A stretch of 64,000 nucleotides of DNA from Syntrophaceae bacterium (GTDB lineage: Bacteria; Desulfobacterota; Syntrophia; Syntrophales; UBA5619). A program made the translations under genes and the position numbers. Of this stretch, positions 1 through 64,000 are shown one piece after another. Under the pieces are notes generated by a model. It worked only from the letters and a program-made list of their open reading frames with translations. It was not told where the DNA came from and ran no database searches. Numbering within the stretch: the stretch's first letter is position 1; every line of letters starts with the position of its first letter. Location: NCBI GenBank assembly GCA_003141195.1, contig PLLC01000079.1, positions 13,475 to 77,474 of the forward strand, in the 5' to 3' direction.

Positions 1-116
1 GATTTCGGGGGCCTTGCATCTGGACCTCCCGTATCCTGTACGGGACAAGCTTTTGAACAGCCTGCAAAAGAGACTTTTGCAACATGCTGATAGGCCGCAT
101 CGCCCCGGGAGGCTGC

Positions 117-572
117 ATGGATAAATCCGGTTCTCCATACCGCAGGAAGGCCGGGCTGCTGATCCTGGTCGTTCTGACCGGTTACGCCGTCCTGAATCTG
201 CTCTGGCAGGGCGTCCGATCCTACCCCGACCTGCCCGGGACGGACCCGGTCACGATCCACGAGGCGCGCATCGCCCAGCTTTTGCCGTTGCTGCCCGCCT
301 CCGGCGCCGTCGGCTATGTGACGACCGTGGAAAACGACCGGATCTTCGCCGCGGAAAAGGCCTTTCAGAATGTGGAGTTTCTCGCCCAGTACGTGCTGAC
401 GCAATATACCCTCGCCCCGCGGATCGTCCGCAACAGCCCGGATCTCCCGCTCGTCGTCGGCAACTTTATCGACGGTCCGCCGGCGCCCGGTTTTCTGGAG
501 AAGAACGGCCTGGTTCCGCTGAAGGATTTCGGAGACGGCCTGGTCCTCTATCGAAGGGAGCGGAAGCCTTGA
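117..572 (+). CDS. Hypothetical protein with N-terminal TM segment, glycosyltransferase-operon associated
   Basis: ORF 84..572; ATG at 117 preceded by GGGAGG; hydrophobic N-terminus; overlaps next ORF. Confidence 0.55.
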   Translation: MDKSGSPYRRKAGLLILVVLTGYAVLNLLWQGVRSYPDLPGTDPVTIHEARIAQLLPLLPASGAVGYVTTVENDRIFAAEKAFQNVEFLAQYVLTQYTLAPRIVRNSPDLPLVVGNFIDGPPAPGFLEKNGLVPLKDFGDGLVLYRRERKP

Positions 573-2089
573 TCCTTTTCTTCGTCGCCTCCCTTCTCCT
601 CTCCCTGACCGGCGGCATCCTGCTGACCTTCCTTTTCTGTCCGTCCCTGAAAAGCGGCGCTGCCGGTCCGGCGTTTCGTCTCTTTGCCGGCGGCGGTCTC
701 GGGATCGGCGTCACGTCGTGTCTCTATTTCTTCTGCCTACTGACCGGTCTTACACGGTACCTCCCCGCCATTGACCTCGGCGTCTGTCTGCTCCTCGGGA
801 TTCCCTGTTTCGTCCTGTTCAAGCGGCCCGCTGACCGGGGGGGTCAGCCGCTTCCGCAAACGGGGAAACGATCCCATTTCCCGATCCTTCTGGCCGGGAT
901 TTTCTCCGTTGAACTCATCGCCTCCCTGGGCTCTTTTGTCTTTGCCTTTCTGAAGGAACCCCACGGCCGATGGGACGCCTGGCTGATCTGGAACATGCAT
1001 GCCCGCTTCCTGTTCCGGGGCGGTGAGCACTGGCGTGATGCGTTCGCCAGCGGCCTGGACTGGAGCCACTGGGACTACCCCCTGCTCCTCCCGCTCTCCA
1101 TCGCCCGCGGCTGGCAATACATGGGCGGCGAAAGCCTCTCCATTCCCGCCGTCATGGCATTTGTCTTTACCTTCATGACGCTCGGCCTGCTATGGTGCGC
1201 CCTCTCCCTCCTCCGGAGCCGGATCCAGGGGTGCCTCGCCGCGATGATCCTGCTGGGAACCCCGTTTTTCATCGTCATGGGGGCCTCCCAGTTTGCCGAC
1301 GTCCCGCTGGCCTTTTTCATCCTGGCGACCCTCGTCCTGCTCTTGCTGCAGGCGCGCTCCCCGGAAAATCAGCCGGGCGCGTTGATCCTGGCGGGGCTCG
1401 CTGCCGGTTTATGCGCCTGGACGAAAAACGAGGGTCTCCTGTTCCTGCTGATCGTCACGGGAAGCCTTTTCTGCACGGCGTTTTATGCGGGGGGGTGGAG
1501 ATCGGCCCTGAACAGGACCGCCGGGTTTCTGGCCGGGGCCCTGCCGATCCTGCTGATGGTTATCTATTTCAAGACGCAGTTGTCCCCGGCGAACGACTGG
1601 ATGGCGGGGTTCGACCCGGCCGCCGTCGCGGCCAAATTGACGGATTTCAGCCGCTATGCGGAGATTGCGAAGGCCTTTTTCATCATGGGGATCAGTTTCA
1701 CGCAGGGATTGATCAATGTCCGCGTGGGGATGCATTTGAACCCCGGCGCCGTCAATATCCTCCTCCTGATCGGCTATCTCTTCCTCGCGGGCGTTCGGAT
1801 CGATGGGCGGGACCGGATCGGCCTCCTCCAGTCGGCCGCCGCCCTCGGGCTGATGCTGATCGGCTATTTTTTCGTCTATGTGCTGACCCCCCTCGATCTC
1901 GGCTACCACCTCACCACGTCTCTGAACCGCCTCTTCCTCCAGTTGTGGCCAAGCGTCATCTTTTTATGCTTCATGATCGCCGGTTCGCCGGAAACGTCCC
2001 TGGGGGACAGGCCGGGAACCGCACCCGCACAGCCGGAAACAAGATCGACCAGGGCGAATAAACCGAGGAAAATGAGGGAGCCGAAATGA
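569..2089 (+). CDS. Multi-pass membrane protein, glycosyltransferase family 39-like
   Basis: 506 aa, many TM segments, 'GRWDAWLIWNMHARF' loop; 4-bp overlaps with both neighbours. Confidence 0.6.
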   Translation: MILFFVASLLLSLTGGILLTFLFCPSLKSGAAGPAFRLFAGGGLGIGVTSCLYFFCLLTGLTRYLPAIDLGVCLLLGIPCFVLFKRPADRGGQPLPQTGKRSHFPILLAGIFSVELIASLGSFVFAFLKEPHGRWDAWLIWNMHARFLFRGGEHWRDAFASGLDWSHWDYPLLLPLSIARGWQYMGGESLSIPAVMAFVFTFMTLGLLWCALSLLRSRIQGCLAAMILLGTPFFIVMGASQFADVPLAFFILATLVLLLLQARSPENQPGALILAGLAAGLCAWTKNEGLLFLLIVTGSLFCTAFYAGGWRSALNRTAGFLAGALPILLMVIYFKTQLSPANDWMAGFDPAAVAAKLTDFSRYAEIAKAFFIMGISFTQGLINVRVGMHLNPGAVNILLLIGYLFLAGVRIDGRDRIGLLQSAAALGLMLIGYFFVYVLTPLDLGYHLTTSLNRLFLQLWPSVIFLCFMIAGSPETSLGDRPGTAPAQPETRSTRANKPRKMREPK

Positions 2090-2787
2090 ATACCCAAAAA
2101 ATGTTATCCGTCGTCATCCCCGCTTACAATGAAAAAGAAACGGTCCTGCGGATCATCGAAAAGGTCCTGAAACTGGATTTCGTCGCGGAGATCATCCTCG
2201 TCGACGACGGCTCCACGGACGGAACGAGGGAACTGCTGGAACAGGCGACGTTCGACGATCGTGTGAAGCTCTTCTTTCACGACCGGAACCGGGGCAAGGG
2301 GGCGGCCCTGCGGACCGGATTCGGTCACGTCACCGCGGAGATCGTGGCAATCCAGGATGCGGACCTGGAATACGATCCCAATGAATTTATCGAGATGATC
2401 CAGCCCATTCGCGAAGGGGTGGCCGACGTCGTTTACGGCTCCCGGCTTTCCGGGGGAAAACCGCAGCGGGTCCACCTCTTCTGGCACCGGATGGGAAACG
2501 GATTCCTCACCTTCTTGACCGACCTTCTCTACAACACGACCCTCTCCGACATGGAAACCTGCTACAAGATGTTCCGGAAGGAGGTTCTCGAAACCATCCG
2601 GATCGAATCCGACGATTTTTCCGTGGAACCGGAGCTGACGGCCAAGATCTGCAAGAACAAACGGTGGCGCGTCTATGAAATTCCCATCTCCTATTACGGC
2701 AGAAGCTATGCGGAGGGGAAGAAGATCTCCTGGAGGCACGGTTTTTCCGCCCTCTGGACGCTCCTGAAGTACCGGTTCAAGGACTAA
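2086..2787 (+). CDS. Glycosyltransferase family 2 (dolichyl-phosphate mannose synthase-like)
   Basis: SVVIPAYNEKETV, DDGSTDGT, QDADLEYDP motifs. Confidence 0.9.
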   Translation: MNTQKMLSVVIPAYNEKETVLRIIEKVLKLDFVAEIILVDDGSTDGTRELLEQATFDDRVKLFFHDRNRGKGAALRTGFGHVTAEIVAIQDADLEYDPNEFIEMIQPIREGVADVVYGSRLSGGKPQRVHLFWHRMGNGFLTFLTDLLYNTTLSDMETCYKMFRKEVLETIRIESDDFSVEPELTAKICKNKRWRVYEIPISYYGRSYAEGKKISWRHGFSALWTLLKYRFKD

Positions 2788-2790
2788 ACC

Positions 2791-2915
2791 GCATCATTTC
2801 ATAAGTTCGGTGACCTATCGACCCAAGGGAGATATCTTCCAACATTTCAAACTTAAAAAAGATTTCCCGCTTCGCTCGAAACGACATTGGTGCAAGCGAA
2901 TTGATGAAATGTTGC
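2791..2915. repeat. Hairpin element with 18-nt imperfect arms
   Basis: GCATCATTTCATAAGTTC (2791-2808) versus reverse complement of GAATTGATGAAATGTTGC (2898-2915); AT-rich core with 'cccgcttcgctcgaaacgaca'. Confidence 0.6.
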
Positions 2916-2928
2916 ACCAAGGCCGCCT

Positions 2929-3747
2929 CTACATCACCCCTTTGTACCAGCCGCCATCGATCTGGATCGCGGCGCCGGTGATGTAGCCGCTCCGGTCGGA
3001 GGCGAGAAACGCCACGAGGGCGGCAAATTCTTCCGGCGTCCCGAGGCGCTTCATGGGAATGGAGGCCTCCCAGCGGCCGATCACCGCCTCCGGCGTCGTC
3101 CCCTCTTTTTCCGCGATCGCCTTGGCCAGGCTCCGGACGCGGTCCGTCAGGGTGTAGCCGGGGCAGACGCTGTTCACGGTGATGTTGAAGGGGGCAAGTT
3201 CGTTGGAGAGGCTCTTGGCCAGTCCGATGACGCCGGAGCGGACGGTGTTGGAGAGGATCAGGCCGTCGATCGGCTGCTTGACGGAGATCGAGGTCATGTT
3301 GATGATCCGCCCCCAGCGCTTCGCCTTCAGGACCGGAACCACCTCGCGGGTCATCAGGATCGTCGAGAGGAGGTTGAGGCGGAAGCCTTTCTCCCAAAGC
3401 GTTTCGTCGATATCGAGGAAATCGGCCGCGGGGGGACCGCCCGCGTTGTTCACGAGGATGTCCGCCGTCCCGTAATGGGCAATCGCCTTGCGGACAAAGG
3501 CCTTCGCCTGCTCCGCATCGCTCACGTCGGCGGGGAGGGCCAGCACCTCGCCCCCCGTTTCCAGCCGGATCCGTTCGGCCGCCCCTTTCAGATGTGGGTC
3601 GTCGAGGGCGCCGATCGCGACCTTCGCCCCCTCCCGCGACAGCTCCAGGGCCGCCGCCCTCCCGAGTCCCATGCTCCCGCCGGCGACCAGCGCCACCTTC
3701 CCCTTCAATCCCAGTTCCATGTCTTCCTCCCGAATCGTTGATCTCAT
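2929..3747 (-). CDS. SDR family oxidoreductase
   Basis: GGSMGLGRAAALELS, NNAGGPP; SDR C-terminus DGGWYKG; catalytic Tyr/Lys motif looks atypical. Confidence 0.85.
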   Translation of the reverse strand: MRSTIREEDMELGLKGKVALVAGGSMGLGRAAALELSREGAKVAIGALDDPHLKGAAERIRLETGGEVLALPADVSDAEQAKAFVRKAIAHYGTADILVNNAGGPPAADFLDIDETLWEKGFRLNLLSTILMTREVVPVLKAKRWGRIINMTSISVKQPIDGLILSNTVRSGVIGLAKSLSNELAPFNITVNSVCPGYTLTDRVRSLAKAIAEKEGTTPEAVIGRWEASIPMKRLGTPEEFAALVAFLASDRSGYITGAAIQIDGGWYKGVM

Positions 3748-3871
3748 TGCAATGACAGCATCTCCCTATCAGATTGCCCTCCCGGCGTCAACGGCCGGGA
3801 AGCCCGCCACCCCTCCCCGGCAGGGAAATCTTTCCCCGCAAATCGTTCCCGGAGCAAATTCATGATGTTCA

Positions 3872-4010
3872 ATATAAGAGCTTTGAAAAATACCCCCACT
3901 TTGTCATTCCCGCGTAGGCGGGAATCCAGAAGGTCTTGAAAAGACTGGATTCCTGCTTTCGCAGGAATGACGATTTGCCGAATTTCAGGAGTAATTCAAA
4001 GCTCTCAATA
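3872..4010. repeat. Hairpin element with REP-like core
   Basis: Core GTCATTCCCGC..GCGGGAATCCAG..CTGGATTCC..GGAATGAC (3903-3971) inside outer arms AGAGCTTTGAA (3877-3887)/TTCAAAGCTCT (3995-4005). Confidence 0.75.
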
Positions 4011-4106
4011 TGTCGTTGACATACAAGCGCGGCTTTCATATACTCGCCTTCCAAAAAAGCAAGTTCTTATCAAAAAGCAAACAAAAACAATGAAGGAGGG
4101 GAAAGT

Positions 4107-5486
4107 ATGATCAAGAGGAGGTTCGTTTTTTCCGTTCTTTTGTCTCTGGGTGTGGTTCTTTTTGCGGACGTCGTCTCGGCGGCATTCAATGTCGACTACG
4201 GCGGCGCATTCAGACTGAGACAGGAATACTGGGAAAAGTTGGTCGATCTGGAAACCCTGGGGAAGCCGGACCGGGATTTCTTCCGCCTGCGCTCCTCCCT
4301 GTGGGGGAAGGCCGCCTTCGGCGACGACCTGGGCGCGTATCTCAAGCTGACCAACGAGGCCAAGTACTATCTGGGAACGTACAAACCCTTGGAAACGCCG
4401 GATCGCACGTCGGACAGCAACCGGTTCGATGTGGATGAACTGATCGTGGACAATCTCTATTTCGATTACCGAAACGTCTCCGGACTTCCCCTGGACCTGA
4501 GGATCGGGCGCCAGGACTTTCTGGGGGCCTACGGAGAGGGCTTCCTGATCCTGGACGGCACCCCGGGCGACGGTTCGAGAACGGCCTATTTCAACGCCGC
4601 CAAGGCGGTCTGGCGGATCAACGAGAGCAACAGCGTCGATCTGGTCTACCTCTCCGATCCCAAGTCGGACACCTATCTGCCCTCGCTCTACCCCGCGCGG
4701 TCCGATTCCATCCCGACCTATGTCAACAACAAGCGCCTCCTCAACGCCTCGGACGAACAGGGCGTGGTGCTCTACGGCAAGAGCAGGATCAATGGCTATC
4801 TCGCCCTGGAACCCTATTACATCTACAAGGAGGAGGATCCCGTCGGGACGAACGCTAAGCTGAAGCTGAACACACTCGGCGGCCGGGCCGTCGTGACGGT
4901 GGGCGAATGGAAGCTGCGGGGCGAATTCGCCCATCAGTTCGGCGAATATGACAACGGCCGCGACCGAAAGGCCAACGGCGGGTACCTCTTCGTGGGACGG
5001 AAGCATGAGGCGGCGCCCTTGAAACCGGAGTGGGACCTGGGCTATGTTTACATGTCCGGCGACGATCCCTCCACGCCGCAGCACGAGGGGTGGGACCCGC
5101 TTTTTGCCCGCGCCCCCGCCTGGAACGAGATCTATGTCTACCCCCTGGTCTACGAGACGGGCAATGACAGCGGTCCCATTCCGGCCTACTGGACGAACCT
5201 CCATATTTACCTGGCCAACCTCCGGCTTGCTTTTACGGCCGACACCAATCTGGCCCTTTCCTATCAATACCTCCGGTCCGATCAGACGACCTCCGGCCTC
5301 AATCCCGCCATGTTTTCGAACAACAGCAAGGAGAGGGGGCAGGTGGCCACCCTGATCCTGAGCCACAACTTTACCAAGCAGCTCAGCGGCTTTTTGCAGG
5401 CGGAATATTTCATCCCCGGCAAGTTTTACACCGACAAGGCGGAGAACGCTGCGCTCCTGCGGTGGCAGATGCAGTACAGGTTTTGA
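4107..5486 (+). CDS. Outer-membrane porin, alginate-export-like beta-barrel
   Basis: Signal peptide, FRLRQEYWE, LRIGRQDF, C-terminal aromatic LRWQMQYRF. Confidence 0.7.
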   Translation: MIKRRFVFSVLLSLGVVLFADVVSAAFNVDYGGAFRLRQEYWEKLVDLETLGKPDRDFFRLRSSLWGKAAFGDDLGAYLKLTNEAKYYLGTYKPLETPDRTSDSNRFDVDELIVDNLYFDYRNVSGLPLDLRIGRQDFLGAYGEGFLILDGTPGDGSRTAYFNAAKAVWRINESNSVDLVYLSDPKSDTYLPSLYPARSDSIPTYVNNKRLLNASDEQGVVLYGKSRINGYLALEPYYIYKEEDPVGTNAKLKLNTLGGRAVVTVGEWKLRGEFAHQFGEYDNGRDRKANGGYLFVGRKHEAAPLKPEWDLGYVYMSGDDPSTPQHEGWDPLFARAPAWNEIYVYPLVYETGNDSGPIPAYWTNLHIYLANLRLAFTADTNLALSYQYLRSDQTTSGLNPAMFSNNSKERGQVATLILSHNFTKQLSGFLQAEYFIPGKFYTDKAENAALLRWQMQYRF

Positions 5487-5757
5487 CGAGAACGGTGTGA
5501 ATCCCCCGCGGCCCGTCCCCGCCGCGGTGTGACGATGCCGGTGTGACCGAATCAGACTTTTGGTGAAAAAACCAGCTCCGGCAGGACCGCCTCCCGTCTT
5601 TGGATACTGCTACGCCGACCCCGACTACTCCTGGAATGCATACATACACTCATAACGCTTCAGAGAAAAGAGACGTGCAGGAGAGGTATGTCTGAAATAC
5701 GGGCGAAATGACCTTGATGACGAGTTAAAAGACCAAAAGGTAAGCCTATTTCTCAAA

Positions 5758-5792
5758 ATGACGGACACCTTGATACATCCTTTTGTCCGTCA
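5758..5792. repeat. Perfect 10-bp inverted repeat ATGACGGACA/TGTCCGTCAT
   Basis: Read directly, about 35 bp upstream of a sigma70-like promoter. Confidence 0.5.
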
Positions 5793-5826
5793 TCGACACC
5801 ACACCCCACATGGAGCAAATTCATGA

Positions 5827-5855
5827 TTGACATCGTCCGGATTTTGTTCTATGGT
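5827..5855 (+). promoter_or_regulatory. Sigma70-like promoter
   Basis: TTGACA (5827-5832), 17-nt spacer, TATGGT (5850-5855). Confidence 0.55.
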
Positions 5856-5861
5856 CCGACC

Positions 5862-6068
5862 AATTTCGTGACCGGGGTTTTTATGAAAATGAACGGGATA
5901 TGGAGAAGGGTGTATTGGAACCGCGACCTGCTTCGCCGGGGCCTCCTATTGTGCCTCGCTCTTCTCGGGATGGGTCTAAGCCCATCGCCCGTCGCTTTCA
6001 GGAGGCTGTAGTCCCGGAAAATCAGCGTATCCTAAAGGCCATGGGTTCAGAAATCCATGGCCTTTTTG
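5862..6068 (+). ncRNA. Candidate structured small RNA or leader transcript of about 200 nt
   Basis: Promoter upstream; long-range stem CCGGG-GCCTCCT/AGGAGGC-CCCGG; apical CGGG-ATGGG/CCCAT-CCCG hairpin; terminator at 6035-6068; also encodes a 42-aa ORF 5883..6011. Confidence 0.35.
6035..6068 (+). terminator. Rho-independent terminator
   Basis: AAAGGCCATGG-loop-CCATGGCCTTTTTG. Confidence 0.85.
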
Positions 6069-6083
6069 TTTCCGGGCGTATTT

Positions 6084-6219
6084 GTGACGGCTTCGTAAAA
6101 AATCGAAGATATCACTCTGAGATTGTCGAAGGGTGAAGATAACTAATTGATATCCGGTTATGCTTCGACAAGCTCCGCATAACAAAACCCGAGATTTCCG
6201 ACTTTTTGCGAGGGCATCA
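6084..6219. repeat. MITE-like element with shared TIR family
   Basis: GTGACGGCTTCGTAAAAAATCG ... CGACTTTTTGCGAGGGCATCA; inner IR gagattgtcgaag/cttcgacaagctc. Confidence 0.55.
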
Positions 6220-6241
6220 AAATTTACTTGAGGGAAGCGAT

Positions 6242-6805
6242 ATGCATGAAGTAATATGGCACGGCCGCGGCGGACAGGGCGTCGTCATCGCCGCGCAGAT
6301 CCTGGCCGAATCGGCCTATCTCCAGGGATTCAAAGGGGTCACCTCGGCCCCGACCTTCGGCCCGGAGAGGCGGGGGGCGCCGCTGACGGCGTCGACCCGG
6401 ATTTCCGACGCGCCGATCCGGACCTTCTCCCAGATCGAAAGGGCCGACATCGCCGTCGTCCTCGATCCTTCGCTGTTCGGCATCGTCGATATCCTCGGAT
6501 CCCTGAAACCGGGGGGATTGCTTCTCATCAATACGCCGCAGAAGGCGGATGAGGTGGAGATCCAGGGCTGCTTCAGCATCGCCACGCTCGATGCGGCCGC
6601 GGTCGCCATCCGCTTCCACCTCCTCAAGGAGGGGGCGCCGATGGTCAACACCCCGATGCTCGGGGTCCTGTCGAAGGCCTCGGGACTCGTCTCCCTCGAC
6701 CACCTGGAGAAGGGGCTGAAGTGGAAGCTCTCCGGCGGGGCGGCGGCGACGAACATCGCAGCGCTTCGGGCGGCCTACGAGGAAACAAGCATCAGGAAAG
6801 GATAA
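6242..6805 (+). CDS. 2-oxoacid:ferredoxin oxidoreductase, gamma subunit
   Basis: MHEVIWHGRGGQGVVIAAQILAESAYLQG; start refined from ORF 6206. Confidence 0.88.
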   Translation: MHEVIWHGRGGQGVVIAAQILAESAYLQGFKGVTSAPTFGPERRGAPLTASTRISDAPIRTFSQIERADIAVVLDPSLFGIVDILGSLKPGGLLLINTPQKADEVEIQGCFSIATLDAAAVAIRFHLLKEGAPMVNTPMLGVLSKASGLVSLDHLEKGLKWKLSGGAAATNIAALRAAYEETSIRKG

Positions 6806-6808
6806 AGA

Positions 6809-6936
6809 TCCCGTAAAAAGTCCCCCAAACCGTCATACCGGCGAAAGCCGGTATCCAGAACTACTCGAAAACACTGGATTCCGGGTCAAGCCCGGAATGA
6901 CAAAAGAGGGAAATCACGACTTTTTACGAGTTCATC
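6809..6936. mobile_element. MITE-like element inserted between gamma and delta subunit genes
   Basis: CGTAAAAAGTC/GACTTTTTACG inverted arms, REP-like core 6832-6901, flanked by 11-bp direct repeat AAGGATAAAGA (6798-6808, 6937-6947). Confidence 0.65.
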
Positions 6937-6957
6937 AAGGATAAAGAAAGGCGTTTT

Positions 6958-7251
6958 ATGGAAATCAAAGACGACAACATCTCCGCCATGTGCAGACCAG
7001 CCGTCGGCGAGGCGGGAAAGACCGGCGACTGGCGGGACGCCACGCCGGTCATCGACCACGCGAAATGCATCGCCTCGGTCAAGAACCGGCCGGCCTGCTA
7101 CCTCTGCTGGCTCTACTGCCCGGAAGGGATCGTCAAAGCCGGCATCCCGATCGAGATCAATCTGACCTACTGCAAGGGGTGCGGCATCTGCGCCGAGGAG
7201 TGCCCCGCAAGGGCGATCACGATGGTGATGCACGAGGAGGCGAAAAAATGA
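6958..7251 (+). CDS. 2-oxoacid:ferredoxin oxidoreductase, delta (2x4Fe-4S ferredoxin) subunit
   Basis: CYLCWLYCPEG and CKGCGICAEECPARAI. Confidence 0.88.
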   Translation: MEIKDDNISAMCRPAVGEAGKTGDWRDATPVIDHAKCIASVKNRPACYLCWLYCPEGIVKAGIPIEINLTYCKGCGICAEECPARAITMVMHEEAKK

Positions 7252-8453
7252 GCAACGTCCAGATCATGACCGGAAACTCGGCCGCGGCCTGGGGGGCGAA
7301 GCTCTGCAAGGTCCAGGTCGTCTCCGCCTACCCGATCACCCCCTCGACCTCCGTAACCGAAACGATCGCGAACTGGGTCGAGCGGGGCGAACTCAAGGCG
7401 GAATACGTCCGGGTGGAGAGCGAACACTCGGTCATGACCGTCTGCATCTCCGCCTCCACCGTCGGCGCCCGGGTCTTCACCTCGACCTCTTCCCACGGTC
7501 TTTTGTACATGCACGAACAGCTCCACTGGGCGGCGGGCTCCCGGCTCCCCATCGTCCTGGCTTGTGTAAACCGCGGCGTCGGCGCCCCCTGGTCCATCTT
7601 CAACGACCAGCAGGACTCCATCGCCCAGCGCGACACGGGCTGGATCCAGATCTACTGCCGGGACAACCAGGAGATCATCGACACCGTAATCCAGGCCTAC
7701 CGGATCGCCGAGCAGGTCTACTGCCCCGTCATGGTCTGCTATGACGGCTTCGTCCTCTCCCACACGATGATGCCCGTCGAGATCCCCGACGCCGAGGCGG
7801 TATGCCGGTTCCTCCCCCCCTACAAGCCCCACACGATCCTCTCTCCGGAAGACCCCCGGAACATCAACCCGGTCATCTTTCCCTGGCAACGGCGGGACGC
7901 AGAGGGGGTCCTCCGGGACGGTTACATGGACATGCGCTGGAAGCTTCAGCACGCCCTGGAGGGGTCGCGGGATGTCGTCGTCAAGACGTGCCGCGACTAC
8001 GCGGAGCTCTTCGGCCGCGACCACGGCGGGATGCTCTGGACCTACAAGACGGACGACGCGGAGGTCCTCCTCGCCGGAATGGGATCGATCGCCACCGAGG
8101 CCACAATGGCGGCCGACCTGCTCCGCGAAGGCGGCATCCGGGCCGGCGTGGTCGGGATCCGGGTCTACCGGCCCTTCCCCCGGGAGGAGGTCCGCGAGGC
8201 CTTCCGGAACATCCCGGCGATCGTCGTCTTCGAAAAGAACATCAGTTACGGCTACGAAGGGGCGCTGTGCGCCGACATCAAGGCCGCCCTCTACGGCGCC
8301 GGCATCCAGACGCCGGTCCATAATTACATCGCCGGTCTCGGCGGCCGGGATGTCAAGGCCTCCGAGCTGGCCGAGGCCACCCGTTCCTCCCTCGCCGCCA
8401 TCGCCGCGGGGAAAAAGGAGCAGCAGACGTGGCTCAACTGCGTGACGGAGTAA
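7248..8453 (+). CDS. 2-oxoacid:ferredoxin oxidoreductase, alpha subunit
   Basis: MSNVQIMTGNSAAAWGAKLCKVQVVSAYPITPSTSVTE; start refined to ATG 7248 (4-bp overlap). Confidence 0.9.
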   Translation: MSNVQIMTGNSAAAWGAKLCKVQVVSAYPITPSTSVTETIANWVERGELKAEYVRVESEHSVMTVCISASTVGARVFTSTSSHGLLYMHEQLHWAAGSRLPIVLACVNRGVGAPWSIFNDQQDSIAQRDTGWIQIYCRDNQEIIDTVIQAYRIAEQVYCPVMVCYDGFVLSHTMMPVEIPDAEAVCRFLPPYKPHTILSPEDPRNINPVIFPWQRRDAEGVLRDGYMDMRWKLQHALEGSRDVVVKTCRDYAELFGRDHGGMLWTYKTDDAEVLLAGMGSIATEATMAADLLREGGIRAGVVGIRVYRPFPREEVREAFRNIPAIVVFEKNISYGYEGALCADIKAALYGAGIQTPVHNYIAGLGGRDVKASELAEATRSSLAAIAAGKKEQQTWLNCVTE

Positions 8454-8457
8454 AAAC

Positions 8458-9357
8458 ATGCCGGAAAAACTCTTTAAGGTAAACGCCGAAGAATACATCC
8501 TGCCGGGGAACCGGGCCTGTTCGGGCTGCGGCCTCTCCATCGCCTACCGCTATGTCCTCAAGGCGCTCCGGGAGAACACGATCCTGACCCTCCCGGCGAG
8601 CTGCCTTACGGTCCTCCACGGCCTCTACCCCATAACCTCCGTCGGCATCCCCTGCCTGAACTGCACCTTCGCGAGCACCGCGGCCTCGGCCTCGGGCCTC
8701 GTGGCGGGACTTGCGGCCATGAACCGGAGCGACATCACGGTCGTCGCCATCGCCGGCGACGGGGGAACCTTCGACATCGGCATCCAGGCGCTCTCCGGCG
8801 CCGCCGAGCGGGGAACGGACTTCATCTTCGTCTGCTACGACAACGAGGGCTACATGAACACGGGGACGCAGCGCTCCAGCGCCACCCCGATGGGGGCGCT
8901 GACGACGACGACGCCCATCCTCACCAAACAGCAGCACAAGAAGGACATGATGAAGATCATGGAGGGTCACGACATCCCCTACCTGGCCACCTGTTCCCCC
9001 TCCTTCCCCATCGACCTCTACGACAAGTTCGTGAAGGCCAAGCGAATCAAGGGAACCCGCTATGTCCAGATCGCAACCCCCTGTCCCCCCGGATGGGTCT
9101 TTCCTCCCAAGGACACGGTCAAGATCGGCCGCCTCGCCGTGGAGACGGGAATCGTCGTTCTCTATGAGATCGAAAACGGGAAGTTCCGCTTCACCGGCCG
9201 GAGCAAAACGATATCAGAAAAGGGAACCCGCGCCCCGGTGATCCACTACGTGGAGAGACAGGGAAGGTTCAAGAAGATGAGCATGGAGCAGTTGGGCCAG
9301 CTCCAGCGGTGGGTCGACGGCAAGTGGAATGAATACCTGAGACGGGCGGAAGCCTGA
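8458..9357 (+). CDS. 2-oxoacid:ferredoxin oxidoreductase, beta (TPP-binding) subunit
   Basis: GNRACSGCGLSIAYR, AIAGDGGTFDIGIQALSGAAERG. Confidence 0.9.
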   Translation: MPEKLFKVNAEEYILPGNRACSGCGLSIAYRYVLKALRENTILTLPASCLTVLHGLYPITSVGIPCLNCTFASTAASASGLVAGLAAMNRSDITVVAIAGDGGTFDIGIQALSGAAERGTDFIFVCYDNEGYMNTGTQRSSATPMGALTTTTPILTKQQHKKDMMKIMEGHDIPYLATCSPSFPIDLYDKFVKAKRIKGTRYVQIATPCPPGWVFPPKDTVKIGRLAVETGIVVLYEIENGKFRFTGRSKTISEKGTRAPVIHYVERQGRFKKMSMEQLGQLQRWVDGKWNEYLRRAEA

Positions 9358-9395
9358 AAAAGGGGGGACAGCGCGGGAGCTGTTTCCCCTTTTTC
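9356..9395. terminator. Bidirectional terminator between convergent genes
   Basis: AAAAAGGGGGGACAGC / GCTGTTTCCCCTTTTT. Confidence 0.75.
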
Positions 9396-9399
9396 CCTC

Positions 9400-10734
9400 T
9401 TATTTGGCGCAGCCGGCGCGGCGCAGGACATCGGCGATCAGCTCGGCGTAGCGCGCTGCTGCGCCCCGGTTCGCCGCCACTGCCCGGCGCCCGGCTTCGC
9501 CCTTCCTGCGCAGGAGATCCGGATCATCGAGGAGCTCCCGGATACCCCTGAAGAGTTCCTCTCCGTTCCGGACGGCGATCCCGGCGCCCGCTTCTCCGAG
9601 AAGGACCTGTTCATCGTGGAAATCGTCCATGTGCGGCCCGTGGAAAACGACCTTTCCCCAGGCGGCGGCCTCGAGGAGGTTCTGGCCACCCTTCGGCACG
9701 AGGCTCCCCCCGCAGAAGACGATGGTGGCGAGGCTGTAAACCTTGAAGAGCTCGCCGATCACATCGACCAGAACGACCCGCTCCCCGCGACGACTCCGGC
9801 CCGCCCGGATCTCCGACATCCGGATGACGTCGGCGAAACCGGCCTGGCGGATGATCTCCGCGACGGCGTCCCCCCGCTCGATGTGGCGAGGAATCAGGAT
9901 CAGCTTGAAGTCCGGCCGGCGTTCGAGCAGCCGCCGGTAAACATCCAGAATGACTGTTTCTTCTCCTTCGTGCGTGCTCCCCGCGACGAGAACCCCATCC
10001 CCCGGCGTCATATCCAGGCGTCCGGCGATCTCCCGTTCCAGCTCCGGGGAAACGCGGGCCGCGAGGCCGTCGTACTTCGCGTTTCCGAGAACATGGATCC
10101 GTGAGGACGGCATCCCGAGGACCGCAAGCTTCTCCGCATCGATCTCCGAGATCACACCGGCGTCGTCGAGCGCCGCGAGGATTTCCTTCCAGAAGAAACG
10201 TGTCGCCCGGTAACGGCGGAAGGAACGGGGCGAAATCCGGCCGTTCGCCATCACGATCCGCGTCCCCCGCTCCCGGCAGAGCCGGATGAAATTGGGCCAG
10301 AGCTCCGTTTCCACGGGAATGAAGACGTCGGGTCGGACCCGATCGAGAACCTTCCGAACGACGCAGGGGATGTCGAGGGGATAGTAGATGTGGGCCGTCG
10401 CAGCGGTGACCAGTTTCCGGGCCATCTCCTGGCCCGTCTCCGTGCTGGTCGAAAGGACGATGCACGCCGCGGGGAAACGGGAGCGGAGGGCCGTCACAAT
10501 GGGGGCGGCCGCCGTCACCTCGCCAACGGAGACGGCATGAACCCAGATCCGGGGCGTTCCCTTCATGCGGGAGGAGAAATCCGGTAAGAGACGGCCGAAT
10601 TTCGGGCCAAGGCTCCGGCGGTACTTGCCCGTCAGGAGCATCCGCGCCCCGTAGAAGGGAACGGCGAAGACGGCCGCCGCAAAAAGGAGCGTGTTATAGA
10701 GCCCGGTCCAGAACAAGGAACACCCCTCCGGCAA
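9400..10734 (-). CDS. waaA: 3-deoxy-D-manno-octulosonic acid transferase
   Basis: RIWVHAVSVGEVTAAAPIV, VAGSTHEGEE, GGSLVPKGGQNLLEAAAWGK. Confidence 0.92.
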   Translation of the reverse strand: MPEGCSLFWTGLYNTLLFAAAVFAVPFYGARMLLTGKYRRSLGPKFGRLLPDFSSRMKGTPRIWVHAVSVGEVTAAAPIVTALRSRFPAACIVLSTSTETGQEMARKLVTAATAHIYYPLDIPCVVRKVLDRVRPDVFIPVETELWPNFIRLCRERGTRIVMANGRISPRSFRRYRATRFFWKEILAALDDAGVISEIDAEKLAVLGMPSSRIHVLGNAKYDGLAARVSPELEREIAGRLDMTPGDGVLVAGSTHEGEETVILDVYRRLLERRPDFKLILIPRHIERGDAVAEIIRQAGFADVIRMSEIRAGRSRRGERVVLVDVIGELFKVYSLATIVFCGGSLVPKGGQNLLEAAAWGKVVFHGPHMDDFHDEQVLLGEAGAGIAVRNGEELFRGIRELLDDPDLLRRKGEAGRRAVAANRGAAARYAELIADVLRRAGCAK

Positions 10735-11224
10735 CCATTGAAAAACAAACCGCTGTCACTGCAGAAAGTTTTGCAGCCTCCACCCGGCCACACCCGAGTA
10801 TGCGTGAATCCCGAAAACACAAGCCGCTCCCCCCCACTCTTACACGACCCTGCCCTTCCGATGGGCAATCGGGGGACGCCAGGAGTCCGGCGTCATCCCC
10901 ATATCACGACCCGCCGAACGCCGCAACCAAAATCCACCACCTAATTTACTTAAACCCTGAAAAGACGGGAGCTTGCCGCTGATTTGCTTTCACCTTGATG
11001 CAAGTAAAAAATGACAATTTCTACAGTAAATTCAATCATCATAAAATGTTGATGGTGGATTTAGGACAAGCGTCATGGTTGACACGCCCCCGCCGATGGT
11101 GTATGAAAGTGCCGGCGGCGCGTCCGCCGATCCTGTCCCACCGGGCGGCCGCGGCGCGGATACCGCCGGAGCGGCGAAAAGAATTCCCCGTTCATTTTTA
11201 CCGGAAATCATGAAGGGGCCTTTC

Positions 11225-11896
11225 ATGAAAAAGATCGCATCATCCATCCTGTCGGCGGACGGAAGCAGGCTCGGCGAAGAGATCGCGGCCGTCGAAGCGG
11301 CGGGGGCGGACTGGATCCACATCGACGTCATGGACGGCCATTTCGTCCCCAACCTCACGATCGGCCCGGGACTGATCGCTACGCTCCGTAAAACGACGAG
11401 CCTCCCCTTCGATGTCCACCTGATGATCGAAAACCCTGAGCGGTACATCGACGCCTTTGCGAAGGCGGGAAGCGATCGGATCACGGTCCACGTGGAGGCC
11501 ACGGTTCATCTCCACCGGACGGTCGCCATGATCCGCGAACGGGGTCTCCGGGCGGGGGTCTCCCTCAACCCGGCGACGCCGCTTTGCCAAGTGGAACCGA
11601 TCCTGCCCGACATCGATCTCCTGCTCATCATGACCGTGAACCCCGGCTTTGGGGGACAGAAGTTCATCAAAGGGTCGCTCCCCAAAATCGCAGCGGCCAA
11701 GCGGATGATCCGCGAGGTCGCCCCCGAGGTCCTGCTGGAGGTGGACGGCGGTGTGACCCTGAAAAACATCCGTTCCATTGCCGACACCGGCGCGGACGTT
11801 CTCGTCGCCGGCTCCGCCATCTTCGGCAGCGGCGATTACCGCGAGACCATCAGGGCGATGAAGGCGCTCGTTGCGGCGCCGGCGGTTACCGTCTGA
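11225..11896 (+). CDS. rpe: Ribulose-phosphate 3-epimerase
   Basis: KIASSILSAD, DWIHIDVMDGHFVPNLTIGP, MTVNPGFGGQKFI. Confidence 0.95.
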   Translation: MKKIASSILSADGSRLGEEIAAVEAAGADWIHIDVMDGHFVPNLTIGPGLIATLRKTTSLPFDVHLMIENPERYIDAFAKAGSDRITVHVEATVHLHRTVAMIRERGLRAGVSLNPATPLCQVEPILPDIDLLLIMTVNPGFGGQKFIKGSLPKIAAAKRMIREVAPEVLLEVDGGVTLKNIRSIADTGADVLVAGSAIFGSGDYRETIRAMKALVAAPAVTV

Positions 11897-11933
11897 ATCG
11901 GAACATCATCTTTTCAAAAGAGGGCGCAGGGAT

Positions 11934-12274
11934 ATGCTGCAGGACATTCTGTTGACCCCGGAAGAAATCGCCTTGAAGCAGGAGGTCCGAGAGTTCGTCA
12001 AGCGGGAGGTCTCCTCCGACCTGATCCGGAAGATGGACCGGGACGAGGCTACACAAACGTCTTCCCCATCGAGAAGATGATCCGCGACACCCGCCTCATC
12101 CAGATCTGGACGGGCACGAACGATATCATGAACCTCCTCATCCAGCACGAGTACTACCGCGAGCTCCTCAAGGATCCGAACCCCGGCCGGATGATCGAGG
12201 CGGACGCTGAAGAGGCCGCCCAGAACGACGAAAAGGTCTACGAGGACGACGAGATGTGGACCAAGGGGTGGTAG
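11934..12274 (+). pseudogene. Acyl-CoA dehydrogenase remnant with internal deletion
   Basis: N-terminal [25 protein letters not shown] joined out of frame near 12045 to the C-terminal segment [29 protein letters not shown]. Confidence 0.75.
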
Positions 12275-12328
12275 TAGCAACTCGCCCCGACAATGGAACG
12301 GCGCCGAAATCGGGATCTGTCCCCCTTT

Positions 12329-13366
12329 TTATACAAGCTGACCGGCCAGCTTCTCCCGCACCTGCTTCGCCTCGGCCACAATCCGCTCGATGACTTCCTT
12401 CACCGTCGGCTCGTCGCGGAGGAGTCCCATCACCTGACCCACGGGAAGGATTCCCTTCTCCAGATCGCCGTTCTCCGTCGCGAGGCGGAAGGCCTTGAAG
12501 CCGTTTGCCATGAAGGCGAGCTGCCGGGCGTTCTTCCAGCCGGAGGCCATTACACCGACGAAGAGCTTCAGGTAGGGCACATGGAGCTGGGCGGCGATCT
12601 CCCGGGAATTGAAGAAGGCCGCGATGAGGTCCAGCCCGCGCCGCTCGGCCTTCTCCGCCGTTTCGGTTTTCAGGACCCGGCAGGGAATCCCGTCGATCCG
12701 GGGCGAGGCGAGGGTGTCGGTGATCTCCTTTTCGAGGGAGAGCCGCTTGAAGTTTGCGTGGAGCGGGCTCTCCTTCGTGGTCATGAAACGGGTCCCCATC
12801 GCGATCCCTTCCGCCCCCAGGGCCAGGGCCGCGGCCAGCCCCCGGCCGTCCGCAAAACCTCCCGCCGCAATGACGGGGATTTTCACGGCGTCCGCCAGGC
12901 TCGGGACGAGGACGAGCGAGGTCACCGCCTCGCCGTGGGCCGCCGCCTCGTGGCCGGTCGCAATCACCCCGTCCGCCCCGTACTCCTCGGCCCGTTTCGC
13001 GTGGCGGGCGTTGACCACGGTCGCGACCACCTTGCCGCCGTACTCATGGGCCCCCTTCACGATCCAGTCGCCCTTCCCCAGGGCGAAGTTGATGACCGGG
13101 ACCTTCTCCGCGAGCATGACCTTCGCATTCTCCGCGGCACCCGGGATAAGGAGCGTGGCGTTGCAGCCGAAGGGTTTGTCGGTCAGGCTGCGGATCTCCC
13201 GGATCGCCTGCCGCGTCTGTTCCGCATCCATCGGTCCGGTCGCAAGAATGCCCAGCCCCCCCGCATTGGACACGGCCGCCACCATCTTTGGAACGCTGAT
13301 CCAGCTCATACCAGATAGAAGGATGGGATATGGAATGCCGAAAAGTTCGGTAATGCGCGTCTTCAC
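12329..13366 (-). CDS. Nitronate monooxygenase / 2-nitropropane dioxygenase family (FabK-like) FMN enzyme
   Basis: ELFGIPYPILLSGMSWISVPKMVAAVSNAGGLGILA; GTG start 13366 with AAAGGAG upstream. Confidence 0.88.
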   Translation of the reverse strand: MKTRITELFGIPYPILLSGMSWISVPKMVAAVSNAGGLGILATGPMDAEQTRQAIREIRSLTDKPFGCNATLLIPGAAENAKVMLAEKVPVINFALGKGDWIVKGAHEYGGKVVATVVNARHAKRAEEYGADGVIATGHEAAAHGEAVTSLVLVPSLADAVKIPVIAAGGFADGRGLAAALALGAEGIAMGTRFMTTKESPLHANFKRLSLEKEITDTLASPRIDGIPCRVLKTETAEKAERRGLDLIAAFFNSREIAAQLHVPYLKLFVGVMASGWKNARQLAFMANGFKAFRLATENGDLEKGILPVGQVMGLLRDEPTVKEVIERIVAEAKQVREKLAGQLV

Positions 13367-13415
13367 AGAGGGTCTCCTTTCATATTCATCAAACTTGCAT
13401 GGCTCAAAGCGCAGA

Positions 13416-13528
13416 GGGAACCGGATTCCGGAAGCGCGCATTGGAGATTTTCGGGCCCCCTGCCCCCGCAGCGTAGCGAGGAGGTGCAGGGTCGAAAAAT
13501 GTCCAGCGCGCGGAGGAATCCGATTCCC
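13416..13528. repeat. Long imperfect palindrome
   Basis: ACCGGATTCC...GCGCGC..TTTTCGggccccctgc / gcagggtCGAAAAa..GCGCGC...GGAATCCGAT. Confidence 0.6.
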
Positions 13529-13548
13529 GGCGTGACCCGGCCATTCGG

Positions 13549-14691
13549 CTACCTTGCCTGAAGATACCGGCCGATCGTCATGATCTCCGCCTCCTTCGTC
13601 CCCTCGTAGAGTTCGAGGATCTTGGCGTCGCGGTACCACTTCTGGACGGGGTACTCCTCGATGTAGCCGTATCCCCCGTGGAGCTCAACGGCGTAGTTCG
13701 CGCAGAAAACGGCGGTCTGGCCGCCGAAGAACTTCGCCATCGCCGCGAGGATGTAGTCCGGCCGCCCCTGATCGATCAGCCAGGCCGACTTGTAGATGAG
13801 CCCCCGGAGCGCCTCGATCCGGATTGCCATCTCGGTCAGCTTCATCTGGGTAAGCTGGTAGGCGCCGAGCGGAGCGCCGAAGGCGGTCCGTTCCTTGACG
13901 TACTTGATGCTTGTCTCGAGGCAGGCCTCGGAGAGCCCGAGGGCCTGGGCGGCGACCATGACGCGGGTCGTGTCGAAGAAGTGCATGAGCTCGCGGAAGC
14001 CGTGCCCCTCCTTCCCAACCAGGTTGGCCTGTGGAACCCGGACATCCTCGAAGGCGATCTCCGCCGTGTCGCTCGCGCGGATCCCCATCTTCCCGTGGAT
14101 CTTGTTCCGGGTGACCCCCTTCGCGTCCGCCGGAATGATGATCAGGCTGAAACTGTTGTGCTTCTTCTCCTCCGGATTCGTGATGCACTGGGTCACCATG
14201 AAGTCGCAGACCGTGCCGTTGGTGATGAACATCTTGTTGCCGTTGATCACATAGTCACTGCCGTCCTTGACGGCGCGCGTCTTGTAGCCGGAGACATCCG
14301 TCCCGGCATTGGGCTCTGTGAAGGCCCCCGCGCTGACCTTCTCGCCGCTGCAGACGGGCGGAAGATAGGTCTTCTTCTGCTCTTCGGAGCCGTACTGAAG
14401 GATCGCCTCGCAGCCGAAGCTCGCGGCCCCGACGTTGAGGCCGATCCCCATATCCACCTTCGAGAGCTCCTCGGTGATGATGGCGTTCCCCATGCAGCCC
14501 GCCCCGGCGCCGCCATACTCCTCCGGGATCCAGGCGCCGACGAGGCCCTGGGCCGCCCCTTTCTTCTGGATCTCCGCCGTGTATTTCTCCTGTTCGTCGC
14601 ACTCCTGCGACAGGGTGGTGAAATTGGCCCTGGCAAAGCGGTAGGCCATGTCCTGCAGCATCTTCTGTTCTTCGGTGAGCTCAAAATCCAT
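13549..14691 (-). CDS. Acyl-CoA dehydrogenase
   Basis: ACAD signatures EPNAGTDVSGYKTRA, QLTQMKLTEMAIRIE, ELHGGYGYIEEYPVQKWYRDAKILELYEGT. Confidence 0.93.
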   Translation of the reverse strand: MDFELTEEQKMLQDMAYRFARANFTTLSQECDEQEKYTAEIQKKGAAQGLVGAWIPEEYGGAGAGCMGNAIITEELSKVDMGIGLNVGAASFGCEAILQYGSEEQKKTYLPPVCSGEKVSAGAFTEPNAGTDVSGYKTRAVKDGSDYVINGNKMFITNGTVCDFMVTQCITNPEEKKHNSFSLIIIPADAKGVTRNKIHGKMGIRASDTAEIAFEDVRVPQANLVGKEGHGFRELMHFFDTTRVMVAAQALGLSEACLETSIKYVKERTAFGAPLGAYQLTQMKLTEMAIRIEALRGLIYKSAWLIDQGRPDYILAAMAKFFGGQTAVFCANYAVELHGGYGYIEEYPVQKWYRDAKILELYEGTKEAEIMTIGRYLQAR

Positions 14692-14709
14692 GGTTCTTTC
14701 CCTCCATTC

Positions 14710-16353
14710 TCAGGTAAACTGTTTCCGGAGCTGGACCTTGTTGATCTTCCCGACCGAGGTCTTGGGAATTTCGTCCACGAACATATACTTGTCCGGGATT
14801 CCGTATTTGGGGATCTTTCCCGCATCGGCATTCTTGAACATGAAGGCCTTGATCTCCTCCTCCGTGACCTTTCCCTTGGACTCCGGCCTCAGCACGATGA
14901 CCAGCAACGGCCGCTCGCCCCACTTGGCATCCGGGACGCCGATCGCCGCCGCCTCGGAGACCGCGGGATGCTGGCTGATCAGATTCTCCAGGTCGAGCGA
15001 CGAGACCCACTCGCCGCCCGTCTTGATCACATCCTTGATCCGGTCGGTGATCTGGATGTACCCCTCGGAATCGATGTAGGCGACATCCCCCGTGTGGAGC
15101 CAGCCGTCCTTCCAGAGCTCCTTCGTCCTCACCGGATCCTTGTAGTAGCTCTCGGTCAGCCACGGCGCCCGGAGGACCAGTTCGCCCGTCGCGATCCCGT
15201 CGTGAGGCAGGTCTTTCCCCATCGCATCGACGATCTTCGCATAGACGAGGGGCACGGGCAGCCCCGTCATGATCAGGCGGTCGATCTGCTTTTCCTTGTC
15301 CCAGCCCAGCATCGAGGGCTTCAGGGTCGCCAGCGAAATCAGCGGGCAGGTCTCCGACATCCCGTAGCCGGCAAAGATCTCGATCCCGAGGTCCATCGCC
15401 GCCTGCGCAAGCCCCTTGGGGAGACGCGCCCCGCCGATGACCACCCGCCATTTGGAGAGATTGAGGGTCTTGACGACCGGACTCGACACCAGCATGTGAA
15501 TGATCGTCGGGACGCAGTGGGAGAAGGTCACCTTCTCCGTCAGGATCAGCTTGAGCAGCATGGGCGGCTCGTACTTGCCCGGATAGACCTGTTTGACGCC
15601 CATCATCGTCGCCGCATAGGGAAGGCCCCAGGCATGGACATGGAACATCGGAGTGATCGGCATGTAAACGTCGTTGGAGCGGAAACGGCCGACGGACTCG
15701 TAGGCGCCGGCGCCGATCACGAGGGCCTGGGCGTGGAGGACGAGCTGGCGGTGGGAGAAGGAAACGCCCTTGGGAAGGCCGGTCGTCCCCGTCGTGTAGA
15801 AGGTGGTGGCCCGTGTGTTCTCATCGAGATCCGGGAAGTCGTAGGAGTCGGCGGCCCTCTGGAGGAGCTCCTCGTACTCCGCGTCGAACGGGATTTTCGT
15901 GGCGGGCTTCTGGCCACTGTCGGAGATCAGGATGATCTTTTTCACGGTCGTGAGCTTGTCGTAAACGGCCTCCAGGAGGGGCAGGAACTCCTCATGGATG
16001 AGGACGACCTTGTCCTCCGCATGGTTCATCGTGTAGAGGATCTGCTCCGGGGAAAGGCGCCAGTTCTGGGTGTGGAGGACCGCCCCCATCATCGGAATGG
16101 CGAAGAAACTCTCCAGATAGCGGTGGCTGTCGTAGTCGAAGACGCAGACCGTATCGCCCTCCACGACGCCCAGTTTCGCCAGGCCGTTGGCCAGCCGGTG
16201 GATCCGCTCGTTCAGCTTCCGGTAGGTCAGACGGACCTTGTCCCGGTAGACGATCTCCTGGTCCGGCGCAAAAAATAGCGGTGTGGCAAGCAGGTGCTTG
16301 ATGAGCAACTGATACTGGTAGCATTCTCCTGGTGCATAGGTTTTTGTTGCCAT
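14710..16353 (-). CDS. AMP-dependent acyl-CoA synthetase/ligase
   Basis: TTFYTTGTTGLPKGVSFSHRQ, GYGMSETCPL, GWLHTGDVAYIDSEGYIQITDRIKDVIKTGGEWVSS. Confidence 0.93.
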   Translation of the reverse strand: MATKTYAPGECYQYQLLIKHLLATPLFFAPDQEIVYRDKVRLTYRKLNERIHRLANGLAKLGVVEGDTVCVFDYDSHRYLESFFAIPMMGAVLHTQNWRLSPEQILYTMNHAEDKVVLIHEEFLPLLEAVYDKLTTVKKIILISDSGQKPATKIPFDAEYEELLQRAADSYDFPDLDENTRATTFYTTGTTGLPKGVSFSHRQLVLHAQALVIGAGAYESVGRFRSNDVYMPITPMFHVHAWGLPYAATMMGVKQVYPGKYEPPMLLKLILTEKVTFSHCVPTIIHMLVSSPVVKTLNLSKWRVVIGGARLPKGLAQAAMDLGIEIFAGYGMSETCPLISLATLKPSMLGWDKEKQIDRLIMTGLPVPLVYAKIVDAMGKDLPHDGIATGELVLRAPWLTESYYKDPVRTKELWKDGWLHTGDVAYIDSEGYIQITDRIKDVIKTGGEWVSSLDLENLISQHPAVSEAAAIGVPDAKWGERPLLVIVLRPESKGKVTEEEIKAFMFKNADAGKIPKYGIPDKYMFVDEIPKTSVGKINKVQLRKQFT

Positions 16354-16511
16354 AAGATTCCCTCCTTGATGGTTGAATTAAAACCTGGTTTGGTATAGTG
16401 CTGCCGGAATGGACCTCGGCCAAAAACCGGCCGGGGGAACCTATACCATATTCGCCCTTGGCTGACAATGACTTCCTGCTAAGAAGGATCATTTTCCCAG
16501 AACGGAACGCC

Positions 16512-17039
16512 ATGCATATCATCGTGGACGGCTACAACCTGATCCGGCAATCCGACACCTTCCGGCATTCCGAGAGGAAAAGCCTGGAGGAGGGGCGCAA
16601 CGCCCTCATCCGGAGTCTTGCCGGCTACCGGAAACTTCGGGGGCACCGGATCACCGTCGTCTTCGACGGCTGGGTAGGGGGTTCGCCGGCGGAGGAACGG
16701 GACAGCGCCGGGGGGATGGAGATCATCTATTCCCGCCTGGGGGAGAAGGCCGACGAGGTGATCAAGCGACTGCTTGCGAAGGGTGATGAGGAGATCATGG
16801 TCGTCACCTCCGACCGTGAGATCGCCACGTTCGCCGTCCGCCGCGGGAAGACCGCCATCGCCTCCCCCGCGTTCGATGAACTGCTCGAACGGAGCGCCGC
16901 GGGATCTTCCGCTGAGGACACCCCCGGCGAGGGGAATCCGGATGACGACGACGACCGGACCGGCATGAAAAGAAAAGGCCCCTCCCGGCGGCTTTCCAAA
17001 CAGAAACGGGCGGCCTTGGCCCGGTTTAAGAAACTTTGA
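16512..17039 (+). CDS. NYN domain (YacP-like) RNA-binding/nuclease protein
   Basis: MHIIVDGYNLIRQSD, VVFDGW, VVTSDREIA. Confidence 0.85.
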   Translation: MHIIVDGYNLIRQSDTFRHSERKSLEEGRNALIRSLAGYRKLRGHRITVVFDGWVGGSPAEERDSAGGMEIIYSRLGEKADEVIKRLLAKGDEEIMVVTSDREIATFAVRRGKTAIASPAFDELLERSAAGSSAEDTPGEGNPDDDDDRTGMKRKGPSRRLSKQKRAALARFKKL

Positions 17040-17583
17040 CGGCTCCGCAGACGGCGAGCAGGAAGCGCTCCAGAAGGAGGCGGGGCTCCTGTCCCGTGGA
17101 CTTGAGCGCCAGATCGATCCGGACCAGCATCTCCAGAGAACCGGCCAGCTCGGAGCGGGTGAACCGGCCCGCGTTCTTCAGGGACTGATAGACGACGTAA
17201 GGGTGCTGCGAGACGAGATCGACCTGCTCCTCCCTCTCGCCCTCCCGGATCCACGCGATGAGGGGCGCGAGGATGGTTTTCGACGGAAAAAAGCGGGTCT
17301 CCCGGACAACGACCACCTTGCGTCCGGGGAGGAGGGGCGGTGTGATGAGGGATTCGCAGAGGGAGCCGACATCCTCGTGCTCGCCGTCGGTCACGAAGAG
17401 ATTGAGTTCACGGTCCCGGGCGTCGGGGATCAGCGCCGCCGTGATCTTGTCGAGGGCGTCCCGGAGGCGGAACTCCTCTTCCCCATAGAGGAGATAGCAG
17501 GGAACGGCCTTCCCCCGCTTCAGCTCGGCAAGGACCGCCTCCAGGGAGGCGCCCCGCCCGGTATCGTCGTCGTGAAGAGCCAT
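17026..17583 (-). pseudogene. holA: Internally deleted, in-frame second copy of DNA polymerase III delta subunit
   Basis: 185 aa = N-terminal ~118 plus C-terminal ~65 residues of the full holA at 22281..23675; ~279 codons missing. Confidence 0.8.
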
Positions 17584-17596
17584 AGGATCCGTGAAT

Positions 17597-17619
17597 TACC
17601 CCGCCCTGTGGACGGGGTA
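17597..17619. terminator. Hairpin TACCCCG...CGGGGTA at left edge of insert
   Basis: Perfect 7-bp stem; no strong T tract. Confidence 0.35.
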
Positions 17620-17823
17620 TTCTGCGGGAGAATTTCATAAAAAATTAAAAATATCTGCTTGCTTTTTGAAATTTTCGAGAGTATATTTTTTTAAAAGTTA
17701 TGAAATCAAGTGTCTACGCTGTCATCTGATCAATAAAGGAGGTGGTGGGAGGAAATTATCAGAAAAGGGATTTGAAGAGACTTTGCAGAAATTAAGAAAA
17801 CCTCACACACAAAGGAGATTGCC

Positions 17824-18060
17824 ATGAGCAACAAAATTAAAGGGATGTTTTTGCTATTTATTATTATCGGTTTAAGCGGATGTGCGGGTGTCCAATGGAA
17901 GGATACAAACGGTGCACTTGCTTCTGACTCGGTCGTAGTTGCATGTGGAAAACAGTGCGGCAGTGGTGGTACCGAGGGGCCATTAAATCAATTTAATGTT
18001 CCTCTTTTTGGCACTTGTCGTACCGCATGTATGAAATCGAAGGGGTATTCCCAACTGTAA
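17824..18060 (+). CDS. Small putative lipoprotein
   Basis: Lipobox LSGC; RBS AAAGGAG; terminator downstream. Confidence 0.6.
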   Translation: MSNKIKGMFLLFIIIGLSGCAGVQWKDTNGALASDSVVVACGKQCGSGGTEGPLNQFNVPLFGTCRTACMKSKGYSQL

Positions 18061-18093
18061 GTAAGTTTTTAAAAATTTAATAAGAGCTTCTTG

Positions 18094-18127
18094 AAAGCCG
18101 CAACCCGAAAGGGTATGCGGCTTTTTT
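18094..18127 (+). terminator. Rho-independent terminator
   Basis: AAAGCCGCAACCC-GAAA-GGGTATGCGGCTTTTTT. Confidence 0.9.
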
Positions 18128-18245
18128 ATTGAACAAAAGGAGGAAAAATAAACTGATAAGAATTTGCTTTTGCTTAAGTTGAGGATACGGAAAGGCATCC
18201 TGTATGTCAAGGAAATTGTATCACAACAGGTGAATATTTAAGCCC

Positions 18246-18369
18246 TAATATTGATGTTCTCGTCAAAAGTCAGAATTCGCCATTTTTCGGTTTGTAAGTA
18301 CCTGAATTAGGTGACTGCAAATTTTCAAAAAGGTCCGTTTGGCGACTTTTAACGAGGTCATCAATATTA
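18246..18369. mobile_element. MITE-like element with 26-bp TIRs
   Basis: TAATATTGATGTTCTCGTCAAAAGTC (18246-18271) and GACTTTTAACGAGGTCATCAATATTA (18344-18369). Confidence 0.65.
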
Positions 18370-18477
18370 TTGACATTATCCGCGGTTTATGATGGGATTT
18401 CTATGGAAGACGGGAGAAAAAACGAGATATCTCTTAATATTGTCATGCGCACAGACCGTGAGAAAGGAGACCTACAA

Positions 18478-21400
18478 ATGTACTCATGGATCAGGATTCT
18501 GCTTTTGGCCTTCATTTCAATGATTATCTGTATTCCAGGTATTTCAACCGCTGCAAAGCCGGTCCAGCGGCCCGATGTAACGCGGGAGGCGGAGATCATC
18601 GCAGTCCAGGGAGACGGGTGGGTCAATTTCATGAAAGGGCAGGCATGGTTTGAAGCGGTACGTCAGCAGGCCCTGACATCAGGGGATCTCATAAAAACGG
18701 GCAATTACGGAAAGATGTCGGTCCTTTTTGCGGATGATACCAGATAAAGATCCATCATAGAACTACCCTTGCTATAAAAGAGGTCCGGAAGGCCCCGGAC
18801 AGGAAGAGGACCGTCCTCGGGTTTGAGTCAGGCGAGATATGGAGCAGGGCCAAATCAGTTTCCGAAGAGCTAAGGATAGAGACTCCGTCCGCCACTGCCG
18901 CGATTCGCGGTACCGACTGGGATATAGCGGTGGATGAAAAGGGGGCAGCATATCTAACGGTGCTGAGAGGAAGCATCGAGTTTTACAACGATTACGGAAG
19001 GGTCATCGTAAGCTCGGGCGAGCAGGCTATCGCCACAATCGGCAAGCCTCCCCTGAAGACTGTGCTCGTGAGTCCGAAAGACAGGGTGCAGTGGGTTATT
19101 TCCTATCCGATGGATATCCCCGGATTGCTCCCCTTTTATTCCCACCGGAGAGGTGAAGCGCTCAAGGCCCTGCCCTCGGTTAGAGAGAAAGCCTCGAAAG
19201 ACCCTGCCGATCTTCGGACGAAACTTTTTCTTGCGGGTCTACTCTTTGATCTGAAGGACAGATGGGAGAGTCTCAGGCTATTTGACGAAATTCTCGTCTC
19301 AGATCCTGTGAATTGTAAAGCCCTGACCTTCAGGGGTCTCCTTGCGTTGGACAAAGGCGAGACAGAGAAGGCTGCAGAGTATCTCGGCCGGGCCGTCGGA
19401 GAATGCAGGGAAGGGGAAATAAGAGACGTCCTCCTGGGCATGGCGGGAGTACACATCGGCCGGGGAGAGTTAGGTAAGGCCGAAGAGCTTATCAATAATG
19501 CGGCGGAAAAGAATGCCTCACCCGTTGCGGGAGTTGTGAGGGCTGTTTTCCAGGCATTCCTCGGCAACTTCGCGAGAGCGATAGAGATCTCGTCGGAATA
19601 TGAGGCCAGATATCCGGATGACGAGAGATTCCCCTTAATCCGCGCCGCGTTTTATCTCGTGACGGATGAAGGAGCGAAGGCGAGAGCTTTCATAGAAACT
19701 GCGCTTAAGCTAAATCCTGCCTCTTCCAATGCCTATTCAGAGCTTGGGGGATACTATTAAAGGAAGGGAGGCTGAAGAGGCATTCAGGAAGGCGATTGAC
19801 CTTGACCCAGGTAATGTCTCGGCGAGGAACGGGCTGGCCCTGCTGAAGATGGACCAGGGATATTTTACGCAGGCAGGAGAAGAACTCTCCCTTGCCCTGG
19901 AGGCGGACCCCGCGCGCCTCGATGGTATGGTCTAACAGAGGTATGCTTTATAACGTCACAGAGGCATTGGACAATGCAAAAAGGGATTACGAAAGATCGG
20001 TCGAGCTCGACCCTGCAAATTATGTGGCCTTGAACGGCCAGGGGCTCGCGGCCCTGAAAGAGGGAAAGACGGAGGAAGCGATCCGGTATTTCCTTAAATC
20101 GAGTGTTATCGAACCCCGGTTCGCTCAACCCCATACGTTCCTCTCCATCGCATACTACCAGCAGGACGCCATTTCTCGGGCACTGGACGAGATCGGCCTT
20201 GCGGAGACGCTTGACCCTAAGGACCCTTACAGCGCTCTGGCGCAGGGGTATGTCAGAAAGCCGTGGGAGATTGCATACTCGCTGTCGCTTCAGGCGCAGA
20301 ATGATGCCGGAGCAACCGAAAACGGTTTTTCGAGAGGGTATAGTCTGAATTATGGAATGGGAATAAAACCTGACTATGATAACGGCTTCAACGTGGGAAT
20401 TTCTGCGGGCCATAATCAGAGCGGTCAGCCGGGTTCGAAAACAAATCCTGATCCGGACGACCGGTTGAAAACCTCCAACCTGGATATCGATCTCGGGTAT
20501 CACCACAGATTCGGACCGAAGAACGATCTCCTGGTGAGGGCCGCCTACGATAAAACCAAATTTGAACTGTTGAATGCTGATCCATTCGGGACAGGCCTGA
20601 CCAACAACCAGATGTCTTTTATCGCTGCAGGATTTGATACGCAGCTTACCAAGGACTTCTTCCAGAAAGGCGTATACGACCTTACCGCAATATTTGGGGG
20701 TCCTGCGATATCTCTTGCCACCGACTCAACAGGAACGTTTGAGAGCAGGGGAATACCCCGCTTGTCCTCAGCCTTTCCTGCGATTGTCGATCTCGATCTG
20801 AGGCATTCGGACAAAACGATGAATGAAACTCTTCTCTTTCAGTCGAGGCATCTGCTTGCCATCGGGGAAGACCAAGAGTTTACCTACGGGATCGAGTATG
20901 TCCCTTTTCGTTCAAAGAGAACTTTAGTCCTTAACAGGATAAGCGAGGCAGGTACCCTGGACTTCTATGAGGAATTTATTAAGAACAGGGCAGGAATCTT
21001 ATACGAGTTTCCGTTGCTGACATCTGAGGTGGGAACGGATGAGTTCAACACAAAGGGCAGGTTTGTGACCGCCTACCTTTCGGACCGGTGGAAATTGTCA
21101 AAAGTGTGGCTTGTCGAGGGGGGAGTTTTTTTCGAGTCCTTCCACGACGATAACAACCAGGCGGACCGGCTCTATCCGCGGCTGGGGACTGCGGTGAAGG
21201 TTTTTGAAAATCATACACTCCGGGTTGCCTTTCAGAGTATGGTCGATAAGGTCTCCAGCGGGACCCTGGCGCCTGTAGGCGCTGCAGGACTTGTTGTTGA
21301 CGACAGCCTTGCCCTGCAGGGTTCGCGTCTTACCGATTATCAGGCGAGGGTCGAATCGAGATGGTCCGGCAGGTTGTTTACGGCGATAGGGATCGAGAAA

Positions 21401-21844
21401 GTCAATTCCAGCGACCCGGAGCCGGGAGAGGGGTTTCCGAAAAGAGAACTCTCGACGACAAGTCTCATGGCCTCTGTGAATGCGCTTCTGGGAAAACAGA
21501 CCGGTCTCTTCCTGCGCTATCGGTACAACGAAAGCAAGGAAACAGGAAATGCCTTCGAGGGACTCACGGCCCCGGGCGTGCCAAGGCACTTGCTCAACGG
21601 CGGGCTGGTATGGGTCTCGCCTGCGTATGTGAAAGTCCTTCTTTCCTCCACCTATGCCGGTCCTCAATTTGCGGACTACTCGAACACGACTAAATTATCC
21701 GGCTATTGGACAACGAACCTCCTGGCAATGTGGGAACCCTTTAAAAAACACGTACTGCTGTCACTCTCTCTCAATAATATATTCAAGGCGAGTGACCCGG
21801 CGCCTGCCAGATCTGCATTTCTCACCCTGGAATATCGGCTTTAA
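18478..21844 (+). pseudogene. FecR domain - TPR - TonB-receptor-like outer-membrane barrel protein, three frameshifts
   Basis: FecR part in 18478..18747 and 18755..19760, TPR in the frames of ORFs 19729..19935 and 19892.., barrel ending SLNNIFKASDPAPARSAFLTLEYRL; frame changes near 18742, 19752 and 19925. Confidence 0.75.
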
Positions 21845-21849
21845 GCAGT

Positions 21850-22160
21850 ATGAGTTCCCCGAATTCCACCACCCGCTTCTGGTGACAGGAGGGACAAAAA
21901 TGACGGCGCTTGCAGGAAAAGGCAAGAAGATACTCGTGGTTGCAGTCTTTACATTTCACCCGGGCAAAGCCATTGTGCAGATCGCCGCAATCAAGATAAC
22001 GGTAAATGACCTTCTGGAGATAGGGACGGAAGAATCCGTAGGTCCGCTCAAACCGTTTCTCATAGACTTGGAAAAAGGTTTCCAGATGATCTTCAACACA
22101 GCGATAATAATCGGTAGCCTGTGGATTGCGGGGCTTATAAACGACGACCGGGGCGGCCAT
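21850..22160 (-). pseudogene. Truncated IS91-family transposase (N-terminal zinc-binding region)
   Basis: CVEDHLETFFQVYEKRFERTYGFFRPYLQKVIYRYLDCGDLHNGFARVKCKDCNHEYLLAFSCKRRHFCPSCHQKR; catalytic part absent. Confidence 0.8.
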
Positions 22161-22280
22161 GATTCCTCACCTCCGAGGGAAACAGGCCGTCTATTTTAGA
22201 ACGTACGTTCTATTTGTCAAGGTGAATATTCAAACAGAAGTCGACAACCGAAATAGCAACATCCATTGCGCAAAGACTTA

Positions 22281-23675
22281 TCATGTGTTCACTTTGCAGA
22301 CGGCTAGCAGGAAGCGCTCCAGAAGGAGGCGGGGCTCCTGTCCCGTGGACTTGAGCGCCAGATCGATCCGGACCAGCATCTCCAGAGAACCGGCCAGCTC
22401 GGAGCGGGTGAACCGGCCCGCGTTCTTCAGGGCCTGATAGACGACGTACGGGTGCTGCGAGACGAGATCGACCTGCTCCTCCCCCTCGCCGGTCCCCTGC
22501 TTGAGGGAGGGATAAACCGCCTTCTGAAAACGGCCGTAGTCCATGTTCGCGCTGAAGGCCTTCAGGCGCCCGGAGGCGAGCAGGAGTTTCGCATGGAGGA
22601 GGAAACGGATCTCCCGCGTAATCATGGCCATGATCATCAGGGGGGGGCTTCCCTGGTCGAGAAGGTCTTTCAGCGCCCGGAGGGCGGCCGTCAGGTTTCT
22701 TGCGGTGAGCGCCCCCGTCAGATCGAAAACGGTCTCCTCTTTCGTCCGGCCGATGACGGCCTCCACATCCGCCGCCTCGATGACCGCCTTCTCCCCCGCA
22801 TAGGTGATCAACTTCTCGATCGCCCCGCGCGACTCCCGAAGGCTGAAGCCGGTCTTCTGCCCTAGGGCAGCCCAGGCGCCGGAGGAGAGCCGTTTTCCCC
22901 GGCCCTCCAGGAGCCCGGCGGCCATCTCCATCAAGACCTGCTGCTGCCTCGCCTCCCCCTTGATCTTTGCGAAGGTCAGGATATGCCCCACGGATGAAAC
23001 GGCCTTGAAGAGCCTTTTCCGCCGGTCCACCTTCTCGGCCGTCAGGATGAGGTGATTCCCCTCCGGCATCCCCCCGGCCAGGACCCGTTCCAGGCGGTCG
23101 GTCTCCTCCTCCGTCTTTTCCTGGACCAGAACGGCGCCGCGGCTCACACAGAGTTCCACGGCCCTGGGAAGCCAGGTCTCCCGGCCCTCGCCGCCATCAT
23201 CGGGAACGATTCTCCGCCAGGCGTCGTCATCGATCTTCCGCCAGCCGCCGTCCCTAAGGTCGTCTAACTGCATTCCCGTCAGCGTCAGGAACTGCATGAA
23301 ATCCGCCGCCGCCCGGGCGGGGTCCGGTTCAAGCCGCTCCCGGATCCGCGCGATGAGAGGCGTGAGGGTTTTCGACTGAAAAAGGCAGGTCTCCCGGACG
23401 ACGACCACCTTGCGTCCGGGGAGGAGGGGCGGCGTGATGAGGGATTCGCAGAGGGAGCTGACATCCTCGTGCTCGCCGTCCGTCACGAAGAGATTGAGTT
23501 CGCGGTCCCGGGCGTCGGGGATCAGCGCCGCCGTGATCTTGTCGAGGGTGTCCCGGAGGCGGAACTCCTCTTCCCCATAGAGGAGATAGCAGGGAACGGC
23601 CTTCCCCCGCTTCAGCTCGGCAAGGACCGCCTCCAGGGAGGCGCCCCGACTGGTATCGTCGTCGTGAAGAGCCAT
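22281..23675 (-). CDS. holA: DNA polymerase III subunit delta, full length
   Basis: 464 aa; VPCYLLYGEEEFRLRDTLDKI, clamp-loader delta layout. Confidence 0.85.
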   Translation of the reverse strand: MALHDDDTSRGASLEAVLAELKRGKAVPCYLLYGEEEFRLRDTLDKITAALIPDARDRELNLFVTDGEHEDVSSLCESLITPPLLPGRKVVVVRETCLFQSKTLTPLIARIRERLEPDPARAAADFMQFLTLTGMQLDDLRDGGWRKIDDDAWRRIVPDDGGEGRETWLPRAVELCVSRGAVLVQEKTEEETDRLERVLAGGMPEGNHLILTAEKVDRRKRLFKAVSSVGHILTFAKIKGEARQQQVLMEMAAGLLEGRGKRLSSGAWAALGQKTGFSLRESRGAIEKLITYAGEKAVIEAADVEAVIGRTKEETVFDLTGALTARNLTAALRALKDLLDQGSPPLMIMAMITREIRFLLHAKLLLASGRLKAFSANMDYGRFQKAVYPSLKQGTGEGEEQVDLVSQHPYVVYQALKNAGRFTRSELAGSLEMLVRIDLALKSTGQEPRLLLERFLLAVCKVNT

Positions 23676-23763
23676 AGGATCAATAAAAATCGGTCAGGCG
23701 TGAGGGGTTTCGCGCCTTACGTTTTTGATGCATTTCCGCGCCGCTTTCGGGAGAATTCCCTTT

Positions 23764-24417
23764 CTATACGATGACGTACTTCTGGATGTGCTTCACGGCC
23801 TCGTCCGGATCGTCGAGGATCTGGAAGCGCTCCAGATCCTCCGGAGAGATCTTGTTGTCGCGGAGCATCGTTTTGCGGAGCCAGTCGAAAAGCCCCTTCC
23901 AGTATTCGCTTCCCATGAGGATGACGGGAAAGCTCTTGATCCGCTTCGTCTGGATGAGGGTCAGCGCCTCGAAGAGCTCGTCCATCGTCCCGAAGCCGCC
24001 GGGCAGGATCACATAGGCCACGGCATACTTGACGAACATCACCTTCCGGATGAAGAAATACTTGTAGTCGATGCTGACATTGGCGTAGGGATTGGGTTTC
24101 TGCTCGAGGGGCAGGCGGATGTTCATCCCCACCGACTGCCCGCCGGCCTCCGCGGCACCTTTATTGGCCGCCTCCATGACGCCGGGTCCCCCGCCCGTGA
24201 TGACGCCGAAGCCCTTTTCGACGAGGCGCCGGGCGAGGAGTTCCGTCTTCTGGTAATAGGGGTCGTCGGGCTTCGTTCTCGCCGAGCCGAAGATACTCAC
24301 GGCGTTCTTGACCCCAGAGAGGGTCTCGATGGCCTCGACAAACTCGGCCATGATCCGGAAGACGCGCCAGGATTCCTCGATCGACAGGGCATCCACAACA
24401 TACTGCTTTTCGGCCAT
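23764..24417 (-). CDS. LOG family / TIGR00730 Rossmann-fold protein
   Basis: ITGGGPGVMEAANKGA, LPGGFGTMDELFEALTLIQT; RBS GGAGG before ATG 24417. Confidence 0.92.
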   Translation of the reverse strand: MAEKQYVVDALSIEESWRVFRIMAEFVEAIETLSGVKNAVSIFGSARTKPDDPYYQKTELLARRLVEKGFGVITGGGPGVMEAANKGAAEAGGQSVGMNIRLPLEQKPNPYANVSIDYKYFFIRKVMFVKYAVAYVILPGGFGTMDELFEALTLIQTKRIKSFPVILMGSEYWKGLFDWLRKTMLRDNKISPEDLERFQILDDPDEAVKHIQKYVIV

Positions 24418-24534
24418 GTGACACACCTCCGCCCGGGGAAGGCCACCCAAGAATGTGAGGTGCAAACCCTGATCCTTCCCCCCTGTTCCCGGACCGCTCC
24501 TGCGATCCGGCCGATTCCTGATCCGTAAACTTTT

Positions 24535-24726
24535 TTAAGAGACCTTGCGCCGCTGGACCTTCGCCAGTCTCCGGCGCGCCTCGATGGTCTTTCTCTTCTT
24601 CTTCACAGAGGGTTTCTCATAGGCGCGCCGCAGTTTAAGTTCCTTGAACAGACCGCTCTTGGAAAGCTTGTTCTTGAGGATCTTCAAGGCCTTTTCCACA
24701 TCATTGTCGAATACTTTTACTTCCAA
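24535..24726 (-). CDS. rpsU: 30S ribosomal protein S21
   Basis: MEVKVFDNDVEKALKILKNKLSKSGLFKELKLRRAYEKPSVKKKRK. Confidence 0.95.
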   Translation of the reverse strand: MEVKVFDNDVEKALKILKNKLSKSGLFKELKLRRAYEKPSVKKKRKTIEARRRLAKVQRRKVS

Positions 24727-24752
24727 ATTCCTTCTCCTTTTCTAACCGATGT

Positions 24753-27700
24753 TTAGGATTGATATGATTTAATTTCGCTGTGATACTCCTGAATCGTCTT
24801 CACACGGCTTTCCCCCTTCAGCATCGCCTCGATCGCGTTGACCGCCGCCTGGGCGGCGGAGATGGTCGTGATCAGCGGCACGCTGTGGCGGACCGCCGTC
24901 GACCGGATGATGCCGGTATCCACCCGCGGTTTCTTGCCGCTGGAGGTGATAACGATCATGGCAACCTCCCGGTTCTTCATGAGATCGACGATGTTGGGCC
25001 TCCCCTCCGCCAGTTTGGGAAGGACCGTCACCGCCACGTCGTTGTTTTTGAGCACGGCGCCGGTCCCCGCCGTCGTCAGGATCTCAAAACCTAAATGTCC
25101 CAACTCTTTGGCGATGAAGATGATCTGCCTTTTGTCCTTGTTCGTCACGCTGACGAACACCTTCCCCGCTTTGGGCAGAAGCGTCCCCGCCGCGATCTGC
25201 GACTTGGCGAAGGCCCGGCCGAAGGCCGTATCGATCCCCATCACCTCCCCGGTCGATTTCATCTCCGGGCCGAGGATGGCGTCCACCCCCGCGAACCTGG
25301 CGAAGGGAAAGACCGACTCCTTGATCGCCACGTGGCGGACCTCGACCTGCTTTGTGAAGTTCAGCTCCTTGAGCGTCCGGCCGGCCATGACCTGCGTGGC
25401 GAGCTTCGCCAGGGGCACGCCGGTCGCCTTGCTCACGAAGGGGACCGTCCGCGACGCGCGGGGGTTCACCTCCAGGACATAGACCACATCGTTGCGGATC
25501 GCGTACTGGATGTTCATCAGCCCCTTGACCTGGAGCTCCCTCGCCAGGGCGTAGGTGTTCTCCGCGATGGTCTTCTGCAGCTTCGCATCCAGCGTGAAGG
25601 GAGGGATGACGGAGGCGCTGTCCCCCGAATGGATCCCCGCCTCCTCGATATGCTCCATGATCCCGCCGATGACCGTCGTCTCGCCGTCGGAGATGGCATC
25701 CACGTCGATCTCGATCGCATCCTCGAGGAACTTGTCGATCAGAATCGGGTGCTCCGGCGAGACCCGGATCGCCTTCTTCATGAACTCCTCCAGGGCCTCG
25801 TCGTCATAGACGATCTCCATCGCCCTCCCGCCCAGAACGTAGGAGGGCCGGACGATGACGGGATAGCTGATCCTTCCTGCCACCTTTCTCGCCTCCTCGA
25901 ACGAGCGGGCCGTCCCATTCTCCGGTTGGATGAGGTTCAGCTTCTTCAGGAGGGCCTGGAACCGCTTGCGGTCCTCCGCCCGGTCGATGCTGTCGGGCGT
26001 GGTGCCCCAGATGGGGACCCCCGCCTTCTCCAGGGGCACGGCGAGATTCAGCGGCGTCTGTCCGCCGAACTGGACGATCACCCCTTCGGGCTTCTCCCGC
26101 TCCACGATGTTGAGGAGATCCTCCCGGGTCAGGGGCTCGAAGTAGAGCTTGTCGGACGTGTCGTAGTCGGTGCTCACCGTCTCCGGGTTGGAGTTGACCA
26201 TGATGCTCTCGTAGCCCATCTCCTTGAGCGCGAGCGAGGCGTGGACGCAGCAGTAGTCGAACTCGATCCCCTGGCCGATCCGGTTGGGACCGCCGCCCAG
26301 GATCATCACCCTGGGCTTCGGGCTCCGGACGCTCTCCTCGACCTTTTCATAGGTGGAATAATAGTAGGGCTTCTCGGCGGTGAACTCGCCGGCGCAGGTG
26401 TCGACCAGTTTGAAGACCGGGGAAATCCCCCGTTTCTTTCTCATCCGCCGGATCAGGGCCTCGTCCGTGCCGAGGATCCGCGCCAGTTGAACGTCGGAGA
26501 AACCGTACTCCTTGGCCTGTTTCAGCAACCCCGCGGGGAAGGCGTCCATCCAGCCCTTCCGCTCCCCCTTTTCTCCGCGAAAGCGGCAGGCGGCGAGTTC
26601 CTGCTCCAGGTCGAAGAGCTCCTTCATGTTGGCCAGAAACCAGCGGTCGATCCGCGTGAGCTCGAAGATCTCGTCGATCGTCATCCCTTTCTGGAAGGCG
26701 TAGCGGATATAGAAGAAGCGCTCCGCGTTCGGGATGAGCAGCTTCTCCCGGATCTTCTCCCGTTCGGGAAGGGGGTTCACATCCTTCCCGTCGGCGCCGA
26801 ACCCGAAGCGCCCCGTCTCCAGGGAGCGGAGCCCCTTCTGGAACGCCTCCTTGAAGGTCCGTCCGATCGACATCGCCTCGCCCACGGCCTTCATCGAGGT
26901 GTTGAGCGTCGGGTCGGCCGTCGGAAACTTCTCGAAGGTGAAGCGGGCCACCTTGAAAACGCAGTAGTCGATCGTCGGTTCGTAGAGGGCCGAGGTCTTT
27001 CCGGTGATATCATTTTTCACCTCGTCGAGGGTGAATCCCACGGCCAGCTTCGTCGCCACGCGGGCGATGGGGAAACCGGTCGCCTTGGAGGCGAGGGCCG
27101 AACTCCGCGAGAGGCGCGGGTTGACCTCGATGATGACCACCTCGCCATTGTCCGGGTTCACGGCGAACTGGATGTTCACCCCGCCCCCGGTCACGTCGAT
27201 CTTCCGGATGACCTTCCGGCAGAGGGCCGTCAAATGGCTGTATTCCCGGGCCGTCAGGGTCTGGGCCGGCGCTACGACGGCGCTGTCCCCCGTGTGGACC
27301 CCCATTGCATCGACGTTCTCCATCGAGGTGATGATGATCACGTTGTCCGCGCAGTCCCGCATCACCTCGAACTCGATCTCCTTCCAGCCGAGGACGGACC
27401 GCTCGACAAGGACCTGGCCGACCGGGCTGTACTCGATGGCCTTTCCCAGGGATTCCCGGAGTTCTTCCTTGTTGTAGGCGATGGCGCCGCCCGTCCCGCC
27501 GAGGGTGAAGGCCGGCCGGAGGATCAGGGGGAACCCGATGGAAAGGCCGATGGCCATCCCCTCCTCGACGGTGATGGCGATCCCGCTCTCGGGAACGCCG
27601 ATCCCGATCTCCTGCATGGCCGTCTTGAAGAGTCCCCGGTCCTCCGCACGGGAGATCGCCTCCGCAGAGGCGCCCAGGACCTCCACCCCGTACTTTTCAA

Positions 27701-28022
27701 AAACACCGGCTCTGGCGAGGAAGACCGCCGTGTTGAGACCGGTCTGGCCGCCCAGGGTGGGCAGGATGGCGTCCGGCCGCTCCCGGGCGATGATCTTCTC
27801 CACGAACTCCGGCGTGATCGGCTCGATATAGGTTCGGTCCGCCATGCCCGGATCGGTCATGATCGTCGCCGGGTTCGAGTTGATGAGGATGACGAAGTAC
27901 CCTTCTTCCTTGAGGGCCTTGCACGCCTGGGATCCGGAATAGTCGAACTCGCAGGCCTGGCCGATGATGATCGGACCCGAACCCACAATCAGTATCTTCT
28001 TCAAATCTTCTCGCTTCGGCAT
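24753..28022 (-). CDS. carB: Carbamoyl-phosphate synthase large subunit
   Basis: 1089 aa; [23 protein letters not shown], duplicated ATP-grasp halves. Confidence 0.98.
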
Positions 28023-28072
28023 GATTTCGTTCCCGTCCTGTTGAGGAAATATTTACGTCATTCCGTAAACGG

Positions 28073-29212
28073 CTACGCCCCGGCCTTCCGGCGCCGTTCC
28101 ATCCGGCGGATGAACTCCGCAAACGGCGCGCCCGGCGCTCCGTCATCCGTAAACAGGGGGATGAACTGCACCCCGGTCGCCTCCAGCCCCTCCGCCGCGA
28201 TCCCTTCGACACTGCCGTCGTTCAGGTTCACGTGCGAAACGCGAAAATCCGTCCCCGCAAGCGATCCGGCATCGATCACGAGGCGGTGGTTCTGGCTCGT
28301 GATCGCATCCCGGCCGGTTGCCGCCTCCCGGACCGGATAGTTGACGCCGTGGTGACCGGTTTTCAGCGCCCCGATCCGGCCGCCACCCGCCAGGGCGAGA
28401 AGCTGGCAGCCCAGCGCCACACCGATCATGGGCAACTTCCCGAGGGCCTTCCGGATCTGCGCGGCCGTCTCCGCCAGATCCCGCGGATCCCCTGGACCAT
28501 TGGAGATCAGGACACCTTCCGGTCTCAGGGCGCCGATCTCCTCCCAGGAGACCATGAAGGGCGCGCGGACCACCTGACAGCCGCCCGCTTCGAGCTGCGC
28601 GATGCAGCTCCGCCGGATGCCAAGATCCCAGACGACGACGCGATACCGCCCATCCTCCGTGAATCCAGAAACGGGGACATGATGCCGCATCGTGTCCCCG
28701 CTGACCGCGCCGCGGATCAGTTCCGGCGCCAAAGGGACTTTGCTTGCGCCCTTCAGGGTATAGGCCCGGACCTTACTTAGGAGTTCCGCGACCGGCAACG
28801 CGGCCGGGGCAATCACACCCCGCATTTCGCCGCGATCCCGCAGCCGGAGGGCAAGGGTCCGCGTATCCACCCCGTCCATCCCCACGACGCCCCGCTCCTT
28901 CATCCAATCACTTAGAGAACCTTCCGCGCGCCAGTTGCTGACGATCCGGCTCCGCTCTCGGACCAGGAGTGCCGATGCCTGTGCGCGGTCGGACTCCCCG
29001 TCCTCCGCGTTGACGCCGTAATTTCCGATCAGGGGATAGGTCATGTTCACCAGCATCCCGCGATTGTCGGGATCGGTCAACGTTTCCTGATACCCGACGA
29101 CGCCGTAATCGTTGTGGACCCAGCCGCAGACCTCCGCTTCCGCCCCGAACGACTCCCCTGAAAAAGAACTCCCATCCTCCAGTACCAGCATCATTTTCAT
29201 AAGCCGACCCAT
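28073..29212 (-). CDS. carA: Carbamoyl-phosphate synthase small subunit
   Basis: LVLEDGSSFSGESFG; class I glutamine amidotransferase region GVALGCQLLALAGGG (nucleophile Cys within GxC). Confidence 0.96.
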   Translation of the reverse strand: MGRLMKMMLVLEDGSSFSGESFGAEAEVCGWVHNDYGVVGYQETLTDPDNRGMLVNMTYPLIGNYGVNAEDGESDRAQASALLVRERSRIVSNWRAEGSLSDWMKERGVVGMDGVDTRTLALRLRDRGEMRGVIAPAALPVAELLSKVRAYTLKGASKVPLAPELIRGAVSGDTMRHHVPVSGFTEDGRYRVVVWDLGIRRSCIAQLEAGGCQVVRAPFMVSWEEIGALRPEGVLISNGPGDPRDLAETAAQIRKALGKLPMIGVALGCQLLALAGGGRIGALKTGHHGVNYPVREAATGRDAITSQNHRLVIDAGSLAGTDFRVSHVNLNDGSVEGIAAEGLEATGVQFIPLFTDDGAPGAPFAEFIRRMERRRKAGA

Positions 29213-29315
29213 CTCCGATAAAAAACCGGCGCAAAAAAAGGGCAGTACGGCGCCTCACTGATGGTTGCGTGCCGTAAACTACCCTGGATTGTTGCCTATA
29301 TGTGGACCACGCTCC

Positions 29316-30380
29316 TTACTTTGCTATAATGTCCTGCAACACCTCTATAAACCTGCCGTTTTCTTCGCGGGTTCCCACCGTGACGCGCATGAAATTTCTC
29401 ATCGTCCCGGGGGTGTTGAAGTTCTTGATCAGGATACCCCACTCCATCAGTTTCGTGTATACGCGATCCGCATCAAAATCGCAATGAAAAAAAATAAAAT
29501 TTGCATCCGTCGGCCGGGGATGAATTCCCGGAATCGTTTTCATCGCCGCGAAGAGCTCGCCGCGCCAGCGGCGGATCTCCTCCGCCTGCTTCAGAAAGGT
29601 CCCCTCGTGGTCGAGATAGAATCCGGCGGCCGCCTGCGACATGGCGTTCAGGTTGTAGGGAAGTCGCACCTTGTCGAGCTCGTGAATCAGCGCCGAGGGG
29701 CCGATGAGGAGGCCGATCCGCATCGCGGCGAACCCCACCTTGGAGAGGGTCCGGAGGATGACCAGGTTTTCATGCCCGCCGAGGAGCGGCAGGAAGGTCT
29801 GCCCGGAAAAATGAAAATAGGCCTCATCGACGACCACGATTCCCGGAGATTCCCGGAGGATCGCCTCGATCCGGTCGCGGCGGAAACAGTTACCCGTCGG
29901 GTTGTTGGGCCAGGCGAGAAAGGTCACGGCGGGGGGATGCGCCGCGATCCGCTCCCGCATGGCCGCGAGATCGAGATCGAACTCCCCGTCGAGCGGAATC
30001 GCCGCGACCTTCAAGCCGGCGTTCCGGGCTGCGATCCGGTACATGGCAAAGGTGGGAATCGGGATCATGACCTCCGCCCCGGGCCGGGCGACGGCCGTGC
30101 AGAGAATCTGGATCAGTTCGTCCGACCCGTTGCCGAGGGCGACCTGATCCCCCCCGACACCGAAGACCTTCGCGAAGCGGGCGACCAGCGTGGGGGAACC
30201 GGCCTCGGGATAACGGTTCAGGGAAACGGAGGCGAGCCGGGCCGCGAACCGCTCCCGGAGAGGTCCGGGAATCGCCAGCGGATTCTCGTTGGCATCCAGC
30301 TTGACCGGGCAGGCGGCATTCTCCACCGCATAGGCCTTCTGGGCGAGGAGCTCCTCTTTGATCAAAGACCGGATATCCAT
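29316..30380 (-). CDS. hisC: Histidinol-phosphate aminotransferase
   Basis: KLDANENPLAIPG, LGNGSDELIQI, RTLSKVGFAAMRIG. Confidence 0.93.
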   Translation of the reverse strand: MDIRSLIKEELLAQKAYAVENAACPVKLDANENPLAIPGPLRERFAARLASVSLNRYPEAGSPTLVARFAKVFGVGGDQVALGNGSDELIQILCTAVARPGAEVMIPIPTFAMYRIAARNAGLKVAAIPLDGEFDLDLAAMRERIAAHPPAVTFLAWPNNPTGNCFRRDRIEAILRESPGIVVVDEAYFHFSGQTFLPLLGGHENLVILRTLSKVGFAAMRIGLLIGPSALIHELDKVRLPYNLNAMSQAAAGFYLDHEGTFLKQAEEIRRWRGELFAAMKTIPGIHPRPTDANFIFFHCDFDADRVYTKLMEWGILIKNFNTPGTMRNFMRVTVGTREENGRFIEVLQDIIAK

Positions 30381-31201
30381 TCGCTTTTTCTCCCTTCCCT
30401 GTTCCAGCCCTCGCTGCCGTATTTCTTCATCATCAGTTCGTTCCTGAGCTCCTCCTCCTCCGGCGTCAATGGCCCTTCCCGGAGCCGGATGCCCAACACC
30501 TGTTCGAATCCCTCCCGGAGAACACGGCAGAGGATTTCCTCGTCGACCGCCGGCCCCGCCTGCTCCCGGATGGAGGTAACCGCATTCCGCAGGAGATCGG
30601 CATCTCTTTCCCCATCCCGGTGGGGCAGCATGACGGCGCAGGTCCGGAGGGGATCAAACGCCAGGAGCAGCGACCCGTGCTGCAGGAAGACGCCGTGGGA
30701 CCGCATCTGCGCGGATCCGCAGATTTTCCGTCCGCCGACGAGGAGCTCGTAGCGGGAAGGGGAGGAAAAGCAAGAGGAACGGAGCGTCCCGTCCGGCGCC
30801 CGCCTTCCGTCCGCCTCCATCTCCGCCCGGATGCCGACTTCGGCCAGTCCTTTCGCAATACAACCGCTGATCACGCGATAGGTTTTCAGGATATCCGGAG
30901 GGAAGAGGGGCGAATCCCCGCCGGCGATCACGGCATAAGTCAGTTCCTGTTCATGCAGGACGGCCTTCCCGCCCGTCGGACGCCGGACGATATCCACGCC
31001 GAACTTCCGGCAGGCCTCACCGTCGACCTCTTTTTCATAATCCTGAAAGCAGCCGATGGAGAGGGCAGGAACCCGCCAGCCGTAGAAACGAAGCGTCGGG
31101 GGGGCCTTTTTGCGGATGCTCGCCCGGAAGACGGCCTCATCGACGGCCATGTTCTCCACGGCGCCGGCCTTTTGGAAAGGAAGAATCCTCCATACCTCCA
31201 C
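30362..31201 (-). CDS. Lipoate-protein ligase A family
   Basis: MAVDEAVF, RRPTGGKAVLHEQELTYAVI, KICGSAQMR. Confidence 0.88.
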   Translation of the reverse strand: MEVWRILPFQKAGAVENMAVDEAVFRASIRKKAPPTLRFYGWRVPALSIGCFQDYEKEVDGEACRKFGVDIVRRPTGGKAVLHEQELTYAVIAGGDSPLFPPDILKTYRVISGCIAKGLAEVGIRAEMEADGRRAPDGTLRSSCFSSPSRYELLVGGRKICGSAQMRSHGVFLQHGSLLLAFDPLRTCAVMLPHRDGERDADLLRNAVTSIREQAGPAVDEEILCRVLREGFEQVLGIRLREGPLTPEEEELRNELMMKKYGSEGWNREGRKSEWISGL

Positions 31202-31207
31202 GGCGGG

Positions 31208-31606
31208 TCAATCGACCTCCGCTTCCTGAATCAAGAACTCGTGATAACCTCTCGCATTCAGGAGGTCATCCAACTCTGTCGGATCCTCCAGATCCACGAT
31301 GATCATCCACCCGGTTTCATTGGGATCGCTGTTGATGACCCCGATCTCATCCGTAATGTCCTCGTTGACGCTGATGACCACCCCGCTGATCGGCGAGATG
31401 AGCTCGATCGCCGCCTTCGCTGATTCGATGGTGCCGAACGGCTCATCCCGTTCCACATAGGAATCGGCCCCGGGAAGATCCAGCGAAAGGATCTCTCCTA
31501 ATTTCTCCTGGGCATGGTCCGTGATCCCGATGGTGGCCAGATCCCCCTCCACCCGCACCCAGACATGCTCCCGACTGTACAGAAGATCATCCGGAATTGA
31601 TTTCAT
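31208..31606 (-). CDS. gcvH: Glycine cleavage system H protein
   Basis: YSREHVWVRVEGDLATIGITDHAQEKLGEI, GTIESAKAAIELISPISG. Confidence 0.95.
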   Translation of the reverse strand: MKSIPDDLLYSREHVWVRVEGDLATIGITDHAQEKLGEILSLDLPGADSYVERDEPFGTIESAKAAIELISPISGVVISVNEDITDEIGVINSDPNETGWMIIVDLEDPTELDDLLNARGYHEFLIQEAEVD

Positions 31607-31644
31607 ATCATGGCATCCTGTTCTTGAGAATTTTCGCCTGCACC

Positions 31645-32724
31645 CTATATCATTGTAAGGTCCTTGGAGGTCCGCGTCAAGATTTCGCAGCCCTCTTCCG
31701 TCACGAGAACCGTATCCTCGATCCGGATCCCCCAGACGCCGGGTAGATAGACCCCCGGCTCGACGGTGACCACCATGCCGGCCCGGAGAATCTCCTCCCT
31801 GCCTGCGGCCAAACGCGGCGCCTCATGGACATCCAGCCCCACGCCATGGCCGGCGCCGTGAGAGAACAAAACCCCCAGCCCCGCCTCGACCAGACACAAC
31901 CGGGCGATGCGGTCGATCTCCGCGCAGGAAACGCCCGCCCGGATCGCCCGGATCGCCCGGTCATGGGCCTCCAGTACGAGCCGGTAAACCTCCCGTTGAC
32001 GTTCCGAGGCGCGCCCCACAATAAACGTACAGGTCTCATCCGAATGGTACCCGTCGCAGACCGCGCCATAGTCAATCAGCACGCAATCCCCATCCGCGAT
32101 CGCACGGCGCCCCGGCGTCGCATGGGGAAGGGCCGAATTGGCCCCCGCCGCGACGATCGTCTCAAAGGAAACCTGTTCCGCCCCGTCGCGGCGCATCCGG
32201 TATTCCAGTTCGAGGGCGATCTCCTTCTCCCGGACGCCCGGCCGGATCATCTCCCGGACCGCAGCGAGGGCCTCCCCGGCGATCCGCGCCGCCTCCCGGA
32301 TCCGGTCGATCTCCGACTCATCCTTGACGGCCCGGAGGAATTCGAAATCCTTGGGAAGAGGCCGAAGCGTCGCCTCCGGAAGCCTCTCCTGCAGTTTGAA
32401 GTATTCCTCCACAGTGAAAGCCGGGGACTCGAAACCAATCTCTCCGATCGCGCGCTCACGGACCACCGCTGCAATCCCGTCGACCCGATTGCGAAATTCA
32501 AAGACCTCCACACCACGGGCTTCGGCCCGCGCCTGGGTCACATACCGCCCGTCCACGAGGAGCTTCAGCCAGTCCGGACCGGCCATCAGCGCCCCGTCGC
32601 CGCCGGTGAAACCGGTCAGATAGCGGATATTCTTTTCACTTAGAATGAGCAGGGCGTCCGTTTCCGGAAATCCCGAATGCAGACGGCCCACCCGATCCGC
32701 GCAGGGTAAAGGATCATGCCGCAT
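31645..32724 (-). CDS. M24 family Xaa-Pro aminopeptidase
   Basis: DYGAVCDGYHSDETCTF, SHGAGHGVGLDVHEAP; start refined to 32724, overlapping upstream TPR gene by a few bp. Confidence 0.9.
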   Translation of the reverse strand: MRHDPLPCADRVGRLHSGFPETDALLILSEKNIRYLTGFTGGDGALMAGPDWLKLLVDGRYVTQARAEARGVEVFEFRNRVDGIAAVVRERAIGEIGFESPAFTVEEYFKLQERLPEATLRPLPKDFEFLRAVKDESEIDRIREAARIAGEALAAVREMIRPGVREKEIALELEYRMRRDGAEQVSFETIVAAGANSALPHATPGRRAIADGDCVLIDYGAVCDGYHSDETCTFIVGRASERQREVYRLVLEAHDRAIRAIRAGVSCAEIDRIARLCLVEAGLGVLFSHGAGHGVGLDVHEAPRLAAGREEILRAGMVVTVEPGVYLPGVWGIRIEDTVLVTEEGCEILTRTSKDLTMI

Positions 32725-33400
32725 GGCCGCGCACCCTGCCGATATTGTCCAGCCAGCGGGAAAGCTCGGCGATGACCCCCGCATACCGCTGCACGGACGC
32801 CTTCCCAAGAATCCGGTCGCGGACTTCCTGAAGTAGTCCGGCCGCCTGCTCGTTTTGCGGCTCCTGCCCGACAATCTTCTCCAGGACCTCCTCGGCCGGC
32901 CGGAGATGACCCTGCCGGATATAGAGTTCGGCGAGGGTCACCGTCTGGAAGTCGGGGGGAATCCCGGCGTCCCCTTCCGTTTCCCCTTCCGTATTTGTTC
33001 CGTGAAGTTCTTCGATGCCCTTGAGCCTCTCCGACATATCCCGAGCCAGGGGCGCACCGGGATTGAGGACCTTGAATTTTCCGTAATAATCCTCCGCGGC
33101 TTCCCGCATCCCCTTTTTCATGCAGATGTCGCCCATACAGACATAGATCTGAGAGAGGCTCGCGATGATTTCCTCCATTTCCTGGAGCATGTCCCTGGCC
33201 TCGTCGATCCTCCCCTGCCGGAGCCAGACACGGCAGATCACGATGCGGGCGTCCAGATCCCCCGGGGTCCGTTTCAGCCTCGCCTGGGCCAGGCTCAAGA
33301 CCGTTTCGTCATCTTTCTGATCGAGGTACGTCTCCGCCTGGAGCAGAAACAACTTCCGCTCCTGCTCGAGCCCTTTAGGGTAGAGTTCCTGGTCATCCAT
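32714..33400 (-). CDS. Tetratricopeptide repeat protein
   Basis: TPR-like helices, ELYIRQGHLRPAEEVLEKIV. Confidence 0.7.
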   Translation of the reverse strand: MDDQELYPKGLEQERKLFLLQAETYLDQKDDETVLSLAQARLKRTPGDLDARIVICRVWLRQGRIDEARDMLQEMEEIIASLSQIYVCMGDICMKKGMREAAEDYYGKFKVLNPGAPLARDMSERLKGIEELHGTNTEGETEGDAGIPPDFQTVTLAELYIRQGHLRPAEEVLEKIVGQEPQNEQAAGLLQEVRDRILGKASVQRYAGVIAELSRWLDNIGRVRGHAA

Positions 33401-33449
33401 AGATCATCTTCTATTCAATATTTCCAGTATGTTAGCGAATCACGGCCGA

Positions 33450-33623
33450 ATTTGGATTGAACGCTAACACAGCCCTCAAGAGCGTGTCAAGAGCGAAAAA
33501 TCCCCTACACCTTCGGCGGTGACATTTTGTGATGTTGAGGATGGCTCGGATGATCAACGGATCTTCGAGCAAACGGATGATTTCCGTGATTCCCCGACAT
33601 TTCGGACAGATCCGGGAATCCAC
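33450..33623 (-). pseudogene. Possible C-terminal remnant of a transposase
   Basis: ICPKCRGITEIIRLLEDPLIIRAILNI resembles the tail of IS91-type transposases; nothing else left. Confidence 0.3.
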
Positions 33624-33684
33624 TTCGTTACGGATAGCTCCCTCCCCCGGACGGGGGAGGGAGAACCGTCTCTTCGAACTTATT

Positions 33685-33801
33685 ACTCCGGCAAGTAAAC
33701 ATGTATAAGATTGTCATGCCGGACTTGATCCGGCATCCAGTCCCGTTCTGGATTCCCGCTTTCGCGGGAATGACGACTTTGAAATATATTGTTGCCTGAG
33801 T
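33685..33801. repeat. Hairpin element with REP-like core
   Basis: Core 33713-33774 GTCATGCCGG..ATCCGGCATCCAG..CTGGATTCCCGC..GCGGGAATGAC; outer arms ACTCCGGCAA/TTGCCTGAGT. Confidence 0.7.
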
Positions 33802-34066
33802 AAAAATGCCCACATGTCATTCTCATCGCGTTGGAATGGCGATCGAGACCGCCGCAGGTTCTGTGCCCGTATGGGCGAGGGAGGGGTAAACAAAAATGCG
33901 CGCAGGGACCCCCGGCAGTCCGTCCGGCAGGTTCATCGCCCAGGCGGGAGAGGGGAAAAGAGCCGTCTGCAGAAATCTTCCGAAATCGGTCCGTCGGGTT
34001 CCCCGCCCGGATGGGCGGGGAACCCGACGGTAGCCGTTGAAATGATCGCCTCTTTGATTGTAACCG

Positions 34067-35788
34067 TTACGGGTTAGTTATAACCACGGCAGCGGTATAT
34101 ATATTTCCATCGATCGTGATGCTGGCTGTGACAACTCCCGTTGCTTTTGCTAAACCAGCACCTGTATAGATAACCACCGCGTTTCCGCTCCCGTCCGTTA
34201 TCGCCGTCGAACCAACCGGCACCGAACCAGCAGAACCAGAAGATGTAAATGTGACTGTCACGCCGCTGACCGCCGTTCCCAGATTGTTCAACACATTTGC
34301 CGTTACAACGCTGTTTGAAGTAGTAGTCGACAGAGTCGGGGGATCCGCCTTGACGGTAATCCTGAACGCCGACGTCGCCGAGCCGACCCTCGTGATCGCC
34401 ACGGCGCTCGCCGCCGTGCCGACGGCCGCCTGGACCGTATCCTGAACGGTCAGCGTCGGATTTGTGGTCCCCGGCTGATAGATCACGACCGCCTTGCCGC
34501 TGCTGTCCGTCGTCGCGGTCGCCGCGGACAGAGACGCGTTGCTGCTGTTGACCGGCAGCGTGAAGGCCACCGGTACGCCGCCGGCGGGTCCGGGTGTGGT
34601 TCCGCTGACGGTCACGGTGGCGGTGATGATGCTGACCTGTCCCGCCGTCACGGAAGTTTCCGATGGGACGATGGTCACCGCATAGTACGACGTCGTGGCC
34701 GACGTCCGGGTGAGGATGACCGCGGCGTTCGCGCCGTTGGTCAGGACGGCCTGGATCGTATCCTGGACCTCGGTGCCCGGCGACGTGGACCCCGCCTGAT
34801 AGATGGCCGTCGCGATGCCGCTGCCGCCGGCCGTAATCGTGATCGAAGCGACGCTGGTCCCGCTCGTGTTGATGAAACTCGCCCCGCTGTGGTTCACCGG
34901 GAGGGAGAAGGTTACGGCCGCGCCGGATTTATTGTCGCCGGCGACGGTCGCCGTGATGATGATCGTCCCCCCAGCGGGGACCGATGGGGTAGAGGGATTG
35001 GTGGCAAGCGTGACCGACAGATCCGTCGTTGGCGGCGGCGCTGTCCCGGCGCTGCGCGTGATGACCACCGCATTGCCGGAACCGTTCGCCAAGGCGCCCC
35101 GGACGGTGTCGTACACCGCCGTTAGCGGGGAGCTGCTCCCCGCCAGATAGATCGCAACGGCATTGCCGCTGGCGTCGGTGTTGACCGAAACGGACGAGAC
35201 GTAAACGCCGGCGGCATTGACGAAGCCGGCGCTGCTTTCGTTCACCGGAAGCGTGAACGTAACGGTTTCACCCTGCATAGGGTTGCTGTTCCCATCGGTT
35301 ACCGTGGCCGTGATGACGCTGGTCTGATCGGCGGCAACCGTCGTAGGCAAAGCCACCAGCGAAGAAATCCGCGCGCCAGCGATGCCGCCCGTTTTCGTAA
35401 TGGTAATGGATGCCGTCGCCCCGACATCGGTGGTGATGCGGATCACATCCTGGGAGAGGTTGTTGCCCGCCGTATAGATCGCCGTGGCGACACCGCCGCT
35501 GCCCGTCCTGTCACTCGCGGCCGCAAGGGTCCCGCCGTTGCGCGTCAACAGGGAAAAGGAGACCCTTTCCCCGATGACCGGCACTGTGGTCTTCTCACCG
35601 GTCTGATTGGTCACCGTGGCCGTCAGGGTGCAGGAGCCGCCGGCCTGGACCTCAGTCGCATCGGCCGTCAGGGTCACGGTCCCCGTCCCCATCGGATCGG
35701 CCGCGCTGCCGCCGCCGCCGCCGCAACTACAAACGCAGAGCGTCAAGATGCATAGGAGTAGTCCTGATAAACGAGAACACTTACGCAT
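34067..35788 (-). CDS. Lipoprotein with about five tandem bacterial Ig-like (Big_1/invasin type) domains
   Basis: Lipobox CVCSCGGGG; repeated 'VTAGQVSIITATVTV...VTFTLPVN...DSSGKAVVIYQPG' units. Confidence 0.82.
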   Translation of the reverse strand: MRKCSRLSGLLLCILTLCVCSCGGGGGSAADPMGTGTVTLTADATEVQAGGSCTLTATVTNQTGEKTTVPVIGERVSFSLLTRNGGTLAAASDRTGSGGVATAIYTAGNNLSQDVIRITTDVGATASITITKTGGIAGARISSLVALPTTVAADQTSVITATVTDGNSNPMQGETVTFTLPVNESSAGFVNAAGVYVSSVSVNTDASGNAVAIYLAGSSSPLTAVYDTVRGALANGSGNAVVITRSAGTAPPPTTDLSVTLATNPSTPSVPAGGTIIITATVAGDNKSGAAVTFSLPVNHSGASFINTSGTSVASITITAGGSGIATAIYQAGSTSPGTEVQDTIQAVLTNGANAAVILTRTSATTSYYAVTIVPSETSVTAGQVSIITATVTVSGTTPGPAGGVPVAFTLPVNSSNASLSAATATTDSSGKAVVIYQPGTTNPTLTVQDTVQAAVGTAASAVAITRVGSATSAFRITVKADPPTLSTTTSNSVVTANVLNNLGTAVSGVTVTFTSSGSAGSVPVGSTAITDGSGNAVVIYTGAGLAKATGVVTASITIDGNIYTAAVVITNP

Positions 35789-35825
35789 AACCCATCCTCC
35801 TTCGCATACCCATAAAAGGCCGACC

Positions 35826-36791
35826 TTATTTTCCTACGATCTTGAATTCGCGCGCCAGACGCTGCGCCTCGGCGACCTGCGCGGGCGTCATCCAGACGTT
35901 GACCCGGTCCCGCGCCGCTTTGGCCTTGGCTTCCCCCTGGATCGCCGCCAGATTGTACCACATCAGGGCCTGGATTTCGTCCGGCAACACCCCCTGGCCT
36001 TTTTCATACATGTAACCGAGGGTATACTGGGCCAGCCGATTTCCCCGCTTCGCCGCCTGGCGATAATAGTTTGCCGCTTCCACATAGTCCTGCGGCGTTC
36101 CCTCGCCTTTTTCGTACATGTAGCCGGCATTATACTGGGCCAGAGGATGGCCCTGCCGGGCGGCCTTCTTGAACCAGTTGAGGGCTTCGATGTAATCGCG
36201 CGGAACCCCCTGTCCCCCGTAATAGATTAATCCAACTTTGAACTGGGCGACAGCATCCCCCTGCTCGCCGAGGGCCTTAAATTCCTGGAACGATTTCGTA
36301 TAGACATTCTGCGGTTTGAATTCCCGGGCCAGCCTTTGCGCCTCCGCGATCTGCGTCGGCGTCATCCGGTTCGCCATAGTATCCCTGAATTCCATGGCCT
36401 CCATATCACCCTGGGCCGCGGCGAAGATGAACCACATGAGCGCCTGGGGATAGTCCTTTTGTATCGCTCCCTGCACGCCCTCGGCATGGATGGAGCCCAG
36501 AGTGGTCTGGGCGAAAACATGGCCCTGTTCGGCGGCCTTGCGCATCCATTGGGTCGCTTCCCCGTAATCCTGAGGCACTCCCCAGCCCTGGTAGTACAGT
36601 GAACCCAGATTGAACTGGGCTTCGGCGTTGCCCTGTTCGGCAAGCGGTTTCAGTTCGCGGACGGCCGCAGCGACATCGTCCGGTTTATAGTACCTTATCC
36701 CTTTCTGGTAATTCGCCGGAGCGCAGCCCGCAAGGCCCCAAAACATGGCCGCCATGAAGGCCATCATAATAAATCTGGCCAGATATTTCAT
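35826..36791 (-). CDS. Sel1-repeat lipoprotein
   Basis: FGLAGCAP lipobox; LGSLYYQGWGVPQDYGEATQWMRKAAEQGH repeats; start refined to 36791. Confidence 0.85.
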   Translation of the reverse strand: MKYLARFIMMAFMAAMFWGLAGCAPANYQKGIRYYKPDDVAAAVRELKPLAEQGNAEAQFNLGSLYYQGWGVPQDYGEATQWMRKAAEQGHVFAQTTLGSIHAEGVQGAIQKDYPQALMWFIFAAAQGDMEAMEFRDTMANRMTPTQIAEAQRLAREFKPQNVYTKSFQEFKALGEQGDAVAQFKVGLIYYGGQGVPRDYIEALNWFKKAARQGHPLAQYNAGYMYEKGEGTPQDYVEAANYYRQAAKRGNRLAQYTLGYMYEKGQGVLPDEIQALMWYNLAAIQGEAKAKAARDRVNVWMTPAQVAEAQRLAREFKIVGK

Positions 36792-36874
36792 AATGTCTGT
36801 CTCCTTGACCACAGCCTGATCAATGATATGCGTTTCAATCTCCGAAGTGAACCGGAATGTATGAGTCATGGTTC

Positions 36875-39010
36875 TCAAGGCCCGGTCTGAATTCCGGCCA
36901 TTTCCTGCGGTTTCATGATATTGGGAGTAATAAAGATCAGCACCTCTTCCATGAGCTCGCTCTTCTCTTCTCCCTTGAATAGCCAGCCCAGCACGGGGAC
37001 CTCTTTTAACCAGGGCACCCCGTTTATGCTGTTATCCTTTTTCTGCTTGGTCAAACCGGAAATCACGATGGTCTCGCCGTCTGAGACGACCAAGTCCGTC
37101 TTCGTCTCTTTCTGGATGATAACGGGATTGCCCTGCACCTGCCGAGAAAAATCCAGCTCATCCTTTTTAACAAGTATCGTCATCTTGATATTTTTCCCGT
37201 CAATCACGTGGGGGGTTATTTCCAGCCTCAACCCGGCTTTCTTCCAAGTGACGGTCGGTGGAACACCTACCGCGCCCGGCGTGGTAATTGGAACTTCATC
37301 TCCATTTTCAGTAGAGGCCGTTTGATTATCCAGTGTCACAAGGGAAGGGCTGGAAAGAATGTTTAACTTGCCATCTTTCTGCAGGGCGCTTAACTGGACA
37401 TCCAGGATATTGGCGCCGATCGTCCCAAACAGCAGCCCCAGCGATGCCGTTCCACCGCCCAGCGATGCCGCCGGGAAATTGACTCCGAATCCCTGGCCGC
37501 CGATCCCCGTCATGCCGGAGGTTGGGGCGTATCCCCCTGAAAGGGCAGACCCCGGGGGAACGGTAGAACCGCCTGTGCCTCCGGGATTGATGTATAAACT
37601 TTGATTGCCAACCTTTTGTCCAAATACGCCTCCCCACTGGATGCCGAGGTTGCGGGCGGTGTTTTTCGTCGTTTCCACGATATTGGCTTTGATCAGGATC
37701 TGGTCGGTTGGGATATCCATTTTAGCAATCATGTCCATAATTTTATCCAGGTCATTCTTGCTTGCTGTAATAATTAGACTATTTGTTTCCGGATCAGCGC
37801 CAATCCAACCTCTTTGCTTGCCATCCGCATCTGTACTCAGAAAACTTTGAAGAAGTTGAATAAAATCACCTGCACCCTCCATTGAAACCTTTTGGGTTGT
37901 CGTATCATCCCTGTAGCCTGCAGCTTTAGCATCTCTTTTTTGCTGTCCGCTACCATCCACTGATAGCTCCGACCTGTCATCTGATGGCGACACTTTCAAA
38001 TTATCAGCCCCGGTAGCAGATTCCTTACTAACGCCGCTTATCAGAACATCTCTCTTCATATCGATTTTTTTTATAAATTGAAGCATACGATATTTAATAG
38101 GCACAATTCGCGTTATTAGCGGTTCTGTATCTAATTGCATTTTCTCCCGCCTTACAAGCTCCTCCTCAGCTTTTTTATCTTTCAAGAATTTATCTTGACT
38201 CATCACCATGATTACATTACCTTTTTCTATCTTGGATAAACCTTTGATTCTGAGGATGGTGTCGAGCGCCTGCTCCCAAGACACATCCTTCATCTTGAGC
38301 GTCACCGTCCCCTTGACGTCGTCGCCGGAGACGATACTCACATTTCCCTGCTCGGACAATAGTCGTAAAACTGATTTGATGTCGGCGTCCTGGACATCGA
38401 GGAGGATCCGGGGGCCGCCATAGGCCTTCCTTTCTTTTCCGGCGTCTCTCGCAACGCCCTTCGCCGCCACCCCACCGCCGCGCGCTGCCGATTTTTCGGT
38501 GGTTCGCGCCGCCGGGGTCTGTACGACCGGCAGGGGCTTTTCCTGTGCAGGCTCTGCCGCCGCCACAGAGATCACGTTGAAATCGATGACGACACTCATC
38601 CCCCCCTGCCGGACACTATAGGGGACTTTCTGCTTCAGATCGATCTGCGCGAGAACCCACGACCGGCCGCCGGCCGTTTTCTGGACGGGCGTCACCCGGA
38701 CGATATTGGACAGGGCCGCATCACTGATGGGGCGCCGGAGACCCTCGGGAACGAAGAGGTTTTCCAGGCGGACCAGAACCGCATTGCCGGGCTGATTCTC
38801 GACGGTCACGCCGGAGAGCTTCGTTACCGTTAGGGTGACCCGTTCCTTTCCCGGCAGCTTCTCGAAGGTGACGTTTTCCAAGTAGCCCGCATTGACGGTC
38901 CCTGCTGCCGCATCCGGCGCCGCAGCCGGCGCTTCCCATACAGGCGGAAGGATTGCCGTCATGATCATCATTAAAAAAACAAGCCCTGCCAGCTGTATTG
39001 CCCGTTTCAT
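36875..39010 (-). CDS. pilQ: Type IV pilus secretin
   Basis: AMIN-like N-terminus, DIKSVLRLLSEQGNVSIVSGDDVKGTVTLKMKDVSWEQALD, secretin C-terminus. Confidence 0.95.
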   Translation of the reverse strand: MKRAIQLAGLVFLMMIMTAILPPVWEAPAAAPDAAAGTVNAGYLENVTFEKLPGKERVTLTVTKLSGVTVENQPGNAVLVRLENLFVPEGLRRPISDAALSNIVRVTPVQKTAGGRSWVLAQIDLKQKVPYSVRQGGMSVVIDFNVISVAAAEPAQEKPLPVVQTPAARTTEKSAARGGGVAAKGVARDAGKERKAYGGPRILLDVQDADIKSVLRLLSEQGNVSIVSGDDVKGTVTLKMKDVSWEQALDTILRIKGLSKIEKGNVIMVMSQDKFLKDKKAEEELVRREKMQLDTEPLITRIVPIKYRMLQFIKKIDMKRDVLISGVSKESATGADNLKVSPSDDRSELSVDGSGQQKRDAKAAGYRDDTTTQKVSMEGAGDFIQLLQSFLSTDADGKQRGWIGADPETNSLIITASKNDLDKIMDMIAKMDIPTDQILIKANIVETTKNTARNLGIQWGGVFGQKVGNQSLYINPGGTGGSTVPPGSALSGGYAPTSGMTGIGGQGFGVNFPAASLGGGTASLGLLFGTIGANILDVQLSALQKDGKLNILSSPSLVTLDNQTASTENGDEVPITTPGAVGVPPTVTWKKAGLRLEITPHVIDGKNIKMTILVKKDELDFSRQVQGNPVIIQKETKTDLVVSDGETIVISGLTKQKKDNSINGVPWLKEVPVLGWLFKGEEKSELMEEVLIFITPNIMKPQEMAGIQTGP

Positions 39011-39021
39011 GGTTTCCCCTC

Positions 39022-39600
39022 TTATTGTTCCTTGTGAAGCATTACGGTAATTCGCCTGACCTTCGTCTTTTTGGCCTTTTTGGTCTGGTCCTGGAGCCGT
39101 TCCTCGATGATCAAGCGATCAGGTTGGATCGAGACGATCCGCCCCCCGTTCATGCCGATATAGGTCCCCACAAAAAGGGGATAGTGTTTTTTCGCGACCC
39201 CGTCCTCGACAATCGCCGTGCGTCCGTGATCATTACCGGCAATCCCGACCAGGCGGAGCTGCTCGATATCCACCTGCTGGAGCGGCGAGATGGGCCCGCC
39301 TTTCCCCACCGTCTTCTTGATCAGGTTTTCTTCCTTCTTCGTTTTTAGAGCCGGATCCGTTTCCATGAATGGCTGGAAGGGATCCGGTTTCCCGGCCGCA
39401 TTATACTCGTAGGTCGGAGCCGGCGGCAGGGCTGCGGCGGGAATCGGCTTTGCCAAAGGTCCACCGGAACCTCCCGCCGGTGCAGCGGGAGGAAGGGTTT
39501 TCAAATCAGCAGCCCGGAGTCCAGGCGCGCCTGTCCCCCCGGCAAGTAAAAGGACCAGGATGCCACCCATCACAACGGATATGAAATGCCGCCTCATCAT
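39022..39600 (-). CDS. pilP: Type IV pilus lipoprotein PilP
   Basis: YEYNAAGKPDPFQPF, QQVDIEQLRLVGIAGN; position in operon. Confidence 0.9.
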   Translation of the reverse strand: MMRRHFISVVMGGILVLLLAGGTGAPGLRAADLKTLPPAAPAGGSGGPLAKPIPAAALPPAPTYEYNAAGKPDPFQPFMETDPALKTKKEENLIKKTVGKGGPISPLQQVDIEQLRLVGIAGNDHGRTAIVEDGVAKKHYPLFVGTYIGMNGGRIVSIQPDRLIIEERLQDQTKKAKKTKVRRITVMLHKEQ

Positions 39601-40283
39601 GGTTTTTTATCCACAAACATATAGGTTTTTACGGTGCAGGAGGTCCGGACGATCCGCCCTTTGCCCTTCACATCCTTTGCATCCCCCATGGCGATCTCCT
39701 CAACATTGACGATCCGGGGCAGTTTGGCAATCTTTGCATAGAAGGACACCGTATTGTGGAAACTACCGGCAATCTGCACCTTGATGGGGATCTCATCGTA
39801 AAACTTCTCCGGTACGGCCGGTTTTGCAGGTGGGGCCTTGGCGTCAGCCGGTTTCGCAGGCGGTGCCTTGGCATCCGTCGGCTTCGGGGGCGCGCCTGAC
39901 TTCACCTCCGGCGGTTTCGTCTCCGGCGGTTTCGGCTCAAACAGGAGGAAATTTACGCCGGCTTCTTCACCGGAGAGAACCACCGACGCGAGAAGCCCTG
40001 CGATCTCCCGCGCATTGGGGAGTTTCAGCAGGGCCATCTTGAAAGACTCCCTCAGCAAATTGACCTCCCGGATATACCGGTCGAGCTGTGCCGCCACCTT
40101 TTCCTTCTCCACAATCTGCTGCTGCATCTCCGTCAGCTTGGTATCGAGGGCCATTTGCTTCGCAAGGATTGCCTGAAAGAAGAACATATAATAGAAATAG
40201 CCCAGGAGGAGACAGATCAGGAAAACGATCAGCGCCTTCATCTTGAGGGAAAGTTTCTTCAGGTCATCGACATTGAAGTCCAT
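39597..40283 (-). CDS. pilO: Type IV pilus protein PilO
   Basis: Single TM, coiled coil, Ala/Pro/Lys linker repeats; position in operon. Confidence 0.9.
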   Translation of the reverse strand: MDFNVDDLKKLSLKMKALIVFLICLLLGYFYYMFFFQAILAKQMALDTKLTEMQQQIVEKEKVAAQLDRYIREVNLLRESFKMALLKLPNAREIAGLLASVVLSGEEAGVNFLLFEPKPPETKPPEVKSGAPPKPTDAKAPPAKPADAKAPPAKPAVPEKFYDEIPIKVQIAGSFHNTVSFYAKIAKLPRIVNVEEIAMGDAKDVKGKGRIVRTSCTVKTYMFVDKKP

Positions 40284-40287
40284 AGGG

Positions 40288-40836
40288 TCATATCCCTTTT
40301 TTCATGACACCGGTCATGATGAATTGCTGCAACTTCACTCCGGCCAGCTCTTTTTCTCTGGAGACCACCAGTTCGACCGACTGGAAAAATCCTGCTTTTT
40401 CCATGCTCTTCATGAAGCGGGCCACGGTGCCGTTGTCCCTGGCCATTCCCTCGATGCGAAGCTCCTGTCCCGTTTGCGTGATCTTTTCCAGCCAGGCCTC
40501 CTTTGCGGGAACGAGCAGATTCAGTTCATCCAGCATGCGGACGGGGAAGAGGCGGTTGGTCTCGAGGGAGTTGATCACCCCCAATTTCTGTTCCAATTCC
40601 CTCTTGTCTCTCTTGAAACCCTCGATGTCGCCAACTTTTTTGTTCAATACGATCAGTCTGGCATCCGCCTCCTGGATCTTCGTCTCCATGCCGCTGATGC
40701 TCATGCTGAAATAGAAATGCACGAAGAGGATGATCAGAAGAAACAACACCAGGGCGCCCGAGAGGATGATGATCTGGTGCTGCAGATTCTCTTTTTTTTC
40801 CTTTTCACGATAGGGAAGAAGATTGATTTTGATCAT
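40288..40836 (-). CDS. pilN: Type IV pilus protein PilN
   Basis: MIKINLLPYREKEKKENL. Confidence 0.93.
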   Translation of the reverse strand: MIKINLLPYREKEKKENLQHQIIILSGALVLFLLIILFVHFYFSMSISGMETKIQEADARLIVLNKKVGDIEGFKRDKRELEQKLGVINSLETNRLFPVRMLDELNLLVPAKEAWLEKITQTGQELRIEGMARDNGTVARFMKSMEKAGFFQSVELVVSREKELAGVKLQQFIMTGVMKKGI

Positions 40837-41912
40837 TTGTCGCCTATCTTCCGCAAAGCCAGCCCCACGCCGACGGCAGCAATGGGACCGATACCCCCGG
40901 CCGACTCCGGCGCCAGAACCTTTTTATCCAATTGGATCTTTTTGAACGGGTTGATGATCTCCGTTTCGATCCCCAGCCGGCGACCCAGATCGGCAACCAG
41001 GTCGGGAATCATGCCCCCGCCGCCGGACACGAGAATTTTACTGATGGTTTCTGCACCGAAAGTGGACCGGAAATAGTCGACCGACCGCTCGATCTCGGAA
41101 CAGATCGGATCCGCATAGGTGATCAGTCCCTCACGGAATGCCTTCCTGGCCTGTTCGTCATCTCCTGTCCCCTTGATCTTGACCTTTTCCGCCTCCTCAA
41201 AAGGAACGCCGAGATTTGCGGCAAGCGCCTCGGTAACGGAATTGCCGCCGAGGGTAAAATCCCGCGTGAAGATCGATACCCCGCCCTTCACCGCATTGAG
41301 GTTGGTTATGCTCGCCCCGATGTTGATGAGAACAACCACATCGTTCTCCTCGAACTCGTAATTTTCCTCATACATGGTTTCAAGGGCAAAGGAATCGACA
41401 TCCATGATCACCGGGATCAGTCCCGCCGCCTGGATGGCCTCCGTATAACCCTCGATGATCTCTTTCTTGGCTGCTACGATAAGGACTTCCATCTGACTGG
41501 GGTTGTAGGGATTTTCTCCGAGGATCTGAAAATCGTAGTCCACCGCGGACATGTCGTCGAAGGGCAGATACTTCCCCGCTTCATCATGAATGAGGGCCCG
41601 AAGTTCCTCCTCATCCATCTGGGCGAAGGTCGCCTTCTTCACGATCACGGCGTGCCCGGAGATGGAGGTGACGATCTTTTTCCGCTTGCAGCCAGACTGA
41701 TGGAAGAGTTCTTTGATGGTTGCGGTCAAGGCTTCCGGCTCCACCACGGCGCCGTCGACGATCACCCCCTTGACCAGGGGCGCCTGGGAAAAAAGGCTGA
41801 GGATGCGGCCTTTGGGGCTATCCTGTATCTCCGCAAGCTTGATGCAACTGGAGCCGATGTCCAGCCCGGCCAGTTGCTTCCCCCCTGAAAACAAGTCCTT
41901 GATGTCGAACAT
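40833..41912 (-). CDS. pilM: Type IV pilus assembly ATPase-fold protein PilM
   Basis: LAGLDIGSSCIKLAEI, INIGASITNLNAVKGG. Confidence 0.95.
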   Translation of the reverse strand: MFDIKDLFSGGKQLAGLDIGSSCIKLAEIQDSPKGRILSLFSQAPLVKGVIVDGAVVEPEALTATIKELFHQSGCKRKKIVTSISGHAVIVKKATFAQMDEEELRALIHDEAGKYLPFDDMSAVDYDFQILGENPYNPSQMEVLIVAAKKEIIEGYTEAIQAAGLIPVIMDVDSFALETMYEENYEFEENDVVVLINIGASITNLNAVKGGVSIFTRDFTLGGNSVTEALAANLGVPFEEAEKVKIKGTGDDEQARKAFREGLITYADPICSEIERSVDYFRSTFGAETISKILVSGGGGMIPDLVADLGRRLGIETEIINPFKKIQLDKKVLAPESAGGIGPIAAVGVGLALRKIGDK

Positions 41913-41972
41913 GCGGTCACCGTCTTGAGATAAAAGGTATGGACCCCGTCTCCTGCGGCAGAGGCGTAAGCC

Positions 41973-42239
41973 TTATTGCGCCGTGCGGTAAACCAGATCT
42001 CCTTTTTTAACCATGCCCAGTTCGCTTCTCGCCATCATCTCGACATAGGACAAATCATCGCGCAGAAGCGTGATGTTTTTTTTCAGGGCGATGTTTTCGA
42101 GGGTCAACTCATGATTGATCTTCTTGAGGGCCATCATTTTCTCCTTCATTCGGAAATTATCGATGAGTCCCCTGTCCCCGAATGTGATCAGGGCGCACAT
42201 GAGCAAGACAAAGACGATGAGATACCTGCCTACCTTCAT
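41973..42239 (-). CDS. Septum formation initiator family (FtsB/DivIC-like)
   Basis: 88 aa, TM plus coiled coil, RSELGMVKKGDLVYR. Confidence 0.8.
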   Translation of the reverse strand: MKVGRYLIVFVLLMCALITFGDRGLIDNFRMKEKMMALKKINHELTLENIALKKNITLLRDDLSYVEMMARSELGMVKKGDLVYRTAQ

Positions 42240-42358
42240 TCCGATACCCCAGCTACCCGGCTATAACGTCCATTGAAAACAGAGTGCGGGTGTGAATATA
42301 TACAATAAAACGGGGTTGTGCAAGACGAAATTTATGAGGCAACTGGCCCGTCCTCCCC

Positions 42359-43534
42359 TCAGGGCAAGACGGTGGGCAGACCCTGCTGCGGTTCGCCCAG
42401 CAGAAAATCCCCCCGCTCGATCCATTCCTTGAGGATGTTCGCGATCTCCCGCGCCTTGAAGTAACTCGACAGGGGCGCGGTGGAGATCTTTTGCCCGTTC
42501 AGCGTAATCGTACCGCTCCGGAGTTCCCCATAGCTGACCTCGCCGAGACTCTTGGCCACCCCTTTCGGATAATCCATGCTGTAGTCATAGACCTGCGTGA
42601 AGATCTCCTCATCCTTCACCGCCGTGTGGCGGGCCATCTCCTCGTCCAGAACGGGAATGGGAATGCCGACCCCGACATAGAGGGAAACGCCGTAGCCCAG
42701 GATGCTGGCGCCCACCAGCCAATCCGGGCTCATCTCCTTGAGGTTGCCGATCGTGGCGATCGTCCCGGCACCTTCCCGCGGGACCCCGTTTTTGCCCCGG
42801 CGGGCGTTGGGATTGTGCTGCGTCCCCGGCCAGGCCACGAAACCCCGGGCGCCGCCCAGGAAGATCCGGGTCCCGATGCCGATCGTTTTGTAGTAGGGAT
42901 CGTTGAACAGGGGGCTCAACTGACCCGATGTCGCATAATTGGCGTTGGCCATCCGCGGCCGGAGCATTCCCATGTAGGTGTAGATGGTCTTGTCCGAGAC
43001 GTTCACGGCGCAGTTGTAGTTCTGATAGGCGTTGCGGGGGTTGAAGAGGATCGCGTCACGGAGGTCCTGAAGGGTAATGTTCCGCTCGTGCCGCCTTGCC
43101 GGATAACAGTCGGTGCCATAGCTTTCCGCCCGCAGCCGGATCACATTCCCGGCAACCAGGTCCTGAAGGACATGACCGCCGCCGTAGTGGAATTCACCGG
43201 GATAGACGCTGTTCAGGGGGTCTTCCTCGACCACCTCCGTGGCGCCGAGATAGCAGTCCACAGCAGCGACCCCGCCGTAGGCCGGCACGTCGTTGAGCCA
43301 GACCTTCGAGGCGCGGATCTTCGGGGCCGTGTGGCCGAAATTCAGAAAGGCGCCGGAGGAGCACATCGGACTGAACGTGCCCGTGGTCACCACATCCACC
43401 TTCCGGGCCGCCTCCACGTCTCCGTGCCGCTCTACAACGTCGATCATCTCCTCGGCGGTCACCACGACGGCCTTCCCCTGCCGGATTTTCTCGTTGATCT
43501 CCTGAAATGTCTTGCTGACCCGGTATTTTTTCAT
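42359..43534 (-). CDS. Homocysteine biosynthesis protein (DUF39 family)
   Basis: KVDVVTTGTFSPMCSSGAFLNFGHTAPKIRASKVWLNDVPAYGGVAAVDCYLGAT. Confidence 0.85.
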   Translation of the reverse strand: MKKYRVSKTFQEINEKIRQGKAVVVTAEEMIDVVERHGDVEAARKVDVVTTGTFSPMCSSGAFLNFGHTAPKIRASKVWLNDVPAYGGVAAVDCYLGATEVVEEDPLNSVYPGEFHYGGGHVLQDLVAGNVIRLRAESYGTDCYPARRHERNITLQDLRDAILFNPRNAYQNYNCAVNVSDKTIYTYMGMLRPRMANANYATSGQLSPLFNDPYYKTIGIGTRIFLGGARGFVAWPGTQHNPNARRGKNGVPREGAGTIATIGNLKEMSPDWLVGASILGYGVSLYVGVGIPIPVLDEEMARHTAVKDEEIFTQVYDYSMDYPKGVAKSLGEVSYGELRSGTITLNGQKISTAPLSSYFKAREIANILKEWIERGDFLLGEPQQGLPTVLP

Positions 43535-43605
43535 GCAACACCTCTGAAAATCCCCAGGCGCCTACCAAAGACGCCCCCGCAAAAGTCGGGCTACCCTTCC
43601 GGGAG

Positions 43606-43791
43606 GGCTTCAGAAAAAGCTCCGCAGGCAAGGCGTGCAAAGCCTGAGGAGTGCGTCGTCGGGGACATGTTCCGGAAGCCCAAAGGGATCGGAACGTGTC
43701 CCCGGAACGCGCCGCAACGACGAAGAATGAAGCGCAACGCAGCAGGAGCCTGCCCCTGCGAAAGCAGGGGGACTTTTTCCGTAGCCGTCAA
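43606..43791. repeat. MITE-like element, copy A (dut 3' side)
   Basis: Ends GGCTTCAGAAAAAGC ... GACTTTTTCCGTAGCCGTCAA; core shared with 44308-44472. Confidence 0.7.
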
Positions 43792-44237
43792 CGCGTATGG
43801 CCGAACCCCCCGTCGCCCCTCTCCGTCGCGGACAACTCCCCGCAAGCGGCCCAGACCACGCGGCAGACCCGGTGCACCACCATCTGGGCGATGCGGTCTC
43901 CCCGCCGGACAATGAAGGGCGCCGGACCGTGGTTGATCAGGATCACCCCGACCTCACCGCGATAATCCGCGTCGATCGTGCCCGGCGCGTTGACCAGCGT
44001 CACGCCGTATTTCAGGGCCAGCCCGCTCCGGGGCCGGACCTCGGCCTCGTACCCTTCGGGAAGAGCCACCACGACGCCCGTCGGGACCAGCTTCCTTTCC
44101 CCGGGGAGGATCGTCGTCTGCCCTGCGACCGCCGCGAACAGATCCATCCCCGCCGCCTGCTCCGTCATGTAGGAGGGCAGCGACAGATCTTCCGTTCCCG
44201 GCAGTCTTCGGACGCAAACCCGGATCTCTTCTACCAT
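43788..44237 (-). CDS. dut: dUTP diphosphatase
   Basis: [62 protein letters not shown]; start refined to 44237 because the upstream ORF extension is repeat DNA. Confidence 0.93.
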
Positions 44238-44307
44238 AATACGGTCTGTTTGAAAATGGTCAAAATGCAAACACCCCCGCAAGAAATCAGCAAGACATGA
44301 CATCCGG

Positions 44308-44472
44308 GACGGCTTAGCAAAAAGGCCAGAGGCAAGGCGCGCAAATCCTGAGGAATGAGGCGTCGGGGACATGTTCCGGAAGCCCAAAGGGATCGGAACG
44401 TGTCCCCGGAACGCGCCGCAGTGACGAAGGATGCAGCGCAACGCAGCATATGGTCTTTTTCCGAAGCCGTCA
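44308..44472. repeat. MITE-like element, copy B (dut 5' side)
   Basis: Ends GACGGCTTAGCAAAAAGG ... GGTCTTTTTCCGAAGCCGTCA; core shared with copy A. Confidence 0.7.
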
Positions 44473-45711
44473 AAACGCCAGATCCTCTTCGGACACCGGA
44501 CCAAGCGCCGCGACCGTCAGGGCCTCGGGCCTAAACATCCGGCCGGCCAGGGTGCGGATCTCCTCCCGTCCGACCGCATCGATCCGCTCGATGATCTCCT
44601 CCGGCGTCATCTGCCTTCCGAAATAGATCTCGTTCTTGGCCAGACCCGTCATGCGGTTGTCCGTACTCTCCATGCCGAGGAGGAAGTTCCCCTTGAGCAG
44701 TTCCTTGGCCGACTGCAGTTCCTTCTCCGTCAGAAGTTCGGCGCAGGACCTCGCCAGCCCCTCTCGGATGAGACCCAGCACCTCCCGGACCCGGGCGCCG
44801 TCCGTTCCCGCGTAGACGCCGAACATGCCGGCATCCCGATAGGGGGCCAGATAAGAGCCGATATCGTAGGCAAGGCCCCTCTTCTCCCGAATCTCCTGAA
44901 ACAGCCGGGAACTCATGCTCCCCCCCAGAACGGCGTTCAGAATAAACGCCGCATGTCGCTCGGGGCTCACCGCCGAGGGCGCCGGCGCGCCGACGATGAG
45001 ATGCGCCTGTTCCAGCTCCTTCCGGAGAACGGCCTTCCCCGGCATGGCCACGGGGACTTCGACCGGTCCGCAAAAGGATGTCCCGGCGAGTGATCCGAAG
45101 GATTTCCGGACCAGCTCCACAAAACGATCGTGCCGGAGATGACCGGCCGCGGTGAGAACGAGATTGCTTCCCCCATAGTGGCTCTGAAAGAAGCCAAACA
45201 GATCGTCGCGGCGGAAGGATTCAACCCTTTCCTTCGTCCCAAGAATGGGCAGACCGAGGGGATGCCCTTTCCAGAACATCCCTTCGAAGAAATCATGGAT
45301 GTGATCGTCGGGGGTATCCTCGACCATCCGGATCTCCTGGAGGATCACCGACCGCTCCCGGCCGATCTCCTCCTCGGCGAAGCGCGAACCGGTGAAAATA
45401 TCGGCCAGAAGATCGATGGCCATCTCCAGGTGGTAATCCGGGATCTTGATGTAGACGGAGGTGAGTTCCTTCCCGGTGGCGGCGTTCATCACCCCGCCGA
45501 CGGAATCGATGGCGGAGGCAATGTCGAAGGCGGACCGGCGTTCGGTCCCCTTGAAGAGCATGTGTTCGATGAAATGGGCCGTCCCGTTGGTCAGGCCGTT
45601 TTCGTGTCGGGAACCGCCCTCCACCCAGGCCCCGATGGAGATCGACCGGACAGGGTCGATCTCCTCGGAAATCACCCGGATGTCGTTTTCTAAAATGGTC
45701 TTACCGACCAT
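44470..45711 (-). CDS. M16 family zinc peptidase
   Basis: [17 protein letters not shown] (HxxEH). Confidence 0.93.
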
Positions 45712-47821
45712 TTTCAGCCAGCGCTTCCTTTCGGCTGAGACGGATCTTCCCCTGCTTGTCCACCTCCAATACCTTCACCCTCACCTCGTCCCCCTCCTTG
45801 AGGATGTCGGTGACCTTGTTCACCCTTTCCTTGGCGAGCTGCGAGATGTGCAGGAGCCCTTCCGTTCCCGGCAGGATCTCGACGAAGGCGCCGAAATCGA
45901 CGATCTTCTTGACCGTCCCATTGTAGATTTTGCCGACCTCCGCGTCCTCGGTCAGCCACTTCACCATGGCCACCGCGCGCGCAGCGGCTTCCGCGTCGCT
46001 GGAGGCGATGGTTACAGTACCGTCATCTTCCACGTTGATCTCGACGCCCGTCTCCGCCACGATCTGGCGGATGTTCTTGCCGCCGGAACCGATCACGTCG
46101 CGCACCTTCTCCGGCCGGACCTTGACGGTGGTGATCCGCGGGGCGTAAATGGAGATGTCCTGCCGCGGCGCGGTGAGGGTCTCGCGCATCTTGCCGATGA
46201 TGTGGATCCTCCCCTCCCTGGCCTGGTTCAGGGCCTTCCGGAGGATGTCCCCGGTCAGGTTGTCGATTTTGATGTCCATCTGCATGGAGGTCACGCCTTT
46301 TTCCGTCCCGCAGACCTTGAAGTCCATGTCGCCGGCGTGGTCCTCGTCGCCGAGGATGTCGGAGAGGATGACCACCTGGTCGCCCTCCTTCAGAAGACCC
46401 ATGGCGATTCCGGCCACGGTATCCCGGATCGGAATCCCGGCATCCATCAGGGAGAGGCAACCGCCGCAGACGGTCGCCATCGAAGAGGATCCGTTGGACG
46501 ACAGGATGTCGGAGACGACCCTGATCGTGTAGGGGAATGCCTCTTTGGGCGGCAGAACGGGAAGAAGAGCCCTTCTCGACAATCCGCCGTGGCCGATCTC
46601 CCGCCTTCCCGGGCTCCGGAGGGGCTTGGCCTCACCCACGCTGAAGGGCGGGAAATTGTAGTGGAGCAGGAAGGAGCGCCGCTCCTCCCCGGCGATGTAA
46701 TCCATCCGCTGCTCGTCATGAGAGGTCCCCAGGGTCACGGTCACCAGCGCCTGCGTCTCGCCCCGGTTGAAGAGGGCCGAACCGTGGGCGCGGGGCAGAA
46801 TCCCGACCTCGGAACTGATCGGACGGATCTGTGTGGTGGAGCGGCCGTCGATTCTCCGGTTCTCCTTGAGGATCATCTCCCGGAGGATGCGCCGCTCCAG
46901 CGACTCGATGATCTCGAGAATTCTTGGTTTGAGGGAGGGATTTTCGGCCGTGAGCGTCTGGACCGCTTTTCTCCGGACGTCATCGAGCTTTGCATACCGC
47001 TCCATCTTGCGCGCCATGCCGTATCCCTCTTTGAGCCCCGGCAGGGCCTCATCGGTCACCTTCGCGACAAGGGCCTCATCCACGGCCGGGATCTCCACAA
47101 CCCGCTTGGCCTTGCCCGCCTCCGCACGCATCTTGTCCTGCAGATCGATCACAGGCCGCAGCGCATCGAGACCGAATTTGATCGCATCGACGATCACATC
47201 CTCGGCAATCTCATCCGCCCCGCCTTCCAGCATGACGAGGTTGACGTCATAGGGCCTCCCCTCCGTACCGGGAACGATCTTCCGTCCCACCAAAAAGAGG
47301 TTGAGATCGCTTTTTTCCTGAAGCGCGATCGAGGGGTTGCAGACAAAAGCGCCGTCCACGCGGCCCACCCGGACCCCGGCGATCGGTCCCTTGAAGGGGA
47401 TATTCGAGATCTCCAGCGCTGCGGACGCAGCCAGCATCGCCACCACATCGGAGTCATTCTCGTTGTCCACGGAAAGGACCGACGCCATGAGCTGGGTTTC
47501 ATGGAAATAGTTCTTCGGAAACAGGGGCCGGATGGAGCGGTCGATGATCCGCGAGGTCAGGATCTCCTTTTCGTTGAGACGACCCTCTCTCTTAAAGAAT
47601 CCGCCGGGGATCTTCCCTGCCGCAAAGGTCATTTCCTGATAATCGACGGTCAGAGGCAGAAAATCGACCCCTTCCCGGATCGTCTTTAAGGAAACGGCGG
47701 TCACCAGAACCATCGTCTCCCCGTATGTCGCCAGGATGGCTCCATCCGCCTGCCCCGCGACATAGTCCGCCTTGAGGGAGATACTCCTCCCCGCAAAATC
47801 TGTGCTGAATAGTTTACTCAT
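45701..47821 (-). CDS. pnp: Polyribonucleotide nucleotidyltransferase
   Basis: RNase PH repeats, KH and S1 domains at C-terminus ([16 protein letters not shown]). Confidence 0.97.
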
Positions 47822-47864
47822 ATTTTCCTCTCAATGGTTGATTTGCGGCGCGGGGCATGAAAGG

Positions 47865-47927
47865 AGTAGGCAGTAGGGGGTAGGCAGCAGGCATGGGCGA
47901 CCTGCTTCTTACCCCTTACTTCCTACT
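47865..47927. repeat. 27-nt-arm hairpin in rpsO-pnp intercistronic region
   Basis: AGTAGGCAGTAGGGGGTAGGCAGCAGG versus CCTGCTTCTTACCCCTTACTTCCTACT, 23/27 complementary, 9-nt loop. Confidence 0.8.
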
Positions 47928-47958
47928 CTCTGACAATACCCCGCACCCTGCGCCCAGG

Positions 47959-48234
47959 TTACTTCCTGAGCCCGAGACGCTGAATCACCGCTCTGTAGCG
48001 TTCTACGTCCTTGTTCTTCACGTAATCCAGAAGGCTCCGCCGCTGGCTGACCAGCTTCAGGAGCCCCCGCCGGGAGTGATGGTCCTTCTTGTTGATCTTG
48101 AAGTGTTCCGTCAGATACTCAATCCTGGCGCTAAGGATGGCAATCTGGACCTCCGGAGATCCCGTATCCTTTTCGTGCAACTGATAACTTCCGATGATTC
48201 CCTTTTTCTTTTCTACATCTAACACTGCTCTCAT
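47959..48234 (-). CDS. rpsO: 30S ribosomal protein S15
   Basis: [57 protein letters not shown]. Confidence 0.97.
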
Positions 48235-48260
48235 CCTCCCTTAAGTCCATTGCGCAAGTA

Positions 48261-49214
48261 TCAAGGTCTTCGGCTTCCCGCTCCATCGTTCAATACCCGT
48301 AAAATCTTGACCGCCTGTCTTTTCTCCCCCCGCGAAGCCAGTTCGTCCGATGCGCAGAGCATCCGGGCGACGGCTACCAGATGTTTGTCATGGACTGTGA
48401 TTTTTATCACATCTCCGGCAACAAGAAAAGGAATATGATAATAGGTCAGAACCTCGCCGTCCGGCTGATAGCCGTTCCGCAATCTCTCCGCCAGCGGCGG
48501 ATCCACATCAATGACGGCAAGATCGGGCAGGAGTTCCGCCAGCGGCAACAGATGCGCCGCCAGTCGTTCCCGCTTTTCCTCTCCCGTCAAACCCTTCAGG
48601 GTGACGGCTGCTTCCTCGCGGAAGTTGCCGCTGCGCGTCCGGCGCAGGGCCGACATGCAGCCCCCGCAACCGAGCGTCTCCCCCGCCTCCGCGCAGAGAG
48701 AGCGGATGTAGGTGCCCTTCGAACAGGAGACCGCAAAGGTCACCTCGGGGAGATGGATCTCCTCGATCCGGATGTTGTGAATCTCCACCTCCCGCGCCGG
48801 CGCCTCGACGTCGATCCCCCGGCGCGTCCAGTCGTAGAGGGCTTTCCCCCGGACCTTCACCGCCGAGTAACGGGGCGGAACCTGCTCCCGCCTCCCCGTC
48901 AGACCGTTCAGCGCCGCCTCGACCTGCTCCCAGGTCACGCGGGGCTCTTCCCGGGTGAGGACGATGCCTTCGGTATCGAGGGTATCGGTTCGGACCCCCA
49001 GGAGAAGGGTTGCCCGGTACTCCTTGCTGTCCAGCGCCAGGAACTGGACCAGTTTCGTCGCCTCATCGATGCAGACGGGAAGGACGCCGGTCGCCAGCGG
49101 ATCGAGGGTCCCCGTATGCCCCGCCTTCCGGACCCCGAGCGCCTTCTTTACCTCCTCCACAACATCCCGGGAGGTCGGCCCCGACGGCTTGTCGATGACA
49201 ACGACCCCGTTCAT
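48261..49214 (-). CDS. truB: tRNA pseudouridine(55) synthase
   Basis: GVVVIDKPSGPTSRDVV, KAGHTGTLDPLATGVLP. Confidence 0.96.
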   Translation of the reverse strand: MNGVVVIDKPSGPTSRDVVEEVKKALGVRKAGHTGTLDPLATGVLPVCIDEATKLVQFLALDSKEYRATLLLGVRTDTLDTEGIVLTREEPRVTWEQVEAALNGLTGRREQVPPRYSAVKVRGKALYDWTRRGIDVEAPAREVEIHNIRIEEIHLPEVTFAVSCSKGTYIRSLCAEAGETLGCGGCMSALRRTRSGNFREEAAVTLKGLTGEEKRERLAAHLLPLAELLPDLAVIDVDPPLAERLRNGYQPDGEVLTYYHIPFLVAGDVIKITVHDKHLVAVARMLCASDELASRGEKRQAVKILRVLNDGAGSRRP

Positions 49215-50173
49215 GCTTCTGCGGCGGACGTCCGGATCGCCTCGATTACCCGCCTGCGGATCTCCGACAGTTCCCCCTCCACCCGGCAGCCGGCGGCATT
49301 GATATGGCCTCCCCCGCCGAAGGTGCGGGCCACGCGTTCCACGTTGACTTTCCCCTTCGATCGCAGGCTCAGCTTGAAACGCCCGTCCGGAAGCTCCGCG
49401 TAGAGGATGGAGATCTCGACCCCGCGGATGGACCGGGGCAGATCGACAAAACCTTCTGCATGCTCCGGGAGCGCCCCGGCATCGGCCAGCGCCTTCTGCG
49501 TCACGACCAGCGAACCGACCCGGCCCCCCTCTTCGAGGGTCAGCGTGGGGAGAGCCGCCGCCAGCAGACGGAGCCTGGCCGGCGGATCCGCTTCATAGAC
49601 ATTTTCCGAGATCCACTGGGGATCGGCGCCGCCGGCCACCAGATCCGCCGCGGTTAGAAGGGCACCCCGGCGGGTGTTGCCGTAGCGAAAACCGCCCGTA
49701 TCCGTCAGGATCGCCGTATAGAGGCATGTCGCCATCTCAGCGGTCACCGCAAGGCCCATATCCCGGACGAGACGGAAGATCAGCTCCCCCGTCGAGCTCG
49801 CCTGCGGATCGATCAGCCGGACGTCACAAAACCCCCCGTTGGAGACGTGATGATCGATGTTGACGAGGTTCGGGATCGTCCCGATCCGGGCCGATTCTTC
49901 CCCGACCCGATCCAGTTCGCTGCAATCCAGAATAAAGGCAACCTCGAAAGGGTCGAGCGGGGGAAGCTCATGGACAATTTGGTCGCTTCCCGGAAGAAAA
50001 AGGTAATTCCCCGGCGTCCGGTCCTGATTGTAGATGGTGGCCTCTTTCCCCAGGTTTCGCAGCATGTGGCAAAGGGCCAGTTCCGAACCGAGGGCGTCCC
50101 CGTCGAGCCGCTCATGGGCCGTAATCAGAAAAATACGGTGTCGGCCGATCCGTTCGCTAATCCTCCGGAGCAT
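49211..50173 (-). CDS. DHH/DHHA1 family phosphoesterase (NrnA-like)
   Basis: HERLDGDALGSELAL, NIDHHVSNGGF, GGGGHINAAGC; start refined to 50173. Confidence 0.93.
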   Translation of the reverse strand: MLRRISERIGRHRIFLITAHERLDGDALGSELALCHMLRNLGKEATIYNQDRTPGNYLFLPGSDQIVHELPPLDPFEVAFILDCSELDRVGEESARIGTIPNLVNIDHHVSNGGFCDVRLIDPQASSTGELIFRLVRDMGLAVTAEMATCLYTAILTDTGGFRYGNTRRGALLTAADLVAGGADPQWISENVYEADPPARLRLLAAALPTLTLEEGGRVGSLVVTQKALADAGALPEHAEGFVDLPRSIRGVEISILYAELPDGRFKLSLRSKGKVNVERVARTFGGGGHINAAGCRVEGELSEIRRRVIEAIRTSAAEA

Positions 50174-50528
50174 GCGCCTCCTCTTCCCGGTGAATCTCCG
50201 AAAGCAGCCTCTCGATCCGGTTCCCGTAGGCAAAGGACGGATCATAGGCAAAAAAAAGCTCCGGGACACAACGGAGCCGGAGTCTGCGGCCCAGCTCCCT
50301 TCTCAGGAACCCTACCGCCCTTCCGAGCCCGGCCCGGACGTCCTCGCTGCACTGATCCTTCCCCAGTTCGACGAAAAAAACCCTCGCCGTACGCAGATCA
50401 TCGGTGACCTTCACGCCGGTGATCGTCACGGAACCGATCCGCGGGTCATGGACCTGTTTGAGCAGGAGGTCGGAGATCTCCATCTTAACGAGGTCGGCTA
50501 CACGGTCCGCCCTTTTGAAACTATTCAT
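50157..50528 (-). CDS. rbfA: Ribosome-binding factor A
   Basis: FKRADRVADLVKMEISDLLLKQVHDPRIGSVTITGVKVTDDLRTARVFF; start refined to 50528. Confidence 0.94.
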   Translation of the reverse strand: MNSFKRADRVADLVKMEISDLLLKQVHDPRIGSVTITGVKVTDDLRTARVFFVELGKDQCSEDVRAGLGRAVGFLRRELGRRLRLRCVPELFFAYDPSFAYGNRIERLLSEIHREEEAHAPED

Positions 50529-50859
50529 ACTTTCCTTCTTCGATATCCGTATCCGGCCCCTCCAGCAGATCGGAAAAGCTCGCAATTTCGATCCGGCTCC
50601 GGACCACCTCCGCGAGCCCCAATTGATCGACAAAACGGAGGATATGATCCACCTTGGCGTTGATGTAAGGCTTGTCGTTCCCCACTACGCAAAAACCGAT
50701 TCGGGCCTTCCGCCAGTGGTCGTTGTCGCCGACCTCCGCGATCGAGACGTTGAACTCATTCTGCGTCCGCCGGAGGATGCGGCTCAGGACGCCGCGTTTC
50801 TCCTTCAGGGAACCGCACCCGAAAATCCGAAGATCAATGACGCCTGTTCCGACAACCAT
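50521..50859 (-). CDS. DUF503 family protein
   Basis: LKEKRGVLSRILRRTQNEFNVSIAEVGDNDHWRKARIGFCVV. Confidence 0.88.
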   Translation of the reverse strand: MVVGTGVIDLRIFGCGSLKEKRGVLSRILRRTQNEFNVSIAEVGDNDHWRKARIGFCVVGNDKPYINAKVDHILRFVDQLGLAEVVRSRIEIASFSDLLEGPDTDIEEGKYE

Positions 50860-50877
50860 GTCATGCCGTTGTATTGA

Positions 50878-53652
50878 TTACAGCTTCCGCTCGATCTGTT
50901 CCTTCACGTACGCCTCGATGATATCCGCCACCCGGATATCGTTGAACCCTTCGATGCCGATGCCGCACTCGAAGCCCGCGGCCACCTCCTTCGCATCGTC
51001 CTTGAAACGCCTCAGAGAACCGATGCGACCGTCATAAACGACTACGCCGTCCCGAAGCAGCCGGAGACCGGCCGACCGGGCGATCTTGCCGTCCGTCACG
51101 TAACTCCCGGCGATGGCCCCCACCTTGGGCACCCGGAAGAGCTCCCGGACCTCGGCGCGTCCCTGGACGACCTCTTTGAAGATCGGATCCAGGAGGCCTT
51201 CCATGGCGGCCCGCACATCGGCGATGACGTTGTAGATGATATCATAGAGTTTGATGTCCACCCCTTCCTGCTCGGCCACCTCCACCACGCGGGCGTCGGG
51301 ACGGACGTTGAAGCCGATGATCACCGCATCGGAGGCCGAGGCGAGCATGACATCGGTTTCCGTGATCGTCCCCGTGGAGCTGTGGATGATCTTCAGCTTG
51401 ATATCCTCCGTGCTGAGCTTGTTCAGGGCGTCGATCAAGGCCTCAATGGAACCCTGGACGTCGGCCTTGAGGATGACGTTGAGCTCCTTGACCCCCTCCT
51501 TCATCCGCTGATAGAGCTGTTCCAGTGTGATCTTGGAGGAGACGGAGAGCTCCTTCTCTCTTTCCTTCCGGATCCAGTATTCGCCGATGCTGCGGGCCTT
51601 TTTCTCATCCTCGACGCAGATGAATTCCGTGCTGACCTGGGGAACCCGCGAGAACCCGATGACCTCCACCGGCATCGCGGGACCGGCCTCGCTGATCCGC
51701 CGTCCCTGATCGTCGATTATCGCCCGGACCCGGCCGAATTCCATCTTGGAGACGAAGGCGTCCCCCTCGCGCAGCGTGCCCTCCTGGATCAGGACAGTCG
51801 CCACCGGCCCCCGGCCCCGGTCCAGTTTCGCTTCGATGATGACGCCGCGGGCGGGCCGGTCGGGATCGGCCTTGAGCTCCATGACGTCGGCCTGGAGGAG
51901 GATCATCTCTAACAGTTCCTCGATCCCCTGTTTCTTCTTCGCCGAGACCTCGCAGAAGATGGTCTCGCCTCCCCACTCCTCCGACAGCAGATTGTATTCG
52001 GTCAGAGCCTGACGGATCTTGCCCGGATCGGCGCCCTGCTTGTCGATCTTGTTGATGGCTACGATGATGGGAACCTCGGCCACCCGTGCATGGTTGATCG
52101 CCTCCACGGTCTGTCCCATGACGCCGTCGTCGGCGGCGACGACCAGGACGACGATATCCGTCACCTGGGCCCCCCTCGCCCTCATGGCCGTGAAGGCCTC
52201 ATGACCCGGCGTATCCAGAAAGACGATATCCCTCCCCTTGAGGTGGACATGGTAGGCGCCGATGGCCTGGGTGATCCCGCCCGCCTCGCCGTCGATCACG
52301 TTTGTCTGTCGGATCGCGTCCAGGAGCGACGTCTTGCCGTGATCCACGTGACCCATGATGGTCACCACCGGCGCCCGGGGCTTCAAATTCTCCGGAGAAT
52401 CCTCGGTTCTCTGCAGGGTCTCGTCACGCTCATGCTGCGCCGCCTCCACCTGGTAGCCAAAATCGGCGGCGATCAGCGTGGCGGTATCGCAATCGATCGC
52501 CTGGTTGATGGTCACCATGAGGCCCAGGCCGATCAACTTGTTGATCACCTCGGACGCCTTGACGCCCATCCTCTTGGCCATTTCTCCGACACTGATCGCC
52601 TCGTCCACGCGGATCCTCCTCTTGATCGCCTTCGGCGTGGTGATCAGGGTCTTCTGCATCTTGACCGGCGCGGCCTTCTTCTCTTCACGCCATTTCGACG
52701 GCCGTTCCTGCCGTTCGACGTCGATCTGCCGACCCTTCCGGTCGATCAGTCTCTTGATGAAGGCCTTTTTGCGCGGCGGCGCTTCGCCCATCAGGACCTC
52801 AACGGGCGCTTTTCCACCCTTCTTCCTCGGTCTCTCCGCTTCCGGCTGCCGGTCGGTCTTTTCCGAGCGAGGAGGAACCCCTTTCCCGATATCCTTGACG
52901 ATCTTCAGATCCGGTCTGCGGGGGAATTCTTTTCTACCCCCCGGCGCCGGTCTCGGCGCTTCCGGGGGCGCCTGCTGGGTTCTCCCCTGTTCCGCGGAAG
53001 GGCGCTTGATTTCGCGGGATGGCGGGGATTGGACGGATAGGGGCTTCCTCTCCAGCTCCGGGATCTTCTGAATGGTTTCGGGAACCGGTTTCTTTGCGGG
53101 TTTTTCCTTCTGTTCCACCACCGGGGCTTCCGGTCTGGCAACCGCTGTCTTCGCCTCCGGCTCCACGGGCACGGCCGCCGGTTTGGGCGCCGGCCCCCGC
53201 TTAGAAACCAGCTTCTGCGGAGGCTCCGGGGGCGCCACGGGCCTGGGAATGGCGCCGCCGACAGGCGATTCCCGGTAGATGGACGTTCTCACCGGGGCTT
53301 CCCTGGGAGAAATCTTGGGGACCGGTTCCACAGGAGCCGCCTCCGCGCGCGGCGTCTCGTCGGCAGGGGGTTCCTCCTTCGTCTGCGGCGCGGCGGCGAC
53401 CTTCTCCGGAATGCTCTTCTCAACCGGTGGGCGGAACGCCCTCCGCCGGATCACCGTGGACTTGATTCTCTTTTCAACCATCTCGCGGGGTTCGGGAGAA
53501 AGCAATTCCGCCTGAATCCGCTCCAGATCGCCGTCATCGAGTGTGCTCGAGTGGGATTTGACTGCAATACCGATCTTTTCCAGGCGAGAGATCAGCTCTC
53601 TGTTTTCCAGCCCCAACTCCTTGGCCAGTTCGTATACTCTTTTTTTCGACAT
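50878..53652 (-). CDS. infB: Translation initiation factor IF-2
   Basis: [39 protein letters not shown]; long Pro/Lys-rich N-terminus. Confidence 0.97.
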
Positions 53653-53694
53653 GCCCAACACACTCCCCTATCCAAATTCACATCCGAGGACATC

Positions 53695-54963
53695 CTAAGC
53701 CGGAACAACCTTTTGCCCGCCAACCTCCTGGTCGATCATCTTTCCCGCCTCCTGGATCCAGATCGCGGCGGTTTTCTCACCCACGCCCGGAATCGCCGCC
53801 AGTTGTTCGGAATCGGCCGCGGCCAGCATGGCCAAGCTCTTCAAGCCCCCCTTGAACAGACGCTCCGCCGTGACCTCGCCGATTCCCGGAATTTTCATGA
53901 GAGCCTCGCACCCCTCGTCCGCCTTCGAAGCGGCCGTGGATTCACTCTTGACATCAATCTTCCACCCGGTCAATTTAACGGCCAGGCGAACATTCTGTCC
54001 GTTTCTCCCGATGGCCAGGGAAAGCTGATCATCGGGGACGATAACCTCCATCGCCCGGTTCTCGTCATCGACAAAGACCCGGTTCACCTTCGCCGGGGAG
54101 AGGGCGCTGCAGACATACCTGGCCTGATCCTCCGAATAGGGGACGATATCGATCTTCTCACCCCGGAGCTCCTGGACAACGCTCTGGACGCGCGTCCCCC
54201 GCATGCCGACGCAGGCGCCCACCGGGTCGATATCCTTGTCCCGGCTCTTGACGGAGATCTTGGAGCGCTTCCCCGGTTCCCGCGACACGTTGACGATCTC
54301 GATCAACCCCTCCGAGATTTCGGGAACCTCCACATCGAAGAGGGCCTTGATAAAACCGGGATGGGTCCGGGAGAGGATGATCTGGGGACCCTTCGTGATC
54401 TTCTTGACATCGCAGATAAAGGCCCGTATCCGCTCTCCCCGTTTGTATGATTCCTTGAAGATCTGTTCCGAAACGGGGATGATCCCTTCGGCGCGCCCCA
54501 GATTCACGATGATGTTTCCACCTTCGAACCGCTGCACGAAACCGTTGGACAGCTCCCCTTTCTTGGTGTGATACTCCTCGTAGATGTTGTCCCGCTCCGC
54601 ATCCTTCACACGCTGGATGATGATCTGCTTGGCGGTCTGAACGGCGATCCGGCCGAAGGTACTGGTTTCGATCTTGATACCCAGGCTGTCGCCCGGTTCC
54701 GCCTCCTCATCGAGGGACTTTCGCGCCTCCGTCAGGGAAACCTGGGTTTCGGGATCCAGAACCTTTTCCATCACCGCCTTGAACTGGAAGACCTCGATCT
54801 CCCCGGCCTCCTCGTTGTAACGGGCCTCCAGTTCGACATCGGGACCCAGCTTCTTGCGGGCCGCCGTCAGCATGGCATCCTCCAGGGCCTTCACAATGAT
54901 CTCCCGGTCTATGCCGCGATCCTTGCCCATCTGTTCGATCAGCCGTTTCAGTTCCGGAAACAT
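53695..54963 (-). CDS. nusA: Transcription termination/antitermination factor NusA
   Basis: S1 and KH domains, VGACVGMRGTRVQSVVQELRGEKIDIV. Confidence 0.96.
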   Translation of the reverse strand: MFPELKRLIEQMGKDRGIDREIIVKALEDAMLTAARKKLGPDVELEARYNEEAGEIEVFQFKAVMEKVLDPETQVSLTEARKSLDEEAEPGDSLGIKIETSTFGRIAVQTAKQIIIQRVKDAERDNIYEEYHTKKGELSNGFVQRFEGGNIIVNLGRAEGIIPVSEQIFKESYKRGERIRAFICDVKKITKGPQIILSRTHPGFIKALFDVEVPEISEGLIEIVNVSREPGKRSKISVKSRDKDIDPVGACVGMRGTRVQSVVQELRGEKIDIVPYSEDQARYVCSALSPAKVNRVFVDDENRAMEVIVPDDQLSLAIGRNGQNVRLAVKLTGWKIDVKSESTAASKADEGCEALMKIPGIGEVTAERLFKGGLKSLAMLAAADSEQLAAIPGVGEKTAAIWIQEAGKMIDQEVGGQKVVPA

Positions 54964-54995
54964 TTAAAAACCTCCGTTATTATTCTCAGGTTATC

Positions 54996-55045
54996 GGCGA
55001 TGGGTGATAGGATAACCCATAACCTATGACCTATCACCGATGACC
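54996..55045. repeat. Hairpin between nusA and rimP
   Basis: GGCGATGGGTGATAGG / CCTATCACCGATGACC, 13/16 complementary. Confidence 0.5.
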
Positions 55046-55049
55046 CATC

Positions 55050-55517
55050 TCATAACTCATACTCCAGATTGGCCTTGGTCACCGCCTTCCGGGGGATCCG
55101 GAAGGTTTTTCCATCCGCCCGCACCACGAGGACCTTCCCGCCGCTGCCGTCTTCATAATCGAGCAGCTCGGCGCAGAAATTGCGCCGTCCCTCGATCTTT
55201 TCCTCCAGACGGAGTCGGACCCGGGAACCGCGATACTTCAGAAAATCCTGGTCGCGATTTAGAGGCCTGTCCAGACCGGGCGAAGAGACCTCCAGGGTGT
55301 AGGGGCCTGGGGGAACGTCGTGCACATCAAACAGATCCCCCAACTGGTTGCTGATCTGTGTGCAATCGTCCACGGTGACGCCCCCTTCGCGATCCATATA
55401 GATCCGCACCAGCCATCGCGTCTGCATCTTCAGACATTCCACCAGAACCAGCTCCACCCCTTCGGATGCGAGAAGCGGTTCCGCCAGTTGCCGGATCTGT
55501 TCTTCATGGGGTTGCAT
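55050..55517 (-). CDS. rimP: Ribosome maturation factor RimP
   Basis: LVLVECLKMQTRWLVRIYMDREGGVTVDDCTQIS, LEVSSPGLDRPL; start refined to 55517. Confidence 0.92.
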   Translation of the reverse strand: MQPHEEQIRQLAEPLLASEGVELVLVECLKMQTRWLVRIYMDREGGVTVDDCTQISNQLGDLFDVHDVPPGPYTLEVSSPGLDRPLNRDQDFLKYRGSRVRLRLEEKIEGRRNFCAELLDYEDGSGGKVLVVRADGKTFRIPRKAVTKANLEYEL

Positions 55518-55672
55518 AAAAACATCCCCTCTCTTAGAAAAAAAAAGTGGGCTTAAGCCCACTCATCAAAACCCGCCGATGATTTCTATGTTTCCTAACA
55601 CACAAACAGACCCATTGCAAGGGAAAAAACGGACTCCGCCGCATTTCCCCCTGCGGGTGCCGAATGGATAAA

Positions 55673-55728
<56 letters not shown>

Positions 55729-55871
55729 GTAATTTTACCACGATTTACTTCGTAATATTTTAGTTTATTTAAAATCAATATATTGCAAAACTTTATTTTG
55801 TCTTGACTTACTCCAAAATACCTATATATTGAAGCCGGAGGTTGGAAATACGGTTGGAAATGGAGGCCCAA

Positions 55872-57020
55872 ATGAAGCGAACCAAGACCGAATACCCCGG
55901 CGTTTTTTATCGTGAGGCCATCAGGATCGGTGGTAAGGGAAAAGAAAAAGTTTATTATATCGTCTTCAAGAAAGACGGAAAAGTCTTAGAAGAAAAGGCG
56001 GGCCGTCAATATGCAGATGACATGACAGCGGCAAAAGCTGCCAGGATCAGGGCCGATAGAATTGAGGGACGGAGAGAGTCTCGTAAGGAAAAGCGCGAAT
56101 CCGAAAAGGCAAAAAAGATGGGAGAAGCAGGGAAGTGGACTTTATCCCGGTTGCACGATGAATATGAAGCGCAACGAGCACCATCCAAGGGAAAGCAGGT
56201 GGACAGCGGGTTTTTCCAAAAGCACCTGAGTTCATCCTTGGGCCATAAGGAACCTAATGAGATCATCCGCCTCGATGTCGACCGGCTGCGGATCGGGCTG
56301 TTAAGGAAGCTGAAACCGCAAACCGTCAAGCACGTGATGGGCTTGCTGAGGCGTTTGATAAATTTTGGGGTAAACCGACAGCTATGCTCTGGAATCGGTT
56401 TCAAGATTGACATGCCCCATGTTGACAATCAGAAAACAGAGGACCTCACACTGGATCAGCTCAAGCATCTGGTGAAGGCCATGGATGAATCTAAGGACAT
56501 AGAGGCGGTTAATATGCTCCGCATGGCCCTGTTTACCGGCATGCGGCGAGGAGAATTATTCAAGTTACAGTGGGATGACATAGATTTCGATCGGGGGTTC
56601 ATAAATATCAGACACGATCCAAAGGGCGGCATTAGCCAGAAGATCCCGATGAATGACCAAGCGTGCGACGTCCTGAAGAAGCATCCCCGAACGGCGGACC
56701 ATGTCTTTGTTACCAGCAATGGCAAACCATTCGTCGACATCTGCAGGCGGGTGAATCCTATTAAAGCGGCTGCGGGCTTGCCTTCCGATTTTCGCCCCCT
56801 GCACGGGCTACGTCATACCTTTGCCTCTATTCTGGCATCTTCCGGACAAGTGGATATGTACACCCTGCAAAAACTTCTTACCCATAAGTCACCCCTGACT
56901 ACTCAGCGATATGCGCATCTGAGGGATGAGACCTTGATAAAGGCTTCAACGTTGGCGGGAAAGATCATCGAACGGGCGGGGAAGGCAACGGACCGCGAAA
57001 ACGAGACCGCCACGGCGTAA
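55872..57020 (+). CDS. Tyrosine recombinase / phage-type integrase
   Basis: FTGMRRGELFKLQW (Arg), HGLRHTFAS, LLTHKSPLTTQRYAHL (His/Tyr); start refined to ATG 55872 with GGAGG upstream. Confidence 0.93.
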   Translation: MKRTKTEYPGVFYREAIRIGGKGKEKVYYIVFKKDGKVLEEKAGRQYADDMTAAKAARIRADRIEGRRESRKEKRESEKAKKMGEAGKWTLSRLHDEYEAQRAPSKGKQVDSGFFQKHLSSSLGHKEPNEIIRLDVDRLRIGLLRKLKPQTVKHVMGLLRRLINFGVNRQLCSGIGFKIDMPHVDNQKTEDLTLDQLKHLVKAMDESKDIEAVNMLRMALFTGMRRGELFKLQWDDIDFDRGFINIRHDPKGGISQKIPMNDQACDVLKKHPRTADHVFVTSNGKPFVDICRRVNPIKAAAGLPSDFRPLHGLRHTFASILASSGQVDMYTLQKLLTHKSPLTTQRYAHLRDETLIKASTLAGKIIERAGKATDRENETATA

Positions 57021-57309
57021 AGAAAGGGAGGCATGAACGGGACCCCCGTCTTAAAGAAGATCGATGCTCAAGGGGCAAATTGTACCGGGGATAGGACCGG
57101 CGTCTAGCAACTGAACTGAAAAAACGAAATCTTCACAGCCCTGCAAGATTGGAATTGGAAGATACGAATTAGTTTCCATCCGGAAACTGTAACTGTTTAA
57201 AAAATATCACAAAAGAGCGATTTTGGGGTTGGAAATTTCGGTGCAATCTGCTATGATCCTTTCACAAGAGTTTGATATCATTGAGCACAAATCAAATCAA
57301 GGACATCAA

Positions 57310-58025
57310 ATGCGCCGAAAACTGAACCGCCAAACGAATCTTTTTACCGCCGTTTCGAGCAATCCGATTGCCCGGGAGCTCGAAGAGATTTCCAAGATCA
57401 TAGATGCCAATCCCGGTGTTCTTGATCTTGTCTATCAGGACTTGGTCAAAACCAAGCGCCACGATACCGGTCGTGAAGGACTCACCGCCGAGCAGGTGTT
57501 ACGCTGCTGCATCCTGAAGCAATACCGCCAACTCAGCTATGAGGAGTTGGCCTTCCACCTGGATGATTCATCGGCTTTTCGTACCTTCTCCCGTCTGGAG
57601 ATGGGTCAATATCCCTGAAAGTCGATTCTCCAAGAGAACATCAAGTCCCTGTCGGAAGAGACCTGGGAGGCGATCCACAGCCAGATCATTGACTACGCCC
57701 AGGACGAGAAGATCGAAATGGGCCGGAAGATCCGGATCGACTCGACGGCGGTTGAGACCGACATCCACCATCCGACGGATTCGACGCTGCTTTGCGACGG
57801 CATCCGGGTGATTACCCGCTGGCTGTCTGCCGGCAGGGAACTTTCTCCCCAACCCGTCTATCCTTTTTCAGACCACACGAGGGCGGCCAAGAAACGGTTG
57901 ATGGTCATCCTCAACACCCGGAAAGAAAAGGTTCGGCTCGCCGCCTATCGGGAGCTGCTTTCGTATGCATAGCGGGTGATCGTCTATGCCGAAGCCGCGA
58001 TCCCTGCGCTTCGGTCATTTGAAGG
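57310..58025 (+). pseudogene. Decayed IS5/ISNCY-type transposase with in-frame TGA and TAG, 3' truncated
   Basis: ELEEISKIIDANPGVLDLVYQDLVKTKRHDTGREGLTAEQVLRCCILKQYRQLSYEELAFHLDDSSAFRTFSRL..QYP*KSILQENIKSL..KIRIDSTAVETDIHHPTDS..LSYA*RVIVYAEAAIPAL. Confidence 0.8.
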
Positions 58026-58044
58026 AGCGGATAGAGGGACTCAC

Positions 58045-58293
58045 TACCGGGACCTCCCCAAGTGCCAGGCCACAGCGAAGCACTCTGGTCAGCGGTGTAA
58101 AAACATCGCGATGAAGGGGAAGCGCGTCTGTTACCTCCACGGCGGGAAAAGCACCGGACCAAAGACGGAGCGGGGGAAGCTGTATTCAAAATACGCGCGG
58201 CTGAGGCATGGGGATTACTCGGCACGGGTTAAGGAAAACAGGCGGAAGCTAATAGTGGTATCCCGTCTATTGCGGTTGCGCGGGCTGCTATAA
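58045..58293 (+). CDS. 'HGGxSTGPKT' Cys-rich phage/MGE protein, 5' end fused to transposase remnant
   Basis: KCQATAKHSGQRCKNIAMKGKRVCYLHGGKSTGPKTERGKLYSKYARLRHGDYS; no convincing own start codon. Confidence 0.55.
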   Translation, partial: YRDLPKCQATAKHSGQRCKNIAMKGKRVCYLHGGKSTGPKTERGKLYSKYARLRHGDYSARVKENRRKLIVVSRLLRLRGLL

Positions 58294-58312
58294 CGAAATA
58301 GGAGGTTGAAGT

Positions 58313-58828
58313 ATGAACGGTTTACTGAAAAACAGCGCCGGGAGAATGACCCCTGGACGCGCTATCCGCATCTTCTGCCTGGGATGCACTGGAGGAGTTT
58401 ACGGAGAGGTAGAGAGTTGCGATGGTGATGGACTCGATCCCGCCTACCATGCCTGCCCATTTCACCCGTACCGAATGGGTCGGGGACGTCCCTCAGTCAG
58501 GATCATCCGAAAGTTCTGCTTTCAGTGCATGGACGAGACCCCTTCTCTTGTTCGGGAATGTGAGACCATTGATTGCCCATGTCACCTCTACCGGATGGCG
58601 AAGAATCCAGCGCGGATCGGAAAGGGGCATTTTGCGGATCAGGCTCGACAAAAGAAGGCTGAAACATACCCCGTGAATGGGGCTTTTGTAATCCAGAATC
58701 AACGATCAGCCGTCTCGACGGATAACACCCCACCCATCCCAGTCATCAGAGAGTCCAGAGCGCTTTTATCAACCCCAATCGACATTGAAGGGTTTGCGGC
58801 ACACCGGGCACTTGCCGCCGGGGGGTAG
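58313..58828 (+). CDS. Cys-rich phage-type protein with two tandem C..C..C..C YRMG/AKNP modules
   Basis: AIRIFCLGCTGG..VESC..ACPFHPYRMGRGRPSVRIIRKFCFQCMDETPSLVRECETIDCPCHLYRMAKNPAR. Confidence 0.65.
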   Translation: MNGLLKNSAGRMTPGRAIRIFCLGCTGGVYGEVESCDGDGLDPAYHACPFHPYRMGRGRPSVRIIRKFCFQCMDETPSLVRECETIDCPCHLYRMAKNPARIGKGHFADQARQKKAETYPVNGAFVIQNQRSAVSTDNTPPIPVIRESRALLSTPIDIEGFAAHRALAAGG

Positions 58829-59359
58829 ATCGGTTTTCCTGAACTCCATGTTGCAGTGCCCGCATTTGATAAACGGCGAAGTCTCAGCAGGGTGTTGGTC
58901 TTTTTCTGCGGCGGCGGTCCGCTCCTTAGCCTTGGATGCCTTTTGCGCAAGTTCTGTGCGGACTTCCGGGGTAAGCGCACGTTTGACGGCGTTGAGCATG
59001 TGGTCGGCCATGATCCGTCTTGCGATGCGGATGTAGGTGAAGTGGTAGTCGCCCTTTGGATCTTTCCATTGAATGCAAAGGCGATAGGTCTCGCGAATGG
59101 TTTTTTTCGGGAACAGCAAAACCAGAGGTCCGAGAAGCAGAGATCGGCCTATGGGGTAGCGTCGTTGGATCGAGGAATCGATGAGGAGCGAGACATCGAC
59201 CACTCCGTCGAAGGGGATGCTGCCGAGTTCTTTCTCGCCATCGTGTAGGATGAGGAATTCGTGGGTTGGCAGGCAGGCGACCGTCCTATCGGCTGGGACT
59301 GCGTCCAGCAGATCCTGCAAATCAGGGGCACCTTCCCTGTTTCCAGTTACAGTGTTCAT
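58769..59359 (-). CDS. Hypothetical protein with C-terminal zinc ribbon
   Basis: FIKCGHCNMEFRKTDLPPGGKCPVCRKPF; overlaps convergent gene by 60 bp. Confidence 0.6.
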   Translation of the reverse strand: MNTVTGNREGAPDLQDLLDAVPADRTVACLPTHEFLILHDGEKELGSIPFDGVVDVSLLIDSSIQRRYPIGRSLLLGPLVLLFPKKTIRETYRLCIQWKDPKGDYHFTYIRIARRIMADHMLNAVKRALTPEVRTELAQKASKAKERTAAAEKDQHPAETSPFIKCGHCNMEFRKTDLPPGGKCPVCRKPFNVDWG

Positions 59360-59941
59360 TATTCAGAAAGACATCTTTACAGGGCCATCCGTGATCCCAA
59401 TTCCATTACCAAGGCAACAGCATTCCCGCGTACGCAACATTTGTCTCGTACGACATGGACAATACAAATTGACCTGCCCCCTGAGACCTGTACCATATGT
59501 AATTATCTTCTGCCCTCATACTGGGGGTTCCCCAAAAACTGGATATGTTGTCCGGGTCCTGTTAGAGTGAACCCCCTTCCAACACCCATACTTTTGCTCT
59601 GGCGCTGCCCTCAGAGAGGCTTTCAGCGACCTATCTCCTCATGGACAATATGGAACATTGTCTCGATCGAGATAATCCTGCTGCATCCGCTGCATTGAGT
59701 GGTTAGGATGTCTTGGCGTTACCTTTCTCGGCCAATTCTTTTTGGTAGGCTTTCCAGCCCGGACACCACCCGGTGTGCCATCGCCAAATCCGGGAGAGTA
59801 GTGCATTCGGCCTTCGCTCCGCATAGTTCCGCAACCAGCATCTTTCGCATCTGGATTTCATTGCTGTACCTCCTCAACTGTAGTTGTAACTGGCTGCCCA
59901 GTTAAAAGGAGTGCTACTCAATTAACACCCTATCTCCTGTC

Positions 59942-60754
59942 CTAAGAAGCCAGACCACAGTTCACAGTTCTGCCAGACAAAAATTCCAACAGGGCACTGT
60001 CGAAGACATCCGCCTGTTCCACATTCACGAAATGTGCAGCATTGGTGATTACTTTCAATACCGATGAGCCAATTTGTTGGTGGATGAACTCCGCCGCCGA
60101 CACGGGCGTTCCCTGATCCTGTTCTCCCACCATGATAAGAGTCCTGACGGAAATCCCCTTTATGATTTCACGCAGATCCATAGCATGAATGGCAAGACCG
60201 CTGCCGCAATATCCTTCTACGGAGGTCTTGAGAATAACTTCTCTAATATGTTCGATCGCAACCTTGAGTCTCTCTTGGCCGGTTTTGGTGAACCATCGGT
60301 CTATTGTCGCATCGACCAGTCCTTCCATCCCAACCCTTCTGGCCAATGCAATGCGTTCATCCCATATTTCCCGTTGCGCCATATAGGACGAAGTATCGCA
60401 AAGGATCAAAGAGAGCAGCCTCTTTCCATGCAGGGCACCAAGCATCTGGCCAACCATGCCTCCCAAGGAAAGACCACAGAAATGAACCTGATTCAAACCA
60501 AGACAATCCAGCAATGCCACAACATCCGAGGTGAGCGCCTCCATGGTATAAAGACCGGTTGGTACCGACGATCTCCCATGCCCTCGGCTGTCATAGCGTA
60601 AAATCCTGTAACCCGCTTTAGACAATTGGGGTATCTGATAATCCCACATCGTAAGGTCCGAGGCCAGAGAGTTTGAAAACATGATAACATTTCCATTTTC
60701 AGGCCCGTCAAACCGATAATTAAGCTTTATCCCGTTTACATCAGCGATTGGCAT
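59942..60754 (-). CDS. Alpha/beta hydrolase, 3-oxoadipate enol-lactonase-like
   Basis: YDSRGHGRSSVPTGLYTMEALTSDVVALLDCLGLNQVHFCGLSLGGMVGQ; ATG 60754 with GGAGG. Confidence 0.88.
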   Translation of the reverse strand: MPIADVNGIKLNYRFDGPENGNVIMFSNSLASDLTMWDYQIPQLSKAGYRILRYDSRGHGRSSVPTGLYTMEALTSDVVALLDCLGLNQVHFCGLSLGGMVGQMLGALHGKRLLSLILCDTSSYMAQREIWDERIALARRVGMEGLVDATIDRWFTKTGQERLKVAIEHIREVILKTSVEGYCGSGLAIHAMDLREIIKGISVRTLIMVGEQDQGTPVSAAEFIHQQIGSSVLKVITNAAHFVNVEQADVFDSALLEFLSGRTVNCGLAS

Positions 60755-60912
60755 GTTTACCTCCTCATTGTGTACGTCTTCAAATGTTTTTAGACAGATT
60801 GGATCACAAAATAAGATCGGTATAAAATCCCAAACACTAACGGTGCGGACCCCCATGCCGGGCGGTGTGGGGCTGGGAGAAAAACCCCCGACTACCCGAT
60901 TGGGCGTTCCCA

Positions 60913-63900
60913 TTACTCCTCCCGGAAATCCTCCAGAGAACGAACGACGGAGGGGTCTTTCGTATGGTACTCCAAGCCGTCGTATTCAAGGATCAGGGAA
61001 CTTTCCCTGCCACCGTCAGTCAAAGTAACCAAAAAATCGACCCGGTACTTGGGGATGTATTTTTTATATTCCTCGGCAATGTATCGACCGATGTCGAACT
61101 GAGGAATGATGTGCATTCGCTCCCTGTTTTTCTGGTAATACTCTGTCTGGACGAGAAGCTGGTAAAGGTCTTTCTCTTTGGGCGACCCGAAGATGTTTTC
61201 GTCCACGATGAAATGGTCGCTTCTCTTCGTGTCCTCCAAGAGGGTCCAGTAGAACCGGAGGGCATCGCCCAGACGTGTGTCCATGTAGTCTTCCAGGGGC
61301 ATGCTGTGGACGAAGACCATGGTATCCCTGGCCCGACTGAAACCGACGTTGAGCCGCTGCATCTTGAGGCTTGTGATCTTGTCGGCTGTTCCTTCGGGGA
61401 TGGGGTAGATGGATTTCAGCGCCCCTTCGCTGTTCTTCTTGTCTTCCACGAACGTGTAATAAACGATATCCCGCTCCTCGCCCTGGACATCGCCGACAAA
61501 CCAGATGTGCAATTTCTGTTTCTCTTTCAGGCGGGGGTAATCCTTCAGGTGTTCCCGGAGGTATTTTTCCGCCCTCTGCTGCTGTTCGTCGAACGACGTG
61601 ATGACCCCGATGCTTCCTTTGTATCCCTGTTCGATGCGCCCCTCCAGATCCAGGCGGATCGCTTCCAGTTCGTCCAGATTGACGTGGTTCCCTGACCGTC
61701 CCTTGGTTTCCACACGGATAAAGCGCAGAACGTCGGTAATAGGCTTCGTCCGGAGGCGGTTCACGATCAAGGGCGTGTTGGCAACCTCGTAGAAATACTT
61801 ATTGGAGTAGTCAATAATCTCCTTGAAGGATCGGAAATGTTCCGTCAGTGTTGTCCGGTAATTGGCGATGGCGCGGCAGAAGTTCAAGGTCGAGTTCCGG
61901 ATGCCGAAGGTCCGAATCCATTCCGGCCCGGCGTCCACGGGGATTACCCCGGGGATAAACTGATCCTCTTCCGGGCTTTCATCCGCCTCGGCGGCGATGA
62001 TTTTTTCTTCCTGTTCCGGTGTGGTCTGGCCGTGGAATTCAGCCTTATAGCTATCCAGGATCTTCCGGAAATAACCTTGGGCGTACTTCCGGCTTACTGT
62101 TACGGCTCCCACGGCTCCGTATTGGTATTCGTCACCGAAGACGACGACCTGCTTTGCCCGCAGTATCAATGATATGGAGTGGGCGATGGACACTTGGGAT
62201 GCCTCGTCGAAGATCAGGATGTCGATGAGGTCCTCTTCCATGGGGAAGTAGCGGAAAAGGGCTTCCGGTTCAGCGATGATGCAGGCGAAACTGGCCAGCA
62301 GGAGCTTTGCAAAATCCGTAGTGAGGCGCTTGCCATCGGACACGCACACCTTGATCCGCTCTGCATCCGCTCCGTACTGGAGGAGATTCTTCAGGCGCAG
62401 GTCGTTCTGGTGCTCTGTAATTTTCTGCTGGATGCGGTAAAGCTCTCGGAGGGGCTCGTCTGTCCCGAGAAGCCCTCCATCATTCCCGCTCAGATTGGCA
62501 TTGATCTTGATGAGGTCATACAGTTTCTGTTCGTCTTCGAGAAGGCTTCCAAGCCGGAAAAGGGTGCCGAGGTTATCAAAATCGACGGACGCTTTCATGA
62601 ACAGCGCCGAGTAGTTTTCCTTGAGGGTGCGGAGGGCATCCAGCATTTGCGGTTTCAGCTCCGCGACGACCGGTTGAATTCCCTCCAGGAGGGTAAACAG
62701 GGCGGCATGGTCCAGTTCCTCCAGCCCGGTCGCCTTCTTGAAGTTTTCGACCCGCTTGACCGCCTCTGCGTACTGGCCGGCAATTCCGTTCCGTTTCTTC
62801 CGTCGTGTTGGTGACGTTTTTATGGGCGTATGTATCCACAAATCCGCCCAGCTTTGATGCCATGCCTCTTTCGATCCGGGTCATCAGTTCGGAGTAATCG
62901 AGAAGCCGCTTGTCTTCATCCCGGATAACCTGGAAACCGAGACGGTATCGAACGGGGGGCCTGTTATGGGCTTTTCCGGCGAATTGATAGAAACCGTCGC
63001 TCAAAGTAATTTCCTGGCGAGAGACTTGATACTCTGCATCCAGGGACCGGTCCAGTTGCTTCAGGGTCAAGACGGCCTCCTTGAAGGATGAGGCGCGGGG
63101 CAGGGTGAGGATGGAATCGAATTCAAAAGTATTGAGGGCGGGTGTATTGATCAAAATGAAGTCATTCGGGATCTGAAGCCGGATTGAATCCCCGGCTTCG
63201 GTTCCGAAAGTGACCTCGATGAAGAAAAGGGGATACTCGGCCTGGATTTCTCCTTTTTCCTTTCCCGGGTCCCCGCCGATGGAATCGAAGAAGAGATAAA
63301 CGCTTCCAAGGTTACTGGCGGAACGATAGCCGGCCAACAGATAGTAAAGGTCGAACAGAATCAGGTCATAATCACGCCCTTGGAGGTATGCGCTCAACTG
63401 CCCGAAGTAATCGTCCTCGTCCCGGGCGGCTTGCGCAATTCCCTGGAGGGTGCGGAAAATTTCCTGGGTCAGGTTTCTGAGATTAAGAGACAAGGGCGGA
63501 AACTGGCGGATCAGGTATTCCGCTTGAAGCCGCTCAAGCGATTCTTTCTGTAGACCCTTGACGATCCCCTCGATGGCTTTACGAAGGGACAGGTTGTACT
63601 GTCTGGTCCCTTCGAGAAATATTTCCCGTTCCTCCAGCGGTGGTTCAGGCTTGGGCTCTCGTTCTATTTCATGGCAGATACAACTTTTTAAGGCGTTCAG
63701 GTCATGACCCCCGTGGAGTTCACTTTCCAATAGTTCACGGAAGACCTGGACGGATAGTGGGATCGAGTATTGACGAGGCCGGATGTCTACATGCTTGGTG
63801 TCTGCCGCGCTAATCTTATCAAGCCAGAGACGACGGAATTCGGGGAAAAAAGAGACATCCAGGGTAAGGGAGATGTCATTGGTCCACTGGTACTTCAGGG

Positions 63901-64000
63901 TGCTTCTGCTGGAGAAACGGGTTTCAGTGAAAGCCGCGTAGTAATTGAGAATGTTTTTCAGGAAATCCTGCATGGTGCTCCCGTGCTGATAGGCAATGTC
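60913..64000 (-). pseudogene. Broken COG1112-like SF1 helicase with C-terminal nuclease-like domain; continues beyond window
   Basis: ORFs 62576..63973 and 60913..62841 joined by a frameshift near 62795; DILIFDEASQV, VVFGDEYQYG, VQGEERDIVYYTFV, VGFSRARDTMVFVHS present; no Walker A; ends SLILEYDGLEYHTKDPSVVRSLEDFREE*. Confidence 0.7.

Follow-up and report, generated by a model that had tools for sequence, protein, structure and literature searches.

The holA locus

The window analysed here, a stretch of 64,000 nucleotides, comes from an uncultured Syntrophales bacterium that is known from metagenome assembly alone; the genome is a draft of 108 contigs, with 3.5% contamination. It contains holA, a DNA-polymerase clamp-loader gene, twice, and one broken and one intact copy lie on either side of 4.7 kb of decaying foreign DNA. 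The two copies (termed left and right) and their neighbours are the following:

16398..17039, plus strand: NYN (YacP-like) gene (PF05991, E 1.7e-31), the native left neighbour of holA
17026..17583, minus strand: left holA, delta subunit lacking ~840 nt internally and in frame, 185 aa, probably a pseudogene
22281..23675, minus strand: right holA, full-length delta subunit, 464 aa, the sole intact copy in the genome
23764..24465, minus strand: LOG-family gene (PF03641, E 2.3e-35), the native right neighbour of holA, with synteny in most relatives

Both outer flanks of the locus are native, namely the NYN junction at left holA and the LOG side at right holA. The 3′ end of NYN overlaps left holA by 14 nt and the junction is equally compact in close relatives; in the loci L008 and L009, NYN abuts or overlaps holA.

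A preliminary description had reported two highly similar holA copies in direct orientation, and both parts of this statement were borne out. The two frames are present at the positions given above and each matches the Pfam DNA polymerase III delta families PF06144 and PF21694. Nucleotide alignment gave two shared blocks in direct orientation, one of 195 nt with 98% identity (17047-17241 vs 22296-22490) and one of 300 nt with 96% identity (17272-17571 vs 23364-23663), a similarity that is far beyond chance. The spacing between the copies is 5249 in the first block and 6092 in the second; hence, left holA lacks ~840 nt, in frame. No third copy was found in a search of the whole genome.

Right holA has both Pfam delta domains, is uninterrupted and retains conserved synteny, and it presumably supplies the delta subunit of the clamp loader. 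In left holA, the central (AAA+) region is incomplete, with ~280 codons gone; having neither this region nor the native upstream context, the copy is probably dead. Its predicted product would retain the N-terminal domain for the most part, together with the last portion of the C-terminal collar domain, the AAA+ core being absent. In the delta subunit of E. coli, it is the N-terminal domain that binds and opens the beta clamp. That the 185-aa protein is expressed and functions as a free mini-delta, modulating clamp loading or unloading, is nevertheless considered extremely improbable.

The longest exact match between the copies is 127 nt (17057-17183 = 22306-22432). The largest k commonly used by metaSPAdes is also 127, and thus the locus may be a mis-resolved assembly of a normal chromosome (NYN, full holA, LOG) and a second molecule, either a separate 5249-bp circle or one from another strain, bearing the truncated holA and the cargo; the assembly graph would allow this reading equally well. 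The fragmented and partly contaminated state of the draft is in keeping with such an error, as is the fact that the named relatives are all metagenome assemblies of uncultured Syntrophales or Deltaproteobacteria. However, every junction would still need to exist in the reads, and the bin shows no second, near-identical version of the flanking 33 kb, which speaks against gross strain mixing without being decisive. Searches at both contig ends revealed no overlap from which the assembler k could be read. On balance, an artefact is judged unlikely, at roughly one chance among four.

Content of the insert

The DNA between the copies has a GC content of 45-54%, compared with about 60-65% in the immediate flanks. 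Its features, from left to right, are:

17590..17643: REP-like palindrome, abutting the 5′ end of left holA and dispersed in the genome and the genus
17824..18060, plus strand: small predicted lipoprotein frame, 78 aa, no Pfam match
18151..18228: dispersed repeat fragment, with copies at 82-90% on other contigs of the genome
18246..18369: MITE-like repeat, dispersed, whose inverted ends of 26 nt are 88% complementary; other copies occur in the genome
18298..21844, plus strand: FecR-TPR-beta-barrel outer-membrane protein frame, a pseudogene, from stop-to-stop frames and Pfam
21855..22234, minus strand: 5′ fragment of an IS91-type element, comprising the promoter and the N-terminal zinc-binding part of the transposase (PF14319, E 2.7e-16)
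22235..22290: short stretch between the IS91-type 5′ end and the native tail of right holA, with no match elsewhere in the genome

Copies of the REP-like palindrome occur at 84-94% on several contigs of the same genome, and in G010 the match is 90% over 58 nt, ending at TTTCATAAAA. Short dispersed repeats of this kind (REP-like, MITE-like) form several families across the genome and the genus. The main gene of the insert matches FecR, TPR and, weakly, OMP_b-brl, and about three frameshifts (near 18747, 19760 and 19935) interrupt its frame. Within the genus, copies of the IS91-type element align with the stretch from about 21855 to 22221-22234. Of the transposase, the N-terminal zinc-binding part alone is left, short of the complete transposase with its catalytic tyrosine domain and of the pair of ends that mark an intact IS91-type element. 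No integrase, replication or mobilisation genes were seen in the 4.7 kb, and a comparison with Rfam gave no match.

Two specific routes of entry were considered and rejected. The tail of right holA ends at GTTC/GAAC, which fits the IS91 target rule, and one-ended transposition was therefore a candidate cause of this junction; it was dropped as ~60 nt separate the junction from the element's conserved 5′ end. Site-specific integration into holA was discarded in view of the missing integrase and the finding by ARAGORN of no tRNA in the window.

The preliminary description had suggested looking for the insert at other loci. No second copy was found in the genome itself. Within the genus the insert is absent, save for repeats and IS91 pieces; for its main gene, no close relative was found among 154 other genomes of the class or in scans of GTDB and IMG/VR contigs. 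The plasmid matches of this gene are remote barrel matches of about 25%. The junction patterns, when searched in IMG/VR, also gave no match.

The holA locus in related genomes

The holA survey covered 61 genomes (that of the window and 60 relatives), and the gene is present in 57 of them. Close relatives carry a single full holA in the order NYN-holA-LOG-rpsU and lack this insert, so that the undivided arrangement sought after the preliminary description does exist, with one holA in each case. No genome in an intermediate state was found.

Unrelated inserts were observed downstream of the holA 3′ end in G002, G004, G008 and G009, none of which has a second holA at the site. In G004 and G008, the gap between NYN and holA is ~2.4 kb; according to Pfam, the gap gene of G004 is an aldehyde ferredoxin oxidoreductase, and a frame of equal size (635 aa) is present in G008. 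In G002 and G009, holA is followed by other unrelated genes. The cargo beside the holA 3′ end was located in three relatives' loci (L044:3607-5514, L042:9466-12453 and L043:7817-10162), where it encodes an aldehyde ferredoxin oxidoreductase, a flavoprotein with an HpcH/HpaI aldolase, and a trypsin-like protein. The presence of unrelated cargo in several relatives indicates that the holA 3′ end is a recurrent insertion site. Cargo on this side of holA is thus common and repeatedly adjoins the gene without duplicating it; the duplication is the unusual part of the present locus. A literature search for a comparable known holA duplication returned nothing relevant.

Divergence of the two copies

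It had been stated earlier that the homology between the copies stops close to the gene. The stop positions are as described; the refinement to be made is that the two 3′ tails have different sequences. Immediately beyond the near-identical part, the 3′ tail of right holA starts with AAAGTGAAC, which is matched exactly in L008 and at 8/9 in L009. The 3′ tail of left holA consists of GGAGCC followed, up to the stop, by GTCAAAGTTTCT, the latter being homologous to GTCAGAGTTTCC of L008. Both tails thus resemble native tails of relatives and, as they differ from each other, left and right holA are not simple copies of one another. Judged by their sequences, they probably represent two alleles that stem from diverged strains, and not a recent copying of one into the other.

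Over the 173 shared codons, the copies differ at 17 sites. The nearest relative, G002, differs from left holA at 37 sites and from right holA at 41 sites. The 17 differences comprise 9 non-synonymous and 8 synonymous changes, numbers too small for relaxed selection to serve as a dating argument, which was abandoned.

These observations also bear on the possibility that holA was duplicated inside one genome, with cargo then inserted between the copies and a deletion arising within the left one. In the parts that they share, left and right holA are each the closest relative of the other, and the share of non-synonymous changes hints at relaxed selection, both of which speak for such a duplication. 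The tails, however, are much less alike than the neighbouring 195 nt (98%), and the tail of right holA matches native tails of relatives, a tail that copying of left holA would not yield. An origin within one genome is hence regarded as quite improbable.

Proposed origin of the locus

It is proposed that the locus is a recombination scar holding two divergent holA alleles, produced by one homologous exchange and one non-homologous join, a reading to which we give an even chance. The starting point would be a single ancestral holA between NYN and LOG. DNA of a related strain or sister species would then have entered through one homologous exchange, its other end being joined without homology. 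This may have occurred by homology-facilitated illegitimate recombination (HFIR) of a linear fragment, or by ligation of the ends to form a small circle that then underwent a single crossover, and the two routes fit equally well. Through the exchange, cargo acquired horizontally would have become trapped where NYN and holA converge, after which right holA would have stayed intact, while left holA would have lost ~280 codons in frame and decayed along with the cargo.

One homologous exchange with one non-homologous join would explain the association of left holA with NYN and of right holA with LOG, the presence of two alleles and the foreign interior. At the homologous end, the junctions of left holA with NYN and of right holA with LOG are native-like and the alleles differ, which would fit a join through homology but does not mark the point of exchange. 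Candidate sites for the illegitimate join, which in HFIR usually falls at a short microhomology, lie near 17643 and 22290. The low GC content and decay of the insert also count in favour of this origin, as does the fact that, except for repeats and IS91 pieces, the genus lacks it. The smaller distance between the copies than from either to G002, the unrelated inserts beside holA in relatives and the single occurrence of the flanks in the bin point the same way. On the other side, neither an intermediate state nor a donor was found, the genome is of draft grade, and about half of the differences between the copies are non-synonymous (9/17, a small number), which would also fit divergence within one genome under relaxed selection. 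Direct repeats at this identity should also allow loop-out, and joins with homology at one end only were found to be rare where measured (PMC3240628; PMC5361080).

The preliminary description had attributed the arrangement to Campbell-type integration, that is, single-crossover entry of a circular molecule carrying holA. Several findings agree with that claim: the direct repeats, the native outer flanks, the relatives with one holA and no insert, and the apparent joining of two alleles by recombination. The order and orientation fit a true circular element (plasmid or excised circle), with foreign inner flanks between the repeats, and in E. coli, incoming linear DNA has been documented to circularise and then undergo a single crossover (PMC3240628). 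The circle itself gained no specific support. The insert has no visible replication, mobilisation or integrase gene, it was not found elsewhere in the genome, and its main gene has only remote barrel matches on plasmids and nothing close in GTDB or IMG/VR. Furthermore, it would have to be specially explained why the homology of a circle ends just where one housekeeping gene does. Single-ended homologous recombination leaves the same arrangement; a circle is possible but not needed, and integration of a true circular element is considered improbable, more so than an assembly artefact and somewhat less so than duplication within one genome. Nothing at the locus demands a plasmid or a phage.

Comparison with known systems

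The proposed exchange resembles HFIR as known from E. coli, where one homologous anchor and one non-homologous join can place a second allele beside foreign DNA (PMC3240628). That process is known from laboratory transformation and conjugation, whereas here it is deduced from the sequence, with neither anchor nor join fixed. An HFIR-like mechanism has been proposed for the type VI orphan immunity-gene arrays of Vibrio cholerae, in which modules likewise enter beside a conserved anchor while the older copy stays (PMC5361080). The arrays, however, consist of repeated modules under selection, in contrast to the single housekeeping gene and decayed cargo seen here. With Campbell-type integration, the locus shares direct repeats of a homologous gene that bracket inserted DNA; it differs in that no circular element or its genes have been identified.

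In all likelihood the locus is an ordinary recombination scar and adds one more example to those known. Though small, it is a readable case in which allele-level recombination at a convergent junction would have led to partial duplication of an essential replication gene next to foreign cargo. Should reads reveal a loop-out circle, the locus would offer a natural case for studying merodiploid stability in uncultured bacteria; otherwise, it would represent ordinary genome turnover.

Other repeated sequences

Several further repeats were observed in the window and the genome. A region within carB (25420-27998) matches positions 1-2552 of contig C30 at 72-76%, a second carB-like gene lying at the start of that contig; this is possibly a paralogue or bin contamination. 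A stretch of 28-33 nt at 28669-28704 has exact repeats on several other contigs, and a repeat of ~125 nt at 33680-33808 recurs at 88-93% on several further contigs. Contig C68 has, close to its start (L103:15-138), a repeat of ~124 nt with counterparts of ~90% identity on several of the remaining contigs. Finally, a stretch of ~1.16 kb (33991-35150) has a copy on contig C11 at 84% identity.
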